Part shown: positions 1 to 64,000 of the stretch, piece by piece
How positions within the stretch are numbered: the first letter of the stretch is position 1
Layout: each line of letters starts with the position of its first letter
NCBI GenBank assembly: GCA_002356635.1
Contig: CP023454.1
Span: forward strand, 1,968,501-2,032,500
DNA: 64,000 nt
DNA from: Rhodobacteraceae bacterium QY30
GTDB lineage: Bacteria > Pseudomonadota > Alphaproteobacteria > Rhodobacterales > Rhodobacteraceae
Direction: 5' to 3'
The notes under the pieces: generated by a model
Seen by the model: the letters and a program-made list of their open reading frames with translations, nothing else
The model's database searches: none
Told to the model about the DNA's origin: nothing
Made by a program: the position numbers and the translations under genes

Positions 1-1923
1 GTAAACCGCTTCCTCGGCGGTGCGGGGTGCAAGCGCATCGCCGATGACGTGGACCGCGACCCCCTGCCCGGCCAGGCTGCGCGCCAGATCGTCGACCGGC
101 CGATGCCCAAGGCTGGCCACCACGGTATCGATCCCTTCGACCTCGACCGCGTCGCCGCTTGCGGTGTGTTGCAGATAGACCGTGTCGCCCGAGGTTCCGT
201 AAAGCCGCATGTAGGGCCGCACCTCGCCCCCCAGACGGTGCAGCGTCGCGGCCAGATCGTCGCGGACATAAAGCGGCAGCACCTCGGCCATGTGGGTTCC
301 GTTCACGGCCAGCGTCACGCGGCAGCCGTCGCGGGCCAGCATCTCGGCCAGCCCCGGCCCGATCCAGTCGCAGCGCCAGTCGGCGATCAGCACCCGCGCC
401 CCCACCTTCGCTTCGCCCCGCAACACCTGCCAGGGGGACAGTACGGGAATCGCACCATCCGTCGGCAGGTCGGGTTGGTAGGGCTGCGCGCCGGTCGCCA
501 GGATCACCGCATCGGGGGCGCGGGCGGCGAGCAGTTCCGGGGTGACGGTGATCCCGCGTTCGACGCGAACTCCTGCAAGCTCCATCTCTCGGGACAAGTT
601 GGTGACGATGCCGCCGAACTCGCCCCGCCGGGGCAGAAGCTGCGCCAGAAGCGCCTGCCCGCCCAACTGGCCCGCCGCTTCGCACAGCGTCACGTCATGC
701 CCCCGCGCGGCCGCGATGGCCGCGGCCTTCATCCCCGCGGGACCGCCACCCACCACCATCACCCGCTTCTGCTGCGCGGCCGGTGCCAGACGGCCATAGG
801 CCAGCTCGCGCCCCGTTTCGGGGTGCTGGATGCAGGAAATCGGCAGGCCGCGGTGGAAGTGCCCGATGCAGGCCTGATTGCAGCCGATGCAGGCGCGGAT
901 GTCGTCGGTGGCGCCACGAGCGGCCTTTTCAGGCATATCGGGATCGCAGATCAGGGCGCGGGTCATTCCGCAGACATCGGCCTGACCCGCGGCAAGGATG
1001 GCTTCGGCCTCGTGCGGCTGGTTGATGCGCCCCACAACAAAGACCGGGATGGTCAGCCGCTTTCGGAAACGCGCGGCGTCGGGCGCCACATAGCCCGGCT
1101 GATAGGCCATCGGCGGCGCGATATGGATAGCACCCCCGGTCGAAGCCGAAGTTCCGGTGGTGATGCTGACGTAATCAAGCCGCGATTGCAGGGCCACGCA
1201 GGCCTCTTCGGCCTCGGCCTGGGTCAGGCCTTCCTCGTCACGTTCGCCGGCGCTGATGCGCAGGCCGATGACGAAACTGTCATCGGTGGCATCGCGGATC
1301 GCGTCCAGAACCTGCTGAAGGAACAGAAGCCGCCCCGCATCGCTGCCGCCATAGGCGTCGTCGCGCAGGTTGACGCGCGGATTGAGGAACTGCGACGGCA
1401 GATAGCCGTGGCTTGCCACCACCTCGCCGCCGTCAAAGCCCGCAGCCCGGACCCGGCGCGCCGCCGCAGCATAGCCTGCGACGATTTCGTCGATCATCGC
1501 CTGATCCAGCGCGCGGGGCATGACGTGAAAGCGTTCGTTGGGGCTGTTTGAGGGCGCATAGGCCACCGCCAGCAGGCCATCGGCGCTTTCCATGATCTCG
1601 CGCCCCGGATGGAACAGCTGCGAGATGACCGCCGCCCCTTCGGCATGGACGGCGTCCGCCAGTGCGCGGTAGCCGGGGATGCAGCCGTCATCGGTCGCCA
1701 TCAGCAGGTGCGAGGTATAGCGCGCCGTTTCATGCACCCCCGCCACCTGCGTCACGATCAGTCCGACGCCGCCCTTCGCCCGGGCCCGGTGGTACGCGAT
1801 CAGCGCCTCGTTCACCGTGCCGTCGGTGGGCATCGTCGTGTCATGGCCGGTGGACATGATGCGGTTTTTCAGGACCATTCCCCGGATCGTCAGCGGCGTG
1901 AACAGGTGCGGAAAGCTGGCCAT
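1..1923 (-). CDS. NADH:flavin oxidoreductase / Old Yellow Enzyme family with Fe-S and FAD/NAD domains (C-terminus cut by window edge)
   Basis: 641 codons are present, starting at ATG 1921-1923 with a GGAG ribosome site just upstream; no stop is reached before the left edge. The N-terminal half is an OYE-type TIM barrel (SHGYLPSQFLNPRVN near residue 171, then YGGS). Four cysteines at about 345, 348, 352 and 364 (C-x2-C-x3-C-x11-C) form the 4Fe-4S site typical of 2,4-dienoyl-CoA reductase and trimethylamine dehydrogenase relatives. A dinucleotide-binding motif (VVGGGPAGMKAA) follows near residue 390. The family transfers electrons from NAD(P)H, or to ETF, via FAD, Fe-S and FMN; N-demethylases such as N-methylproline demethylase belong here too. 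The substrate cannot be told. It diverges from an XRE-cupin regulator, which probably controls it. Confidence 0.88.
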   Translation of the reverse strand, partial: MASFPHLFTPLTIRGMVLKNRIMSTGHDTTMPTDGTVNEALIAYHRARAKGGVGLIVTQVAGVHETARYTSHLLMATDDGCIPGYRALADAVHAEGAAVISQLFHPGREIMESADGLLAVAYAPSNSPNERFHVMPRALDQAMIDEIVAGYAAAARRVRAAGFDGGEVVASHGYLPSQFLNPRVNLRDDAYGGSDAGRLLFLQQVLDAIRDATDDSFVIGLRISAGERDEEGLTQAEAEEACVALQSRLDYVSITTGTSASTGGAIHIAPPMAYQPGYVAPDAARFRKRLTIPVFVVGRINQPHEAEAILAAGQADVCGMTRALICDPDMPEKAARGATDDIRACIGCNQACIGHFHRGLPISCIQHPETGRELAYGRLAPAAQQKRVMVVGGGPAGMKAAAIAAARGHDVTLCEAAGQLGGQALLAQLLPRRGEFGGIVTNLSREMELAGVRVERGITVTPELLAARAPDAVILATGAQPYQPDLPTDGAIPVLSPWQVLRGEAKVGARVLIADWRCDWIGPGLAEMLARDGCRVTLAVNGTHMAEVLPLYVRDDLAATLHRLGGEVRPYMRLYGTSGDTVYLQHTASGDAVEVEGIDTVVASLGHRPVDDLARSLAGQGVAVHVIGDALAPRTAEEAVY

Positions 1924-1949
1924 CGGGACTCCGTATACTGGGCTACGGA

Positions 1950-1978
1950 AATTTAGCGCGCGCAGTAAAAATTTCCAA
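1950..1978 (-). promoter_or_regulatory. Predicted sigma70-like promoter of the flavin oxidoreductase
   Basis: Read on the minus strand: -35 TTGGAA (1978-1973), 17-base spacer, -10 TAAATT (1955-1950), each matching 4 of 6 consensus bases. It would give a leader of about 20 bases before ATG 1923. The -35 lies inside the palindrome. Confidence 0.45.
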
Positions 1979-1991
1979 GAAATTTTTACTG
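1963..1991. promoter_or_regulatory. 13-bp perfect inverted repeat, likely operator of the divergent pair
   Basis: Arms 1963-1975 and 1979-1991 are exact reverse complements separated by CAA; each arm reads CAGTAAAAATTTC outward. It lies midway between the oxidoreductase start (1923) and the XRE-cupin start (2042) in an AT-rich patch of otherwise GC-rich DNA. Both predicted -35 boxes fall in its centre, so one bound dimer could block both promoters. Binding by the neighbouring regulator is inference. Confidence 0.75.
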
Positions 1992-2000
1992 TCATATAAA
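1972..2000 (+). promoter_or_regulatory. Predicted sigma70-like promoter of the XRE-cupin regulator
   Basis: -35 TTTCCA (1972-1977), 17-base spacer, -10 TATAAA (1995-2000). The -35 overlaps the palindrome centre and the opposing promoter's -35, which suggests autoregulation. Confidence 0.45.
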
Positions 2001-2041
2001 TTCCTTGCCCCCGCCATCACAATGCGGCCAGTGTGCGAACC

Positions 2042-2608
2042 ATGACCGACACGGAAACCCTCATCCTTGGCGACCGGATGCGCGGCCTGCGCAAGCGGCG
2101 CGGGCTGACACTGGCGGCTCTGGCCAAGGCCGCAGGTTTGTCCACGGGTTATATCAGCCAGTTGGAACGCAACCTGGCCCAGCCTTCGATCCCCGCGCTG
2201 GTGGCCATCGCCAAGGCGCTGGGCGTCACGGTCCAGTGGTTCTTCGCGGGCGAAGTCCCCGTCCCGCCCGAAGAGCACGGCTTCGTCATCCGCCGTGCCA
2301 ACCGCCTGCGGCTGCAGTACGAGGGCGGAATCGTCGATGAACTCCTGACTCCGAAGCTCAGCCTTCAGGTCGAGATGATCCACACCCGCCTGCCGCCCGG
2401 CTCGGAAAGCGCCAAAAGCTACAGCCACGACGGCGACGAGGTCGGGCTGGTGCTGGAAGGCCGGGTCGAATTCTGGGTGGCCGACCGGCATTTTGCGCTT
2501 GAGACGGGCGACAGCATCAGCTTTGCGTCGCAGAACCCGCATCGCTACCGCAACCCCGGGCCGGACGATGCGGTGATCCTTTGGGCGATCAGCCCGCCCA
2601 GCTTCTGA
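2042..2608 (+). CDS. XRE-family transcriptional regulator with C-terminal cupin sensor
   Basis: 188 residues from ATG 2042 (a GTG at 2033 would add three residues; neither start has a good ribosome site). Residues about 8-65 are a Cro/CI helix-turn-helix (LAKAAGLSTGYISQLERN); residues about 105-185 are a cupin barrel (HDGDEVGLVLEGRVEFW, then NPHRYRNPG). This is the PuuR-like group whose cupin senses a small metabolite, often an amine or amino-acid derivative. Divergence from an OYE-type demethylase or reductase with a shared palindrome suggests local control of that gene. The ligand is unknown. Confidence 0.88.
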   Translation: MTDTETLILGDRMRGLRKRRGLTLAALAKAAGLSTGYISQLERNLAQPSIPALVAIAKALGVTVQWFFAGEVPVPPEEHGFVIRRANRLRLQYEGGIVDELLTPKLSLQVEMIHTRLPPGSESAKSYSHDGDEVGLVLEGRVEFWVADRHFALETGDSISFASQNPHRYRNPGPDDAVILWAISPPSF

Positions 2609-2731
2609 AAGGCGTTCCGGCTTGACGACCGGCGCCCCTGACCCCAGATGTTACCGCAAGCAGGGGCCGCCGAGGCCCCGCGCGGCCGAACCATCGGCCC
2701 GGAATGGCCGGATGGCCGGGACAGACGCGAC

Positions 2732-3709
2732 ATGACAATCCTATCGATCCTCGACCTCGTGCGCATCAACGAAGGTTCGGATGCCCGCACCGCCCTTGAC
2801 AATGCCCGCACCCTGGCCGCGCAGGCCGAAGGCTGGGGCTACAGGCGGATCTGGTTTGCCGAACACCACAACATGGCGGGCATCGCCAGTGCCGCCACGT
2901 CCATCGTCATCGCCCATGTCGCCGCCGGGTCCACGACCATCCGCGTCGGCGCGGGCGGGATCATGCTGCCCAACCATTCCCCCTACGTCATCGCCGAACA
3001 GTTCGGCACGCTGGCGCGGCTGTATCCCGGACGCATCGACCTGGGCCTTGGTCGCGCACCGGGAACCGACCAGCTGACGCTGCGCGCCCTGCGCCGCGCC
3101 CCCGAAAGCGCCGAGCGGTTTCCCTATGACGTGATGGAACTGCAATCCTACTTCGCCCCCGCCACGCCCGAGACGCAGGTTCAGGCTGTTCCGGCGGCGG
3201 GGGCCGAGGTGCCGCTCTGGATCCTTGGGTCCAGCACCTACGGCGCGATGCTGGCGGCGGAACTGGGCCTGCCCTATGCCTTCGCCTCGCATTTCGCGCC
3301 CGACCTGCTGATCCCGGCGCTTCAGACCTACCGCAGCCGGTTCAAGCCTTCGGCGCAACTAGACCGGCCGCATGCGATGGTGGGCGTCAACGTCATCGCT
3401 GCGGCCACCGACGCCGAGGCGCGGCGCCTGGCCACGACGCAGCAGATGTCCTTTACCGGCATCTTCCGGGGCGCACGGGGGCTGGGCCAGCCGCCCATCG
3501 ACGATATCGACACCTACTGGACCCCGCGCGAAAAGGCCCAGGTGCAGGCGATGCTGGCCCGGTCGATCATCGGCAGCCCGGCGACCGTGGCCTCCGGACT
3601 TGCGGCGCTGGTGTCGGAAACCGGGGCCGACGAGCTGATGGTGGTGTCGGATGTCTACGATTTCGATGCGCGCCTGAAATCCTTCGAGATCATCGCAGGC
3701 GCGGTCTGA
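2732..3709 (+). CDS. LLM-class flavin-dependent oxidoreductase (bacterial luciferase-like)
   Basis: 325 residues from ATG 2732. The barrel carries the signatures of the MsnO8/YhbW-like single-subunit group: WFAEHHNM near residue 43, [20 protein letters not shown] near residue 75, and [11 protein letters not shown] near residue 107. Such enzymes use reduced FMN and oxygen, or F420 in actinobacteria; here FMN is expected. No flavin reductase lies next to it. It follows the XRE-cupin gene by 123 bases on the same strand, so joint transcription is possible but not shown. Substrate unknown. Confidence 0.85.
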
Positions 3710-3890
3710 CCCCACCTTGCGGCCCGAAAAGGCGGCTGTGGCACAGTCCGACCGCTTTCACCGGCCGCCACGGGTCTGACGTCGCGGCCCGCATTGACAT
3801 TTGCCCCGGAATGGCGACCTGACTGGACCCAGCAGGTTTTCAGGTATTCCCGACACAGGTTTCCGAGCCGGTCGGATGGAAGAGGCCCCC

Positions 3891-5177
3891 ATGATCAAAC
3901 GTCTCATCATCGCAACGATCCTTCTGGTGCTGGTCGCCGGGGGCCTTGTCGGATTCAATCTCTACAAGTCGAAGATGATCGCCCAGTTCTTCGCCAGCCG
4001 CTCCATGCCCGCGGTGCCCGTCTCGGTGGTCGAGGCCCGGCCCGGCCCCTGGCAGCCGGTGATCGACGCGATCGGCACCGCCAATGCCTCGCAGGGGGTC
4101 GATCTGACGGTCGAGACGGCAGGCGTGGTCAAGGAAATCCTGTTCAAGCCCAATCAGCAGGTGGCCGCCGGGAACGTGCTGCTGCGGCTGGACAATGTCG
4201 TGCAGCGCGCCGATCTGGAAGCGGCGCGCACCGCGCTGGAGCTGGACCTGACCAACCTGAAGCGCGCGCGGGAACTGCAAAGCCGGGGCGTGGCCTCGAA
4301 CGTGTCGCTCGACAGCTCCGAAGCCGCCGCCCGCGCATCCGAGGCGCAGGTGGCCCGCGCCACCGCCCTGCTGGAGCAGCGCCAGCTGAGCGCGCCTTTC
4401 CCCGGCACCATCGGCCTCAGCCGGGTGGACCTGGGGCAGTACGTCTCGCCGGGGATGATCGTGACGACCCTTCAGGACCTGGACACGATGCGCGTCGACT
4501 TCAGCCTGCCGGAACAGGAACTGCCGAAACTGGCGGTGGGCCTGCCGCTGGAGGTGCAGATCGAAGGTGCAACCCGTTCCTACCGGGGCGAGATCACCGG
4601 CATCGACCCGCGTGTCGATCCTGACAGCCGGATGGTGTCGTTGCGCGGCATGATCCACGGCGTGAACGGCGGGCTGACGCCGGGCCAGTTCGTGCGGATC
4701 AAGGTCGAACTTCCGAAGGAAGACGGGGTGATGGCCCTGCCCCAGACCACGCTGATTTCCAGCCTGTACGGCGATTATGTCTATGTCCTGCGGCAGAAAC
4801 CGGAGACTGACGCGGCAGCGGCGCCCGCCGCCGCACCCGCCGCAACACCGGCTGCCGCACCGGCTGCCGCTCCCGCCGGCCCGAACGATGCGGCGCCGCA
4901 ACTGATCGTGGAACAGGTCTTCGTCCAGGTCGGACGCCGGTCGGGTGGCCTGGTCGAGATGGTCAAGGGCATCGCGCCCGGCGACCGCGTGGTGACGGCA
5001 GGCCAGAACCGGCTGTCGAACGGGATGCCGGCGGTGGTGGACAATTCCGTCAACCTGAGCGCCCCCGCGGACGCACCCAAGGATCCTGCCCCCGCGGACG
5101 CCGCCGCGCCCAACGATGACGCCGCGCCCGGGACACCGGCCAGCGGGGCCGAAGCACAGGGGACGGCCAGCAAATGA
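3891..5177 (+). CDS. RND efflux periplasmic adaptor (membrane fusion protein), system 1
   Basis: 428 residues from ATG 3891, with an AGAGG site upstream. An N-terminal signal anchor (residues 3-23) is followed by a lipoyl half (VDLTVETAGVVKEILFKPNQ), an alpha-helical hairpin (about 105-165), the second lipoyl half (LSAPFPGTIGLSRVDLGQ) and a beta-barrel. Around residues 306-330 sits a low-complexity Ala/Pro linker, and the last 40 residues are rich in Ala, Pro and Asp. The adaptor would join the pump at 5174 to an outer-membrane channel encoded elsewhere. Stop and next start overlap as ATGA. Confidence 0.9.
   Translation: MIKRLIIATILLVLVAGGLVGFNLYKSKMIAQFFASRSMPAVPVSVVEARPGPWQPVIDAIGTANASQGVDLTVETAGVVKEILFKPNQQVAAGNVLLRLDNVVQRADLEAARTALELDLTNLKRARELQSRGVASNVSLDSSEAAARASEAQVARATALLEQRQLSAPFPGTIGLSRVDLGQYVSPGMIVTTLQDLDTMRVDFSLPEQELPKLAVGLPLEVQIEGATRSYRGEITGIDPRVDPDSRMVSLRGMIHGVNGGLTPGQFVRIKVELPKEDGVMALPQTTLISSLYGDYVYVLRQKPETDAAAAPAAAPAATPAAAPAAAPAGPNDAAPQLIVEQVFVQVGRRSGGLVEMVKGIAPGDRVVTAGQNRLSNGMPAVVDNSVNLSAPADAPKDPAPADAAAPNDDAAPGTPASGAEAQGTASK
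4808..4882 (+). repeat. Ala/Pro-coding low-complexity repeat inside the adaptor gene
   Basis: A GC-rich run of imperfect 12-15-base units, including two adjacent copies of CCGGCTGCCGCA-like sequence, encodes an AAAPAAAP-type linker between barrel strands. All units are multiples of three, so length change would not shift the frame. Confidence 0.6.
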
Positions 5178-8100
5178 GCCTCTCGGACATCTTCATCAAG
5201 CGACCGGTCCTGTCGATCGTCCTTGGCCTTCTGATCCTGCTTCTGGGCCTGCAGGGCGTCTTCAGCCTTCAGGTGCGCCAGTATCCCAAGGTCGACGAGA
5301 CGGTGATCACCATCACCACCGTCTATCCGGGCGCTTCGGCCGACCTGATCCAGGGCTTCGTGACCTCACCCATCGCCCGCGCGGTTTCGACCACGGAAAA
5401 CGTCGATTACGTCACCTCGCAATCGCGGCCCTCGGCTTCGGTCGTGACGGTGAACATGCGTCTGGGCGCCGACCCCGACGTGGCGCTGACCGAGGTGATG
5501 TCGAAGGTCCAGCAGGTGCGCAGCGAACTGCCGTCGGATGCCAAGGATTCGACCATCGTCAAGGGCACGGGCATGACCTTCGCCACCATGTATCTGGCGA
5601 TGCAGAACCCCAACATGTCGGCCGAACAGCTGACCGAATACATCGAGCGCGTGATCCGTCCCCGCATGTCGACCATCCCCGGCGTGGCGGAAATCCAGGT
5701 CATCGGCGGGCAGGACTACGCGATGCGGGTCTGGATCGACCCGATCCGCCTGGCGGGCCAGGGCCTGACGGCGGCCGAGGTGCTGGCGGCGATCAACAGC
5801 GCGAACTTCCTGTCGGCGCCGGGCAAGACCCGCAACGACTACGTCACCTATTCGATCACCATGCAGTCCACCCTGCAAACCCCCGAGGCGTTCGGCGCGC
5901 TGCCGATCAAGTCGGACGGGGATCGGGTGGTGCGGCTGCGCGACGTGGCCCGCGTGGAACTCGCCGCCGCCTCGACCGACACGGTCGTCACCTTCAACGG
6001 CGAGCCGGGCACCTTCATCGGCGTCTTCCCGACGCCTGCGACCAACCCGCTGGACATGTCGGCCGCGGTCCTGAAGGAACTGCCCTCGATCCAGGCCGGG
6101 TTGCCGCAGGGCATGTCGGTCAAGATGGTCTATGACAGCACTGAACAGATCAGCGCCTCGATCGACGAGGTGTTCAAGACCATCGCCGAAGCCGTGGCCA
6201 TCGTCATCGTCATCATCCTCTTGTTCCTCGGCTCGTTCCGGTCGGTGCTGATGCCCATTGTCACCATCCCGCTGTCGCTGGTGGGGGTGATGTTCATCCT
6301 GTTCATGCTGGGCTATTCGATCAACCTTCTGTCGCTGCTGGCGATGGTGCTGGCCATCGGGCTTGTGGTCGATGACGCCATCGTGGTGGTGGAAAACATC
6401 CACCGCCACATCGAGGAAGGCCTGACCCCGATGCAGGCCGCCTTCCTGGGCATGAAGGAGATCTTCGGCCCGGTCGTCGCCATGACGATCACGCTGGCGG
6501 CGGTCTTTGCGCCCCTGGCCTTCACCGGCGGACTGACCGGATCGCTGTTCCGGGAATTCGCCATGACTCTGGCGGGCGCGGTGATCATCTCGGGGATGGT
6601 GGCCCTGACCATCACGCCGATGATGTCGGCGCGGATTCTCAAACGCGGCGGCCACAGCCGGTTCCAGAACTTCGTCGACCACACCTTCGACCGGCTGGCG
6701 GGCTGGTATGAACGGCGGGTGTCCAGCTCTCTGGATTACCGCCCGGTGACGCTGCTGATGGTCGTGGTGCTGGTTGGCCTGATGGGCTGGCTTTACACCC
6801 GGACCTCCAGCGAACTGGCGCCGGAAGAGGACGTGGGCGCCCTGTTTGCGATTGTGAACGCTCCGCCCTACGCGACGACCGACTACACCGACGCCTACAT
6901 CCGCCAGATGCGTGAAAAGACCAAGGATCTGCCCGAGCGCAAGATCGACTTTTCGATCACCGGCTTCGGCGGCGGCACCAACAGCGGCATCGCCCTTTGG
7001 GCCTTCAAGGACTGGGCCGAACGCGACCGGTCGCAAAAGGAAATCCAGACCGACCTTCAGGCACGGATCGACAGCGTCGCGGGCGTGCAGGCCTTCGCCT
7101 TCTCGCCCCCCTCGCTTCCGGGCGCCGGGGGCGGGCTGCCGATCAGCATGGTGTTGCAATCGACCGGCGATCCGTCGCGTGTCTATGAGGTCGGCGAACA
7201 GATCAAGGGCCAGGCAATGGCCTCGGGCAAGTTCATCGTGGTCCAGAACTCGTTGGCGTATAACGCGCCGCAGGTGACGATCCGCATCGACCGCGACCGC
7301 GCGGCGGCGCTGAACCTGCCGGCCCGTGACATCGGCGCGACGCTCAGCCTGCTGGTCGGCGGCGGCGCGATCTCGCAGTTCGACCGGGATTCGAACAGCT
7401 ATGACATCATCATGCAGGTGCCGGCCGAATACCGCGCCAACCCCGAAAAGCTGGGCGCGTTCTACATCCGCTCGATGACGGGGGACATGGTGCCGCTGTC
7501 GGCGGTGGCCAAGATCAGCACGAACGTCTCTCCGGCGGCCATCGAGCAATTCAACCAGCTCAACTCGACCACCATCAGCGCCCTGCCGATGGTCGGCATG
7601 TCGACAGGCGACGGGCTGGCCACGCTTCTGGACATTGCCCGCCCGATCCTGCCCGACGGATTCTTCATCGACTATTCCGGCCAGTCGCGGCTGGAGGTGA
7701 CGGAAGGCAACACCATTGTGGTCGCCTTCGCGCTGGCGATCATCGCGATCTACCTCGTGCTGGCGGCGCAGTTCGAAAGCTTCCGCGATCCGCTGATCAT
7801 CCTGATGTCGGTGCCGCTGTCGATCTTCGGGGCCATCGTGCCCCTGAACCTGGGGCTTGGAACGCTGAACATCTACACGCAGGTGGGGCTGATCACCCTG
7901 ATCGGCCTGATCACCAAGCACGGCATCCTGCTGGTGGAATTCGCCAACCAGATCCGGCGCGAACGGGGCCTGTCGCGGCGCGACGGCATTGTCGCTTCGG
8001 CCAAGGTTCGGCTTCGCCCCATCCTGATGACCACGGCGGCCATGGCGCTGGGGGTCGTGCCCCTGATCGTGGCGCAAGGCGCCGGGGCGGCGGCGCGCTA

Positions 8101-8254
8101 TTCGATGGGTCTGGTGATCTTCACCGGGATCAGCCTCGGCACCATCTTCACCCTGTTCGTCGTGCCGATGTTCTACACGTTGATTTCCCCGCGCGAAATG
8201 CCACGCGCCCCCGAGGAACCGGACCAGAGGCTGGCGGCAGGCGTGGGACACTGA
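5174..8254 (+). CDS. RND efflux pump inner-membrane transporter (HAE-1 family), system 1
   Basis: 1026 residues, the usual AcrB/MexB length, with a 4-base overlap with its adaptor. Twelve membrane segments in two halves surround two large periplasmic loops. The proton-relay aspartates are present in TM4 (VVDDAIVVVEN) and the relay lysine is K915 (ITKHGILLVEF). It should exchange protons for hydrophobic or amphiphilic drugs taken from the periplasm or membrane. No TolC/OprM homologue is in the window. The substrate range cannot be read from sequence. Confidence 0.94.
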   Translation: MSLSDIFIKRPVLSIVLGLLILLLGLQGVFSLQVRQYPKVDETVITITTVYPGASADLIQGFVTSPIARAVSTTENVDYVTSQSRPSASVVTVNMRLGADPDVALTEVMSKVQQVRSELPSDAKDSTIVKGTGMTFATMYLAMQNPNMSAEQLTEYIERVIRPRMSTIPGVAEIQVIGGQDYAMRVWIDPIRLAGQGLTAAEVLAAINSANFLSAPGKTRNDYVTYSITMQSTLQTPEAFGALPIKSDGDRVVRLRDVARVELAAASTDTVVTFNGEPGTFIGVFPTPATNPLDMSAAVLKELPSIQAGLPQGMSVKMVYDSTEQISASIDEVFKTIAEAVAIVIVIILLFLGSFRSVLMPIVTIPLSLVGVMFILFMLGYSINLLSLLAMVLAIGLVVDDAIVVVENIHRHIEEGLTPMQAAFLGMKEIFGPVVAMTITLAAVFAPLAFTGGLTGSLFREFAMTLAGAVIISGMVALTITPMMSARILKRGGHSRFQNFVDHTFDRLAGWYERRVSSSLDYRPVTLLMVVVLVGLMGWLYTRTSSELAPEEDVGALFAIVNAPPYATTDYTDAYIRQMREKTKDLPERKIDFSITGFGGGTNSGIALWAFKDWAERDRSQKEIQTDLQARIDSVAGVQAFAFSPPSLPGAGGGLPISMVLQSTGDPSRVYEVGEQIKGQAMASGKFIVVQNSLAYNAPQVTIRIDRDRAAALNLPARDIGATLSLLVGGGAISQFDRDSNSYDIIMQVPAEYRANPEKLGAFYIRSMTGDMVPLSAVAKISTNVSPAAIEQFNQLNSTTISALPMVGMSTGDGLATLLDIARPILPDGFFIDYSGQSRLEVTEGNTIVVAFALAIIAIYLVLAAQFESFRDPLIILMSVPLSIFGAIVPLNLGLGTLNIYTQVGLITLIGLITKHGILLVEFANQIRRERGLSRRDGIVASAKVRLRPILMTTAAMALGVVPLIVAQGAGAAARYSMGLVIFTGISLGTIFTLFVVPMFYTLISPREMPRAPEEPDQRLAAGVGH

Positions 8255-8371
8255 TTCCTCCTTTCGTCCGGCCGACATGAAAGCCCCACCCGCTTGTTCA
8301 GAGGGTGGCGGCGCCCCATGTCCCCGCCACGGGGTCCGGCACCACGCCGGACCGGACAGGGGGAGGATACG

Positions 8372-8713
8372 ATGCGAAACGAACAGGCCGCGCCCGAGAC
8401 AAGGGGCGTCACGGTGGAACTGCTGTCGGTCGTCGACCTGGGGCCCGAAATTCCCGGAATGGCGGGCCGCCAGTTGCGGATGCGCAAGGTGACAATCGCC
8501 CCCGGGGGCGTCTTCGGTCCGCTGCACGATCACGTCGACCGGCCCGGGACGGTCTACATCCTGGAAGGCACCATCACCGACCACCGCAACGGCCTTGCCA
8601 CGGACTATGGCCCCGGCCCCGGTTGGCCCGAGGACCACGACACCCTGCACTGGCTGGAAAACCGGGGAACGGTTCCGGCGGTCGAAATCTCGGTCGACAT
8701 CGTCCGAAGCTGA
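8372..8713 (+). CDS. Small single-domain cupin protein
   Basis: 113 residues from ATG 8372 with a strong GGGGAGGA site. The first cupin motif is clear (LHDHVDRPGTVYILEG, with H-x-H and the later Glu) and the second is weaker (TLHWLENRGTVPAVE). No signal peptide or DNA-binding domain is seen, so it is probably cytoplasmic. It sits alone between the two RND systems on the same strand. A metal-dependent isomerase or dioxygenase, or a ligand-binding accessory protein, are equally possible. Confidence 0.75.
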   Translation: MRNEQAAPETRGVTVELLSVVDLGPEIPGMAGRQLRMRKVTIAPGGVFGPLHDHVDRPGTVYILEGTITDHRNGLATDYGPGPGWPEDHDTLHWLENRGTVPAVEISVDIVRS

Positions 8714-8921
8714 AACCCCGATCCGCAGGAACAGGAAACTGTCACAATCGCGGATTATTGCCCTTGGGCGCGACGGAAAGTCGGCCCGCACCCGTATCAA
8801 CTGAACCTGGCGCGTCCACCCTTGGCCGCGATTGCCGCGTCCGGCCATCGGGCCTAAGGTCGCTTCGCCAGTAGCGTCCCCGGCTGGCCGACGGTCCGCC
8901 AAGCCCAAGCCCCGGAGTTTC

Positions 8922-10238
8922 ATGTTCCCGTTCCCTGCCCCGTCCAAGCGCCCTCGTGTCCTCGTCCCCCGCTCCAGCGCCGCGCCTGGGATCGTTGCGC
9001 TGCTGCTGGCACTGGCCACCGCCCTTCCGTACCCGGCCCAGGGACAGGCCGCGGCGGGGGCGCAGGCCACGTCCCGGCCCGCTGCGGGATCGGATCCGGC
9101 ATCGGGCGGATCCGGCGCCAAGGCGCGCGGTCCGGTCGAGGTGGGCGTCGTGTCCCTGAAACGCGAGGTCGTTCCCCTGAGCGTGACCCTGCCCGGACGC
9201 GCCGTGGCCCATGCCGCAACCGCGATCCGTCCCCGCGTGGGCGGGATCATCACCGACATCCTGTACACGCCCGGCACCCGGGTGCAGGCCGGCGCACCGC
9301 TGTTCCGCATCGACCCGCTGACCTACGACGCCGCGCTGGTGTCTGCCCGCGCCGCGCTGTCACGGGCCAGGGCGCAGTTGCCGGTGGCCGAAGCGGCCCT
9401 GTCGCGCGCCGAAAAGCTGGAGGGCGCCGCCACGACGACGGCCACGCTGGATGCCGCCCGCGCCGCCGCGCTGTCTGCGCGCGCCGATGTCGATGAGGCC
9501 GAGGCGCAAGTGCGGCTGGCCGAGGCGCAACTATCCTGGACCCGCGTCACCGCCCCGATCTCGGGCATCATCGGCGTGGCCGCCGTGTCGGTCGGGGATC
9601 TTGTCACCGCCAACCAGAGCGAGGCTTTGGCCGAACTGGTGCAGATCGACCCGATCTATGTCGATGTGACCGAACCTTCCGTCAACGGCCTGCGTCTGGC
9701 CGAACGCATCGCACGGGGCGAAATCGAAGCCAGCCAGACCGTGCAACTCCGCCTGACCCTTGAGGACGGCACACCCTACGAACCCCTTGGCGAACTGGTC
9801 GCGCCCGGCCCCACGGTTTCTGCCACCACCGCGACGCGGTCCCTGCGCTTTCGGTTCCCCAACCCCGATGGCCGCATCCTGCCCGGCATGTTCCTGCGCG
9901 GCGATCTGGAACAGGGCCGGATCGAGGCGATCCTGGTGCCGCAGCGCGCCACGACCCGCGCCCCCGACGGCAGCCTGAATGCCTGGGTGGCGGAAGGCGG
10001 CAAGGCGCGCGCCCGCAAGCTGGAAGCCTCGGGAACGCATGGCAACACCTGGGTGGTCGTGGCCGGTGTCCGCGAAGGCGAGACGCTCCTGGTCGACGGC
10101 ACCACCAACCTGCGCGAGGGTGCCGAGGTGAAGCCCGTTCCCGTGACCATCGACGCGCTGGGTGTGGTGCGCACCACCGCGCAGCCCGAGGCCCCGGCCG
10201 ACACTCGGCCCGCCGATGCCCCCCGGCCGGGAAACTGA
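8922..10238 (+). CDS. RND efflux periplasmic adaptor, system 2
   Basis: 438 residues from ATG 8922. A long basic N-terminus leads to a hydrophobic signal segment (GIVALLLALATALPYPAQG), then the AcrA-like order: lipoyl half (TAIRPRVGGIITDILYTPG), a helical hairpin rich in Ala and Arg (about 145-205), the second lipoyl half (TRVTAPISGIIGVAAVSVGD) and beta-barrel and membrane-proximal domains. The adaptor partners the pump starting 3 bases downstream. Upstream methionines exist in frame, but this start places the signal segment sensibly. Confidence 0.9.
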   Translation: MFPFPAPSKRPRVLVPRSSAAPGIVALLLALATALPYPAQGQAAAGAQATSRPAAGSDPASGGSGAKARGPVEVGVVSLKREVVPLSVTLPGRAVAHAATAIRPRVGGIITDILYTPGTRVQAGAPLFRIDPLTYDAALVSARAALSRARAQLPVAEAALSRAEKLEGAATTTATLDAARAAALSARADVDEAEAQVRLAEAQLSWTRVTAPISGIIGVAAVSVGDLVTANQSEALAELVQIDPIYVDVTEPSVNGLRLAERIARGEIEASQTVQLRLTLEDGTPYEPLGELVAPGPTVSATTATRSLRFRFPNPDGRILPGMFLRGDLEQGRIEAILVPQRATTRAPDGSLNAWVAEGGKARARKLEASGTHGNTWVVVAGVREGETLLVDGTTNLREGAEVKPVPVTIDALGVVRTTAQPEAPADTRPADAPRPGN

Positions 10239-10241
10239 ACC

Positions 10242-13200
10242 GTGGCGCAGTTCTTCATCGACCGTCCGGTCTTTGCCTGGGTCCTGGCGATCATCACCAT
10301 GCTGTTCGGAGCCTGGGGCCTGTCGACGCTGCCGATCTCGCAATACCCCAACATCGCGCCAACGACCGTGCGGGTTTCGGCCAACTACCCCGGCGCTTCG
10401 GCCGAGGTCACGGAGAACTCGGTCACCTCGGTGATCGAGGACGGGCTGACCGGGCTGGACGGCCTGCTTTACATGACCTCGACCTCGTCGGCGACGGGGC
10501 GGTCCTCGGTTTCGCTGGTGTTTTCCGATGCCATCGACCCGGACATGGCGCAGATCCAGGTCCAGAACAAACTCCAGATGATCCAGAACGCGCTGCCCGA
10601 CACGGTGCAACAGCGCGGACTTTCGGTGACGCGGTCGGGCACATCGACACTGATGGTGGGCGCGCTGGTGTCGCACGACGGGCGCTACACCTCGCTGCAA
10701 CTGGGCGACATGCTGCGCCAGCAGGTCGAGGATGCGGTCCTGCGCACCGAAGGCGTGGGCGCCATCGACATCTTCGGCTCGGGCTATGCGATGCGGGTCT
10801 GGCTGGATCCGCTGAAGCTGGCGCGCTACCAGATGATGCCCTCGGACGTGACGGCGGCGATTGCCGAGCAGAACTCGACCGTCAGCGTCGGATCGCTGGG
10901 CGCGCAGCCGGTGGTGCCGGGGCAGCAACTGACCGTCGCGCTGTCGGCACAGACGCAGCTTTCATCGGTCGAGGCGTTCGAGCACATCATCCTGCGGACC
11001 GAGGCCGAGGGCGGCACGGTTTACCTGTCCGACGTGGCGCGGGTCGAGATCGGGCAGGAAAGCTACGGGTCAAGCGCCCGGTTCAACGGCATGCCGGGCG
11101 CGGGATTCGGCGTCAACCTGTCCACGGGCGCCAATGCCGTCGACACCGCCGACCGTGTGCGCGAAACCCTGGCGCGGATCGCGCCGGCGCTGCCAGAAGG
11201 GGTCGAGGTCGCCTATCCCTACGACACATCGCCCTTCATCGAGGAATCGATCGGCAAGGTCTACAGCACCCTTTTCGAGGCCGTGGGTCTGGTGTTCCTG
11301 GTGATCCTCGTGTTCCTGCAAAGCTGGCGCGCGACGATCATTCCCACGGTCGCCGTTCCGGTCGTTCTGCTGGGCACCTTCGGGGTGCTGGCGCTGTTCG
11401 GCCTGACCATCAACACATTGACGATGTTCGCGCTGGTGCTGGCCATCGGCCTTCTGGTCGATGACGCCATCGTGGTGGTCGAGAACGTCGAGCGCGTGAT
11501 GGAGGAAACAGGCCTGGACGCCCGCGCGGCCACCCACCGTTCCATGGCGGAAATCACCTCGGCGCTGGTCGGGATCGCGCTGGTCCTGTCGGCGGTGTTC
11601 CTGCCCATGGCCTTCATGTCGGGATCGACGGGGGTGATCTACCGGCAATTCTCGGTCACCATCATCTCGGCGATGATGCTGTCTTTGGCGGTGGCGATGA
11701 TCCTGACGCCCGCGATGTGCGCCACGCTGCTGCGGCCTCGCCCGCATGGCGGGACGAACGCGCCGTCGCGCTGGTTCAACCGCAATCTCGACCGGTCCAC
11801 GCGGGGCTACGGCCGCATCGTCGGCGCGGGGCTGCGGCGGCCGCTGCGGCTTCTGTTGCTGCTGCTGGCCATCGGCGCGGGCTCGGGCGCGCTTTATGGC
11901 ACCCTGCCCTCGTCCTTTGTCCCGCAAGAGGATCAGGGCGTCATCATGGCCTCGCTCCGCCTGGCCGAAGGCTCGACCACCGCCCAGACCGAGGCGGTTT
12001 CCCAAGAGGTCGAAACCTGGCTGAACAGCGAACAGGCGGACGCGGTGGCCTCGGTCTTTACCGCCCAGGGCTTCGGCTTCGGCTCCTCGGGGCAGAACAC
12101 CGCGATGCTGTTCATCAAGCTGAAGGATTTCGCCGACCGTCCCGGCAAGACCGCAGGCGCCCTGGTGCAGGCCGGAAACGGCAAGTTCCGCGGCCACCGC
12201 GCCGGCAACATCACCTTCACCCAGCCGCCCGCCATCCAGGGCCTGGGCAACAACGCGGGCTTTTCCTTCGCCCTGATCGACCAGTCCGGCGCGGGCCAGG
12301 CGGCGCTGGAAAACGCTGCGACCGACCTTGTGGCCCGCGCCACCGAGGATGGCCGCGCAACCGGGTTCCGCGGCCACGAACGATCGCGCCGACCGGCGCT
12401 GAAGCTGGACATCGACCAGCAGAAGGCCCGCGCGCTGGGGCTGTCGGTCGCGGATGTGAACGGGATGCTTTCCGTCATCTTCACCGGGCGCGAGGTGAAT
12501 GACTTCGAACTGGGGACCGAACTTCGCCCCGTGATCGTGCAGGGTGCAGCGGAATGGAGGATGCAGCCCGAACATGCCGAAGCCTGGTTCGCCCGCAACG
12601 CGAACCGCGAGATGGTGCCCTTCTCCAGCTTCCTGACCCCGCGATGGGACGAGAACTCCCCCAGCCTCAACCGCTTTGGCGGCACCCGCGCCATCGAAAT
12701 CTCGGGCTCTCCGGCGGAAGGCGTCTCGACCGGCGAGGCGATGGCGATGATCGACCAGTTCGTGGCCGAGATGCCCGGCGGCTATGGCGTGGCCTGGACG
12801 GGGATTTCCTATCAGGAACGGCTGGCGGGCAATCAGGCGCCGCTGCTTTACGCGATGTCCGCGCTCGTGGTGTTCCTGTGCCTGGCTGCCCTTTACGAAA
12901 GCTGGACGGTGCCCTTCGCCGTCATGCTTTCGGTTCCCGTGGGGATCCTGGGCGCGCTGGGAGCGGCGCTGGTGTTCGGGCAGTCGAACGATGTCTATTT
13001 CAAGGTGGGCCTGCTGACGACCATCGGCCTTGCGGCCCGCAACGCCATCCTGATCGTCGAATTCGCGCAGACGCTGCACGAACAGGGGCTGGGGTTGGCG
13101 GAAGCGGCGCGCAAGGCAGCCGAGATGCGGCTGCGCCCGATCCTGATGACGACCTTCGCCTTCATGCTGGGCGTTTTGCCGCTGGCCATTGCCACCGGGG

Positions 13201-13355
13201 CGGGCGCGGCGGCGCAGCGGGCGATCGGCATCGGGGTGCTGGGCGGGATGGTGTCATCGGCCGCGATCGGCATCTTCATGGTGCCGGCCTTCTACCTGAT
13301 GGTGAAACGCCTGTTCGAGGCACGCGCCGGCAGCAAGGCGCGCCGGGCGGCCTGA
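10242..13355 (+). CDS. RND efflux pump inner-membrane transporter (HAE-1 family), system 2
   Basis: 1037 residues from a GTG start 3 bases after the adaptor stop; the first residues (AQFFIDRPVFAWVLAI) match the AcrB/MexB N-terminus. The TM4 aspartate pair is intact (LLVDDAIVVVEN). The TM10 position that is lysine in AcrB (K940) is arginine here, R933, in LAARNAILIVEF, while system 1 keeps lysine. The following RPILMTTFAF motif with the relay Arg and Thr is conserved. Proton-driven multidrug export is expected if arginine supports the relay. Confidence 0.92.
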   Translation: MAQFFIDRPVFAWVLAIITMLFGAWGLSTLPISQYPNIAPTTVRVSANYPGASAEVTENSVTSVIEDGLTGLDGLLYMTSTSSATGRSSVSLVFSDAIDPDMAQIQVQNKLQMIQNALPDTVQQRGLSVTRSGTSTLMVGALVSHDGRYTSLQLGDMLRQQVEDAVLRTEGVGAIDIFGSGYAMRVWLDPLKLARYQMMPSDVTAAIAEQNSTVSVGSLGAQPVVPGQQLTVALSAQTQLSSVEAFEHIILRTEAEGGTVYLSDVARVEIGQESYGSSARFNGMPGAGFGVNLSTGANAVDTADRVRETLARIAPALPEGVEVAYPYDTSPFIEESIGKVYSTLFEAVGLVFLVILVFLQSWRATIIPTVAVPVVLLGTFGVLALFGLTINTLTMFALVLAIGLLVDDAIVVVENVERVMEETGLDARAATHRSMAEITSALVGIALVLSAVFLPMAFMSGSTGVIYRQFSVTIISAMMLSLAVAMILTPAMCATLLRPRPHGGTNAPSRWFNRNLDRSTRGYGRIVGAGLRRPLRLLLLLLAIGAGSGALYGTLPSSFVPQEDQGVIMASLRLAEGSTTAQTEAVSQEVETWLNSEQADAVASVFTAQGFGFGSSGQNTAMLFIKLKDFADRPGKTAGALVQAGNGKFRGHRAGNITFTQPPAIQGLGNNAGFSFALIDQSGAGQAALENAATDLVARATEDGRATGFRGHERSRRPALKLDIDQQKARALGLSVADVNGMLSVIFTGREVNDFELGTELRPVIVQGAAEWRMQPEHAEAWFARNANREMVPFSSFLTPRWDENSPSLNRFGGTRAIEISGSPAEGVSTGEAMAMIDQFVAEMPGGYGVAWTGISYQERLAGNQAPLLYAMSALVVFLCLAALYESWTVPFAVMLSVPVGILGALGAALVFGQSNDVYFKVGLLTTIGLAARNAILIVEFAQTLHEQGLGLAEAARKAAEMRLRPILMTTFAFMLGVLPLAIATGAGAAAQRAIGIGVLGGMVSSAAIGIFMVPAFYLMVKRLFEARAGSKARRAA

Positions 13356-13434
13356 AGGCTCGGTCCCTGGCAGCCACTGGTTCGGCCCGCCCCCTCTTGC
13401 TAGGCTCTGCCCGAGGATCATCCAGAGGTCGACC

Positions 13435-14805
13435 ATGCGCCTTCCCGGTTTCGGCTCACGCCCCCGTCTTGTCGCGGCACTGGCGGCCGTCACACTCGCG
13501 GCGGCGGGCATCGGCGCCTATGTCGGCGCGGCGCCCGTCGAAGTGCGCATCACCCTCGACCCCAACCGGAGCCATCAGGTGATGTCCGGCTGGGAAGCCA
13601 CCGCCAACCTGATCGACGTGACCAGCCCCGAGGCCCTTCGCCTGCGCGCCGAACAGGTGCGCATGGCGGTCGATGAGGCGGGCATCAACCGCGTCCGGCT
13701 CGAGATCACGGCCGGCGCCGAAAGCCGCCTGGGCAAGCCGCGCGACTTTTCCGCCGGGCGCATCGACTACGACCGCTACAAGCCCTTCCGCTTTCGCATC
13801 CAGAACGACAATGCCGATCCGTTCGTGATCGACCCGGCGGGGTTCGACTTTGCCGAACTGGACTGGCTGGTCGACAATACCGTCACGCCGATGCGGCAGC
13901 TGCTGGCAGCGCGGGGCGAACGGCTGGTCGTCAATCTGTGCTATGTCGCCTTCGGCGATGGCCGCACGATCCACATGCAGCCCGAGGAATATGCCGAACT
14001 GATGCTGGCAGCGTTCCAGCACCTGAAGGACCGCTACGGCCTTGTCCCCGACCTGATCGAGGTGATGCTGGAGCCCGACCTTGACCGGGGCTGGACGGGG
14101 CGCGACATGGGGCTGGCCATGGTCGCCACGGCGCGACGGCTGAATGCGGCGGGGTTCCGGCCGGGTTTCGTCGTGCCATCGGTCACCAACATGTCCCACG
14201 CGCTGCCTTTCCTGCACGAGATCCTGAAGGTCGAGGGGACAGCGCCCCTGATCCGCGAGGTGTCCTACCACCGCTACGAAGGCACCAGCCCCCGGACACT
14301 GGCCGCAATCGCCGATGAGGCCCGTCGGATCGGCGCACAGACGGCGATGCTGGAATGGTGGTTCGGCAAAGCGACCCCAAAGGTCCTGCTGGAAGACCTT
14401 GCGGTTGGCGACAACGCGGCCTGGCAGGGCCGGTCCATCGACAGCCTTGTGGAACGTCCGAAGGATGGCGCGGGTCCCCTGCGCCTGCGCCGGGACGTGG
14501 CGCTGAATGCGCAGGTGTTTCGCAACGTCCGGGAAGGCAGCCGGCGCATCGGCGCCGAAAGCAGCGACCGGAACGTGACCCCGCTTGCATTCCTTTCCCC
14601 TGACGGCCGCGAAACGGTGATCCTTTTCGCCCATCGTGCGGGGACGGCCCATCTGGACGGGCTGCGCGGGACCAGGAAATACCGCATCGCCGGAACACTC
14701 GAGACCGGGCAGGACTGGCCGGGGATGATGCTTTCCGCGACAGAGGGCCGCCCGCTTGGCGTTTCCCTTCCGGATGCAGGAGTCTTCGCGATCACCGCCG
14801 AGTAA
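13435..14805 (+). CDS. Secreted or membrane-anchored clan GH-A glycoside hydrolase-like protein
   Basis: 456 residues; a signal or anchor helix spans residues 9-31. The body looks like a (beta/alpha)8 barrel with a C-terminal beta domain, the GH30/GH39/GH5 pattern: the sequence opens with a GH30-like phrase (HQVMSGWEATANL), a candidate acid/base glutamate is E213 in VMLEPD, and a candidate nucleophile is E307 in AMLEWW at the expected later strand. The precise family and substrate are not recognisable. It lies between the RND pumps and glycosyltransferase genes on the same strand, so trimming of a surface or host glycan is plausible. A hydrolase role is inferred from fold-level signatures only. 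Confidence 0.6.
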   Translation: MRLPGFGSRPRLVAALAAVTLAAAGIGAYVGAAPVEVRITLDPNRSHQVMSGWEATANLIDVTSPEALRLRAEQVRMAVDEAGINRVRLEITAGAESRLGKPRDFSAGRIDYDRYKPFRFRIQNDNADPFVIDPAGFDFAELDWLVDNTVTPMRQLLAARGERLVVNLCYVAFGDGRTIHMQPEEYAELMLAAFQHLKDRYGLVPDLIEVMLEPDLDRGWTGRDMGLAMVATARRLNAAGFRPGFVVPSVTNMSHALPFLHEILKVEGTAPLIREVSYHRYEGTSPRTLAAIADEARRIGAQTAMLEWWFGKATPKVLLEDLAVGDNAAWQGRSIDSLVERPKDGAGPLRLRRDVALNAQVFRNVREGSRRIGAESSDRNVTPLAFLSPDGRETVILFAHRAGTAHLDGLRGTRKYRIAGTLETGQDWPGMMLSATEGRPLGVSLPDAGVFAITAE

Positions 14806-15011
14806 TCCGCGCGCGGCACCCGACAATCCAGCACACCGCCCGGAATTGTCGCGCGATCCTATGAAGTTGGCCGCCGGGTGCACGTTTTCTGCAACCGCAA
14901 AGCCGCCAAGATGCTTAAATGGCCCCACGCGATTCGGATCGCGAAAGGTGCGATTAGGCCGTGCTGTTCGCCCCGCTGCGGACAGGAACGGCGGGTGTTT
15001 GTGGGCCGAGC

Positions 15012-16013
15012 ATGAAAAAGATCACTATCGTCTCTCCTTGCTTCAATGAGGAAGACAATGTCGAGATCTGCGCGCGCACCGTGCGCGAGATCTTTGAACG
15101 CGACCTGCCCGGCTATCAGCGCGAACATGTCTTCATCGACAATTCCTCCACCGACCGCACGGTCGAGATCCTGCGCGCCATGGCGGCCGCCGATCCCGCG
15201 ATCCGGGTGGTGGTGAACGCGCGCAACTTCGGCGTGTTCCGGTCAACCTTCAACGGATTGCGCCATGCCACGGGCGACGCGATCCTGGTCATGCTGCCCG
15301 TCGATCTTCAGGATCCGCCGGAACTTCTGCCGGAATTCGTGTCGCTTTGGGAACAGGGTTACGAAGTCGTCGCCGGCGCCCGCAGCACGCGCGAGGAAAC
15401 CTTTGCCCTGCGCACCGCGCGCAAGATCTTCTACCGCATCGTGAACGCGCTGTCGGACTTCGAAATCTCGCCCGATGTGGGGGAATTCCAGCTGGTCGAC
15501 CGCAAGGTGCTGGACGCGGTCCTGGCCCACAACGACCAGTATCCCTACATCCGCGGCATCATCGCCTCGGTCGGGTTCCGGCGGATCATCCTGCCCTATA
15601 CCTGGCGCGCCCGCAAACGCGGCGTCAGCAAGCACAACCTGCTGATGCTGATCGACCAGGCGATGAACGCGATCTTTTCCTTCACCCGCGCGCCGATGCG
15701 CTTCTGCACCTTCGCGGGCATCGGCATCTCGGTCTTCTGCATCCTGTTCTCGATCTTCTCGGTGCTGGCCTATTTCCTGGGTTCGGCCATGGCACCGCGC
15801 GGCACCACTACCATCATCGTTTCGCTGTTCTTCCTGTCGGGGGTGCAACTGTTCTTCATCGGGATGCTCGGGGAATACATCACCTCGATCCATTCGCAGG
15901 TCCGCGGCGGCCCCATGGTGATCGAGAAGGAACGCATCAACATCCCCGAGGCCGAGGCCGAGGCCGAGCCGTCCCGGAGCCGCAACACCCCGGTCCGGCG
16001 GATCAAGGCATGA
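15012..16013 (+). CDS. GtrB/DPM1-like family 2 glycosyltransferase
   Basis: 333 residues from ATG 15012. The GT2 domain (KKITIVSPCFNEEDNVE at the start, LPVDLQDPPE as the metal-binding stretch) is followed by two membrane helices (about 234-260 and 268-300), the GtrB/ArnC/DPM1 layout. Such enzymes load one sugar onto undecaprenyl phosphate on the cytoplasmic face. The next gene, a GT-C transferase, overlaps it as ATGA, and a GtrA flippase lies just beyond on the other strand, matching the three-part Gtr glycan-modification scheme. The sugar is not known. Confidence 0.88.
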   Translation: MKKITIVSPCFNEEDNVEICARTVREIFERDLPGYQREHVFIDNSSTDRTVEILRAMAAADPAIRVVVNARNFGVFRSTFNGLRHATGDAILVMLPVDLQDPPELLPEFVSLWEQGYEVVAGARSTREETFALRTARKIFYRIVNALSDFEISPDVGEFQLVDRKVLDAVLAHNDQYPYIRGIIASVGFRRIILPYTWRARKRGVSKHNLLMLIDQAMNAIFSFTRAPMRFCTFAGIGISVFCILFSIFSVLAYFLGSAMAPRGTTTIIVSLFFLSGVQLFFIGMLGEYITSIHSQVRGGPMVIEKERINIPEAEAEAEPSRSRNTPVRRIKA

Positions 16014-17986
16014 CCGTCTGGTTCCTCAGCGCCGTCGCCGTGGCGGCACTGGCGGCGCTGTGGTCGGCCCGGCGCAGCGCGACCGCCTTCGGATGTTTCG
16101 CGGCGCTGCTGATCCTGGGCGGGGCGGCGCAATTGGCGCTGACCCAGCCGCTGTGGTTCCCGGCGCTGCGCCTGCGGCCGACCGGGATCATGGACCTGGC
16201 GATGTGGGGCATCCTCGGCCTTCAGGCGGTGCTGAGCCTGGTCTGGCTTGGGCGGCAGGGGTTCCGGGCAACGCTGGGCCGCGCGATGCACCTGTTCGGC
16301 GCGGGCCGGATACTGGTCCTTCTGCTGGCGTCCGCGGCGGTCTGCGTGTCGGTCATGGGATATTTCTCGCCCGAAGGCGCGAGCCTCCGGCTATCGCCCT
16401 GGCTGGCGCATGTCGTCGTCGGGGGAGTGCTGATCGCGGTTCACCTGCTGACGGTGGCCGCCCTTCTGTCCTGCGCGCCACCGGTGCGCGGAACGCATGG
16501 CCTGTCGCCGCTGGCCCCGGCTGCGCTGACGGTCATCGCAAGCCTTGCACTTGCGCACTTCGCCTTCGAGGGCCAGCCCCATGTCGAGGATGAAGTGGCC
16601 TATGTCTTTCAGGCCCGAACCTTCGCGGGCGGCGCGCTGACGGCACCGCGTCCCCCCGACGCCGCCTTGCCGGGGCTGGAGTATTACCTGTTCGACACCG
16701 ACGGAGGCCGCTGGTACGCCACCACCGCACCCGGCTGGCCGGCCGTTCTTGCGCTGGGCATGGCGATCGGCGCACCCTGGATCATCAATCCGCTGCTGGC
16801 GGGCGCCTCCGTCCTGCTGGCCCACGCCATTACCCGACGGCGGATCGGGCGGGATGCGGCCGATTGGGTTGCAATCACGATGGCCTGTTCGCCCTGGCTT
16901 GTGTCAGCCGCAGCCACCCTGATGACCCACACGCTGACCCTGGCGCTGATCCTGGCGGCCTGGCTTCTGGTGCTGCGGGCGGGCGACCGGAACCGCAACG
17001 ACCTGGGGCCGCTGTTCCTGGCCGGGCTTGCGCTCGGGTGGGTGTTCACCACCCGGGTTCTGGACGGGCTGATCGTCGGCACGCTGACCGGTCTCTGGAT
17101 CCTGATCGCGTCGCGCGCATTCCCTACGCGCGCGCTTTTGCGCAGCGCCGTCTTCGGGCTGGGCTGCCTTGTCACCGGCAGCGTCGCCCTGATCTTCAAC
17201 CACGCCTTCACCGGCCGCTGGATGCAAAGCCCGCTTGACCGCTATCTTGCCCGCGACTGGGGCAACGAAGGCAATGCCTACGGGTTCGGTGAAAACATCG
17301 GCCCGCCCAGTGGCTGGGGCGCGCTCGACCTCTGGCGCGGCCATTCACCGCTTGAGGGGGTCATCAACACCACCAGCAACCTCGCCTCGCTCCAGATCGA
17401 GTTTCTGGGCTGGCCGACCGGCTCTCTGGTGCTGGTGCTGGCGCTGCTGCTGTGGGGCCTGCGCCGCCCCGCGCTGCGCGACCCCTTCGCCTGGGCGATG
17501 CTGGGCCTGTGCGTCGCCGTCGGCGCGGCCATGTTCTTCTACTGGTATGGCGATACCTACCATATCGGGCCGCGCTACTGGTTCGTCCTTTCCTTCCCGC
17601 TCGTCTACCTGTCCTTCCTGGGCTTTCGCGCCCTTGTCCGGCAGGCCGGCGACACGGCCGAAGCCGAACGGCGCGGCCTTTCGGTGGTGCTGGTCCTCAG
17701 CCTTTTCGGACTGGCCGTCTTTCTGCCCTGGCGCGGGGTGATGAAGTTCCACGGCTACAACGACTACACCTCATCGGTTCCGCGCCTGGCGGCGACCGAG
17801 GTGTTCGGCGATGCCGTGGTGCTGGTCAAGACCCCGAAGAACATCGGCTCTGCCCTGGCGCTGAACGATCCGTTCCTGCGCCCTGGCCGACCGATCTTCC
17901 TGCGCGACACCGGAACGCTGGACGAAGCCGCCCTGGCCGCCGCCTTCCCCGGCCGCAAGATCCTGCATCACGACGATCCGGGCTGA
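16010..17986 (+). CDS. GT-C fold membrane glycosyltransferase (GT39/ArnT-like)
   Basis: 658 residues from ATG 16010, overlapping the GT2 stop. About 12-13 hydrophobic helices are spread along the protein. The first large external loop has the acidic pair typical of GT-C enzymes (HVEDEVAYVFQARTF, near residue 190). These enzymes use a lipid-phosphate sugar on the periplasmic side to decorate O-antigen, lipid A, protein or polymer. Pairing with the GtrB-like gene suggests it uses that product. Its 3' end overlaps the convergent GtrA gene by 19 bases. Confidence 0.8.
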   Translation: MTVWFLSAVAVAALAALWSARRSATAFGCFAALLILGGAAQLALTQPLWFPALRLRPTGIMDLAMWGILGLQAVLSLVWLGRQGFRATLGRAMHLFGAGRILVLLLASAAVCVSVMGYFSPEGASLRLSPWLAHVVVGGVLIAVHLLTVAALLSCAPPVRGTHGLSPLAPAALTVIASLALAHFAFEGQPHVEDEVAYVFQARTFAGGALTAPRPPDAALPGLEYYLFDTDGGRWYATTAPGWPAVLALGMAIGAPWIINPLLAGASVLLAHAITRRRIGRDAADWVAITMACSPWLVSAAATLMTHTLTLALILAAWLLVLRAGDRNRNDLGPLFLAGLALGWVFTTRVLDGLIVGTLTGLWILIASRAFPTRALLRSAVFGLGCLVTGSVALIFNHAFTGRWMQSPLDRYLARDWGNEGNAYGFGENIGPPSGWGALDLWRGHSPLEGVINTTSNLASLQIEFLGWPTGSLVLVLALLLWGLRRPALRDPFAWAMLGLCVAVGAAMFFYWYGDTYHIGPRYWFVLSFPLVYLSFLGFRALVRQAGDTAEAERRGLSVVLVLSLFGLAVFLPWRGVMKFHGYNDYTSSVPRLAATEVFGDAVVLVKTPKNIGSALALNDPFLRPGRPIFLRDTGTLDEAALAAAFPGRKILHHDDPG

Positions 17987-18360
17987 GGCCCTCCGGTCAG
18001 AACCGCCTTGATCAAGGCGTAGGACAACAGCGCCATGACCAGCGCAAGGCCCGCCTGCGCGACCAGCGGATGAAGCCCCAGCGCCATGACCCGCGCCAGA
18101 AGCACCGAATTGACCGCATAGATCGCCACGTAAACCGCGACATAGGCCGGCAGGCGGCGAAAGCCCCGCGCCCCAAAGACCAGCCGCGCATGGGTGAAGA
18201 AGTTCCAGATAACCCCCACGCAAAAAGCCAGCGCCAGCGCGGCTTGCGGCGACAGGCCAAACAGAACCAGCACCGCATAGACCGCATAGCCAAAGGCGGT
18301 GTTCAGCCCGCCCACGGCCAGAAAGCGCAGGAAGCGAAGGTGCCCGGGCGTCAACCGCAT
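17968..18360 (-). CDS. GtrA-family membrane protein (putative lipid-linked sugar flippase)
   Basis: 130 residues with four predicted membrane helices; FLRFLAVGGLNTAFGYAVYA at the start is the GtrA signature. GtrA proteins are thought to move undecaprenyl-phosphate-sugar across the inner membrane. The start overlaps the 3' end of the epimerase gene by 10 bases, so it is the last gene of the CDP-sugar operon, yet its likely partners (GT2 and GT-C) are convergent on the other strand. Confidence 0.88.
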   Translation of the reverse strand: MRLTPGHLRFLRFLAVGGLNTAFGYAVYAVLVLFGLSPQAALALAFCVGVIWNFFTHARLVFGARGFRRLPAYVAVYVAIYAVNSVLLARVMALGLHPLVAQAGLALVMALLSYALIKAVLTGGPQPGSS

Positions 18361-19235
18361 GGCGTGATCCCTTCGGCGCGCAACAGGGCGGCGATGCCGG
18401 ACTCCATGTCATGCCGGGGCGTGAATCCGACCGCGTTCCGCAGCCGGGTGACATCGGCCTGAAGGCAGGCCGGATCCCCGACGGGCCGCGGCCGTGCACC
18501 CAGTCGGATCAGGTCCAGTCGTCCCATCTGCCGCGCCAGGGTGGCAATCATGTCCCCGACCGGAACCGCAAGGCCCGAGCCGATGTTGACCGCGCCGGTC
18601 ACAGGGCTGGCCAGCAGCGCCGCCAGCGCCTCGGCCAGGTCATCGACATGGAGGAAATCGCGCCGTTGCACGCCGTCGGTGCAATCGACGGGCTGCCCGG
18701 CCGACAAGCCCCGGATCAGATCGCCAAACAGCCGCCCCCGGGGTTCGCCGGGGCCATAGGTGAAGAAGGGCCGCGCCCAGGCAAGGCCCAACCCCAGCGA
18801 CGGACCCGCTGCCAGCGTCAGTTGCCCCAGCCGCGCCTTGGCGGCCCCATACAGGGTCGCCGGGTTCAGCGGGGCGGCTTCCGACAGCACCGATTGTCCC
18901 CAATCATATTCCGCGCAGCTTCCCACCAGCACCGCGCGCCGCCCGCCCGCCTCGGCGAAGGCGCGCAACAGCGTCAGTGTGGCCGCAACCCAATCCAGAT
19001 TGGCGGGCGTCGTCCAGCGGTCGGGTCCGTCCGCCCAGGCCAGATGCAAAAGCGTATCGGCCCGCGCCCCCGCCACCGTCCGCCGCATGGCGGCCGGTTC
19101 CAGAAGATCCACCGCGATCCCGTCCCGGCCCGACCGGGACAAGGCCAGAACCTCATACCCTCGCGCCGCCAGCGGTCCGACGGCATGGCGGCCGATCAGG
19201 CCCGTCGCCCCAGTCAGCAGCACCCGGCCCGTCAT
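18351..19235 (-). CDS. NAD(P)-dependent sugar epimerase/reductase (extended SDR)
   Basis: 294 residues from ATG 19235. The Rossmann motif GATGLIGRH and the catalytic YGAAK (Y-x3-K) are present, with a serine in GSCAEYDWG upstream. The family includes dTDP-, GDP- and CDP-sugar 4-reductases and epimerases. Overlap with the methyltransferase stop (ATGA) places it as the last enzymatic step of CDP-sugar synthesis here, most likely 4-keto reduction or 3/5-epimerisation plus reduction. Exact activity cannot be fixed. Confidence 0.85.
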   Translation of the reverse strand: MTGRVLLTGATGLIGRHAVGPLAARGYEVLALSRSGRDGIAVDLLEPAAMRRTVAGARADTLLHLAWADGPDRWTTPANLDWVAATLTLLRAFAEAGGRRAVLVGSCAEYDWGQSVLSEAAPLNPATLYGAAKARLGQLTLAAGPSLGLGLAWARPFFTYGPGEPRGRLFGDLIRGLSAGQPVDCTDGVQRRDFLHVDDLAEALAALLASPVTGAVNIGSGLAVPVGDMIATLARQMGRLDLIRLGARPRPVGDPACLQADVTRLRNAVGFTPRHDMESGIAALLRAEGITPCG

Positions 19236-20470
19236 GGCCAGACGCGGATGTCCGGCACCGCCGTCACGAAACGCGTCCCCAGTTCGGCAAGATCCGCCAT
19301 CTGTTCCGTGACTTCCGGAGCGATGTTCCAAGGCAGGATCAATACATAATCCGGCCTGTTCCGGCGCAGCGCGTTGACATCATGCACCGGAATATGGCTT
19401 CCCGGCAGCAGCGTTCCCTGCTTGGCGGGGTTCCGGTCCACACAGAAGGCGATCCGCTCGGTCCCGATGCCGCAATAGTTCAGCAGCGTGTTGCCCTTGG
19501 CCGCAGCGCCATAGGCAGCCACCGTCTTGCCATCGGCCTTGGCCCGGTCCAGAAAGCGCAGAAGGCCGCCGCGCAATGCCTCGCATCGCGCCGTGAACCC
19601 CTCGTAGCCCTCGACCCGGTCCAGCCCCGCCGCCGCCTCGTCCTGACGCACCTTGGCCACCCCCGGACGTTCTGCGCGGGATGCGCCTGCCAGACAGGCA
19701 TGGACGCGCAGCGAGCCGCCATGCGTCGGCAGTTCTTCCACGTCAAAGACCCGAAGGCCGGCGCGGGCAAAGATCTTCTCGACTGCCAGCAGCGACAGAT
19801 AGGAATAATGTTCGTGGTAGATCGTGTCGAACTGCACCTGTCGGATCAGGTTCAGCAGATGCGGGAATTCCACCGTATAGACCGCATCCCCGCTGAGAAG
19901 CGTGGCCACGCCTTTCACAAAGTCATTTATATCAGGCACATGCGCGAGGACATTAGCAGAACAGATCAAGTCTGGCCGCTTGCCTTCATCCCTCAGCCGC
20001 CGGGCAAGGCTTTCGGTAAAGAACTCGACCAGCGTCGGCACGCCCTTCTTCTCGGCCTCGGCAGCCGTATTGCCCGACGGCTCGATCCCGAGAACCGGCA
20101 CCCCCGCCTGGACGAAATACTGAAGCAGGTAGCCGTCATTCGAGGCGATCTCGATCACCAGGCTATCCGGGCCCAGTGCCAGTTCCCGCGTCATCCGTCC
20201 GGCATAGGCCCGGCAGTGCCGAAGCCAGCTGTCCGAAAAGGACGAGAAGTAGGCGTAGTGGCTGTTGAAGATCTCGGCCTCGGGGACGGCGTCATCGACC
20301 TGCACCAGCCAGCAGGACTGGCAGACCCGGGCGTGCAGCGGATAGACCGGGTCGGCGCTGTCGGCGCGATCGGGCGGAACATAGGAATTGGCCAGCGGCG
20401 AGAGGCCCAGATCGACGAGCGTCAGGGTGAGGGGCGCGCCGCAGCTGCGGCAGGTGGGGCTCTGGCTCAC
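19232..20470 (-). CDS. Sugar-nucleotide C-methyltransferase (TylC3/NovU-like, zinc-finger N-terminus)
   Basis: 412 residues in the three-part order of this family: an N-terminal zinc-binding domain with Cys7, Cys10, Cys50 and Cys53; a SAM-binding core (LVIEIASNDGYLLQYF, near residue 103); and a C-terminal domain (VAAYGAAAKGNTLLNYCG) that binds sugar nucleotide. TylC3-type enzymes add a methyl group at C-3 of a 4-keto-deoxy sugar. The loop EFPHLLNLIRQVQFDTIYHEHYSY holds the His/Glu cluster used in catalysis. Flanked by CDP-glucose 4,6-dehydratase and an SDR, it should act on a CDP-4-keto-6-deoxyhexose. Confidence 0.87.
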   Translation of the reverse strand: MSQSPTCRSCGAPLTLTLVDLGLSPLANSYVPPDRADSADPVYPLHARVCQSCWLVQVDDAVPEAEIFNSHYAYFSSFSDSWLRHCRAYAGRMTRELALGPDSLVIEIASNDGYLLQYFVQAGVPVLGIEPSGNTAAEAEKKGVPTLVEFFTESLARRLRDEGKRPDLICSANVLAHVPDINDFVKGVATLLSGDAVYTVEFPHLLNLIRQVQFDTIYHEHYSYLSLLAVEKIFARAGLRVFDVEELPTHGGSLRVHACLAGASRAERPGVAKVRQDEAAAGLDRVEGYEGFTARCEALRGGLLRFLDRAKADGKTVAAYGAAAKGNTLLNYCGIGTERIAFCVDRNPAKQGTLLPGSHIPVHDVNALRRNRPDYVLILPWNIAPEVTEQMADLAELGTRFVTAVPDIRVWP

Positions 20471-21546
20471 GGTCTTTCCTTTGAAAGCATCTGTTCATAA
20501 AGGACGATCTGTTCGGCGCAAAGGTCGCGGGCCGGGCGGCCACTGGCCCAACCGGCGTACCAGCCTGCGGTCAGGCGCACGCAGTCGTCAAAGCCGGTCG
20601 CAGGCACCCAGCCCAGGCCCAGGCGCGCCTTGGTGCAATCCAGCCGCAGCATCTTGGCTTCGTGAAGCGTCGCGGCGGATGGATCAAGGTCGATCCGTCC
20701 GCGCCCCAACGCCGCCACGACTGCCTCGGCCACCTCCAGCACGGCGCGTTCGTCGCGCCGGTCGGGCCCGAAGTTCCAGCCGCCCGTCGCGTTGTCATTC
20801 CCCTCGCTCAGCCGTTCGGCCAGCATCAGGTAACCGCGCAGGGGTTCCAGGACATGCTGCCAGGGCCGCACCGACCCGGGCGCGCGGAGCGTCACCTGGC
20901 CCGTTGGACCAAGGCAGCCGCGCACGATGTCGGGCACCAGCCGGTCTTCGGACCAGTCGCCGCCGCCGATCACATTCCCCGCCCGCCCCATCGCCACCCG
21001 CGCCGGATGGTCGCCCAAGGGCGCATAGAAGCTGGCCGCCATCGCGGCGGCGGCAATTTCGGTCGCGCCCTTGGAGGCCGAATAGGGATCGCGCCCGCCC
21101 ATCGGATCGGTTTCTCGATAGCCCCAGATCTGTTCGGTGTTGTCGTAGCACTTGTCCGATGTGACGATAACCATGGCCCGCAGATCCGGGCAGGACCGCG
21201 CCGCGTCCATCAGGTTCACCGTGCCGGTAACATTGCTGGCGAAGGTCTCGACCGGGTTGCGGTAGGATCGCCGCACCAGCGCCTGCGCCGCCAGGTGCAG
21301 GATCACCTGCGGACGCGCCTCGGCCAAGGTCCGGTCCAGCGCGGCACGGTCGTTCAGGTCGGCGATGACCGACCGGACAGAGGTCATGCCCAGCAGCGAC
21401 CAGAGGTTCGGCTGGGTCTCTGGTGCCAGGGCATAACCCGTGACCTGCGCCCCCAGCCGGTCCAGCCAGGCGGCCAGCCACGCTCCCTTGAAGCCGGTGT
21501 GCCCGGTCAGCAGCACCCGACGGCCTTGCCAGAAGCCCGGCGTCAC
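20467..21546 (-). CDS. rfbG: CDP-glucose 4,6-dehydratase
   Basis: 359 residues from GTG 21546, which overlaps the rfbF stop as GTGA; a longer in-frame start at 21582 would lie inside rfbF and is less likely. The N-terminal motif TGHTGFKGAWL and YSASK (Y-x3-K) are diagnostic of RfbG rather than of dTDP- or GDP-dehydratases. It converts CDP-glucose to CDP-4-keto-6-deoxyglucose using bound NAD. It is the second gene of a four-gene overlapping sugar operon. No RfbH-type 3-dehydrase is present, so a 3,6-dideoxy sugar is not predicted. Confidence 0.93.
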   Translation of the reverse strand: MTPGFWQGRRVLLTGHTGFKGAWLAAWLDRLGAQVTGYALAPETQPNLWSLLGMTSVRSVIADLNDRAALDRTLAEARPQVILHLAAQALVRRSYRNPVETFASNVTGTVNLMDAARSCPDLRAMVIVTSDKCYDNTEQIWGYRETDPMGGRDPYSASKGATEIAAAAMAASFYAPLGDHPARVAMGRAGNVIGGGDWSEDRLVPDIVRGCLGPTGQVTLRAPGSVRPWQHVLEPLRGYLMLAERLSEGNDNATGGWNFGPDRRDERAVLEVAEAVVAALGRGRIDLDPSAATLHEAKMLRLDCTKARLGLGWVPATGFDDCVRLTAGWYAGWASGRPARDLCAEQIVLYEQMLSKERP

Positions 21547-22316
21547 GACCAGACCTTCCACGGCGCCCGGCCGCCGGCCCAATGTTCCTCAAGCTCCTGT
21601 CGTTCGCGCACCGTGTCCATCGGCTGCCAGAAGCCCTTGTGTTCCCAGGCGGCCAGCTGACCTTCGGCGGCCAGGTTGCGCAACGGCGCCTGCTCCCAGA
21701 TCGTCTCGTCGCCGTCCAGATAGCGGCCCACCTTCGGGGACAGCACGAAGAAGCCGCCGTTGATCAGGCCGCCTTCGCCCACCGGCTTTTCCGAGAAGTC
21801 CGCGACCGTCGCCCCTTCCAGCCGCAACTGCCCGAAGCGACGCGGCGGCGGCACGGCGGTGACGGTAGCAAGCTTGCCATGCGCATGATGAAAGGCGATC
21901 GAGCCCCTGATGTCGATGTCGCCCACCCCGTCTCCGTAGGTCAGGCAGAAGGCATCGTCGTCCTGCAGATGCGGCAGCACCCGCGCCAGGCGGCCGCCCG
22001 TCATCGAATTCTGGCCCGTGTCGATCAGCGTCACCCGCCAGGGCTCGGACGTGTTTCGGATCACCTCCATGCTGCCCTTCGACAGATCGACTGTGATGTC
22101 GGACATATGCATGAAATAATTGGCAAAATATTCCTTGATGACATAGCCGCGATAGCCAAGGCAGATCACGAAGTCATTGATGCCATGCGCGCCATAGATC
22201 TTCATGATGTGCCACAGGATCGGCCGGCCGCCGATTTCGACCATCGGCTTCGGGATGCGGACGGTTTCCTCGGCCAGCCGCGTCCCAAGGCCCCCCGCCA
22301 GAATGACGCATTTCAT
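21543..22316 (-). CDS. rfbF: Glucose-1-phosphate cytidylyltransferase
   Basis: 257 residues from ATG 22316, the usual family length. The nucleotidyltransferase signature GGLGTRLAEETVRIPKPM and the later FCLTYGDGVGDIDI (metal-binding Asp) are clear. It makes CDP-glucose from CTP and glucose-1-phosphate, committing carbon to the CDP-sugar branch. It is first in the operon rfbF-rfbG-methyltransferase-SDR-gtrA. The 235 bases upstream carry no gene and should hold the promoter, though I see no convincing -35/-10 pair. Confidence 0.94.
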   Translation of the reverse strand: MKCVILAGGLGTRLAEETVRIPKPMVEIGGRPILWHIMKIYGAHGINDFVICLGYRGYVIKEYFANYFMHMSDITVDLSKGSMEVIRNTSEPWRVTLIDTGQNSMTGGRLARVLPHLQDDDAFCLTYGDGVGDIDIRGSIAFHHAHGKLATVTAVPPPRRFGQLRLEGATVADFSEKPVGEGGLINGGFFVLSPKVGRYLDGDETIWEQAPLRNLAAEGQLAAWEHKGFWQPMDTVRERQELEEHWAGGRAPWKVWS

Positions 22317-22551
22317 CTTGGGCCACCTCTCAAGCAACACGCGCCGGTGCGGACGGTCCGAAGGCCGCCCTGACCCGGCTGGGAACAGGACCGGTCCACA
22401 TGACCGGCACGGGTATCATTACAAGCAGATTCCGGACGGTTTGACGACACCAACCGCAAGGAAAACAGCGCGGGCCGCCCGACGCGCCGACAGTGGGGAC
22501 GCGGCTCCGCCATTGTCGCGCAGTCTGCGACAAGACGCGGGGACCGCGGCC

Positions 22552-23394
22552 CTACGGATGCAGCACCCGCGCCGCCTGACGCCGTGCCACCCGTTCGCGG
22601 ATGGCATCGACGCTGACGACCGGGGTCGCGGCGAAAAGCTGGCGGGTGTAGGGATGTTTGGGGTCGGCAAACAGCGCCTCCCGGCTGCCCTGCTCCACCG
22701 CCTCGCCCTTCGACAGGACCATCACCTCATCCGCGATGTGGCGGACAACCGACAGGTCGTGGCTGATGAAGACGTAGGTCAGCTGGAATTCCTCCTGCAG
22801 GTCGCCCAGCAGGTTCAAGACCTGCGCCTGCACCGACAAGTCCAGCGCCGAAACCGGTTCGTCCAGCACCAGAAGCGCCGGGTTGAGCATAAGGGCGCGG
22901 GCGATGGCGATGCGCTGGCGCTGACCGCCCGAGAACATGTGCGGGTAGCGGTTGAAATGTTCAGGCGCGAGGCCGACCTTGGTCAGCATCGCCTCGGCCC
23001 GGGCACGGCGTTCGTCGCCCGACAGGGGCGTGTTCAGCAGCAATGGCTCCATCAGCACGTCGCCGACCTTCTGGCGCGGGTTCAGACTGCCGTAGGGGTT
23101 CTGGAACACCATCTGCACCTTCGATCGCAGCGCAGGCGTGATGCGCTGGCGGGAGATGTCGATCGCCTGCCCCTCGATCTTCAGCGTGCCGCCTGATTGC
23201 GGGTCGATCAGCGCGATGATCCGCGCCAGCGTCGACTTGCCCGAGCCGGATTCGCCGACGATGGCCAGGGTCTTGCCGCGTTCCAGCTGGAAATCCACGC
23301 CCTTGACGGCGCGCACGGCCTTCCAGCCGCCCAGAAAACCTTCGCGGACCTGATAATCCTGGGTGATGCCCCGGCCTTCAAGAACGATGGTCAT
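22552..23394 (-). CDS. dppF: Peptide ABC transporter ATP-binding protein
   Basis: 280 residues. Walker [13 protein letters not shown], signature [15 protein letters not shown] and Walker [13 protein letters not shown] are all intact. The C-terminal extension ([12 protein letters not shown]) is that of Opp/Dpp ATPases. It is the last gene of the dpp operon and starts 4 bases inside dppD. It would form a heterodimer with DppD on the cytoplasmic side of DppBC. Confidence 0.92.
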
Positions 23395-24245
23395 TTCAAA
23401 CCCTCCGCCGCGGTAGCTTCCACCGCCATGAAATCGGCCACCGTGGGCAACCGGCCACCGGTCGCGTTTTCGGGCAGCGCGGACAGTAGCGCGCGGGTAT
23501 AGGGGTTCTGGGGCGCGGAAAACAGGCTCAGCACATCGGCTTCTTCCATCTTCCGGCCCTTGTATTGCACGACCACACGGTCGGCGGTTTCCGCCACCAC
23601 CCCCATGTCATGCGTGATCAGGATCAGCGCCATGCCGTAGCGTTCCTGAAGCGCCATCAGCAGATCCAGGATCTGCTTCTGGATCGTCACGTCCAGCGCC
23701 GTCGTCGGTTCATCCGCGATCAGCAGACGCGGGTCCGAGGCGATGGCCATGGCGATCATCACCCGCTGGCACTGCCCGCCCGACATCTGGTGCGGATAGG
23801 CATTGATCTTGCGTTCCGGTTCGGGAATACCTACGGCGCGGAACAGCTCCAGCGCCCGGGCGCGGGCGGCGCGGCGATCGAGCCCGAGGTTGATGCGCAG
23901 CACCTCCTCGATCTGGAAGCCCACCGTGAAGGACGGATTCAAGGACGCGATGGGTTCCTGGAAAATCATGGTGATTTCGCGCCCGATGATCCGCCGGCGT
24001 TCGGCCGGTGACAGGCGCAGAAGGTCCTGCCCGTCATAGGTCATCTGATCGGCGGTGACGGTTGCGGTATCGGGCAAAAGCCCCATGACCGCCAGCATCG
24101 CCACCGACTTGCCCGAGCCGGATTCGCCGACGATCGCCAGCACCTCGCCCTTGTCGACGCTGATGTCCACGCCATCGACGGCAGTGAAGGCACCCGAAGC
24201 GGTGGCGAAACGCACCGTGAGGTTCTTGATGGTCAGAAGCGCCAT
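23391..24245 (-). CDS. dppD: Peptide ABC transporter ATP-binding protein
   Basis: 284 residues with Walker [12 protein letters not shown], signature [15 protein letters not shown] and Walker [13 protein letters not shown]. It is shorter than the 325-330 residues common for DppD: the C-terminal cysteine-rich part that holds a 4Fe-4S cluster in some homologues is absent, and it ends shortly after [12 protein letters not shown]. One base separates it from dppC upstream. Confidence 0.92.
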
Positions 24246-24246
24246 G

Positions 24247-25179
24247 TCAGCTCCGCTTCAGCTTGGGGTCGAGCGCGTCGCGCAGGCCGTCGCCCATGAG
24301 GTTGATCGCCAGCACCGAAATCAGGATGGCAAGGCCGGGAAAGGTCACGACCCACCAGGCGCGCAGGATGAATTCGCGCGCCTCGGCCAGCATGGTGCCC
24401 CATTCGGATGCCGGGGGCTGCGCGCCCATCCCCAGAAAGCCCAGCGCGGCACTGTCCAGCACGGCCGACGAAAACGACAGCGTCGCCTGCACGATCAGGG
24501 GGGCAAGGCAGTTCGGCAGGATCGTCTTGAACATCAGCCGCAAGGGCCCCGCCCCGGCCATCTTCGCCGCCGTGACGTATTCGCGTGCCTTTTCGCCCAT
24601 CACCGCCGCACGGGTCAGGCGGGCGAAATGCGGCTGGTAGACGATGGCGATGGCGATCATCGCGTTCGTCAGCCCCGGCCCCAGCACGGCGACCAGCACC
24701 AGCGCCAGCAGAAGCGACGGAAAGGCCAGGACCACATCCATCACCCGCATGATGACCGCATCGACCCAGCCACCGAAGAAGCCTGCCAGAAGCCCGATGA
24801 TGATGCCGCCGATCAGCGCGATGGCGACCACGACCACACCGATGAACAGCGAATATTGCGCGCCATAGATCAGGCGGGACAGCATGTCGCGGCCCACGGC
24901 ATCGGTGCCCAGCAGGAAGCCGGGCTTGCCGCCCTCTTGCCAGATTGGCGGGGCCAGGAGCGCGTCGCGGAACTGCTGCGTGGGGTCATGGGGCGCCAGC
25001 AAGGGCGCGAAGACGGCGGCCAGCACCATGAGCACGAAGACGACAAGGCCGATAACGGCACCGCGGTTCTGGCGGAAGTGGAACCAGAAATCGGCCAGCA
25101 TCCGGCGGCGGATGGCCGCGTCGCTTAGCCGAACAACGGGTTCGGCGGTGACACCCTGAGGGGCGGGAGCAGCGGTCAT
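24247..25179 (-). CDS. dppC: Peptide ABC transporter permease
   Basis: 310 residues; a cytoplasmic N-terminus with an OppC_N segment ([19 protein letters not shown]), then six membrane helices. The EAA loop for contact with the ATPases is seen at [19 protein letters not shown]. The sequence [20 protein letters not shown] is typical of DppC/OppC. It overlaps dppB by 4 bases. Confidence 0.93.
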
Positions 25180-26183
25180 TTGTGACGGATCCTCGGATTG
25201 ATCAGGCCATAGGTCAGGTCAACCAGCAGGTTGACCACCATCACCAGCGCGGCAATCAGCAAAAGGCCCGACTGCACCACCGGGTAATCCCGGCGAGAGA
25301 TGGAATCGATCATCCACTTGCCGATGCCGGGCCAGGAAAAGATCGTCTCGGTCAGGATCGCGCCCGCCATCAGCACGCCGATTTGCAGGCCGATGGTGGT
25401 GATGACCGGGATCATGGCATTCCGCAGCGCGTGGACCCCCACCACCCGGCGCGTGGGCATCCCCTTGGCCTTGGCGGTGCGGACGTAATCCTCGCCCATC
25501 ACCTCAAGCATGGCGGACCGGGTCTGCCGCGCAATGACGGCAAGCGGGATCGTCGCCAGCACCACGGCCGGCAGGATCAGGTGCTGCGCGGCGGACAGGA
25601 AGGCGCCCTTCTGCCCCGACAGCAGGCTGTCGATCAGCATGAAGCCCGTGACCTGCGGGAAGAAATACAGAAGCGAGATGCGCCCCGAAACCGGCGTCCA
25701 TTGCAGGATGCCGGAAAAGAAGATGATCAGCAGAAGCCCCCACCAGAAGATCGGCATGGAAAAGCCGACCAGCGCCCCGGTCATGGAAATCTGGTCGAAC
25801 CATGACCCGCGCTTGATCGCCGCCAGCACCCCCACCGGCACACCCACCAGCGTCGCGATCAGGATGGCGACCAGCCCCAGTTCGACCGTCGCCGGGAACA
25901 GGGTAAGGAATTCGGCCAGCACGGGCTTCTTGGTCACGATCGAATTGCCGAAGTCCCCCTGCATGAGCCGCCCGAGGAAATCGAAATACTGCGCCCAGAC
26001 CGGCTTGTCGAAGCCAAGCTGCGCCGAAAGTTCGGCGTGGCGTTCGGGCGTGATGCCACGTTCACCGGCCATCAGAAGAACGGGATCGCCGGGCAGGACG
26101 CGCACGAAGCTGAAGGCGATGATGGTGATGCCAAGAAACGTCGGCACCAGATAGAGGAGCTTCCCGAGGAGGAACCTGAACAT
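25176..26183 (-). CDS. dppB: Peptide ABC transporter permease
   Basis: 335 residues, with six membrane helices and the DppB/OppB opening (FLLGKLLYLVPTFLGITIIAF). The EAA loop reads EDYVRTAKAKGMPTRRVVG. It begins 66 bases after dppA, with a stable hairpin in the gap. With DppC it forms the channel for di- or oligopeptides delivered by DppA. Confidence 0.93.
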   Translation of the reverse strand: MFRFLLGKLLYLVPTFLGITIIAFSFVRVLPGDPVLLMAGERGITPERHAELSAQLGFDKPVWAQYFDFLGRLMQGDFGNSIVTKKPVLAEFLTLFPATVELGLVAILIATLVGVPVGVLAAIKRGSWFDQISMTGALVGFSMPIFWWGLLLIIFFSGILQWTPVSGRISLLYFFPQVTGFMLIDSLLSGQKGAFLSAAQHLILPAVVLATIPLAVIARQTRSAMLEVMGEDYVRTAKAKGMPTRRVVGVHALRNAMIPVITTIGLQIGVLMAGAILTETIFSWPGIGKWMIDSISRRDYPVVQSGLLLIAALVMVVNLLVDLTYGLINPRIRHK

Positions 26184-26200
26184 CTGTGTTTTCCCCTGTC

Positions 26201-26229
26201 GGACGCGCGAGGGCTTTCCCCGCGCGTCC
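26201..26229 (-). other. GC-rich hairpin between dppA and dppB
   Basis: Arms 26201-26213 and 26218-26229 pair over 12 bases with one bulged base and a 4-base loop. In the transcribed (minus) direction no T-run follows, so it is unlikely to be a full terminator. Placement just after a binding-protein gene is the classic spot for an mRNA-protecting or attenuating stem that keeps dppA expression above the permeases. Confidence 0.6.
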
Positions 26230-26249
26230 GGTTTTGGTCCGGTTCGGAC

Positions 26250-27854
26250 TTATTCGGCGATATCGACGGTTTCGAAGGTGAAATCGCCCAGCGGGCTCAT
26301 GACAAAGCCCGAAACCTTGTTCGACATGGGCACATATTGCGTCGAATGGCCCAGCGTCGCCCAGGGCGCCTGATCCTTGAAGATCACCTGCGCTTCTTCG
26401 TAAAGCTTGGTCCGCTCGGCCACATCGCTGGACTGCTTGGCCTTCGCCAGCAGGTCCGAGAAGTCCTTGTTGCACCAGAAGGCGCGGTTCGCCCCGCCTT
26501 CGCCGGCGGCAGCGCAGGACAGAAGCACGCTCAGGAAGTTGTCGGGGTCGCCGTTGTCGCCCGTCCAGCCCAGGATCACGGCGCCGTCACGGCCCGCTTC
26601 CATCGACTTCTTGAGGTATTCGCCCCATTCGTAGCTGACGATTTCAACCTTCACGCCGACCTTGGCGAAGTCTTCCTGGATCAGTTCCGCCGTGCGGCGG
26701 GCGTTTGGCATGTAGGGACGCTGCACCGGCATCGCCCAGACCTTCATCGACAGGTCCTTGACGCCTTCTTCCTCAAGCATCTTCTTGGCGGCTTCGGGAT
26801 CGTAGGGATCGTCCTGGATCGCGTCGTTGTAGGACCACATGGTCGGCGGGATCGGGTTCTTGGCGACCTGGCCTGCACCCTGGAACACGGCGTCGATGAT
26901 CGCCTGCTTGTTCATCGCCATGTTCAGCGCCTTGCGGACCTTCGGGTTGTCGAAGGGCGCGACGGTGGTGTTGTAGGCCAGGTAGGCCACGTTCAGGCCG
27001 GCCTGTTCGTCGACCTTCAGATTGTTATCGGCCTTGATCGCGGCGACATCGGCCGGCGCCGGATAGGGCATCAGGTGGCATTCGCCCGCCTTCAGCTTTT
27101 GTAGGCGCACCGCGGCGTCCGGCGTGATCGCAAAGACCAGATCGTCGATCTTCGGCGCTTCGCCCCAGTAATCCGGGTTCTTCTGGTACCGGATCACGGC
27201 GTCCTTCTGATAGGCCACGAACTTGAAGGGTCCGGTGCCGATCGGCAGGTTGTTGAAATCTTCCTTGGTGCCGGCCTTCTCCAGCGCGTCCGCGAATTCC
27301 TTGGACACGATCGAGGCGAAGGACATCGCGATGTCAGCCAGGAAGGGCGCTTCGGGACGGGTCAGCACGATCTTGACGGTGTTGTCGTCAACCTTGACCA
27401 CTTCCTTGATCAGCGACGGCATTTCCATCGAGGTGTAGTATTCGTAGGTGATGCCCGCGATATACTGATGCCAGGGATTGTCCTTGTTGCCCTGACGGTC
27501 GAAGCTGAAGATCACGTCATCGGCGTTGAAGTCGCGGGTCGGCGTGAACTTTTCGTTCGACTGCCATTTCACGCCCTTGCGCAGATGGAAGGTGTATTCC
27601 AGCCCGTCTGCGGAAATTTCCCAGCTTTCGGCCAGGCCGGGCTCGATTTCGGTCGTGCCTTTCTTGAATTCCACCAGACGGTTGAACACCGGATGGGCCG
27701 AGGCATCAAATGTGGTGCCGGAGGTATAGGGCGCCGGGTCGAAGCCTTCGGGCGAGGCTTCCGAGCAATAGACGAAGGTCTTGGCCATAGCCGGAACCGC
27801 CGCCCCCAGCGCAATGGCCGAGGCAGCGATGAGGCTGCGCGTCAGAATGTTCAT
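26250..27854 (-). CDS. dppA: Periplasmic dipeptide-binding protein (SBP family 5)
   Basis: 534 residues. Signal peptide 1-24 ends at AMA; the mature start KTFVYCSEASPEGFDP is the DppA hallmark, and the protein has the usual 530-535 residue length. It should capture di- or short peptides, or heme or aminolevulinate as some DppA do, and deliver them to DppBCDF. A ribosome site AAAGGA precedes the ATG. A Xaa-Pro peptidase gene lies 126 bases upstream on the same strand, which supports a peptide-use operon. Confidence 0.93.
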   Translation of the reverse strand: MNILTRSLIAASAIALGAAVPAMAKTFVYCSEASPEGFDPAPYTSGTTFDASAHPVFNRLVEFKKGTTEIEPGLAESWEISADGLEYTFHLRKGVKWQSNEKFTPTRDFNADDVIFSFDRQGNKDNPWHQYIAGITYEYYTSMEMPSLIKEVVKVDDNTVKIVLTRPEAPFLADIAMSFASIVSKEFADALEKAGTKEDFNNLPIGTGPFKFVAYQKDAVIRYQKNPDYWGEAPKIDDLVFAITPDAAVRLQKLKAGECHLMPYPAPADVAAIKADNNLKVDEQAGLNVAYLAYNTTVAPFDNPKVRKALNMAMNKQAIIDAVFQGAGQVAKNPIPPTMWSYNDAIQDDPYDPEAAKKMLEEEGVKDLSMKVWAMPVQRPYMPNARRTAELIQEDFAKVGVKVEIVSYEWGEYLKKSMEAGRDGAVILGWTGDNGDPDNFLSVLLSCAAAGEGGANRAFWCNKDFSDLLAKAKQSSDVAERTKLYEEAQVIFKDQAPWATLGHSTQYVPMSNKVSGFVMSPLGDFTFETVDIAE

Positions 27855-27980
27855 GTCGTCTGTCCTTTCACTCTCTGTTGATCGTGATCCGGCCTTGCTC
27901 TGGCCGGATGTTGATCCCGTCAGGCATGGATCGCCGGGCGGGAATTCCTGCGCCGCGCCGAAAGGGGCGCCTGCGGGTGT

Positions 27981-29165
27981 CTATGACGGGGTTGCGAAGG
28001 GGTCATCCAGCGACGCGGCTGGGGTCGAGAACCAGCGCGGACCGCCGTCGGTCATGTAGGCGATGTCTTCCAGACGCACGCCGCATTCGCCGTAGACGCA
28101 AAGCATAGGCTCGATCGAAAAGCACATGCCGGGGGCCAGCGGCGTGTCGTTGCCGGCGACGATCCAGGGCTCTTCATGGATGTCCAGGCCAAGTCCGTGC
28201 CCGGTGCGATGCGGCAGGCCGGGAACGGCGTAGCCGGGGCCAAAGCCCGCCGCCTCCAGCACACCGCGGGCGGCGGCATCGACCGCCGAACAGGGTGCAC
28301 CAAGCCGCGCAGCCGCGAAGGCCGCCGCTTGCGCCTGACGCTCCAGCTCCCACAACTGGCGCTGGCGGGGCGTGGGCGCACCAAAGACGTAGGTGCGGGT
28401 GATGTCCGACCGATAACCGTTCAGGATGCCACCCATGTCGATCAGGACCATGTCGCCCTCGGACAATGTCTGCGCGTAAGCCACGCCATGCGGATAGGCG
28501 GTGGCTTCACCGAACTGGACAGCGGCAAACAGCGGTTTCAGTCCCTGCGCCACGTGCGCGGCGTTGATGAAATCGGCCACTTCGGTCGTCGAGATGCCGG
28601 GCCGCAACCCGTCGCGCACCGCGCGCTGGACGCGCAGGCTTGCGCCCATCGCGGTCTGGATGATGGCGATTTCGGCCGCCGATTTCACCTGCCGCTCTGC
28701 CACGATCATCGGCTGCGCCGGGACCACCGGCCCCGCCACCGCCAGCCCCATCCGGTGCGCGAAGGTGAACGGCGTCGCCGGGTCCACCGCCAACCCGGCG
28801 CCGGGGGCAGCAAGGGTGGCCAGATGCCCGCCCAGCAAGGCGAAGGGATCCTCATCCTCTTCCCAGACCAGCACTTCGCCCGGCAGCACCAGCAGGCTTT
28901 CCAGCTTCGGCCGCTCGAACATGGGGCTGAGGTAGCGCAGCCGCCCTTCGGACGGGATCAGTGCGCCGTGTATGCGTTCCGAAAGTCCGAGGGTCAGGCC
29001 AGTGAAATAGGTCAGCGACGACGAGGCATCCAGCCAGACCGCCTTCACCCCCGCCTGTCGCATCCGGGCCTGAAGGGCGGAAATGCGGCTTTCATGGTCC
29101 TGTGGGGTGATGGCCGGCTCGGTCACGGGGGCAAAGCCGCGCAACGCTGTCTGATAGTCGGTCAT
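27981..29165 (-). CDS. M24-family metallopeptidase (Xaa-Pro dipeptidase-like)
   Basis: 394 residues from ATG 29165 (a start at 29177 would add four residues). The creatinase N-terminal domain (about 15-165) is followed by the pita-bread catalytic domain with all five metal ligands: Asp in VLIDMGG, Asp in YRSDITRTYVFG, His in HRTGHGLGLDIHE, Glu in FSIEPML and Glu in VRLEDIAYM. It is cytoplasmic, with no signal. Xaa-Pro aminopeptidase or dipeptidase activity fits its place ahead of dppABCDF: peptides are imported and then cleaved. Creatinase-like activity is a less likely alternative. Confidence 0.88.
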   Translation of the reverse strand: MTDYQTALRGFAPVTEPAITPQDHESRISALQARMRQAGVKAVWLDASSSLTYFTGLTLGLSERIHGALIPSEGRLRYLSPMFERPKLESLLVLPGEVLVWEEDEDPFALLGGHLATLAAPGAGLAVDPATPFTFAHRMGLAVAGPVVPAQPMIVAERQVKSAAEIAIIQTAMGASLRVQRAVRDGLRPGISTTEVADFINAAHVAQGLKPLFAAVQFGEATAYPHGVAYAQTLSEGDMVLIDMGGILNGYRSDITRTYVFGAPTPRQRQLWELERQAQAAAFAAARLGAPCSAVDAAARGVLEAAGFGPGYAVPGLPHRTGHGLGLDIHEEPWIVAGNDTPLAPGMCFSIEPMLCVYGECGVRLEDIAYMTDGGPRWFSTPAASLDDPFATPS

Positions 29166-29189
29166 GTCATCACCCATAATTGATAGCGC

Positions 29190-29218
29190 AAACTAGACCG
29201 CTTCTTGCACCGGTTCAA
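29190..29218 (-). promoter_or_regulatory. Predicted promoter of the peptidase-dpp operon
   Basis: On the minus strand: -35 TTGAAC (29218-29213), 17-base spacer, -10 TAGTTT (29195-29190). Transcription would start near 29183, giving an 18-base leader with GGTGA ahead of ATG 29165. Confidence 0.45.
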
Positions 29219-29469
29219 CATTGGCGACGCGACGTCATATGCCGGCCCCGCGGGACACGCGGGGCGCAGTCTTTCCCTTGCCCCTCGCGGTCCCCTGCGA
29301 AGCCTGCGATGATCTGCCGCAGTTCCGAAAGGCAGGATCGGCGCATGATCCGGATCATTTGCCCTGCTCCCGACACTATCATGGTGTCATCCGTCCCAAG
29401 ACCTGTGCAAAACGCAACTTGCACTTTGCGCATTGCATCCTATCTGGCCTTCAAATGGAGGACTTCGCT

Positions 29470-30060
29470 TTGATCAGATCTTTTGGAAAATCCGCCCTGC
29501 TGTCCGCGACCGTGGCGGCCACCCTTGCCGCAACCGCCGTCCCCGCCGTGGCCGAAAGCCGCAAGACCGCCGGAGCGGCGGCCCGCAGTCTGGCGAAGCT
29601 TCAGGGCCACAAGTTCAAGGCCTATGTCACCGGCTACGGCTACTGGGACAACACGCCGCCCGGATCGGCGGAAATCTCGAAACCGGTCGTCCACCGCAAG
29701 GCCGGTGGCAAGGGCAGCTACGAAGACCCGGTCACCATCGCGGTCGGCCATGTGATCGAGGGCGGGCGCCAGACGCTCGATTTCCCGCCGGGCACGCGTC
29801 TTTATCTGGAAAGGCTGCGGAAATACGCCATTGTCGAGGATGTCTGTGGCGACGGCAACCGCCCGCAGGACGGACCTTGCCACACCGGCCATCAGGGGCA
29901 TCCCTGGCTGGACATCTACATCGGCGGCGCCAAGCGCACCCGGGCCGAGACGGACGCCTGCGCGCGCCGCATCACGGCCGTTCAGGATCTGATCATCAAC
30001 CCCGAACCGGGCTACCCGGTTTATGCCGGGGAACTTGCCACCGAATGCCGGGTGTTCTGA
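29470..30060 (+). CDS. Secreted protein with a 3D/double-psi beta-barrel-like domain
   Basis: 196 residues if translation starts at TTG 29470, which has GGAGGA (29457-29462) 7 bases ahead; ATG 29455 would add five residues but would destroy that ribosome site. Signal peptide residues 2-28 end at AVA. The body holds YVTGYGYWDNTPPGS, IAVGHVIEGG, PPGTRLYLERLRKYAIVEDVCGDG and WLDIYIGG, the pattern of 3D-domain or RlpA-like double-psi barrels, which often bind or cleave peptidoglycan. Four cysteines could form disulfides. Family assignment is by motif likeness only. Confidence 0.6.
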   Translation: MIRSFGKSALLSATVAATLAATAVPAVAESRKTAGAAARSLAKLQGHKFKAYVTGYGYWDNTPPGSAEISKPVVHRKAGGKGSYEDPVTIAVGHVIEGGRQTLDFPPGTRLYLERLRKYAIVEDVCGDGNRPQDGPCHTGHQGHPWLDIYIGGAKRTRAETDACARRITAVQDLIINPEPGYPVYAGELATECRVF

Positions 30061-30086
30061 CGGAGAAACCCCCCGCCATGTGCCGC

Positions 30087-30113
30087 AAAGGGCGCCCGCA
30101 AGGGTGCCCTTTT
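30087..30113. terminator. Bidirectional rho-independent terminator with GCAA tetraloop
   Basis: Arms 30087-30097 and 30102-30112 form an 11-base stem with one G-T wobble, closed by loop GCAA, with A and T runs on either side. It separates two convergent genes, and its right edge touches the stop codon of the minus-strand gene (30113-30115). Confidence 0.75.
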
Positions 30114-33100
30114 CATTTCGGCAGGCGCGCAAAGCCCCGATGGCGGAATTTTCCCCAGCCCGCCAGCCGCCCCGTCAGCGCCCGCCAGGTGGCGCGGTAG
30201 ACGGTGATGTAGAGAAGCGGCCGGTAGATCAGCCGCTGGAACGGCATCAGCAGCATCAGGGTCGGCCGCCGTCGCTCGAACGCGAAGGCCAGACCGGCGG
30301 CGCAAATCTCGATCAGCGGCAGCGCCAGATAGCTGGCCATGTAAAGGGCCGAGGTCGATCCCAGCGGGACGGGTCGCCCCAGCGCCAGGTTCACGCCGGT
30401 GTCGATCACCGCGCCAAGGAACACCAGGTCCGCAATCGGCCCCAGCAGCGACAACCCCACCCCGAACAGCCACAGGTCGGGAAGCGATACCCAGCCCACC
30501 ACCCAGCCTTCGCGGGCGGCGGCGCGGTGCTTCCACGCCGTCTGCATCATCCCGAACGTCCAGCGCAGGCGCTGGCGCATGAAATGGCGCAGGCTGTGCG
30601 GCGCTTCGGTGATGCAGACGGCCGTGTCCTCGAACACGATTCGGTATCCGGCGCGCAGGACCGAAATCGTCAGGTCCGCGTCCTCGGTCACGGTCTGGTT
30701 GACGTAAAGCCCCGCCTTGTGCACCGCCTCGGCCCGCCAGGCCCCGATCGCGCCGGGCACCACCAGAATGCCGTTCAGTGTTTCCGCCGCCCGCCGTTCG
30801 ATGTTCTGTGAGGTCAGGTATTCCAGCGCCTGGAGTTTCTGGAGAAGGCCGCGCGGATTGCCCACCTGCACCTTGCCCGCCACCGCCCCCACCTTCGGGT
30901 CGCGGAAGGCGCGCACCAGTTTGCCGATGGCATCGGGCAGGATCACGGTATCGGCGTCAACCGCCACGACCACCTCGGTGTCGACATGGGCGTAAGCCGT
31001 GTCCAGCGCTCGCCACTTGCCGCCGTTCTGCTGGCGCAGAAGCAGGACGCGCGGATCGTCACCATAGGCGTTGCGGACCCGGTCCGAGGTGCCATCGGTG
31101 GACCCGTCGTCGACCACGATCACCTTCAGCCCCGGATAGACCGAAGCAAGTGCCCCCGCGATGCCGTCGAGGATCACCTCGGCCTCGTTGAAGGCGGGAA
31201 TCACGACCGTGACCGACGGCTGGAACGGCGGCAGGCCCGGGTCCGCCGGATAATGGCGGCGCATCAGCGCCAGGATCAGGATGGCGATCGAACGGAAGGC
31301 GCCCAGGCCGATGGCCAGCCAGAACATCCACCGCAGCGCGTGCCCCATCCCGCCCAGGAAGCGGAACGAGGTCTCGTCCAGAAGCGCGCGCAGATCCTGC
31401 CGCGGCGGCATCACCACCGCCCGGTCGACCCCCAGCAGCCCCGAGACCGAGGTGAACTGATACCCCTGCGCCCGGAGGGTGTCGATGATCATGGGCAGGG
31501 CCCCGACGGTTGCCGTCCGGTCGCCGCCGCCATCGTGCAGGACGATGACATCGGCCGATGAGGGGGTCAGTTGTTCGCGCACCGACCGGGCGATCCGGGC
31601 GGGATCCGTGCTCAGCCAGTCGGGCGGAACCACCGTGCTGCCGAAGGCGATGTAGCCGTCGCGGACGATCGCCGGGAAGGGCCGCGCCTGCGCCGCCGTC
31701 AAGGGCCCGCGCCCGCGTCCGTAGGGCGAACGGAAAAGCAGCGTCTCATGTCCGGTCACGCTGACGATCAGCCGCTGCATGGCGCTGAGTTCCAGGTGCC
31801 GCCGCAACGGCGAGGTGCGCGTGATGTCCGGGTGCAGGAAGGTGTGCGAGCCGATCTCGTGTCCGTCCGCCACCATGGTCCGCGCCACTTCCGGCACCTT
31901 CAGGACATTGCTGCCCACGAGGAAGAACACCGCCGGAACACCCTTTTCGCGCAGGATGTCCAGGATCTGCGGCGTATGCTCGGCGCTCGGGCCGTCGTCG
32001 AAGGTCAGGACGACCTGCTTTTCCCGACCGATCCCCACCCGTTCCAGGGTGTAGGGCCGTGGCACCTGCGACCAGGCCTGCGCCCGGATCAGCCCCGAGC
32101 CCGGATCCCGCACCAGCACTCGGCGGCCCGGCGCCGCCTCTTCGATCACGCGAAACAGCGGGCCTTCGCCCTCATAGCCCACGTAATCTTCCAGCGCGAC
32201 CGGCCCCAGCGCCCGTGCCACGCTGTCGGGCGCCGCGCGCAGTGCCGTCCAGATGCCCGGATCTTCATGGCCCAGCGAAAAGACCGCCAGGGACCGGACG
32301 CCCAGCGCCTCCAGCGCGACACGCTGGTTGAAGGCCGACACGGCATCCAGAAGCCGGATGTCATGCAGCGCCCCCCCGCCATCCGTCAGCCGGACCCGCG
32401 TGGTCAGCGCGCCCGGCCCCAGCGTGATCCGGCCGTGGTTTCGCGCCGCAAGGCGCATCGCTTCGGCGAAGGGAATCCGTTCCGGTCCGGCCGCCCCTGA
32501 CACCCAGTCCTGGCCGAAGGCGCCAAGGCCGACCACAAGGCGGCCCGGGTCGATCCGGGCCTGTGCTTCCTTGACCAGCGCCGTGAACCAGCCCTGCGGC
32601 GCAAGGTCCGCAGGCTCTTGCGGCTGGCGGAACGCTTGCAGAACCACGATGTCGGCCGCGGACGTGATCCCCGCGTCGCGCCAAAGCGCGCCGTCGCCGC
32701 GCAGGATCACGCAGCTTTGCAGCCCCGCGGCCGAAAGGCTTCGCGATGCCTCCGTCAGGAAATCCGCGACGGCGGGCGCAGCAACCTCGATCCCGCGTTC
32801 GGGGCTGAGGCACAGGCCCGGGCTGGACTGCGCCCGGACAAAGTCCATCAGTTCCCCGACCAGGCGCAAGCGGCGCGCCGGATCGGCCAGCGGATCACCG
32901 GCCAGCCGGTCGGGATCAGGGGCGTTGATCGTCACCACCGGCAGCACCGAGACACCCGACGCCCGCGCCTGCCGAAGCGCCTCGTCCTGCTCGGACTCGG
33001 ACTCCAGCGGGATCAGCTTCGCGCCCGGAAGCGGCAGGGTCAGGCGCTCGGACAGGATGACATCGATGGCGCCGCAGTCCCGGCCATAGGACAGGCCCGC

Positions 33101-33493
33101 CCAGTCGGGTTCGACAGGCATGTAGGCGTAAAGGCGCGGTCCCGTCGGAGTCGGCGGGCATCCGGCAGCGACCGACGGGCGCGCGGCAGGGTCCGGGGCC
33201 ACCCGGACCGAGGCCTTGTCAAGATGCGGAGGCGACACCCCGGGCACCGGCGCTGGCGCGACCGTTCCGGCGCCCGGCGGCGCCCCCAGACTTGGCGCAG
33301 GCAGTTTTTCGACGTAATAGAGGCTGAGGGAAAACGTCGCCAACCAGACAAGAGCGGCGATCAGAAGCGTGGTGACCGCGGTGCGGAACAGGAAGGCCCG
33401 GTGATGTGTCGGATCCGAAAAGATCGGAAGCGGGGCGGTTCCGGGTCGGGCACGGTCCCTTGCCTCCTTCCCCTTCGAGGCACGCCTTGACAC
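30113..33493 (-). CDS. Three-domain membrane protein: GH18-like, NodB polysaccharide deacetylase, GT2 synthase
   Basis: 1126 residues from GTG 33493 with GAAGGTGAA upstream. Order: cytoplasmic tail and one membrane helix (about 35-60); a GH18-like barrel (about 120-460); a NodB domain with TFDDGPS (about 498), GSHTFLHPD (about 547) and RSPYGRG (about 588); two helices; then a GT2 synthase with VIPAFNEAE (about 763), a DAD motif (about 845), TED (about 935) and QRLRW (about 975), and C-terminal helices. This resembles PgaB and PgaC activities on one chain: synthesis and N-deacetylation of a beta-linked amino-sugar polymer. The GH18 acidic motif appears lost (LCLSPERG where D-x-D-x-E is expected). 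Confidence 0.88.
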   Translation of the reverse strand: MSRRASKGKEARDRARPGTAPLPIFSDPTHHRAFLFRTAVTTLLIAALVWLATFSLSLYYVEKLPAPSLGAPPGAGTVAPAPVPGVSPPHLDKASVRVAPDPAARPSVAAGCPPTPTGPRLYAYMPVEPDWAGLSYGRDCGAIDVILSERLTLPLPGAKLIPLESESEQDEALRQARASGVSVLPVVTINAPDPDRLAGDPLADPARRLRLVGELMDFVRAQSSPGLCLSPERGIEVAAPAVADFLTEASRSLSAAGLQSCVILRGDGALWRDAGITSAADIVVLQAFRQPQEPADLAPQGWFTALVKEAQARIDPGRLVVGLGAFGQDWVSGAAGPERIPFAEAMRLAARNHGRITLGPGALTTRVRLTDGGGALHDIRLLDAVSAFNQRVALEALGVRSLAVFSLGHEDPGIWTALRAAPDSVARALGPVALEDYVGYEGEGPLFRVIEEAAPGRRVLVRDPGSGLIRAQAWSQVPRPYTLERVGIGREKQVVLTFDDGPSAEHTPQILDILREKGVPAVFFLVGSNVLKVPEVARTMVADGHEIGSHTFLHPDITRTSPLRRHLELSAMQRLIVSVTGHETLLFRSPYGRGRGPLTAAQARPFPAIVRDGYIAFGSTVVPPDWLSTDPARIARSVREQLTPSSADVIVLHDGGGDRTATVGALPMIIDTLRAQGYQFTSVSGLLGVDRAVVMPPRQDLRALLDETSFRFLGGMGHALRWMFWLAIGLGAFRSIAILILALMRRHYPADPGLPPFQPSVTVVIPAFNEAEVILDGIAGALASVYPGLKVIVVDDGSTDGTSDRVRNAYGDDPRVLLLRQQNGGKWRALDTAYAHVDTEVVVAVDADTVILPDAIGKLVRAFRDPKVGAVAGKVQVGNPRGLLQKLQALEYLTSQNIERRAAETLNGILVVPGAIGAWRAEAVHKAGLYVNQTVTEDADLTISVLRAGYRIVFEDTAVCITEAPHSLRHFMRQRLRWTFGMMQTAWKHRAAAREGWVVGWVSLPDLWLFGVGLSLLGPIADLVFLGAVIDTGVNLALGRPVPLGSTSALYMASYLALPLIEICAAGLAFAFERRRPTLMLLMPFQRLIYRPLLYITVYRATWRALTGRLAGWGKFRHRGFARLPK

Positions 33494-33590
33494 ACTTCAC
33501 CTTCGCACCACCACGCCACATTCCCGACATTATCCGGCGCTTGCGGCGATGTCATCGGGCCATCGCGCGCCGGCTGGGCGCCTGGCGGAC

Positions 33591-36179
33591 ATGACGCAAT
33601 CCTGCAACGGAACGCCCCTGACGCGGCGCCGGGCGCTGGCGGTGCTGGGTGCGGCGGGGATCGCCCCTGCGGCGCTGGCATCCGGGGCGGGCGCCGCAGC
33701 GACCGGTGCCGGGACAGGCGCCGCCCTGCCGCCCGAGCCGATGCTGGACCCGCTTCCCCGGATGGACAGCCCGAAGCCGGTCTTCGTGGTGCTGAACGAT
33801 CTGGGCGCCGACCTGACCGCCGATGCCTTCCGGGCCGTGGCGCAGCCTTTCGCGGACCTTGGCATTCCGGTGGGGGTGGTTCTTGGCAACGCCGACACCC
33901 TGCCCGAGGTGACGGCGGCGCTGCTGGCGTTGGTGGCCGACTCTCCCGATCTGGCCGAGATCATCGCCGCTGCGCCGGGGCTGGCGTCGTTGCGGCCCTA
34001 TTTCCAGCTGCGCGCCGCGGCCGAGGCGCGCGCGCGTGTCGCGGCGCTGCTGGACCCGTCGCATCCCCGCAGGACACCTCCGATCCTGTCCCTTGCGGCC
34101 GAAGCGGCGGACAACGCCCCGGCACTGGACGGCCTTCGGGCCGTGGGGTTCCGCAACGTCCTCTTGCTGCCGGGCACGGACCCTGTCCCGCCGCACTGCG
34201 GAGCCTTGCCCTGCCTGCACCAGGGAGTCCGGCGTCGGATCATCGACCCTCTGGGCCCGACGCTTCAGATGCTGGCAACCGCCATAGTCGCGCAGGACAA
34301 GATCGTGCTCTGCCTCTCGCTGGAGCGGAGCGTGGCCCTGGCGACCGAGGAACTTCAGACCCGGTCGGTCGCGCTGGCCCGGACGATCGAGGGCGAGAGC
34401 ATGGCGCGGCGGGTCTTCGCGGCCCTGCCCCGCGATCATGTGCGGTGGTTCGCCTCGGGGACCGAACGGCTCGTTGCGCTGCGGATCGAGGAACCTCCCG
34501 CCGGGGACGGGTCCAGCCAGGCGGCCCTTGCCGCCTTCACCGACGATCTGCGCGCGGCCGGTCTGGCATTCACCCTGACCCCCGCTTCGTCCGGATCGGA
34601 CTGTGTTCGCCTGGCCGGGACTTCGCCCGCCTGCATCGCCACCCGCAACCTGTCGCAGGATCGGCGGGCTGAACTGGCCGCGCACGGGGTCGAGGTCATC
34701 CTGCATCCCCAGGACGGTCCGGTGGCCGGGCTGGACGAAAACGGCCTTCTCCACCTGGCCGAGACGCTGACCCTGGGCGCCGAACCTTCCCTTGGGCGGG
34801 GCCTTGACGGCCTCCACCCGCTTCAGGACGCCCTGTTGGGGGTGACACCTGCCGCCTACGCGGACGCGGTCTTGCGCGGCAGACTGGTTGCAGACCTGCA
34901 AGGGATCGTCGCGCAGACACAAAGCCGCTGCCTGCCGGTGCCAGCCTACGCAGAGGCCCTCCGCCCCGCCGATCCGGTCTACCGGGTCATGCTGGCCACT
35001 CGCCGGGCCGCCTTGCCGGCACCGCAGGAAATGTCTGCCGCCGAACGCGAGGAATTCCTTGAGGATGCCCGCATCGCCTGGAGCTATGTCGGCGGCCTGA
35101 CCGACCGGCGCACCGGGCTTTGCCCCTCGACCGCGGCCTTCGACCGGGACGAGCAGACCCTGTATCCCTATCTGACCATGTGGGATCTGGGCAGCCTGTT
35201 TCAGGCCACGCTGGCCGCGCATGAGCTGGGACTGATCCAGACGGCCGAGTTCGACACGCGGATCAAGGCCCTGCTGGCGGCGCTGCCTTCGGAAAAGGTC
35301 GCCGGACTGACGCTGCCCCCCGAAGAGATCCGCACCGACCGGAAGGCCGTCTCGGCCCCCGGCTTCAACCTCTGCGATGCGGGACGACTTCTCAGCGCCT
35401 TGGCCGAAGTGGACCGCTATCCCGCCGCACAGGGGCTTGCGGCCGGTCCGGTGGGACGATGGGCGCTGGCCGGTGTCATCCGCGAACGGCAGCTTCTGAC
35501 CGTTACCGGGTCCGCACTGGCACCGGTGCCGGTGTCGCATTGTTCATCCTATGCTGCGCGCGCCTTCGGTCGATGGGGGCTGGCGGCCGCATCCCCGCAT
35601 GATCTGATGCGGGGCGAAACCCCGACCGACGCGCGGATGGCGCTGCTTTACGAAGTGGCCCGCATCGGGGCGATCGGGGCCGAACCGCTGCTTCTGGAAA
35701 CCGTCGAGATGGGGGCCTCGGCCGCGTCGGACTACCTGACCGAGGTGCTATACGCCGCGCAGGTCCGGTTCTTTGCCCGCGACGGCCGGTTGATTGCCGT
35801 TTCCGAAACGCCGATGGACCGCGCGCCCTGGTTCACGGCCCAGGGGTTTCTGGTCGATGGCGGAACGGACGGCGATTGGGACGTGCAGTCGCCCGACCCC
35901 ATGCCCGCCTATGACAGCCCCGCCTTCAAGGCCGACGCCCGGGTCATCAGCACCAAGGCGGCCTTCCTTTGGGCGGCCGTGCGGCCCGGCCCCTATTCCG
36001 CGCGCTTGCTGGATCTGGTCCGCCGCCAGGCGCGTGCATCGCGGCTGGGGTACGCGGCGGGGATCTACGCGGCCAGTGGCGTGGTGATGCGCGACTACAC
36101 CGACATCAACACCAATGGCGTCATCCTTCAGGCCATCGCCTATGCCTTGCGCGGCCACCGCCCCCGGACCACCGCCTGA
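33591..36179 (+). CDS. DUF3131 protein with deacetylase-like N-terminal half, Tat-like signal
   Basis: 862 residues from ATG 33591. A Tat-like signal (TRRRALAVLGAAG) ends near residue 40. Residues about 55-400 contain repeated beta/alpha segments reminiscent of divergent polysaccharide deacetylase folds (PVFVVLNDLGADLTADAF; IPVGVVLGNADTLPE), but no NodB catalytic triad is seen. From about residue 495 a DUF3131 domain follows (WSYVGGLTDRRTGLCPST, LTMWDLGSLFQATLAAHEL); it resembles (alpha/alpha) toroid glycan-active enzymes. Divergent from the GH18-NodB-GT2 gene, 97 bases away, so both probably serve the same exopolysaccharide. Enzymatic function unknown. Confidence 0.72.
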   Translation: MTQSCNGTPLTRRRALAVLGAAGIAPAALASGAGAAATGAGTGAALPPEPMLDPLPRMDSPKPVFVVLNDLGADLTADAFRAVAQPFADLGIPVGVVLGNADTLPEVTAALLALVADSPDLAEIIAAAPGLASLRPYFQLRAAAEARARVAALLDPSHPRRTPPILSLAAEAADNAPALDGLRAVGFRNVLLLPGTDPVPPHCGALPCLHQGVRRRIIDPLGPTLQMLATAIVAQDKIVLCLSLERSVALATEELQTRSVALARTIEGESMARRVFAALPRDHVRWFASGTERLVALRIEEPPAGDGSSQAALAAFTDDLRAAGLAFTLTPASSGSDCVRLAGTSPACIATRNLSQDRRAELAAHGVEVILHPQDGPVAGLDENGLLHLAETLTLGAEPSLGRGLDGLHPLQDALLGVTPAAYADAVLRGRLVADLQGIVAQTQSRCLPVPAYAEALRPADPVYRVMLATRRAALPAPQEMSAAEREEFLEDARIAWSYVGGLTDRRTGLCPSTAAFDRDEQTLYPYLTMWDLGSLFQATLAAHELGLIQTAEFDTRIKALLAALPSEKVAGLTLPPEEIRTDRKAVSAPGFNLCDAGRLLSALAEVDRYPAAQGLAAGPVGRWALAGVIRERQLLTVTGSALAPVPVSHCSSYAARAFGRWGLAAASPHDLMRGETPTDARMALLYEVARIGAIGAEPLLLETVEMGASAASDYLTEVLYAAQVRFFARDGRLIAVSETPMDRAPWFTAQGFLVDGGTDGDWDVQSPDPMPAYDSPAFKADARVISTKAAFLWAAVRPGPYSARLLDLVRRQARASRLGYAAGIYAASGVVMRDYTDINTNGVILQAIAYALRGHRPRTTA

Positions 36180-36282
36180 AACCCTGCGAAATCCGCAAGG
36201 CCGAACGGGACCAGCGTTGCGCAATGCTGCGCAGCAGCTAGGATGCCTGAAAATGATGCAACTCGGGACGACGGGAAAGATC

Positions 36283-37743
36283 ATGAAGACCAGCGTGTTG
36301 GCTCCTCTTGCCCTGGCCGCGGCCTTGCTGCCGCAGGGCGCCGCCAAGGCCTTCGACACGGTGCGCGGCACCGAGGTTCGCTACCAAAGCTACAATGGAA
36401 TCGAGGAACGCTGCGTGCGGATCGATCCGTTCCCCGGCGGCGATTATGCCAAGAGCGACCTTGAGGACGAAACCCGGCTGTGCAGCCACGATTTCTACGA
36501 CGAAAGCCTGGCCTTGTGCCCCAAGATCTGGTCGACCAGCGCCGCGGTCATCCTTTACGACCTGAAGGGCGGCCCGATGGAGGGCAAGCGGCGGAAGTTC
36601 CAGGAAGATGCCTGCGCCCTGGGCAAGCTGGCCGATCAACTGGCCGGGGATGAACTGGCCCGCCTGAAGATGACGATGAACCGCGCCGAAACCAGCGGCA
36701 CCAACTCGGCCTCGGCGCTGCTTTACTACCATTTCTCGCGGGGACTGGGCTTCACGACGCGCGTTCCCGTCTCGGTCTGGCGCAGCATCGACAAGGAGGT
36801 AATGCTGGGCGAAGTCGCCGAAAGCGGTGTCGAGGCCAGCGCCTATGACAGCCGCCTGAAGAATGTGAATGCCGCCTGGCGGACGCTGGTGCAGGGCATC
36901 AAGGATCCGGCCAGCTACACCGACCCATTCTACGGCACGGCGGACGAGTTCCTGACCGCGGACGGCAAGCAGGTCTACGGCGTCTTCTATCGCAAGTCGG
37001 GGGACTCCTACGGTCCGATCATGAACGCCGAAGGCGACGCGGGCGAGAACGGGGAGGGCTACGAGGGCTTCCGGCGCATCCCGGCCTATGTCGCGCTGAC
37101 GACCGGCGCACCGCTGGAACAGGCCATCGCACGTGGCCTGGCCGAGGGCAGGTATGAGGCCACGGAAGACGAGGACAAGCCTGGCACCATCTCGGCGCCT
37201 CAGATGGCTTTCTGGATGCGCGAACTGTCCGAGACGCTGCTGATCGACTTCATGATGGGGCAGCAGGACCGGCTGTCGAACATCGAATATGTGCCCTACT
37301 GGTACTGGCTGGAAAATGGCCGTGAAAAGCATGTCCGCACCAAGGATGGCAAGCCCGGCGACGGCAAGGTGCCGGCGGATGCGATTTTCCTTCGGCGCAC
37401 CCGCCTGAACGACAACGATGCCGCCGCTCGTGTCCAGTATGACAACTGGACCCGCAAGATGGGCCTGCTGGAGCCGATCCGCCATTTCGATGCGGGGGTC
37501 TACCGGCGCCTGATGGCGCTGGACGCCGATTTCCAGGGGGATGGACCGGCCCGGACCTGGCTGGCGCAAAGCTTCGGTCTGAGCGCCGAGCAAGTCGCCA
37601 TGATCGTCGACAACACCCGCGCGGCGGCGGCGATCCTGCGCGCCACCTGCGAGCGCGGAGAGATGATCTTCGACCTCGACCCCACCGCCTTCCTGGAGAC
37701 AGGCCGTGCCGACGCTGTTCAACAGCCTTGCAGCGGCAGCTAG
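36283..37743 (+). CDS. Secreted protein resembling FAM20-type atypical kinases (tentative)
   Basis: 486 residues from ATG 36283; signal peptide 1-22 ends at AKA. I see several FAM20-like landmarks in order: a segment ASALLYYHFSRGLGF followed by RVPVSVW (residues 143-165), like the family's EIAAFHLDRxLGF-RxPPVV stretch; DFMMGQQDRLSN with D329, like the catalytic GNxDRH; L-N-D377-N378-D379, like the metal-binding DNG; and a C-terminal helical region ending CER. Six or more cysteines suit the periplasm. The gap between the two Asp motifs is longer than in FAM20C. Its 3' end overlaps a secreted phosphoesterase gene by 38 bases. A pseudokinase or unrelated fold cannot be excluded. Confidence 0.45.
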   Translation: MKTSVLAPLALAAALLPQGAAKAFDTVRGTEVRYQSYNGIEERCVRIDPFPGGDYAKSDLEDETRLCSHDFYDESLALCPKIWSTSAAVILYDLKGGPMEGKRRKFQEDACALGKLADQLAGDELARLKMTMNRAETSGTNSASALLYYHFSRGLGFTTRVPVSVWRSIDKEVMLGEVAESGVEASAYDSRLKNVNAAWRTLVQGIKDPASYTDPFYGTADEFLTADGKQVYGVFYRKSGDSYGPIMNAEGDAGENGEGYEGFRRIPAYVALTTGAPLEQAIARGLAEGRYEATEDEDKPGTISAPQMAFWMRELSETLLIDFMMGQQDRLSNIEYVPYWYWLENGREKHVRTKDGKPGDGKVPADAIFLRRTRLNDNDAAARVQYDNWTRKMGLLEPIRHFDAGVYRRLMALDADFQGDGPARTWLAQSFGLSAEQVAMIVDNTRAAAAILRATCERGEMIFDLDPTAFLETGRADAVQQPCSGS

Positions 37744-38701
37744 CCGCGGCCTTGCGGCGCTTTTCGTCCTTGCGGCGCTGACCTTTGCCGCGCCGGCCGA
37801 AACGCTGCGGGTTGCGGTCCTGTCGGACATGAACGGCAGCTACGGCTCGACCCGCTATCAACCCGATGTGCTGGCCGCGGTGCGCCGGGTGGTGGCGACC
37901 GGAACCGATCTGGTCGTTCTGAACGGCGACATGGTGGCCGGCCAGCGCCAACCCCCGCTGGAAGACGCGGCCACCCGTGCCATGTGGGCGTCCTTCCACC
38001 ATGCGGTGACGACTCCGCTGGCCCGTGCCGGAATCGCGGTGGCGCCGGTGCCGGGGAACCATGATGCCTCGGCCCGCCGCGGCTTCGCGGCCGAGCGGCA
38101 GATCTATGCCGACGAATGGGCGGGCCGGAAGCCCGCCGTCAACTGGATCGACGATCGCCACTATCCCTTCCATTACGCCTTCGCCCTGCGCGGAACGCTG
38201 TTCGTCATGCTGGACACTACCAGGGCCGGCCCCCTTCCCCGCGACCAGATCGATTGGCTGTCGGACCTGTTGGCGAACCACCGCTTCCCCACAACCATCA
38301 TCTTTGGCCACATGCCGCTTTGGCCAACGGCCGAGGCCCGCGAGAACGAGATCGTCGCGGACCCGGCTTTGAAAGCGGTTCTGGAGCGGCATGGCGCCGA
38401 TCTGCACGTCTCGGGCCACCACCACATCTTTTACGCGGGGGCGGCGGGCGGTGTGGCCTATGTCACGAACCCGAGCCTTGGCGGCCCGCCCCGCCAGCCG
38501 CTTTGGCCGGGCGCACGGGCGGGGCACGGGTTCACCATGATCGAAGTGGCCGGGGACGGACATGTCACGGTCCGGCCGCTGGCCTCTCCGGGCTTCATGC
38601 AGGCCCCCGGGATCGAGGCCTTGCCCCCAAGTCTGAAGTCGGTGCTTGGCCGTCTGGTCCGGCTGGACCTGGTCCCCGGGTCCCGCGTCTCGGTTCGCTG
38701 A
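37706..38701 (+). CDS. Secreted calcineurin-like metallophosphoesterase
   Basis: 331 residues from GTG 37706, with GGAG 8 or so bases upstream inside the preceding gene. Signal peptide about 1-31 (ends FAAPAET). Metal motifs: LSDMNGSYG (Asp, with Asn where His is more common), LNGDMVAGQ, VPGNHDAS, IFGHMPLW and VSGHHHIFY. The enzyme would hydrolyse phosphoesters in the periplasm. The 38-base overlap with the kinase-like gene implies co-translation and suggests they act on the same target. A simple nutrient phosphatase is the alternative. Confidence 0.85.
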   Translation: MPTLFNSLAAAASRGLAALFVLAALTFAAPAETLRVAVLSDMNGSYGSTRYQPDVLAAVRRVVATGTDLVVLNGDMVAGQRQPPLEDAATRAMWASFHHAVTTPLARAGIAVAPVPGNHDASARRGFAAERQIYADEWAGRKPAVNWIDDRHYPFHYAFALRGTLFVMLDTTRAGPLPRDQIDWLSDLLANHRFPTTIIFGHMPLWPTAEARENEIVADPALKAVLERHGADLHVSGHHHIFYAGAAGGVAYVTNPSLGGPPRQPLWPGARAGHGFTMIEVAGDGHVTVRPLASPGFMQAPGIEALPPSLKSVLGRLVRLDLVPGSRVSVR

Positions 38702-38822
38702 GCGGCAACACCGCCCGCCCGCCAACCGGGGTCAATTCGCCGGATCCCGCCGTCCGGGCCGTCCCGCGCAGGCAAGCGTGAAGGTCCGGCGCGACGAACG
38801 GTCGGCAACAGGCGGCCGCGGC

Positions 38823-40826
38823 TCATTCCTTTTCGGGCGTCAGAGACAGAAGCAGCGTGCCGTCGGTCACCTGGTCGCCCTCGACCACCAGCACCTCGGC
38901 GACGATGCCGTCGCGGGGGGCGGTCAGGACGTGCTCCATCTTCATCGCCTCCAGCACGAACAGCGGATCGCCACGGGATACCGGGGCACCGGCAACGCTT
39001 CGGACCGACCGGACAAGGCCCGGCATCGGCGCGATGACGGTATCGCCGCCCGCGTGCTCTGCCCGCGCCCCAGCCAGCGCGTCGGGCAGGGTCAGGGAAT
39101 GGCTTCGGCCGTCCGCGAAGACCGTGATCCGGCCCGGCTCGACCACCACCGCGGCCGTGAACTGACGGTCCTCCAGCACCACCCGGACCGTACCGTCTTC
39201 CTGGGACAGGGCCGAGAGCGTGACGCTGGCGGTGCCGGTCTTGACCGTGAAGCGGCCTTCCCCCAGATCGGTGACCTGCGCCTCGATCCGCTCCTCTGCG
39301 GTGTCAAGCGCGACATATTGCCGGGCCTCGGTCCAGTGCCGCCAAGCCGTCAGGCAATCCCAGGGATCCTTGCCGCGCGTCTTGCGCAGCACGCCCAGCG
39401 CGCCCAGTGCGGCCAGCGCCAGCACCTCGGGCGTGGGGGAAGACTCGCCCAGCAGCGCGTCAAGATCCCGGGCGATCAGGCCAGTGTCGACATCGCCCCG
39501 CGCAAAACCGCTGTGCCGGGACAGCGCCACCAGGAAATCGCGGTTCGTCACCGCCCCCGTCACCTGGCAGTCCTCAAGCGCCATGCTCAGCATGTTCAGC
39601 GCGGCGGCGCGGGTCGGTCCATGCACGATGACCTTGGCGATCATCGGATCGTACCAGGGGCTGACCACGTCCCCCTGCCGCACACCGGAATCGATGCGGA
39701 CCGGCGCGGGACGGAACATGGTCGCCTCGGGAAAACGCAGATGGTCCAGGCGGCCCGTCGCCGGAAGGAAGCCCCGGGCCACATCCTCGGCGTAAAGCCG
39801 GGCCTCGAAAGCCCAGCCGCGGATCGACAGATCCGCCTGCCGGACCGGCAGGGGCGCGCCCGCGGCGATGCCCAGTTGCAGCTCGACGAAGTCAAGGCCG
39901 GTGATCGCCTCGGACACCGGATGCTCGACCTGCAGGCGGGTGTTCATCTCCATGAACCAGAAGCCATCTTCACGCAGCGGTCCCGAGCCGTCGGCGATGA
40001 ATTCGACCGTCCCCGCACCGACATAGCCGATGGCACAAGCAGCCTCGACCGCCGCCTGCCCCATCGCGGCGCGGACGGCGTCCGGCATCCCCGGTGCCGG
40101 GGCTTCCTCGATGACCTTCTGGTGGCGGCGCTGAAGCGAGCAGTCCCGTTCGAACAGGTGCACCACATGGCCATGCCGGTCGCCGAAGACCTGGATCTCG
40201 ATATGGCGGGGACGTGGCACGAACTTCTCGATCAGGCAGACGGGATCGCCGAAGCTTGCCATCCCCTCGCGCTGCGCGCCTTCCAGCGCCTCGACGAAGG
40301 CGGCGGGGCTGTCGACACGACGCATGCCCTTGCCGCCGCCGCCCGCCCGCGCCTTGATCAGAACGGGATAGCCGATCCGGTCCGCCTCGGCCGCAAGGAA
40401 GGCGGGATCCTGATTGGCGCCGTGGTAGCCCGGCACCACTGGCACACCGGCTGCGGCCATCCGCTCTTTCGCGGCGTCCTTCAGGCCCATGGCACGGATC
40501 GCCGCCGGGGGCGGACCGATGAAGACCAGACCCGCGGACGCGACGGCCTCGGCAAAATCGGCGTTCTCGGACAGGAAGCCGTAGCCGGGATGGATGGCCT
40601 CGGCACCGGTGGCCAGCGCCGCCTCGATGATCCGCGCGCCCTGGAGATAGCTTTCCGCCACGGGCGCCGGGCCGATACGGATGGCTTCGTCGGCCATGGC
40701 GACATGGCGGGCGTCCGCGTCGGCGTCCGAATGGACGGCCACGGTGCGGATCCCCAGCCGCCGCGCCGTGGTCATGACGCGGCAGGCAATCTCGCCGCGG
40801 TTCGCGATCAGGATCTTGTGGAACAT
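38823..40826 (-). CDS. mccA: 3-methylcrotonyl-CoA carboxylase, biotin carboxylase/biotin carrier subunit
   Basis: 667 residues from ATG 40826, chosen because GGGG lies 6 bases ahead; ATG 40832 directly abuts that site. Domains: biotin carboxylase (ILIANRGEIACRV; ATP-grasp loop AGGGGKGMRRV), a linker, then the biotinyl domain with the lysine in EAMKMEHVL near the C-terminus. With MccB it carboxylates 3-methylcrotonyl-CoA in leucine breakdown. It is the last gene of ivd-mccB-mccA. Propionyl- or geranyl-CoA carboxylase alpha is less likely given the ivd neighbour. Confidence 0.9.
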   Translation of the reverse strand: MFHKILIANRGEIACRVMTTARRLGIRTVAVHSDADADARHVAMADEAIRIGPAPVAESYLQGARIIEAALATGAEAIHPGYGFLSENADFAEAVASAGLVFIGPPPAAIRAMGLKDAAKERMAAAGVPVVPGYHGANQDPAFLAAEADRIGYPVLIKARAGGGGKGMRRVDSPAAFVEALEGAQREGMASFGDPVCLIEKFVPRPRHIEIQVFGDRHGHVVHLFERDCSLQRRHQKVIEEAPAPGMPDAVRAAMGQAAVEAACAIGYVGAGTVEFIADGSGPLREDGFWFMEMNTRLQVEHPVSEAITGLDFVELQLGIAAGAPLPVRQADLSIRGWAFEARLYAEDVARGFLPATGRLDHLRFPEATMFRPAPVRIDSGVRQGDVVSPWYDPMIAKVIVHGPTRAAALNMLSMALEDCQVTGAVTNRDFLVALSRHSGFARGDVDTGLIARDLDALLGESSPTPEVLALAALGALGVLRKTRGKDPWDCLTAWRHWTEARQYVALDTAEERIEAQVTDLGEGRFTVKTGTASVTLSALSQEDGTVRVVLEDRQFTAAVVVEPGRITVFADGRSHSLTLPDALAGARAEHAGGDTVIAPMPGLVRSVRSVAGAPVSRGDPLFVLEAMKMEHVLTAPRDGIVAEVLVVEGDQVTDGTLLLSLTPEKE

Positions 40827-40835
40827 CGCCATCCC

Positions 40836-42443
40836 CTACATCCGGAACAGGCCAAAGCGCGTGTCCTCGATGGGCGCGTTCAGTGCGGCCGAAAGCGACA
40901 GCGCCAGCACGTCGCGGGTCTTGCGCGGGTCGATGATCCCGTCGTCCCAAAGCCGGGCCGAGGCGTAAAGCGGATGCGCCTGGCGCTCGAACATCTCGAT
41001 CGTCGGGCGCTTGAACGCGGCCTCCTCCTCGGCGGTCCAGGTCTGGCCCGCGCGTTCAATGGCTTCGCGGCGCACCGTCGCCAGCACCCCCGCCGCCTGT
41101 TCGCCCCCCATGACGCCAATGCGCGCATTGGGCCAGGTCCACAGGAACCGCGGGCTGTAGGCGCGGCCGCACATGCCGTAATTCCCAGCCCCGAAAGAAC
41201 CGCCAACCAGCACGGTGATCTTCGGGACGCGGGTGGTGGCAACCGCCGTCACCAGCTTCGCGCCATCCTTGGCGATGCCGCCCGCCTCGTATCTGCGGCC
41301 GACCATGAAGCCGGTGATGTTCTGCAAGAACACCAGCGGGATCTTCCGTTGCGCGCAGAGTTCGACGAAATGCGCGCCCTTCAGCGCGCTTTCCGAAAAC
41401 AGCACCCCGTTGTTGCCAAGGATGCCCACGGGCATTCCCATCACATGGGCAAAGCCGCAGACCAGCGTCGTGCCATAGCGGGCCTTGAATTCATCCAGGC
41501 GGGAGCCGTCGACGATCCGGGCGATCACCTCGCGGATGTCGTAGGGGGTGCGAAGATCGGGCGGCACCAGCCCGAGGATTTCCGCGGGGTCGTAAAGCGG
41601 CGGCTCGGCGGCAGACAGTTCCGGCGGCCGGGGCTTTGTCAGGTTCAGGTTGGCCACCGCCCGCCGGGCCAGCGCCAGCGCATGGGCGTCATCGTCAGCA
41701 AGATAATCGGCCACCCCGGACAGACGGGTGTGCACGTCGCCGCCGCCCAGATCCTCGGCACTCACCACCTCGCCCGTCGCGGCCTTGACCAGCGGCGGCC
41801 CGGCCAGGAAGATCGTGCCCTGGTCCTTGACGATGATCGTGATGTCCGACATGGCGGGCACATAGGCGCCGCCCGCGGTGCAGGATCCCATCACCACCGC
41901 GATCTGCGGGATGCCCCGGGCCGACATGTTCGCCTGATTGTAGAAGATGCGGCCGAAGTGGTCCCGGTCCGGGAAGACGTCGTCCTGGCTGGGCAGGTTG
42001 GCCCCGCCGCTGTCGACCAGATAGACGCAAGGCAGACGGTTTTGTTCGGCAATCTCCTGCGCGCGCAGGTGTTTCTTGACCGTCATCGGATAATAGGTGC
42101 CGCCCTTCACGGTGGCATCGTTGCAGACGATCATCACCTCTCTCCCCGAGACGCGGCCGATCCCCGCGATCAGGCCGGCCGATGGACTGTCGCCGTCGTA
42201 AAGGTCATGGGCGGCGAACATCCCGATCTCGAGGAAGGGCGAGCCGGGGTCTAGCAGCCGCGCCACCCGTTCACGCGGCAGGATCTTGCCCCGGCCGACG
42301 TGGCGTTCCCGCGCCGTCGCGCCACCGCCGGCAGCGGCGCGAGCGGCGGCCTCGTGCACCAGTGCCATCGCCGCCTCATGTGCGGCACGGTTGGCCGCGA
42401 AACCGTCCGACCGGGGCGAAATCAGGGATTGCAGGACCGCCAT
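40836..42443 (-). CDS. mccB: 3-methylcrotonyl-CoA carboxylase, carboxyltransferase subunit
   Basis: 535 residues, the typical MccB length. Crotonase-fold halves carry [14 protein letters not shown]-like and [15 protein letters not shown] motifs, then [17 protein letters not shown] in the C half. It transfers carboxyl from biotin to the gamma carbon of 3-methylcrotonyl-CoA. Its ATG shares one base with the ivd stop (TGATG), implying translational coupling, and mccA follows after a short gap. Confidence 0.93.
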
Positions 42444-43606
42444 CAGACCATCGCCTCCAGCATCTGGCGCCCGATCAGCATTCGCCGGATCTCGGACGTT
42501 CCCGCGCCGATTTCCATCAGCTTGGCATCGCGGAACAGGCGGCTGACGGGACTGTCGTTCATGAAGCCCGCGCCCCCCATCGCCTGCACGGCCTGATGCG
42601 CCACCACCATGGCCTCCTCGCTGGCATAAAGCACGCAGGCGGCGGCGTCCTGCCGGGTGACGGCGCCCCGGTCGCAGGCCCTGGCGACCGCATAGACATA
42701 GGCGCGGGCCGAATTCAGCTTGGTATACATGTCGGCGATCTTGCCCTGCATCAGCTGGAACTGTCCGATGCTTTGTCCGAACTGCTTGCGGCTGACCATA
42801 TAGGGCATGATCTCGTCCAGGCAGGCGGCCATGATCCCGGTGCCGATGCCCGACAGGACGACCCGTTCGTAATCAAGCCCCGACATCAGCACCCGCACAC
42901 CCAGGCCTTCGCCGCCCAGGATGTTTTCAACGGGCACCTCGACGTTCTCGAACACCAGCTCGACCGTGTTGGAGCCGCGCATCCCCAGTTTGTCGAAGTG
43001 CCGGGACTGCGAGAATCCCGGCATCGTCTTCTCGATCAGGAAGGCGGTGATGCCCTTCGAGCCGGCGCCCGGATCGGTCTTGGCATAGACGACCAGGGTA
43101 TTGGCCTCACCGCCGTTGGTGATCCAGTACTTGTTGCCATTCAGGACGAAACGACCGTCGCGGCGTTCGGCCCGAAGCGTCATGCCGACCACATCCGATC
43201 CGGCGCCCGCCTCGGACATGGCCAGCGCGCCGACATGGTCGCCGCTGATCAGCTTCGGCAGGTATTTGCGTTTCTGCGCTTCCGTGCCGTTCAGAGCGAT
43301 CTGGTTGACGCAAAGATTGGAATGCGCCCCGTAACTCAGCGCGACCGAGGCCGAGGCGCGCGCGATCTCCTCGACCGCGACGACATGGGCCAGGTAACCC
43401 AAGCCCGCGCCGCCGTGTTCCTCGGGGACCGTGATGCCCAAAAGCCCCAGCGCCCCCATTTCGGGCCACAACGCGGCGGGAAATTCGTTCTGCCGGTCAA
43501 TCTGCTGCGCCAGCGGTTTCACGCGGCTCTGCGCCCAGCCGTGGACCATCTCGCGAAGCGCGTGCACATCATCGCCCAGATCGAAGGTCATCGAAGCATT
43601 GAACAT
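42443..43606 (-). CDS. ivd: Isovaleryl-CoA dehydrogenase
   Basis: 387 residues from ATG 43606, with a strong GAGGAA site. ACAD motifs: [13 protein letters not shown] (FAD/substrate loop) and [11 protein letters not shown]. The catalytic glutamate sits in the IVD-specific position, [11 protein letters not shown], rather than near the C-terminus as in most acyl-CoA dehydrogenases. It oxidises isovaleryl-CoA and passes electrons to ETF. First gene of the leucine operon. No methylglutaconyl-CoA hydratase or HMG-CoA lyase gene is attached. Confidence 0.93.
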
Positions 43607-43928
43607 TTCCGCTTCCTCCTGCTTTCCGTCCGACGACGGGTCCGGCCCTGGTGATTGTTGCACGAAGACGCCTGCAATGCCCAAGGTATTCCTCGGCCTT
43701 TCCTCCGCCCAGACCGGCATTCGCCCTGTCCGGCGCGCCCAAGAAATATTTGTAACAGCTTCCTGACCGCCGAAAGATTCTTGACAGATTTCCGGGTGTG
43801 GCGAAGCCTGTGAAAAAACACAGGGAGATGACTCGTTCCATGATGAACCCGGTCCACGCATGGTCGCGTGCCCGGGCTGTGCGGATGGCACAGCCGAAGG
43901 CCGCGTCGCACCAGCAGGGAGAGCGGTG
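43607..43928. promoter_or_regulatory. Divergent promoter region between leucine operon and TRAP importer
   Basis: 322 bases with no gene. It contains an AT-richer core (43741-43790) with GAAATATTTGTAAC and a good -35 box TTGACA at 43781-43786 facing the TRAP genes, but no clear -10 at standard spacing. AAACACAGGGAG (43816-43827) and AGGGAGAGC just before ATG 43929 look like ribosome or leader elements. The region must carry promoters for both directions. Confidence 0.5.
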
Positions 43929-44435
43929 ATGCACCCCCTCCTCGTCTCGTTCGTGCGCACCGTCGATACGGTGAACTACCGCATCGGGCGAATGTCCATG
44001 TATCTGCTGTTCGTCCTGTCCGGCGTGCTGCTGTGGTCGATCATCGCCAAGGCCTTCGGCCGGCCGCCGCTGTGGACGCAGGAAATGGCGCAGTTCACCA
44101 TGGTCGCCTATTTCGTCCTGGGCGGCGCCTATTCGCTGCAACTGGGCGCCAACGTGCGGATGGACCTGCTCTATGGTCGCTGGACGGCCTATCGCCGCGC
44201 CGCGGTCGATATCGTCACGGTCTTTGCCATGATCTTCTTCCTGGGCGTCATCCTGTGGGGCGGGATCGAAAGCACTGTCTACGCCTTCGAGATCGGCGAG
44301 CGGTCGCGGTCGGTCTGGCGGCCCTACCTGGCGCCGATCAAGATCGTCATCTGCATCGGGGCCTTCCTGATGATCCTGCAAAGCGTCGCCTTCCTGATCC
44401 GCGACATTGCCTATCTGCGCGGTGAGGAAATCTGA
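43929..44435 (+). CDS. TRAP transporter small permease (DctQ)
   Basis: 168 residues from ATG 43929, with AGGGAGAG upstream. Four membrane helices; W-T-Q-E-M-A-Q-F near residue 52 and [13 protein letters not shown] near residue 76 are DctQ features. It forms the membrane complex with the large permease, whose ATG overlaps its stop by one base. Confidence 0.9.
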
Positions 44436-45778
44436 TGGATTACAACTATATCGCCATTGTCATGTTCACCGGCATGGTCGCGCTGCTTCTGACCGGGCAG
44501 CGCGTGTTTGCGGTGATCGGCTTTGTCGGCGCGCTGGCGGGCATTCTGCTTTGGGGCACCGGCGGTTCGGCCATTCCCTTCACCAGCACGATCAAGCTGA
44601 TGAACTGGTATCCGATGCTGACGCTGCCGATGTTCGTCTGGATGGGCTACGTCATGTCGGAAACCCGGATGGCGGATGACCTTTACCGGATGTTCCACAT
44701 CTGGTTCGGGCCGATCCCCGGGGGCCTGGCCATCGGCACGGTGCTTCTGATGGTGCTGATTTCGGCGATGAACGGGCTTTCGGTCGCGGGTCTGGCCATC
44801 GGCGCGACCATCGCACTGCCCGAGATGCTGAAACGCGGCTATGACAAGGTGATGATTACCGGCGTCATCCAGGGCGGTGCGAGTCTGGGCATCCTGGTGC
44901 CGCCCTCGGTCGTGCTGGTGCTTTACGCGATGATCGCGCGCCAACCGGTCGGGCAGCTGTGGCTGGCGGGGGTGCTTCCGGGCCTTCTGATGGCGGGGAT
45001 CTTCATCCTTTACGTCGTCTTCCGCTGCGGCGCCAATCCCGCCCTTGGCCCGGCCCTTTCCCGCGAGGAACGCGCCGCCATCACCTGGAGCGACCGGTTG
45101 CAGCTGCTGCGCGCCGGGGCCATGCCGGTCATCATCTTCGCCGCGATGATGGGGCCCTTCATCTACGGTTACGCCAGCCTGGTCGAATCCTCGGTCATCG
45201 GCGCAGCGATCTCGACCCTGGTCGCCCTGGTTCGCGGCCGGATGACGAAGGGCGTCTTCGAAACCTGCATGACCCAGACCCTGGGTGTGTCGTGCATGTT
45301 CATGTGGATCCTGCTGGCGGCCCTGGCCTTCGGCGCGGTGTTCGACGGGCTGGGCGCGGTCAAGGCGATCGAGAACCTGTTTCTGCAGGACATGGGCCTG
45401 TCACCCTGGACGATCCTGGTCCTGATGCAGCTGTCGTTCCTGGTCATGGGGATGTTCCTGGATGACACCGCCATGCTGGTCATCGTTGCGCCGCTCTACA
45501 TTCCGCTGGTGGCGAAGCTGGACCTGGGCATGGCGCCGGGCGATGCCCTGATCTGGTACGGGGTGCTTTACACCATCACCTGCCAGATCGCCTACATGAC
45601 GCCACCTTTCGGCTACAACCTTTTCCTGATGCGCGCGATGGCGCCCGATCACGTCACGCTGTCGGACATCTACCGGTCGATCTTCCCGATCGTCGGGCTG
45701 ATGATCCTGACGCTGATCATCGTCATGATCTTCCCCGAGATCGCGCTTTGGCTGCCCCACCAGGTCTACGGAAACTGA
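44435..45778 (+). CDS. TRAP transporter large permease (DctM)
   Basis: 447 residues with about 12 membrane helices. It carries the DctM features MNGLSVAGLAIGATIALPEMLKRG-type loop near residue 110 and the sodium-site region ASLGILVPPSVVLVLYAM. The transporter uses a sodium gradient to import carboxylated solutes delivered by the binding protein at 45831. Confidence 0.93.
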   Translation: MDYNYIAIVMFTGMVALLLTGQRVFAVIGFVGALAGILLWGTGGSAIPFTSTIKLMNWYPMLTLPMFVWMGYVMSETRMADDLYRMFHIWFGPIPGGLAIGTVLLMVLISAMNGLSVAGLAIGATIALPEMLKRGYDKVMITGVIQGGASLGILVPPSVVLVLYAMIARQPVGQLWLAGVLPGLLMAGIFILYVVFRCGANPALGPALSREERAAITWSDRLQLLRAGAMPVIIFAAMMGPFIYGYASLVESSVIGAAISTLVALVRGRMTKGVFETCMTQTLGVSCMFMWILLAALAFGAVFDGLGAVKAIENLFLQDMGLSPWTILVLMQLSFLVMGMFLDDTAMLVIVAPLYIPLVAKLDLGMAPGDALIWYGVLYTITCQIAYMTPPFGYNLFLMRAMAPDHVTLSDIYRSIFPIVGLMILTLIIVMIFPEIALWLPHQVYGN

Positions 45779-45830
45779 AACCCACGCGGGGCAGACGAAA
45801 CCGCCCCCATCATCAACAACGGAGGTCACG

Positions 45831-46868
45831 ATGACGACGACAAGACGCAAGTTCATCACCACGGGCGCGCTGGGTGGCGCGGCCGTTCTGGCGGCACCTG
45901 CCGTCCATGCGCAAACCACGCCGATCAAGTGGCGGATGCAGACCTATGCAGGCGCGGCGCTGGGCGAACACGTCTGCAAGCCCGCCATCGAAAGCTTCAA
46001 CAAGATCGCCGCCGGGCAGATGGAGATCGAGCTGTACTTCGCCGACCAGCTGGTGCCCACGTCCGAACTGTTCCGCGCCATGCAGGCCGGCACCATCGAC
46101 GCCGTGCAGTCGGACGACGACTCGATGCAGTCGCCGACCGAGGTGACGGTGTTCGGCGGATATTTCCCGCTGACGCTGCGCTACTCCCTGGATGTGCCGG
46201 TGCTGTTCAACCAGTACGGGCTGAAGCAGATCTGGGAAGAGGAATACGCCAAGGTCGGCATCCAGCACATCTCGGCCGGGTCCTGGGATCCGTGCAACTT
46301 CGCCACCCGCGACCCGATCAAGAGCCTTGCGGACCTGAACGGCAAGCGCATCTTCACCTTCCCGACCGCCGGCCGCTTCCTGGCCCAGTTCGGCGTGGTG
46401 CCCGTGCAGATGCCCTATGAAGATATCCAGGTCGCGCTTCAGACCGGGGAAATCGACGGCGTTGCCTGGTCGGGCATCACCGAGGACTATACGGTCGGTT
46501 GGGCGGACGTGACCAAGTACTACCTGACCAACCCGATCTCGGGCGCCTGGATCGGGCATTTCTTCGCCAACCAGGACCGCTGGAACGAAGTGCCCGATCA
46601 CCTGAAGGAACTGCTGCGCGTCTGTTTCGACCAATCGCATTACTACCGCCAGTGGTGGTACTGGGGCGGCGAGGCCGACTTGCGCGTCAACGGCCCGAAG
46701 CTGCAGCTGACCACGATCCCGGCCGAGGAATGGGCCCAGGTCGAGACCGCCGCGACGAAGTTCTGGGACGAGATTGCGGCCGAGTCCGAATTGAAGGCCA
46801 AGGTGGTCGGCATCTTCAAGAAATACAACGAGACCATGACCAAGGCCGGCGCGCCCTACCGCTACTGA
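45831..46868 (+). CDS. TRAP transporter substrate-binding protein (DctP family, Tat-exported)
   Basis: 345 residues with GGAGG ahead of ATG. A Tat signal (TRRKFITTGALGG) ends at VHAQ. The family arginine that clamps the substrate carboxylate is probably in FPTAGRF (near residue 185), and the aromatic-rich SHYYRQWWYWGGEAD loop resembles 2-oxoacid-binding members such as TakP. Its position opposite ivd-mccBA suggests a branched-chain keto acid or similar acid, which is inference. Confidence 0.9.
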   Translation: MTTTRRKFITTGALGGAAVLAAPAVHAQTTPIKWRMQTYAGAALGEHVCKPAIESFNKIAAGQMEIELYFADQLVPTSELFRAMQAGTIDAVQSDDDSMQSPTEVTVFGGYFPLTLRYSLDVPVLFNQYGLKQIWEEEYAKVGIQHISAGSWDPCNFATRDPIKSLADLNGKRIFTFPTAGRFLAQFGVVPVQMPYEDIQVALQTGEIDGVAWSGITEDYTVGWADVTKYYLTNPISGAWIGHFFANQDRWNEVPDHLKELLRVCFDQSHYYRQWWYWGGEADLRVNGPKLQLTTIPAEEWAQVETAATKFWDEIAAESELKAKVVGIFKKYNETMTKAGAPYRY

Positions 46869-46885
46869 TCCGTTCTCCAGACTGG

Positions 46886-46915
46886 AAGGGGCCGCGCAAC
46901 CGCGCGGCCCCTTTT
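46886..46915 (+). terminator. Strong rho-independent terminator of the TRAP operon
   Basis: AAGGGGCCGCGC (46886-46897) pairs exactly with 46902-46913, closing a 4-base AACC loop; T run 46912-46915. It starts 18 bases after the TRAP binding-protein stop. Confidence 0.88.
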
Positions 46916-47102
46916 GCATGGCGGTGCCCCTCTGCCGCGAACCTCGCCGGGTTCAGGGCGCCCGCCCCATGCACTCCCCCGTCGGACCCCATCCCAAAGA
47001 CGGTGCATGCCATCCTTCCGAAGGCATAAAGGCACGTGCCCCGCGGCCGTTTGTTGTCAGGCGAACAACACGCCCGGGCTTCGGGCGACAGGAGATGACA
47101 GG

Positions 47103-47411
47103 ATGGCAAGCGAAGTCCCCGCCCCGACGGGAACGCTGCGGCACAGCGATGCCGAGGCCCTGGCGGCCGACCTGCGTGACCTGATGGATCGTGGCCCGGT
47201 GCAGGTGGACCTGTCCGGGCTGGACGGCCTCGACTTTGGCCCCCTTCAGGTTCTGCTGGCCGCCGCAGCGACGGCGGCCCGGCGCGGCGTCGCCTTCGAC
47301 ATCGTGGCACCTGCCGGCGGTGCGCTGGCCCTGGCGCTAACCGCCCATGCCCTCGACGGGGTGCTGGCCCTTCGCGACAGCCGACCGACCTTGCCGGAGA
47401 AGACCGAATGA
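47103..47411 (+). CDS. STAS-domain protein at head of chemotaxis operon
   Basis: 102 residues from ATG 47103 with AGGAGAT upstream. The STAS fold is seen in VQVDLSGLDGLDFGPLQVLL, but the serine normally phosphorylated in anti-sigma-factor antagonists (D-S-S-G) is replaced by F-G-P. It therefore probably works as a scaffold or partner rather than a phospho-switch. It overlaps cheY by 4 bases. STAS proteins head several alphaproteobacterial che operons. Confidence 0.78.
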   Translation: MASEVPAPTGTLRHSDAEALAADLRDLMDRGPVQVDLSGLDGLDFGPLQVLLAAAATAARRGVAFDIVAPAGGALALALTAHALDGVLALRDSRPTLPEKTE

Positions 47412-47773
47412 CCAAGACGATACTGACCGTGGACGACAGCCCTTCGGTGCGACGCATGATCGCGATGACGCTGCGCGAAGCGGGATACAGCGTGCTGGAA
47501 GCCTCGGATGGGCAAGAGGGCCTGGAGGTCGCCACCACGACCCGCTGCGACGCGATCATCGTCGACCAGAACATGCCCAACCTGAACGGGATCGGCATGA
47601 TCCAGTCGCTGCGCAAGCATCCGAACGGCCAGGGCATTCCGATCGTCGTGCTGTCCACCGATTCCACCGACAGCCTGAAACAGCAGGCGCGCGAGGCCGG
47701 GGCGCTGGGCTGGATGGTCAAGCCCTTCAACCAGGAAAAGCTGCTGTCCGTCATGCGCAAGGTGCTGGGCTGA
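47408..47773 (+). CDS. cheY: CheY-type single-domain response regulator
   Basis: 121 residues. Acidic pair D9-D10, phosphoacceptor D53 (IVDQNMPN), switch S83/T84 (VLSTDS) and K105 (WMVKPFN) are all in place. No output domain. Phosphorylated by the CheA immediately downstream; it may drive the flagellar motor or act as a phosphate sink or pilus regulator, since no flagellar genes are nearby. Confidence 0.92.
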   Translation: MTKTILTVDDSPSVRRMIAMTLREAGYSVLEASDGQEGLEVATTTRCDAIIVDQNMPNLNGIGMIQSLRKHPNGQGIPIVVLSTDSTDSLKQQAREAGALGWMVKPFNQEKLLSVMRKVLG

Positions 47774-49758
47774 TGACCGACGACATGGATTCGATCTTCC
47801 GCGAGGAACTCCGCGACCTTCTGGAAAGCCTGGAAAAGGGCCTGATGGACCTGCGTGTCCGTCCCGGGGATGGGCCGCTGGTCGATCAGGTGTTTCGCGA
47901 CCTGCACACCGTCAAGGGCAGCGGCGCGATGTTCGGCTTTGCCGATCTGGCCGCCTTCATCCATGATTTCGAAACCGCCTTCGACCGGGTACGGTCCGGT
48001 CTGGCGCCCGTCACGCCCGAGTTGATCCGCCTTGCCCTGGCCGCCCGCGACGAAATCCCGGGCCTGGTCGAGGGGCGGACCGACCCTGACGGGCGGCGCG
48101 ATGCGATCCTGGCGGCGCTACGGGCAGCAACCGCGGACCCGGTCGCCGCGGGGACCGACCCTGCCGGCGCCGGCACCCTGGAATCGATGGTCTCCGGGGC
48201 AGACCGGCCCGCGCCGGGTGCGCAAGTCCTGTCCTTCCGCCTGAACGGGGCGGCGCTGGCGCTGGGCGCACGGCCCGAGATCCTGCTGCGCGAGTTGCGC
48301 GACCTGGGGGCGCAGGACATTCGCGCCCACCTGGATGGCCTGCCCGACCTGTCCGACCTGGATGTCGATGCCTGCCACGTCCGCTGGACCGCCACCCTGC
48401 CCGCCGCCGTCACCCCGGCCCAGGTCGAGGAGGTGTTCCTGTTCGCCGATGCCGACTGGAGCGTTGCGGCCCCTGCCGCGACCCAGGCAAGCCAAGCCGC
48501 GCCCGAGGCAGCCGGTCAGCCGCAGCCACCTGCCCTGGCGGCCCTCGGATCAGACCCAGCCGCCGGAACTGCCCCTTCGGCCCAGGGGGCCGCTGCCACC
48601 GTGCGCGTCCCGGCCGAACGGCTGGACGCGCTGATGGATTCGGTCGGCGAACTTGTCACCGTCGAGGCGCGACTGACCGAACTGGCCCGTCAGTCGCGCG
48701 ACCCCGCCATGATGGCCACCGCCGAGCAGGTGACGCGCCTGGCGGCCCGCCTGCGCGAGGCGACGATGACGATGCGGATGGTGCCGATGCGTTCGCTGGT
48801 CGCGCGCTTTCGCCGCCTGATCCACGGGCTGTCCGACAGCCTGGGAAAGCCCGTCAGCTTTGTCGTCCTGGGCGAGGAGACCGAACTGGACAAGACCGTG
48901 ATCGAGAAACTGGCCGACCCGCTGGTCCATGTGCTGCGCAACGCCATCGACCACGGCATGGAAACCCCCGCCGAACGTCTGGCGGCGGGCAAGACCGCCG
49001 AGGGCCGGATCGAACTTTCGGCCGCGCACGCCGGGGGCGAGGTTCTGGTCCGCGTCCGCGACGACGGCCGCGGCATGAATGCGACCCGCATCCGCGCCAA
49101 GGCCGTTGAACGCGGCCTGATCGCCGCGGACGCCACCCTGACCGAAGCGCAGGTTCTGGCGCTGGTCTTCGAGCCGGGCTTTTCCACGACCGACACCGTC
49201 ACCGAACTTTCGGGGCGCGGCGTCGGCATGGATGTGGTCAAGCGCACCATCGAGGGACTGCGCGGCAAGATCGACATCGAATCGGCCCCGGGATCGGGAA
49301 CCACCGTCACGCTGCGCCTGCCGCTGACGCTGGCCATCATCGAGGGCCTGCTGATCGAGGTGGCGGGCGAACGCTACACGCTGCCCCTTTCGACTGTGCA
49401 GGAGATCATGAAACTGCCCGACGACCGGGCCGCCGCCAGCCGCACCCGGGATTTCCTGGAGGTCCGGGGCCACATGGTGCCGTTCCTGCGGCTGCGGACC
49501 CTGTTCCACTGCGACGGCGAACCCGGCGCGGAACAGAATGTCGTCGTGCTGCAATCGGGCGACGAACGGCTGGGCGTGGTTGTCGATCACATCATCGGAA
49601 CGAACCAGACCGTCATCAAGCAGATGTCGATGCTGCATTCGGACGCGCGCTGCATCTCGGGCGCCACGATCCTTGGCGACGGCTCGGTCGCGCTGATCAT
49701 CGACGTGGCGCATCTGATGGCCGCCGACCGGCGCGGCCCGGCACGGGAGGCCGCATGA
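47773..49758 (+). CDS. cheA: Chemotaxis histidine kinase
   Basis: 661 residues from ATG 47773, sharing one base with the cheY stop (TGATG). P1 has the phosphorylated His45 in DLHTVKGSGAMFGF. A region about 150-240 takes the place of P2, then a short P3 (about 275-340). P4 has the N box VLRNAIDHGMETPAER, G1 RVRDDGRGMN, F/G2 FSTTDTVTELSGRGVGMD and GSGTTVTLRLPL. P5 (CheW-like) runs from about 520 to the end. Kinase activity should be intact. Confidence 0.94.
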   Translation: MTDDMDSIFREELRDLLESLEKGLMDLRVRPGDGPLVDQVFRDLHTVKGSGAMFGFADLAAFIHDFETAFDRVRSGLAPVTPELIRLALAARDEIPGLVEGRTDPDGRRDAILAALRAATADPVAAGTDPAGAGTLESMVSGADRPAPGAQVLSFRLNGAALALGARPEILLRELRDLGAQDIRAHLDGLPDLSDLDVDACHVRWTATLPAAVTPAQVEEVFLFADADWSVAAPAATQASQAAPEAAGQPQPPALAALGSDPAAGTAPSAQGAAATVRVPAERLDALMDSVGELVTVEARLTELARQSRDPAMMATAEQVTRLAARLREATMTMRMVPMRSLVARFRRLIHGLSDSLGKPVSFVVLGEETELDKTVIEKLADPLVHVLRNAIDHGMETPAERLAAGKTAEGRIELSAAHAGGEVLVRVRDDGRGMNATRIRAKAVERGLIAADATLTEAQVLALVFEPGFSTTDTVTELSGRGVGMDVVKRTIEGLRGKIDIESAPGSGTTVTLRLPLTLAIIEGLLIEVAGERYTLPLSTVQEIMKLPDDRAAASRTRDFLEVRGHMVPFLRLRTLFHCDGEPGAEQNVVVLQSGDERLGVVVDHIIGTNQTVIKQMSMLHSDARCISGATILGDGSVALIIDVAHLMAADRRGPAREAA

Positions 49759-49759
49759 C

Positions 49760-50245
49760 ATGACGACCCGCCCCCCCGAAACCAGCCTGACGCTGGTGAC
49801 CTTCTCGATCGGTCCGCAGGTGCTGGCCATCTCGGCCAGCCTTCTGCGCGAGATCATCGAACCCCTGCCCCAGACCCGTGTCCCAGGTGCGGGCCCCTTC
49901 GCGCCGTCGGTCCTGAACGTCCGCGGTGCCGTGGTCCCGCTGGCCGACCTGCGCATTCCGCTGGGGATCGAGGACGCCGGCCCCCCGGACCGCAGGCCCG
50001 ATGCCCGCCGCTTTCTGGTCATCGAGGTCGAGGTCGGAAGCGAACGCACGCTGGCGGCGATCATCGCCGACGCCGTGCACGAGGTGACGGCGCTGGATGC
50101 AGGCACCATCCTGCCCCTTCCCGCCACCAGCCCCTGGCCCGCGGATTTCCTGCTGGGGATCTGCCACGGCAAGGACGGTTTCGTCCTGCTGCCCGACCTG
50201 GCCGCCATTTTCACCACCATGTCGCAGCATTCCGTCGCTGCCTGA
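49760..50245 (+). CDS. cheW: CheW coupling protein (first copy)
   Basis: 161 residues, one CheW SH3-like pair (VTFSIGPQVLAISASLLREI; VLNVRGAVVPLADLRIPLG). It links receptor tips to CheA. It begins 1 base after the cheA stop and precedes the receptor gene. A second cheW follows the receptor; the two share only family-level likeness, so they may couple different receptors. Confidence 0.9.
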   Translation: MTTRPPETSLTLVTFSIGPQVLAISASLLREIIEPLPQTRVPGAGPFAPSVLNVRGAVVPLADLRIPLGIEDAGPPDRRPDARRFLVIEVEVGSERTLAAIIADAVHEVTALDAGTILPLPATSPWPADFLLGICHGKDGFVLLPDLAAIFTTMSQHSVAA

Positions 50246-50260
50246 CCGAAGGACCGTTCC

Positions 50261-51940
50261 ATGAAACTGACCATTCCGATGAAACTTGCCCTGACGTTCC
50301 TGCTGGTCTTCGTCCTTTTCGGCGTGACCCTCGCGGTTTCGGTCCGCAACACCAGCGATTTCAACGACACCGTCAACGACATCATGGGCGATGACGTGCC
50401 GCGTGTCCTGCTGTCGGACCAGCTTCTGGTCGATGAACTGATCATCCAGACCCATGCGCGTGAAGCGTTGCTGGTCGACCCCGCCGATGCCGACGCCGTC
50501 AAGGAGATCCGCGAGCAGATGGAAGGTGGCCGCACCCGTGTCGCCGCAGGCATCACGGCCCTGCGGGAGAAGCTGAGCGGTGAAAGCCTGTCGACGCTGG
50601 ACAGCTTCGTGACGGCCCACGACCAGATGAGCCAGCTGATCGAACGCGCCGCCAAACTGCGCGCCGAAGGCCGGGAACCCGAAGCGGTGTCGCTGATCGT
50701 GAACGAAGGCAACACCCTGTACGACCAGGCAGTCGGTGCGGCGGAAAAACTGCGCGCCATTGCGTCGGGCGACATGAAGATCGCCGAAAACAACGTCGAT
50801 GCCGATTATGCCGCGTCCAAGCGCAACATCCTGATCCTGATCGCCTTCACCCTGATCGTTTCGGTCGTGATCGCGGGCCTGATCGTCCGGTCGATCTCGT
50901 CGCGGCTTCAGCGGACGGTGGAATTGGCGCGGGGCGTGGCCTCGGGCGATCTGCGCAACACGATCGTGGCCAAGGGCGGCGATGAAATCGCCAACCTGCA
51001 GCGCGCACTGAACGAGATGGTCCAGCGCCTGCGCGAGGTGGTGGGCAGCGTGACGACCTCGGTCCGCCAGGTCACCGCCGGGGCGACCCAGATGGCCGCC
51101 ACGTCCGAGGAACTGTCGCAAGGCGCCTCGCAGCAGGCCTCGTCGACCGAAGAAGCCTCGGCCGCGATCGAGCAGATGGCCGCCAACATCAAGCAAAGTG
51201 CCGAGAACTCGGCCACGACCGAACAGATGGCCACGAAATCGGCCGAGGATGCGCAACTGTCTGGCAAGTCCGTCACCGATGCCGTCAACGCCATGCAGAC
51301 CATCGCCGAACGCATCATGATCGTGCAGGAAATCGCCCGGCAGACGGACCTTCTGGCGCTGAACGCCGCGGTCGAGGCGGCCCGGGCGGGGGAACACGGG
51401 CGCGGCTTTGCCGTCGTGGCCGCCGAAGTGCGCAAGCTGGCCGAACGCAGCCAGACGGCGGCCGCTGAAATCTCGTCCCTGTCGGCCGCCACTGTCCGGT
51501 CCGCGGCCAGCGCCGGAACCATGCTTCAGGGACTGGTCCCGAACATCGAAAAGACCTCGGCACTGGTCACGGAAATCACCGTCGCCTCGCGTGAACTGGC
51601 GACCGGTTCGTCCCAGATCGCGCTGGCCGTCCAGCAACTGGACCGGGTGACGCAGGAAAACACCTCGGCCTCGGAAGAGCTTTCGGCCAGCGCCGCGCAG
51701 CTGGCAAGCCTGGCGGAGGAACTGTCCGAGACGGTCGGCTTCTTCAAGGTGGACGAGTCCGAGTTCCAGGCCGACCTTTCCCCCGTCCGCAAGCCGGCTT
51801 CCGGCAAGACCCATCCGCGCGCCGGCGCGGCGCTCCGGCCCTCGGCGGGCCTTGACCAGGACGGCGGCTTCGACTTCGACCTGAGCGATGCGCCGACTGA
51901 TGCGCTGGACGACCGCTTCAAACGCCGCGAAGCGGCCTGA
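50261..51940 (+). CDS. Methyl-accepting chemotaxis protein with four-helix-bundle sensor
   Basis: 559 residues. TM1 residues 9-29, a periplasmic helical sensor (about 30-185, 4HB type), TM2 about 187-208, HAMP about 209-262, then the signalling domain with the conserved hairpin tip [20 protein letters not shown] and [18 protein letters not shown]. There is no C-terminal pentapeptide for CheR/CheB tethering; the tail after residue 500 is Pro/Gly/Asp rich. Ligand unknown. Confidence 0.93.
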
Positions 51941-51953
51941 GGGGAGGAACGCC

Positions 51954-52448
51954 ATGACCTCGGCCCCCGATGTCGTCACCTTCCGGGTGGAGCAGACGCT
52001 CTACGGCGTCGCGGTGGAGCGGGTCCAGGAAATCCTGGACCTGCGCCCGGTCTCGCCGATGCCGAACGCCCCCGCCTACCTTCTGGGAATCACCGACCTG
52101 CGGGGCGACAACATCCCGGTCGTCGACCTGCGCCTGCTTCTGGGCCTGCCGCGGGCCGAGGACACGGCCCAGACCCGCATCCTGGTGACGCATATCGCAC
52201 ACCGCGCCGGTTCGGCGGTCGTCGGGCTGCGCACCGACCGGGTGATCGAGGTCACGCGGCTGGATGACGACGTGCTTCGTCCTCTGGCCGAAGCCGAACT
52301 GCTGCGCTGGAAGGACACGACCATCGCCGGGATCGGGCGTCGCAACGGCGAGGTGGTCAGCATCATCGACCTGGACAACCTGTTCAACGATGTCGCCCTG
52401 GCGGACGGGCCGCTTCCCGCCGCCGATCCGGCCGCGAACGCCGCGTGA
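51954..52448 (+). CDS. cheW: CheW coupling protein (second copy)
   Basis: 164 residues from ATG 51954 with GGGGAGGA upstream, 13 bases after the receptor stop. It is a canonical CheW (VTFRVEQTLYGVAVERVQEIL; ITDLRGDNIPVVDLRLLLG), closer to the consensus than the first copy. Its stop overlaps the cheR start as GTGA. Confidence 0.92.
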   Translation: MTSAPDVVTFRVEQTLYGVAVERVQEILDLRPVSPMPNAPAYLLGITDLRGDNIPVVDLRLLLGLPRAEDTAQTRILVTHIAHRAGSAVVGLRTDRVIEVTRLDDDVLRPLAEAELLRWKDTTIAGIGRRNGEVVSIIDLDNLFNDVALADGPLPAADPAANAA

Positions 52449-53302
52449 CCGCCATGAATGCCCCGGCCCGGATCGAGGATCACACCAGCGCCCGGTTCCG
52501 CGCCCTGATGCGCGAACTGACCGGGATCAGCCTGGTGGCCACCAAGGTCTCGCTGATCGAACAGCGCCTGCGCCGCCGCGTTCAGGCGCACGGCCTGCCG
52601 GACACCGAAACCTACCTGCGCCGCCTGCTGGATGGCTCGCTGGGCGAAGCCGAGGTGCGTTCGGTGGTCGACCTGATCACCACCAACACCACAAGCTTCT
52701 TCCGCGAACCGGACCACTTCACCTTCCTGCGCGACCAGATCCTGCCCGCGCTGCTGGCCGATGCCGGCCGGGGGCGCCCGCGCGTGAAGGTCTGGAGTGC
52801 GGCCAGCTCCGAAGGGGCGGAAGCCTTCAGCGCCGCGATGGTCCTGGCCGAGGCGGAACGAGACGGTGCGGCCTTCGACTGGGCGGTCCTTGGCACCGAC
52901 ATCTCGACCGCGGTCCTGGAAAAGGCCCGCAGCGCCACCTATGACGCCGCGCAGATGCAGACCGTCCCGCGCCCGCTGTTCCGGCGCTACTTCATGACTT
53001 CGGACGACCCCGAGCTGCGCGACGTGGTCCGCGTGGTACCCGAACTGCGGCGGCGGGTGCGCTTTCATGCGCTGAACCTGATGGACTTCGACTACGCGGT
53101 GGCGCGCGACGTGTCGGTCATCTTCCTGCGCAACGTGCTGATCTACTTCGATCCGTCCGACAAGAAGAAGGTGGTCCGCCGTCTGCGCGATCACCTGGCG
53201 CCGGGCGGTTTCCTGATCGTCGGCCATGCCGAAAGCATGGTCGTCGATTGTCCGGGGCTGGTGCAGATCCGCCCGACCATCTTCAGAAGGGTTGAACCAT
53301 GA
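52445..53302 (+). CDS. cheR: Chemotaxis receptor methyltransferase
   Basis: 285 residues from GTG 52445; ATG 52454 is an alternative three residues in. The N-terminal helical CheR domain, TNTTSFFREPDHF, and the C-terminal IFLRNVLIYFD are standard. The SAM-binding stretch, usually S-T-G-E-E-P-Y-S, reads SSEGAEAFSAAM, so one acidic residue of the pair is alanine. It should methylate receptor glutamates if this change is tolerated. Confidence 0.92.
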   Translation: MTAMNAPARIEDHTSARFRALMRELTGISLVATKVSLIEQRLRRRVQAHGLPDTETYLRRLLDGSLGEAEVRSVVDLITTNTTSFFREPDHFTFLRDQILPALLADAGRGRPRVKVWSAASSEGAEAFSAAMVLAEAERDGAAFDWAVLGTDISTAVLEKARSATYDAAQMQTVPRPLFRRYFMTSDDPELRDVVRVVPELRRRVRFHALNLMDFDYAVARDVSVIFLRNVLIYFDPSDKKKVVRRLRDHLAPGGFLIVGHAESMVVDCPGLVQIRPTIFRRVEP

Positions 53303-54423
53303 CGGGACCGATCAACGAAGCGATCCGGGTTCTGGTGGTGGACGATTCCGGCTCGTCCCGGATGATGCTGCGGCGCATCGTCGAAAGCGATCCGGGGTTG
53401 CAGGTGATGGCCACCGCCTCGGATGCGTTCACGGCGGCGCAGCAGTTGAAGCTGGGGGTGCCCGACGTGATCCTTCTGGACATCGAGATGCCCGGCATGG
53501 ACGGCATCACCTTCCTGCGCAAGATCATGCAGCAGCGTCCGATTCCGGTGGTCATCTGCTCGGCCCTGACCGAGACCGGCTCGCGCCGCAGCCTTGAGGC
53601 GCTGGAGGCGGGTGCCCTCGATGTCGTGCTGAAGCCCCAGTCCCGGGATGCGGCGGCGCTGGCCGACTCCACCGTCCGCATCTGCCAGGCCCTGCGCGGC
53701 GCAGCCCAGTCGCGCCGCCGCGGCGCGCCCCCGCCGCCCGCGCGGCCCAGCCTGCCGGCGGAGATCGCGCCGAAACTGACCGCGGACGAGATACTGCCGC
53801 CGCCGAACCCGAACCTTCCCGTCGCCAAGGGCGCGCCGGTGGTCTGCATCGGCGCCTCGACCGGCGGAACCGAGGCGCTGCGCACCGTGCTGTGCGCCCT
53901 GCCCGCCGATGCCCCGCCGGTGCTGGTCGTCCAGCACATGCCCAAGGGGTTCACCGGCGCCTTCGCCAACCGCCTGAACGGCGCGGCCGCGATCACCATC
54001 CGCGAAGCCCGCGACGGCATGACCATCGGCCCGGGCGAGGCCGTGATCGCCGAGGGCGACAGCCATCTTCTGCTTCACGGCTCACCCGCGGGCTACCGGA
54101 CCCGGGTGGTCGGCGGCCCGGTCGTCTGCCGGCATCGTCCTTCGGTGGACGTGCTCTTCCGGTCCGCAGCCACGGTAGCGGGGCAGAACGTGCTGGGCAT
54201 CATCCTGACCGGCATGGGCGACGATGGCGCCCGCTGCCTGGGGGAAATCCGCGCCGCCCGGGGCATGACCATCGCGCAGGACGAGACGACCTGCGTCGTC
54301 TACGGGATGCCGCGCGAAGCGGTGCGCCTGGGCCATGTGGTGCAGTCCCTGCCCCTGCACCGGATCGCCGCCGCCATCATGGCCTTTGCCCAGCAGCATC
54401 GCGCCCCCGGGGCCGCGGCATGA
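53299..54423 (+). CDS. cheB: Chemotaxis response regulator / protein-glutamate methylesterase
   Basis: 374 residues, overlapping cheR by 4 bases. Receiver domain with phospho-Asp61 (LLDIEMPGMDG), a linker of about 60 residues rich in Pro and Arg, then the methylesterase with catalytic Ser in CIGASTGGTEAL, His in LVVQHMPKGFT and Asp in TGMGDDGARCL. It removes methyl groups and deamidates receptor glutamines, opposing CheR. Confidence 0.94.
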   Translation: MTGPINEAIRVLVVDDSGSSRMMLRRIVESDPGLQVMATASDAFTAAQQLKLGVPDVILLDIEMPGMDGITFLRKIMQQRPIPVVICSALTETGSRRSLEALEAGALDVVLKPQSRDAAALADSTVRICQALRGAAQSRRRGAPPPPARPSLPAEIAPKLTADEILPPPNPNLPVAKGAPVVCIGASTGGTEALRTVLCALPADAPPVLVVQHMPKGFTGAFANRLNGAAAITIREARDGMTIGPGEAVIAEGDSHLLLHGSPAGYRTRVVGGPVVCRHRPSVDVLFRSAATVAGQNVLGIILTGMGDDGARCLGEIRAARGMTIAQDETTCVVYGMPREAVRLGHVVQSLPLHRIAAAIMAFAQQHRAPGAAA

Positions 54424-56141
54424 ACCTGCGCTTTGATCCGCCGGCCCCGCCGCATCTTTCGGCCGACACGGTCACGCTGCCGCTGGTCCGGCTTCAGGCG
54501 ACAGCAGAAACCGCCTTTCTGGACGCCGGCCGGAACCTGGAAGCCACGGTCGACGAGCTTCACACCCTGCGCGGGCAGTTCGACCGCCTGCACCAGGCGC
54601 TGGGCCCCGAACGCAGCGCCGCCTTCCAAGAACGGATCCAGGCCGTCAACGCCCAGATGGCCACCCTGCGGACCGACCTTGAGGCCTTCGGCAGTTCCTC
54701 GGAAACCCTGCGCGGCGCCCTGCGGGCCATCCGGTCGGAGGTCGCGGCGCTGGATCGGGTGATGCGCACCATCGCCATCGTCTCGATCAACGCCCGGATC
54801 CAGGGCAACACCCTTGTGCCCGCCCGGCCGCAGGTCGCGGCCTTCATCCGGCAACTGGGCCAGATGTCCGAACAGGCCGAGGTGATCCTGCGCGAGGTGA
54901 ACCACACCATGTCCGGCGCGATGGACGACATCGAGGCGATGGGCATCCGCCAACAGGACATGATCCAGGCGCTGCACCGCGACATCCTGCCCGAAATCGC
55001 CCGCTTCGCGCAGGAATCGGAACGGATGCGCGACCGGCAGACCCGGCTGCACCAAAGCGCCACGGACCTTGCAGCGCAGATGGCCAGCCTGTTTGCGGAC
55101 GTCTCGCGCCTGGTTGTGGCGCTTCAGATCGGGGACTCGACCCGCCAGCGGCTGGAACGGGCCGAGGACGCGATCACCCGCGGCCTGGCCGCCCGTCCCG
55201 CGGCAGCAACCGTGCTGATCGACCTGGGCGACCGGCTGATCGAGGGCGCCCGCAACGACGCCCGCTCCGAGGTCGAAGCCGCCGTCGCGACGCTGGACGA
55301 GGTGAAGAACCGCGCCCTGCGCGCCATACGCTCGGCCGCGGCATCGGCCTTTGGCCAATCTCGGCAACCCCCGGCAAGCCACGCCCCAACCGGTGCGCTG
55401 GAACAGCACCTGGGGGAAAGCCAGGTCCACTTTGCCGCCCTGCGCACCCGCACGCAGCACGTCCACGACCAGCTGGACAGCATCCTGCGGCACGAACCCG
55501 CGCTGCGCAACATCGCCAACCAGATCCGGCTGGCCGGGATCAACGCGGTCATCACCTGCGCCAAGCTGGGGCATGAAGGGCGAACGCTACGGGAACTGGC
55601 GCAATGGCTGCGCCGCCTGACGGACGAAAGCGATGCGATCGTGTTGCGCCTGCAAGGCATCCTCGCCTCGTCGCAGGGGATCATCCGCAACGTGGGCGAC
55701 GTTCGGATCGGCGGGATCGACCGGAGCCTGTCGGTCTTTCTGGACGAAGCACGCCCGCTGGCCCGGATGACCGAGGACACGACCGAAGTTCTGGACGCCA
55801 CCGCGCAAGGTTTCACCGCGACCACCCGCCGCCTTCCCGACCGGATCGACAAGGCGCGCCTGTCTCTGGCAATGTTCCTGGGCCAGCTTGCCGATCTGGA
55901 CAGCGACCTGCGCGAACTGGCCCACCGCCGCGCTAGCCTTCCGCCGCCCGCGCTTCCCCTTCCGCCCGAGGATGAGGCGGAGATCGCCCACCTGCGCGCG
56001 CTTTACACCATGGCCGAGGAGCGCCGTATCCACGATCGCTGGGACCAGTCGCTGCGATCCGAAGCGCATACCGGCGAATGCATCGACGACACCGTTGCGG
56101 GAAATGCCGAGGAGGACGACGACGACGACGTATTCTTCTGA
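54420..56141 (+). CDS. Soluble coiled-coil chemotaxis protein with two degenerate MCP-like hairpin tips
   Basis: 573 residues, ATG overlapping the cheB stop. No membrane helix; almost entirely alpha-helical with heptads. Two segments look like worn receptor tips: SINARIQGNTL...RQLGQMSEQ (about 122-158) and GINAVITCAKLGHEGRTLRE (about 375-395), each set between long helices as in an MCP. The tail is acidic then aromatic (EEDDDDDVFF), like CheY- or CheR-docking peptides of CheZ and receptors. It may be a cytosolic array component, CheA inhibitor or CheY phosphatase. No family name is recognised. Confidence 0.7.
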   Translation: MNLRFDPPAPPHLSADTVTLPLVRLQATAETAFLDAGRNLEATVDELHTLRGQFDRLHQALGPERSAAFQERIQAVNAQMATLRTDLEAFGSSSETLRGALRAIRSEVAALDRVMRTIAIVSINARIQGNTLVPARPQVAAFIRQLGQMSEQAEVILREVNHTMSGAMDDIEAMGIRQQDMIQALHRDILPEIARFAQESERMRDRQTRLHQSATDLAAQMASLFADVSRLVVALQIGDSTRQRLERAEDAITRGLAARPAAATVLIDLGDRLIEGARNDARSEVEAAVATLDEVKNRALRAIRSAAASAFGQSRQPPASHAPTGALEQHLGESQVHFAALRTRTQHVHDQLDSILRHEPALRNIANQIRLAGINAVITCAKLGHEGRTLRELAQWLRRLTDESDAIVLRLQGILASSQGIIRNVGDVRIGGIDRSLSVFLDEARPLARMTEDTTEVLDATAQGFTATTRRLPDRIDKARLSLAMFLGQLADLDSDLRELAHRRASLPPPALPLPPEDEAEIAHLRALYTMAEERRIHDRWDQSLRSEAHTGECIDDTVAGNAEEDDDDDVFF

Positions 56142-56289
56142 CGGCGTGGTCATTGCGCTTGAACCGCCTGCGCCGATCGGTTGCCCGCACCGCGGATGAA
56201 GCCATTGACGTTGCATGACCGGTCGGGCCGTTCACTTTAAGTTGTCCTTGGGCGGCAATGGATCGGGTTTGCAAAATGCATCGAAATTC

Positions 56290-56318
56290 TTGACTGATTT
56301 TGTCAGCCAAGTTACGGC
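56290..56318 (+). promoter_or_regulatory. Predicted promoter of the adenylation-carrier-acyltransferase gene
   Basis: -35 TTGACT (56290-56295), 17-base spacer, weak -10 TACGGC (56313-56318); leader about 20-25 bases. The surrounding 100 bases are AT-rich compared with flanking genes. Confidence 0.4.
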
Positions 56319-56345
56319 AGCATCGGTAACAGCGCCCGAGACCCG

Positions 56346-58976
56346 ATGTTTCACGACCTTGACCATCTTCGCGCCCTTGGCGATCGTCCCTGCCTTCTGA
56401 CCGACGACGGCGGCCTTGTGACCTATGCCGCCCTGGCGGAGCGGGCCGCGGCGCTGGTCCCGGTACTGCCCGGGCGTCGCAGCCTGATCGGCATCGAGAT
56501 GACGCCTGATGTCCGGGCCATCGCCTGCTACCTGGCGGCGCTGTCTGCGGGTCACGCCGTCATGCCGCTTCCCTGCGATGAGGCAACCCGGGAACGGCTG
56601 GTGGCGCAGTTCCGGCCCGCGGCCGTCTGCGGTACTGCGGACGGACGGTGGCGCATTCGTCCCACGGATTGCACCGCGCCCCGGCTTCATCCCGATCTGA
56701 CGCTGCTTCTTCAGACCTCTGGCAGCACGGGTGCGGGACGCGGTGTCCGCCTGTCGGGACGCGCCGTGCAGGCCAATGCGGAGGCCATCGTCGATTACCT
56801 GAAGATAAGGTCCGGGGACCGCGCCGCGCTGATCTTGCCGTTGCACTACTCTTACGGCCTGTCGGTCCTGCATTCCCACCTTCTGGCGGGTGCAAGCCTG
56901 TGGCTGGCGGGAACGTCGGTCCTTGCCCCTGACTTCCCCCGGCGCCTTGCGGCTTCCGGTGCGACCAGCCTGGCGGGCGTTCCCCATCACTTCCGCCTTC
57001 TGGAAGGCACGGGCCTGCCCGAACGGCTGCCCGCTTCGATCACGCTTCTGACCGTGGCCGGCGGCGCGATGGAGCCGGGACAGGTCCGTGACTGGCACGA
57101 ACGGATGGCACGACGCGCGGGGCGGTTCATCGTGATGTATGGACAGACCGAAGCCACCGCACGCATCAGTTGGCTGCCCGCCGACCAGGCGCCGGCGCGG
57201 CCCGAGAGCGTGGGCATTGCCATTCCCGGCGGCCGGCTGTGGCTGCGGGACAGCGCGGGCCGCGAAGTCCTGACCCCCGAAACCGAGGGCGAACTGGTCT
57301 ACGAAGGCCCGAACGTCATGATGGGCTACGCCGCCGACCATGACGATCTGGCGCGCGGGCCTGAAACCCCGCAGTTGTCGACGGGCGATCTGGCCCGGCG
57401 CGACGCGGCGGGGTTCTTCCGGATCACCGGCCGGCTGTCGCGCTTTTCAAAGATCGGCGGCATCCGCATCGGGCACGATGCCCTGGAACGCGCGCTGGCC
57501 GTACGGGGGATCGAAGCGGCGGTCTGGGGCGATGACCGGCAGATCGGCATCGCCGCCTGCGGAAATCCCGGGCAGGTGGATGCCGCCCTGGCCGAACGCC
57601 TGACCGGGCTGCGCGCCCGCCACTTCCGGATTCTGCCCGTCGATGCGCTGCCACGCCGGCCGAACGGCAAGATCGACTACCGGGCCTTGCAGGAACGGGC
57701 CGACCGCCAGGACGAGGCGCCCGCCCTTCTGGAAGCCTTCCGCGCCGCCTTCGCGCCCCGTCCGGTCGAGCTTCAGGACAGCTTCGACTCGCTGGGCGGG
57801 GACTCGCTGACCCATGTCGAACTGACGCTGGCGCTGGAGCGCGCGCTGGGCGGCATTCCGGCTGGCTGGGAGAGCCGCTCCATCGCCGCGTTGCAGGGCC
57901 AGCGCCTGGACAAGCGCAGGGCCAGCGTCCCGACCGAGATCATGACGCGCGCCGCGGCCATCCTGGCGGTCGTGGTGGCGCATCAGACGCTCTGGCCGGT
58001 CTATGGCGGCGCGGGGGCAATGATGATCCTCATGGGAATGAGTTGCGCCAGCCACCGCTGGAGCGCGCTTTCGACCGGGGACGTCCGCCGCTTCCTGCTG
58101 CCCGCGGCGGGCGTGCTGGTTCCCTATTACCTGATCCTTGCGGCCTACGCCGTGGCTTGGGGACAGGTGCCGGTCGTCTCGGTCCTGCTGGCGGGCAATC
58201 TGGCCCTGACCACCCCCGAGACGCACCGGATGCTGCCCTATCTTTACTGGTTCATCGAGGTCTACGCCCAGATCACCCTGCTTCTGGCGGCGCTTTTCCT
58301 GGTCCCCCCGCTTCGGCGGCGGCTGGCGGGGCGGGGCCGGTTTGCCACGGGCCTGTGTCTTCTGGCGCTGGCCGTCGCCTTGCGCATCACGATCCCGGTC
58401 TGGGCGCCGATGGACGGGCGGGCGCAGTTCACCCTGCCTTGGGTGTTCTACCTGTTCGCGCTGGGTTGGTGCATCGCCGCCGCGGACTCGGGCGCGCGAA
58501 AGGCCGCAGTGCTGCTGGCGGCCTGCGTCCTGATGCCGATTGCCGCATGGCTGGGGGGGAACTGGTATGGCGGCTGGATCAAGTACATGAGCCTTCTGTG
58601 CGTCAGCGCGGGCCTGCTTTATGTCCCGCGCGTTCCGGTCCCCGCGGGGGCTGTGCGGCCCATAATGCTTGTGGCGCAGGCGGCCTTCGCGACGTACCTG
58701 CTGCATCGCCTTGTCCCCGAGGTTCTGTTCCCGGCACTGGGCCTTCAGGGTCAGGGCGTCTGGATCGATGCCGGCGCAATTGCGGGCGGGGTGGCGCTGG
58801 GCTTCGCGGCAACCCGGCTGCAACAGGGGTTGACCCGGGCCATCGGCGCGCTGAACCCCAGGCACGCCGCGGTTGTCCGGACCGCAGGCCGCCGCGTTCG
58901 TGCGCTGGGACTGCCGGGACGCGCCATCCGCGCCCGACCGGCTGCGTCCGCCCGTCCGGTCGAACAGGGCGGCTGA
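56346..58976 (+). CDS. Adenylation domain - carrier domain - membrane acyltransferase (AT3-like) fusion
   Basis: 876 residues. Residues 1-450: AMP-forming synthetase with P-loop LLLQTSGSTGAGRG, VMYGQTEATAR, STGDLARRD and catalytic K442 in RRPNGKIDY. Residues about 470-545: a carrier domain with phosphopantetheine Ser487 in LGGDSLTHVEL. Residues about 565-850: about ten membrane helices that open with AAILAVVVAHQT, holding the histidine expected in acyltransferase-3 proteins. The A domain would load an amino or hydroxy acid on the carrier and the membrane part would transfer it across to a glycan or lipid, a one-protein analogue of the Dlt route. Short basic tail. Substrate unknown; no phosphopantetheinyl transferase nearby. 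Confidence 0.82.
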   Translation: MFHDLDHLRALGDRPCLLTDDGGLVTYAALAERAAALVPVLPGRRSLIGIEMTPDVRAIACYLAALSAGHAVMPLPCDEATRERLVAQFRPAAVCGTADGRWRIRPTDCTAPRLHPDLTLLLQTSGSTGAGRGVRLSGRAVQANAEAIVDYLKIRSGDRAALILPLHYSYGLSVLHSHLLAGASLWLAGTSVLAPDFPRRLAASGATSLAGVPHHFRLLEGTGLPERLPASITLLTVAGGAMEPGQVRDWHERMARRAGRFIVMYGQTEATARISWLPADQAPARPESVGIAIPGGRLWLRDSAGREVLTPETEGELVYEGPNVMMGYAADHDDLARGPETPQLSTGDLARRDAAGFFRITGRLSRFSKIGGIRIGHDALERALAVRGIEAAVWGDDRQIGIAACGNPGQVDAALAERLTGLRARHFRILPVDALPRRPNGKIDYRALQERADRQDEAPALLEAFRAAFAPRPVELQDSFDSLGGDSLTHVELTLALERALGGIPAGWESRSIAALQGQRLDKRRASVPTEIMTRAAAILAVVVAHQTLWPVYGGAGAMMILMGMSCASHRWSALSTGDVRRFLLPAAGVLVPYYLILAAYAVAWGQVPVVSVLLAGNLALTTPETHRMLPYLYWFIEVYAQITLLLAALFLVPPLRRRLAGRGRFATGLCLLALAVALRITIPVWAPMDGRAQFTLPWVFYLFALGWCIAAADSGARKAAVLLAACVLMPIAAWLGGNWYGGWIKYMSLLCVSAGLLYVPRVPVPAGAVRPIMLVAQAAFATYLLHRLVPEVLFPALGLQGQGVWIDAGAIAGGVALGFAATRLQQGLTRAIGALNPRHAAVVRTAGRRVRALGLPGRAIRARPAASARPVEQGG

Positions 58977-59024
58977 GCGTCTCTGGCGGAGCGCGCGATG
59001 GGCGCCCTGCGCCGCGCGGCTGTG

Positions 59025-59861
59025 TCAGTGTGACAGCAGGATAGGCAGGCGCAGGTCGGACAGCACGCCCCTTGTCGCCCCGCCCAGGATGAAGTCTCGC
59101 ACACGTGAATGGCCGAAGCCGCCCATGGCCAGCATCCCCGCCCCGCACGTCAATGCTGCCTCTTGCAGCGTGTCGGCGATGGACCGCCCCGAAAGCGTCA
59201 GGTTCACGGCAGTGGCCTCGATCCCCCGCGCCTTCAGGGATGTCGCCAACCCGGCGGCCAGGTCCGGCCCGGCCAGCGGTTTCTCGTCCCCGACCGTCAG
59301 GACCGAAAGGCGCCCGCCCTCGGGCAACAGCGCCAGCGCATCCCACAGCGCCCGCGCGGCCACGGTGCTGCCGTCCCAGCCGATGGCGACGTGGTTCAGC
59401 AGAGCGGCCGGGCCCGAGGACGGCACCAGGATCGCCGGCCGCCCCGAGCCGAAGATCACCGCCTGCGCCAGTTCCCGCACGATCCCTTCGGCGCCGCTCC
59501 AGGCGATGACCGCCACATCATAGGCTCGCGCTTCCGCGGCGGCACTTTCCAGTTCGGCCCCCAGGATGACGGTCCGGACGGCGCTGCCCGAATGCGGTTG
59601 CCCTGCCTCGGCGGCCACCAGCGCCCGAAGCCGCGCGCTGTTGACGCGGCTCTTTTCCTCGGCCGCGCGGACCATTTCGGGCACATCCAGGAACAGCCCG
59701 CCCAGCGGAGAGACGATCTGCGGGATTTCAACGGCAAAGGTCGTGGCTTGAAGCGCCATGCCCAGAGACGCCGCAAGCCGGACGGCGGCCCGGATCGCAT
59801 CGTCAGGGGCAACGTCGGGATAGCTGGTCAGGGGCATGAAGGCGGTGGGGATGCGGGTCAT
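59025..59861 (-). CDS. Tandem universal stress protein (UspA x2)
   Basis: 278 residues from ATG 59861. Two UspA domains: residues about 3-140 and 150-278. The second keeps the ATP-binding glycine motif (MGGFGHSRVRDFILGGATRG); in the first the motif is degraded (WSGAEGIVRELAQAVIFGSGRP). Such two-domain Usps respond to stress or energy state. It is alone, convergent to the adenylation fusion gene. Confidence 0.88.
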   Translation of the reverse strand: MTRIPTAFMPLTSYPDVAPDDAIRAAVRLAASLGMALQATTFAVEIPQIVSPLGGLFLDVPEMVRAAEEKSRVNSARLRALVAAEAGQPHSGSAVRTVILGAELESAAAEARAYDVAVIAWSGAEGIVRELAQAVIFGSGRPAILVPSSGPAALLNHVAIGWDGSTVAARALWDALALLPEGGRLSVLTVGDEKPLAGPDLAAGLATSLKARGIEATAVNLTLSGRSIADTLQEAALTCGAGMLAMGGFGHSRVRDFILGGATRGVLSDLRLPILLSH

Positions 59862-60063
59862 GGACACTCTCGGAACAATATGGCGCCGCGCCGCCACGGC
59901 AGGTCGTTGACGGCCCGGACAGGGACGCGAACAAGATGGCCCATCCGCTGGCGAAAGACCACAGCCACGCGCCGGATCTGGGCCCGAAGGATCCGGCGCC
60001 CTTGTGCAATGTTCCGGTCTTGCCGGACCGGTGGCGGCGACCGGCGAAGGTAGATCATCCCCC

Positions 60064-60610
60064 TCAACCGGCGCCTTTCGCCCTTTGCGCAAAGATGCTC
60101 AGAAGCGCCTGCAGCCCCGAGCCGATCATGAGAAGACCGAAACGGCCTTCAGGACCGGGGTGGATTCGATCTTGATCATCCGGTCATACATCGTGATCGT
60201 CAGCGGCGCATCCGATCCGACCAGCATCAGCGTCGTGTTGAAGTTCTCGAAGGACATCAGGAAGGACACGATCAACGCGGCAAAAAGCGCGGGCGCCAGT
60301 TAGGGTGGCGTCACGGTCATCAGAACCCGAAGAAGGCTGGGCGCCCAGGTTCAGCGCCGCCTCCTCCAGCGATATGTCGAACTTGCGCAGCCGCGCCGCA
60401 ATGACCAGCGTCGTGACCGTCACCAGGAACGAGAACTGGCCGATGACGACGAGGAAGGTCCCGGGGCGCAGGATTCCCCAATCCCAGCCAAAGACCTCCT
60501 CAACGCCGTTGGCGATCATGCTGGCGAAGACAAGAAGCAAAATCCCCAAAATGACGCCCGGAATGACAAGGGGGACGATCATTATCAGGTAAAGCAAGCT
60601 TTTGCCCGGA
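60064..60610 (-). pseudogene. Decayed potC-like ABC permease (polyamine/opine type), truncated and frameshifted
   Basis: Only the part matching about residues 105 to the end of a PotC permease remains. IMIVPLVIPGVILGI and the EAA loop SLEEAALNLGA are in one frame; after about 60330 the reading frame shifts, and the continuing homology (FLMSFENFNTTLMLVGSD, then TITMYDRMIKIESTPVLK) is in another frame; a second shift near the C-terminus is needed to reach AQRAKGAG and the stop at 60064. The 5' third is deleted and runs directly out of potB. Confidence 0.82.
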
Positions 60611-60990
60611 AACGTCTGCCGCTCGAACAGGGACCCAGCCAGACGACGGACGAGGTGAAGACCAGCAACAGGACACCGAAGGTCGCGCCGGATTCCCAGT
60701 TAAAGCGCGTAACGAATTGCTCGCAGATCTGTTCCGTGAACCAAATCGAATTCTTCCCACCCAGCAGGATCGGGGTCAGATAGCTGCCCGCCGTCAGTTT
60801 GAAGACGATGATCGAGCCCACGACGATGCCCGGCATTGCGTAGGGCACGACGATCCTGCGAAACACCGTGAAGCGGCTGCCGCCCAGGTTGTAACCCGCT
60901 TCGAGAAGCGAATTGTCCATCCCCTCCAGCGTCGAGACCAGGGGCACAATCATGAACAGACAACGGTGTAGGCCTGGGCTTTCGCAATTG
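60585..60990 (-). pseudogene. Decayed potB-like ABC permease, 5'-truncated by an IS3 fragment
   Basis: The C-terminal half of a PotB permease is readable (MIVPLVSTLEGMDNSLLE, GSYLTPILLGGKNS, VFTSSVVWLG). Its 5' half is missing, replaced near 60985 by transposase sequence with a one-base frame slip. Its own 3' end and the start of potC were lost in a deletion near 60600, joining the two. No pot ATPase or binding protein is adjacent. Confidence 0.82.
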
Positions 60991-61260
60991 ATGCGATAGA
61001 CACGTTTGTGGTTCCACGCATGGGTTTGCGCAGATGCAGGAAGCACCGCCCGAAGCTCCAGGTCGTGCGGGCATCGGTCAATCCAACCAGCAGGTCGGCG
61101 ATCTCCTCGTTCTTGTCCTTCAGCTTCGGGCAGTAGCGCACGCAGGTCTCGCTGACACCGAAGGCCCGGCAGTCCAGCGCCACGCTGACACCTTCAACTC
61201 GCCGGTCGATCTGAGCCTTGTTGGCCCGTTCCACCCGAAGCGACGGCTTCGTGGCTGGAT
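60985..61260 (-). mobile_element. IS3-family transposase (OrfB N-terminal) remnant
   Basis: Minus-strand translation gives RAFGVSETCVRYCPKLKD, NEEIADLLVGLT and WSFGRCFLHLR, then after a one-frame slip HAWNHKRVYRI. This is the N-terminal part of IS3/IS51-type OrfB. The DDE catalytic part, OrfA and terminal inverted repeats are absent. The fragment lies against the truncated potB. The left boundary is set by loss of likeness and is approximate. Confidence 0.75.
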
Positions 61261-61405
61261 TCGATGCCGCGCTCGTGCAGCGATCCTCGCCATTGCGCAA
61301 CGACCGCGGAAACCGGATGTAGAGCATCACCGCCGGGCGGATGACCGGACCCGGCTGATCCTGACCACCAATACTTTAGTTTGATGGATTGCCCGTCGTC
61401 AGACT
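61261..61405. other. Non-coding stretch between IS3 remnant and LysR leader
   Basis: No intact gene. Part may be further IS or decayed sequence; no terminal repeat or target duplication was found by eye. Confidence 0.4.
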
Positions 61406-61439
61406 GTCACCTTGGAAACGGCAGCGATTTCCCGGTGAC
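61406..61439. promoter_or_regulatory. Imperfect palindrome upstream of the lysR gene
   Basis: GTCACCTTGGAAA (61406-61418) and TTTCCCGGTGAC (61428-61439) are inverted with a few mismatches around a 9-base centre. It ends 21 bases before the LysR start and could be its own operator. Confidence 0.4.
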
Positions 61440-61460
61440 CCAGGCAGGCTAGGATATTCG

Positions 61461-62507
61461 ATGGGCAGACAATCCTTACTTTCGATCGGTTCCGACGATA
61501 CCGAGGCGGGCATCCAGGTTCGGTCGGCCGCCATATCAGAGGCGGTCACGCTGAGGAAACTGCGGATCTTCTGGGCGGTCGCCCATTGCGAGTCGATGAC
61601 CCGGGCGGCAAAGCTGCTGGACGTGACACAGCCGTCGTTGTCACAGCAACTTGCCGGGTTCGAGGCTGCAATCGGAAACAAGCTGTTTGATCGCCGGTCC
61701 AATTCCATGGTTCTGACCGAGGCGGGCCGCCAGCTTCTGCGCAAGGCCGAGACCGTGCTGCGCAGTGTGCAGGAACTGGAAGACGTGATCCCCGGCAACG
61801 GCATGCACGGCACGATCCGGCTGGGCGGCGTGGCATCGGTCATGCGCAGCCTGTTGCCTTCCGCGATGAAGGAGTTCCGGGTTGCCCATGGTCATCTTGA
61901 CTATGACCTGCACGAGGGCGGCCCGGGCGAAATCATGGAACTGCTGCACGCGCGCCGCATTACGCTGGGCCTTCTGGATACCAATTCGCTGGCCAATCTG
62001 GGCGGAAGCTTCCACCGGCAGCAGATCATCTCGGACCCCTATGTGCTTGCGGTGCCAGAGTCGGTGGACCTGCGCGACATCCCGGCGGCGTCCGGTCTGG
62101 GTGAGGCGCAGCTTGCCGTTCTCAACAGCACCATCCAGTTCGTTTTCGGCAATGAACATTCCCGCCGGATCGAGGACTGGTTCGCCCGGGTCCTGCCGAC
62201 CCACCGGCTGATCGCCCGGGCGCGAAGTTTCGAGATGGCGCTGGAACTGGTCCGTCAGGGCCAGGGGGTCTGTCTGGTCCCGGCGCTTGCGGCGCTTGCT
62301 GGCAACCTGACCATGGGCGGGGTCAGGCTTTATGAAACCGGCCTGCCCGCCCGCAACATCGTTGCGATCGTCCCCGCGCAATACCAGCGGATGCAACCCT
62401 ACGCGGCGTTGTTGGGCGCCCTTCAGACGGCGGCCCGCGACGTGCAACTGCCGCGAACAGAACCCATGCCGCGCTTTGTCGCCGCGCGTATCGCTCGGGG
62501 GGCATAA
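61461..62507 (+). CDS. LysR-family transcriptional regulator
   Basis: 348 residues from ATG 61461 with AGGATA upstream. The N-terminal winged helix (MTRAAKLLDVTQPSLSQQL) starts near residue 50 because of a 30-residue leader that most LysR proteins lack; a later start is possible but none has a better ribosome site. The C-terminal effector-binding domain spans about 115-320. It lies 129 bases ahead of pqqA on the same strand. Control of PQQ synthesis is inference, since LysR genes more often diverge from their targets. Confidence 0.88.
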   Translation: MGRQSLLSIGSDDTEAGIQVRSAAISEAVTLRKLRIFWAVAHCESMTRAAKLLDVTQPSLSQQLAGFEAAIGNKLFDRRSNSMVLTEAGRQLLRKAETVLRSVQELEDVIPGNGMHGTIRLGGVASVMRSLLPSAMKEFRVAHGHLDYDLHEGGPGEIMELLHARRITLGLLDTNSLANLGGSFHRQQIISDPYVLAVPESVDLRDIPAASGLGEAQLAVLNSTIQFVFGNEHSRRIEDWFARVLPTHRLIARARSFEMALELVRQGQGVCLVPALAALAGNLTMGGVRLYETGLPARNIVAIVPAQYQRMQPYAALLGALQTAARDVQLPRTEPMPRFVAARIARGA

Positions 62508-62636
62508 GCTGAGGCTATGGTTGCGATAGATGGCGCGTCAGGGATTGCCCTCCTAACCTGAAGGCGCGGGGATGTCCCTCGTAGCTGTGAATGAGGTGCG
62601 GTCACGCGCTTCATCTACCCCAGTGAGGAGATTTGC

Positions 62637-62717
62637 ATGACTTGGACCACACCGAAAGTCGCTGAAGTGCCGGTTGGCATGGAAATCAACATGTACGCCT
62701 GCGCAAAGCAGAAGTGA
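62637..62717 (+). CDS. pqqA: PQQ precursor peptide
   Basis: 26 residues from ATG 62637 with GAGGAG 8 bases or so upstream; too short for routine gene calling. It keeps the invariant Glu16 and Tyr20 (EINMY) whose side chains are cross-linked by PqqE and become the quinone skeleton. The start MTWTTPKV and length are close to methylotroph and Rhodobacteraceae PqqA peptides. First gene of pqqABC. Confidence 0.96.
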   Translation: MTWTTPKVAEVPVGMEINMYACAKQK

Positions 62718-62751
62718 TGACTTGCCTGCTGCGGGCAACGGGACGCATGTG

Positions 62752-63675
62752 ATGGTGCGTGTGATCGTACTTGGGTCCGCAGCAGGCGGCGGCCTGCCAC
62801 AATGGAACTGCGCCTGCCATCGGTGCCGGGCGGCCCGCGCTGGCGATCTGTCAGAAAACGGGCAGATGTCGTTGGCCGTCAGCGCCGATGAAGGGGTGAA
62901 CTGGTTCGTCATCAACGCGTCCCCGGATCTGCGCCAGCAGGTCATCGGCTCCAGCGCGCTGTCGCCGCGTCCCGACAGGCTCCGGGACAGTCCGATCGCG
63001 GGCGTCATCCTGACAAACGCCGAAGTCGATGCCATTGCAGGTCTGCTGTCACTGCGTGAAGGCGCCGCCTTTTCCATCCTGGCCCACCCGAAAGTCCTGT
63101 CCACCCTGGCGCAGAACAGTATTTTCGACGTGCTTGACCGGGTCCGGATACCGAGGATTGCCGTGACGCTGGATCAGGCCTGCTTCCCCTTGCTGCCGGA
63201 TGGTGCCCCCTCCGGGCTGCGGCTGGACGCCTTTGATGTTCCGGGCAAGGTGGCCCTTTATCTGGAAGGGGCGGCCGGTTCGGCGACGGCGTCGGGCGAC
63301 ACGATCGGCCTGAACCTGACCGATCTGCGCAGTGGCGCACGCGTCTGCATCATCGCAGGCTGTGCCGAAATAACGCCCGCACTGGAGGCGAGGATAGCAG
63401 GAGCCGATCTGCTGTTCTTCGACGGAACGCTGTGGTCGGATGACGAGATGATCCGCGCAGGTCTGGGCCAGAAGACCGGCAAGCGTATGGGGCATTTGTC
63501 GATGTCCGGCCCGGACGGGGTGATCGCGCGGTTGGCCCATCTGAAAATCGGTCGCCGAGTCTTTGTTCACATCAACAATTCGAACCCCGTCCACGATCCG
63601 GCTTCGGCAGAACGACAACAGGTGGAAGCAGCCGGATGGTCTGTGCCTGCCCCCAACATGGAGTTCACGACATGA
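62752..63675 (+). CDS. pqqB: PQQ biosynthesis protein PqqB
   Basis: 307 residues from ATG 62752, 34 bases after pqqA. It is a metallo-beta-lactamase-fold protein with the PqqB motif SAAGGGLPQWNCACHRC and LTNAEVDAIAGLLSLREG. The family lacks the full HxHxDH zinc site; this copy likewise has Ala after the Asp. PqqB is proposed to hydroxylate the precursor tyrosine. Overlaps pqqC by 4 bases. Confidence 0.95.
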   Translation: MVRVIVLGSAAGGGLPQWNCACHRCRAARAGDLSENGQMSLAVSADEGVNWFVINASPDLRQQVIGSSALSPRPDRLRDSPIAGVILTNAEVDAIAGLLSLREGAAFSILAHPKVLSTLAQNSIFDVLDRVRIPRIAVTLDQACFPLLPDGAPSGLRLDAFDVPGKVALYLEGAAGSATASGDTIGLNLTDLRSGARVCIIAGCAEITPALEARIAGADLLFFDGTLWSDDEMIRAGLGQKTGKRMGHLSMSGPDGVIARLAHLKIGRRVFVHINNSNPVHDPASAERQQVEAAGWSVPAPNMEFTT

Positions 63676-64000
63676 CGCGGGTCGACCTGGACCGCGATGC
63701 GCCGGAGGAACCGCTGGACAACGCCAATGCGCTGGAACGCCGGTTGCGCCGTATCGGGGCGACCCGTTATCACAACCTGCATCCGTTCCATCAGATGTTG
63801 CATGGCGGCACGCTCTCGAAGGGACAGGTTCAGGCCTGGGCGCTGAACCGGTACTATTACCAAAGCTCGATTCCCCTGAAGGATGCCATTGTCCTGTCGC
63901 GGTTTCGCGACCGGCACATCCGGCTGGAATGGCGCCACCGGATCGAAGATCACGACGGCGACTTCCAGACCGAGGGCGGGATCGAGCGATGGCTCAAGCT
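63672..64000 (+). CDS. pqqC: PQQ synthase PqqC (partial, runs off right edge)
   Basis: 109 codons of about 250 are present. YHNLHPFHQMLHGG and LNRYYYQSSIPLKDA match the helical PqqC active site, where His and Tyr residues bind the PQQ precursor. It performs the final ring closure and eight-electron oxidation. pqqD and pqqE are expected just past the edge. Confidence 0.95.
   Translation, partial: MTRVDLDRDAPEEPLDNANALERRLRRIGATRYHNLHPFHQMLHGGTLSKGQVQAWALNRYYYQSSIPLKDAIVLSRFRDRHIRLEWRHRIEDHDGDFQTEGGIERWLK

Follow-up and report, generated by a model that had tools for sequence, protein, structure and literature searches.

In the Dlt system, an acid is adenylated, loaded onto a carrier and transferred across the membrane by three separate proteins, DltA, DltC and DltB, the last of which belongs to the MBOAT type, judged to be unrelated to AT3 (PMC9558356). 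For the AT3 acyltransferases (OafB, OatA, Oac), the known donor is acyl-CoA (PMC9558356), and the known fusions join AT3 to SGNH or alanine racemase domains (PMC9558356, PMC9833829). A single chain with an NRPS-like adenylation-thiolation (A-T) part and a membrane part is found in Pls and PosA, the ε-poly-lysine and δ-poly-ornithine synthetases, which polymerise cationic amino acids and whose C-terminal part of about 730 residues is built of six helices, with three segments between them that were modelled as β-helices (PMC10522769). An AMP-forming ligase is likewise linked to acyl transfer in the acyl-ACP synthetase/acyltransferase Aas and in the exosortase-associated ligase (TIGR03098). Aas transfers fatty acyl groups using an acyltransferase of another kind.

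In the window (the whole stretch of 64,000 nucleotides that was analysed), the three roles of the Dlt system appear to be gathered in one polypeptide of 876 residues, in which A and T domains precede a membrane part of the AT3/TmAT type. As judged from sequence comparisons and predicted structures, this protein is probably a self-loading transmembrane acyltransferase (A-T-AT3). The features of the locus are the following:

56142..56345, + strand: intergenic region of 204 bp ahead of the gene, in which neither a sigma-70-like promoter nor a terminator was found
56346..58976, + strand: complete gene of the A-T-AT3 fusion protein, 876 residues (open reading frame and full-length relatives)
56346..57695, + strand: adenylation (AMP-forming) domain, residues ~1-450, with TSGSTG at 124-129, the pocket residues S169 and R273 and the catalytic K442 (Pfam PF00501, 5e-35; structure matches)
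57708..57902, + strand: carrier (thiolation) domain, residues ~455-519, with the phosphopantetheine site S487 in GGDSL (Pfam PF00550)
57903..58880, + strand: AT3/TmAT membrane acyltransferase domain, residues ~520-845, with about ten transmembrane helices and R535-x10-H546 (motif, Pfam, profile, model)

The reading frame is open throughout, and its ATG start agrees with that of the orthologues (MFxDL...) in the alignment of relatives. The che-linked gene upstream ends at 56141, about 200 bp ahead of the fusion gene, and the next gene downstream, coding for a universal stress protein, lies on the opposite strand; the gene stands alone after the che operon, as the original prediction had described. 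The promoter-like site that was also ascribed to it was not recovered, since no sigma-70-like promoter was found from 56100 to 56400. A TGAC-N7-GTCA inverted repeat, situated at window positions 56288-56310, about 40-50 bp 5' of the start codon, and overlapping the sequence TTGACT, could be an operator. In the surroundings, the frame at 54420-56141 (+ strand) codes for a big che-linked protein without a confident Pfam family. Two short overlapping frames at 60184-61046 (- strand) are perhaps a decayed permease pair; part of an ABC-transporter permease domain (BPD_transp_1) was recognised in one of them, and no domain above the cut-off in the other.

By Pfam match, motifs and fold, the A domain belongs to the ANL superfamily and the NRPS adenylation domains. 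The A3 (TSGSTG), A7/A8 and A10-lysine motifs are invariant in the alignment of relatives, the catalytic K442 being situated in NGK, and the fold matches PltF, MatB, VinN and DltA at Z >36. When the full-length protein was used for the structure search, only A domains and A-T proteins were matched. In one search, the nearest solved sequence was that of MatB, a CoA ligase. Aas and TIGR03098 were among the best NCBIfam matches, none of which came near its curated cut-off (137 of 592 bits; 99.8 of 1221). The carrier domain was detected by PF00550 with 21.7 bits for a cut-off of 20.8, and its serine is placed in the G-x-D-S-L motif. G485, D486 and S487 are invariant in 36 relatives; S487 is present in 51 of 53 fusions, the remaining two having gaps at this position. 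TSGSTG, K442 and the carrier serine all lie where they had been predicted. As the one detectable phosphopantetheinyl transferase (PPTase) of the genome is of the ACPS family and AcpS-like by sequence, AcpS would have to modify S487.

The membrane part has in common with the AT3 proteins and with the TmAT proteins HGSNAT and GWT1 the R-x10-H motif, about ten helices, the TmAT fold and profile homology. The score of the 876-residue protein against PF01757 (Acyl_transf_3) is 22-25 bits, below the cut-off of 31; within the fusion family, 25 of 27 C-terminal parts are matched by this profile at E 0.01 or better, the best at 3.5e-13. Furthermore, profile-profile comparison with 29 stand-alone AT3 proteins from the same and related genomes gave a probability of 97.7% (E 1.6e-12, 293 columns). 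For the C-terminal part, AlphaFold2 gave a model (pLDDT 86.5, pTM 0.85) with about ten closely spaced membrane helices and no large soluble insertions, which bears out the predicted number. Rather than departing from the AT3 type, this model matched human HGSNAT (Z 13.3, 274 residues aligned, rmsd 4.8) and GWT1 (Z 10.8) in VIA-align, the next, unrelated row being at Z 6.4, and these values are to be read knowing that, for helical bundles, a Z under about 13 can arise by chance. HGSNAT and GWT1 are solved members of the TmAT superfamily (PMC12423673). With only the AT3 model as query, Foldseek retrieved nothing significant from the PDB. In TMH1, the AT3 motif corresponds to R535 and H546 and is kept in 36 of 36 fusions, so that the AT3-like first helix of the original prediction was found again; several other membrane residues are also conserved over long distances. 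Taken together, the motif, the Pfam matches in the family, the profile homology and the predicted fold show a divergent AT3/TmAT-superfamily domain.

Apart from the N-terminal A-T part, the fusions differ from the AT3 proteins by the loss of two features, the Asp of DxxR and the RxxR motif. Thirty-six fusions were compared with stand-alone AT3 controls from related genomes (27 for DxxR, 28 for RxxR). In the DxxR motif of TMH1, the Arg is kept and the Asp is present in 0/36 fusions versus 19/27 controls (25/27 when Asn and Glu are counted). RxxR, near the cytosolic start of TMH3, was found in 6/36 fusions versus 25/28 stand-alone AT3s (Fisher p 5e-9, uncorrected for shared ancestry), and the 876-residue protein itself lacks it in any TMH3 register. 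As the TMH3 register relative to the CoA-type AT3s is uncertain, two alignments being in disagreement, the RxxR claim rests on this register-free count. On fold, homology and R-x10-H the protein is placed in the AT3/TmAT clan, although it falls short of the PF01757 gathering score and lacks RxxR and the DxxR Asp.

In OafB, the R-x10-H and RxxR residues are essential, and Arg14, Arg74 (which belongs to RxxR), Lys279 and Arg338 have been modelled as holding the CoA 3'-phosphate (PMC9833829); the DxxR Asp is dispensable in OacB (PMC12423673). The TMH1 Arg retained by the fusions is likewise a 3'-phosphate contact in the OafB model. In its simplest reading, the loss of RxxR and of the DxxR Asp would reflect a donor arm supplied by the fused carrier, so that the cytosolic mouth need no longer grip the nucleotide moiety of CoA. 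A precedent for such a tethered donor is given by DltC, which docks on DltB.

With regard to the acid, Ser169 occupies in the alignment the position equivalent to Asp235 of GrsA and Asp230 of VinN. VinN, PltF and other amino-acid A domains carry at this position an Asp which binds the amino group of the substrate (PMC11253843). Ser is found there in 47 of the 53 fusions and in 20 of 24 stand-alone relatives, and Asp in none of them. Arg273 is invariant in all 53 fusions and 24 stand-alone ligases and aligns with VinN Arg331; in AfcQ, an enzyme of the VinN type, the corresponding residue is the proposed binding site for a second carboxylate (PMC12186527). Ser169 and the invariant Arg273 suggest a non-amino acid, possibly a dicarboxylic one. 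On account of the AfcQ proposal, a dicarboxylic acid is our first guess, albeit one more apt to be wrong than right. The specificity residues of the pocket speak against an amino acid, and the word aminoacyl, by which the protein was originally described, is not supported.

The stand-alone ligases (Bacillus, Geomonas and others), recognisable by YSYGLS and GQTEAxxR, are 35-44% identical to the A domain and have the same pocket residues S169, S173 and R273; they differ in having no AT3 part and, in several cases, a separate adjoining ACP gene. Among the loci with an A domain only, none showed a split arrangement in which an AT3 gene of its own lies beside the ligase. Stand-alone relatives occur in ACP-SDR-ligase-LuxE-LuxC operons. 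Such an operon recurs in L071 (Bacillus, 6518-13941), where alone its domains were confirmed, and in similar form in L065, L072 and L081. In L071 it is followed by GNAT, CMP-sugar-type cytidylyltransferase and glycosyltransferase-like genes. These contexts connect ligases of this type with acids bound to carriers and with glycans, without naming the acid.

The search with the full-length architecture revealed that the fusion recurs across Pseudomonadota and Actinomycetota, its members being annotated in databases as 'AMP-binding protein' or 'AMP-dependent synthetase'. Fusions with 50-62% identity occur in Leisingera plasmids and genomes, Marinobacterium, Balneatrix, Paracoccus, Rhodobacter, Gemmobacter and the Rhizobiaceae strain NT-25; those of rhizobial plasmids and of Roseateles XES5 are ~43-45% identical, and those of other Rhodobacteraceae, Phenylobacterium and Actinomycetota 31-37%. 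From Pseudomonadota to Actinomycetota, the catalytic signatures of the A, T and AT3 parts are invariant or nearly so. The distribution is patchy: the fusion is present in 13 of 395 genomes of the family and absent from one other genome of the same genus, and at class level 12 of 385 genomes match, more than half of these matches being an A domain alone. In the tree, whose root is for drawing only, gammaproteobacterial copies nest among alphaproteobacterial ones, which together with the plasmid location points to spread of the gene by horizontal transfer.

In seven more fusions (Sphingomonas, Sphingobium, Loktanella, Jannaschia and others), which form their own branch, the AT3 part is closer to the canonical type and a long loop follows TMH1. 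It may be that A-T became fused to AT3 on more than one occasion, or that one AT3 part was exchanged for another. In this set (L050, L058, L059, L060, L061, L064, L066), some members have GTS or GSS, not GDS, at the carrier serine.

No widely conserved partner gene was found in seven annotated plasmid contexts and ~29 other loci. Neighbour clustering of ~50 fusion loci gave almost only within-genus synteny, the gene looks monocistronic in most loci, and a glycosyltransferase-like gene lies within 6 kb at three of them. In Marinobacterium (L032, L033, L035), a NIT-ANTAR gene (nitrate-sensing, antiterminator-like; domains confirmed in L032) is located ~180 bp upstream of the fusion on the same strand. 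With no conserved neighbour, a patchy presence and plasmid copies, the fusion looks like a self-sufficient unit, in agreement with the self-contained enzyme that had been predicted.

The mechanism which we propose is a relay on the pattern of DltA, DltC and DltB, all steps of which would take place within one chain, and in which an AT3 would act where Dlt has an MBOAT. The A domain would adenylate a small acid other than an alpha-amino acid, and the activated acid would be loaded onto the S487 arm, its phosphopantetheine having been attached by an AcpS-type PPTase. The carrier would then dock at the cytosolic mouth of the AT3 part and feed its acyl-pantetheine arm, as a substitute for acyl-CoA, into the pore. 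Finally, H546 would help to pass the acyl group to an acceptor at the periplasmic face, which may be a glycan, a lipid or an exported small molecule. A more specific version is put forward tentatively, as possible rather than probable from sequence: the fusions may form a carrier-dependent, CoA-free branch of AT3, of which the loss of RxxR and the DxxR Asp would be the trace, and Arg273 may select a dicarboxylic or similarly charged (succinate- or malonate-like) acid for a periplasmic acceptor.

Four other explanations were weighed. Activation of an amino acid for transfer to an envelope polymer, as by Dlt or AlmEFG, would follow the same A-T-membrane logic, and the A domain does match PltF, DltA and VinN structurally; however, Ser169 stands in place of the amino-group Asp of the alpha- and beta-amino-acid A domains, and none of the 53 fusions has this Asp, which makes this version improbable. 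Membership of the Dlt system itself was ruled out by the membrane part, which is not an MBOAT, and by the same pocket. The A domain might instead be a CoA ligase next to a vestigial carrier, the AT3 part using acyl-CoA normally; the closeness to MatB, the retained TMH1 Arg and the known AT3 donor (PMC9558356) would fit, but the conservation of S487 and the erosion of RxxR and DxxR argue against it, and we consider it quite unlikely.

The protein could also make or export a small acylated molecule (a signal, an ester or a lipid) instead of decorating an envelope polymer. In its favour, no glycan or LPS gene is conserved beside the fusion, and AT3 proteins also acylate macrolide antibiotics (PMC9558356); on the other hand, biosynthetic partner genes are likewise not conserved and surface glycans are the target of most characterised AT3s, so that we hold this explanation to be unlikely. 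Lastly, the loss of RxxR and DxxR could mean an altered or lost acyl transfer. That the AT3 part is a transporter or a dead acyltransferase in decay would agree with two described AT3 motifs being missing or altered and with the transport role proposed for the AT3 of VanT, but R535 and H546 are kept in all 36 fusions and several membrane residues are conserved over long distances, and this appears very improbable. The self-loading acyltransferase is preferred over these. The architecture, the AT3 kinship, the self-containment and the Dlt-like logic of the original prediction stand, whereas its aminoacyl substrate and its promoter-like site are not supported.

Compared with the known systems, the fusion differs from Dlt in being one polypeptide with an AT3/TmAT membrane part, in lacking the amino-group Asp and in having no conserved partner gene. 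Pls and PosA have six helices with large soluble segments, unlike the fusion with its ten or so helices of AT3 fold and no insertions. No description of A-T-AT3 or of a carrier-donor AT3 was found in the literature searched, which lay outside most subscription journals and the InterPro architecture lists; the architecture is not described in the reviews of AT3 architectures, which list SGNH and alanine-racemase fusions.

The AT3 donor is thought to be free acyl-CoA, and the arguments on how it crosses the membrane still come for the most part from models. A naturally occurring fusion that has its own carrier and lacks the proposed CoA-phosphate motifs provides a built-in test of this donor model. 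If the proposal is true, the acids able to reach the cell surface would extend beyond the CoA thioesters of the cell, by means of a single mobile gene that symbionts, marine bacteria and actinobacteria carry.
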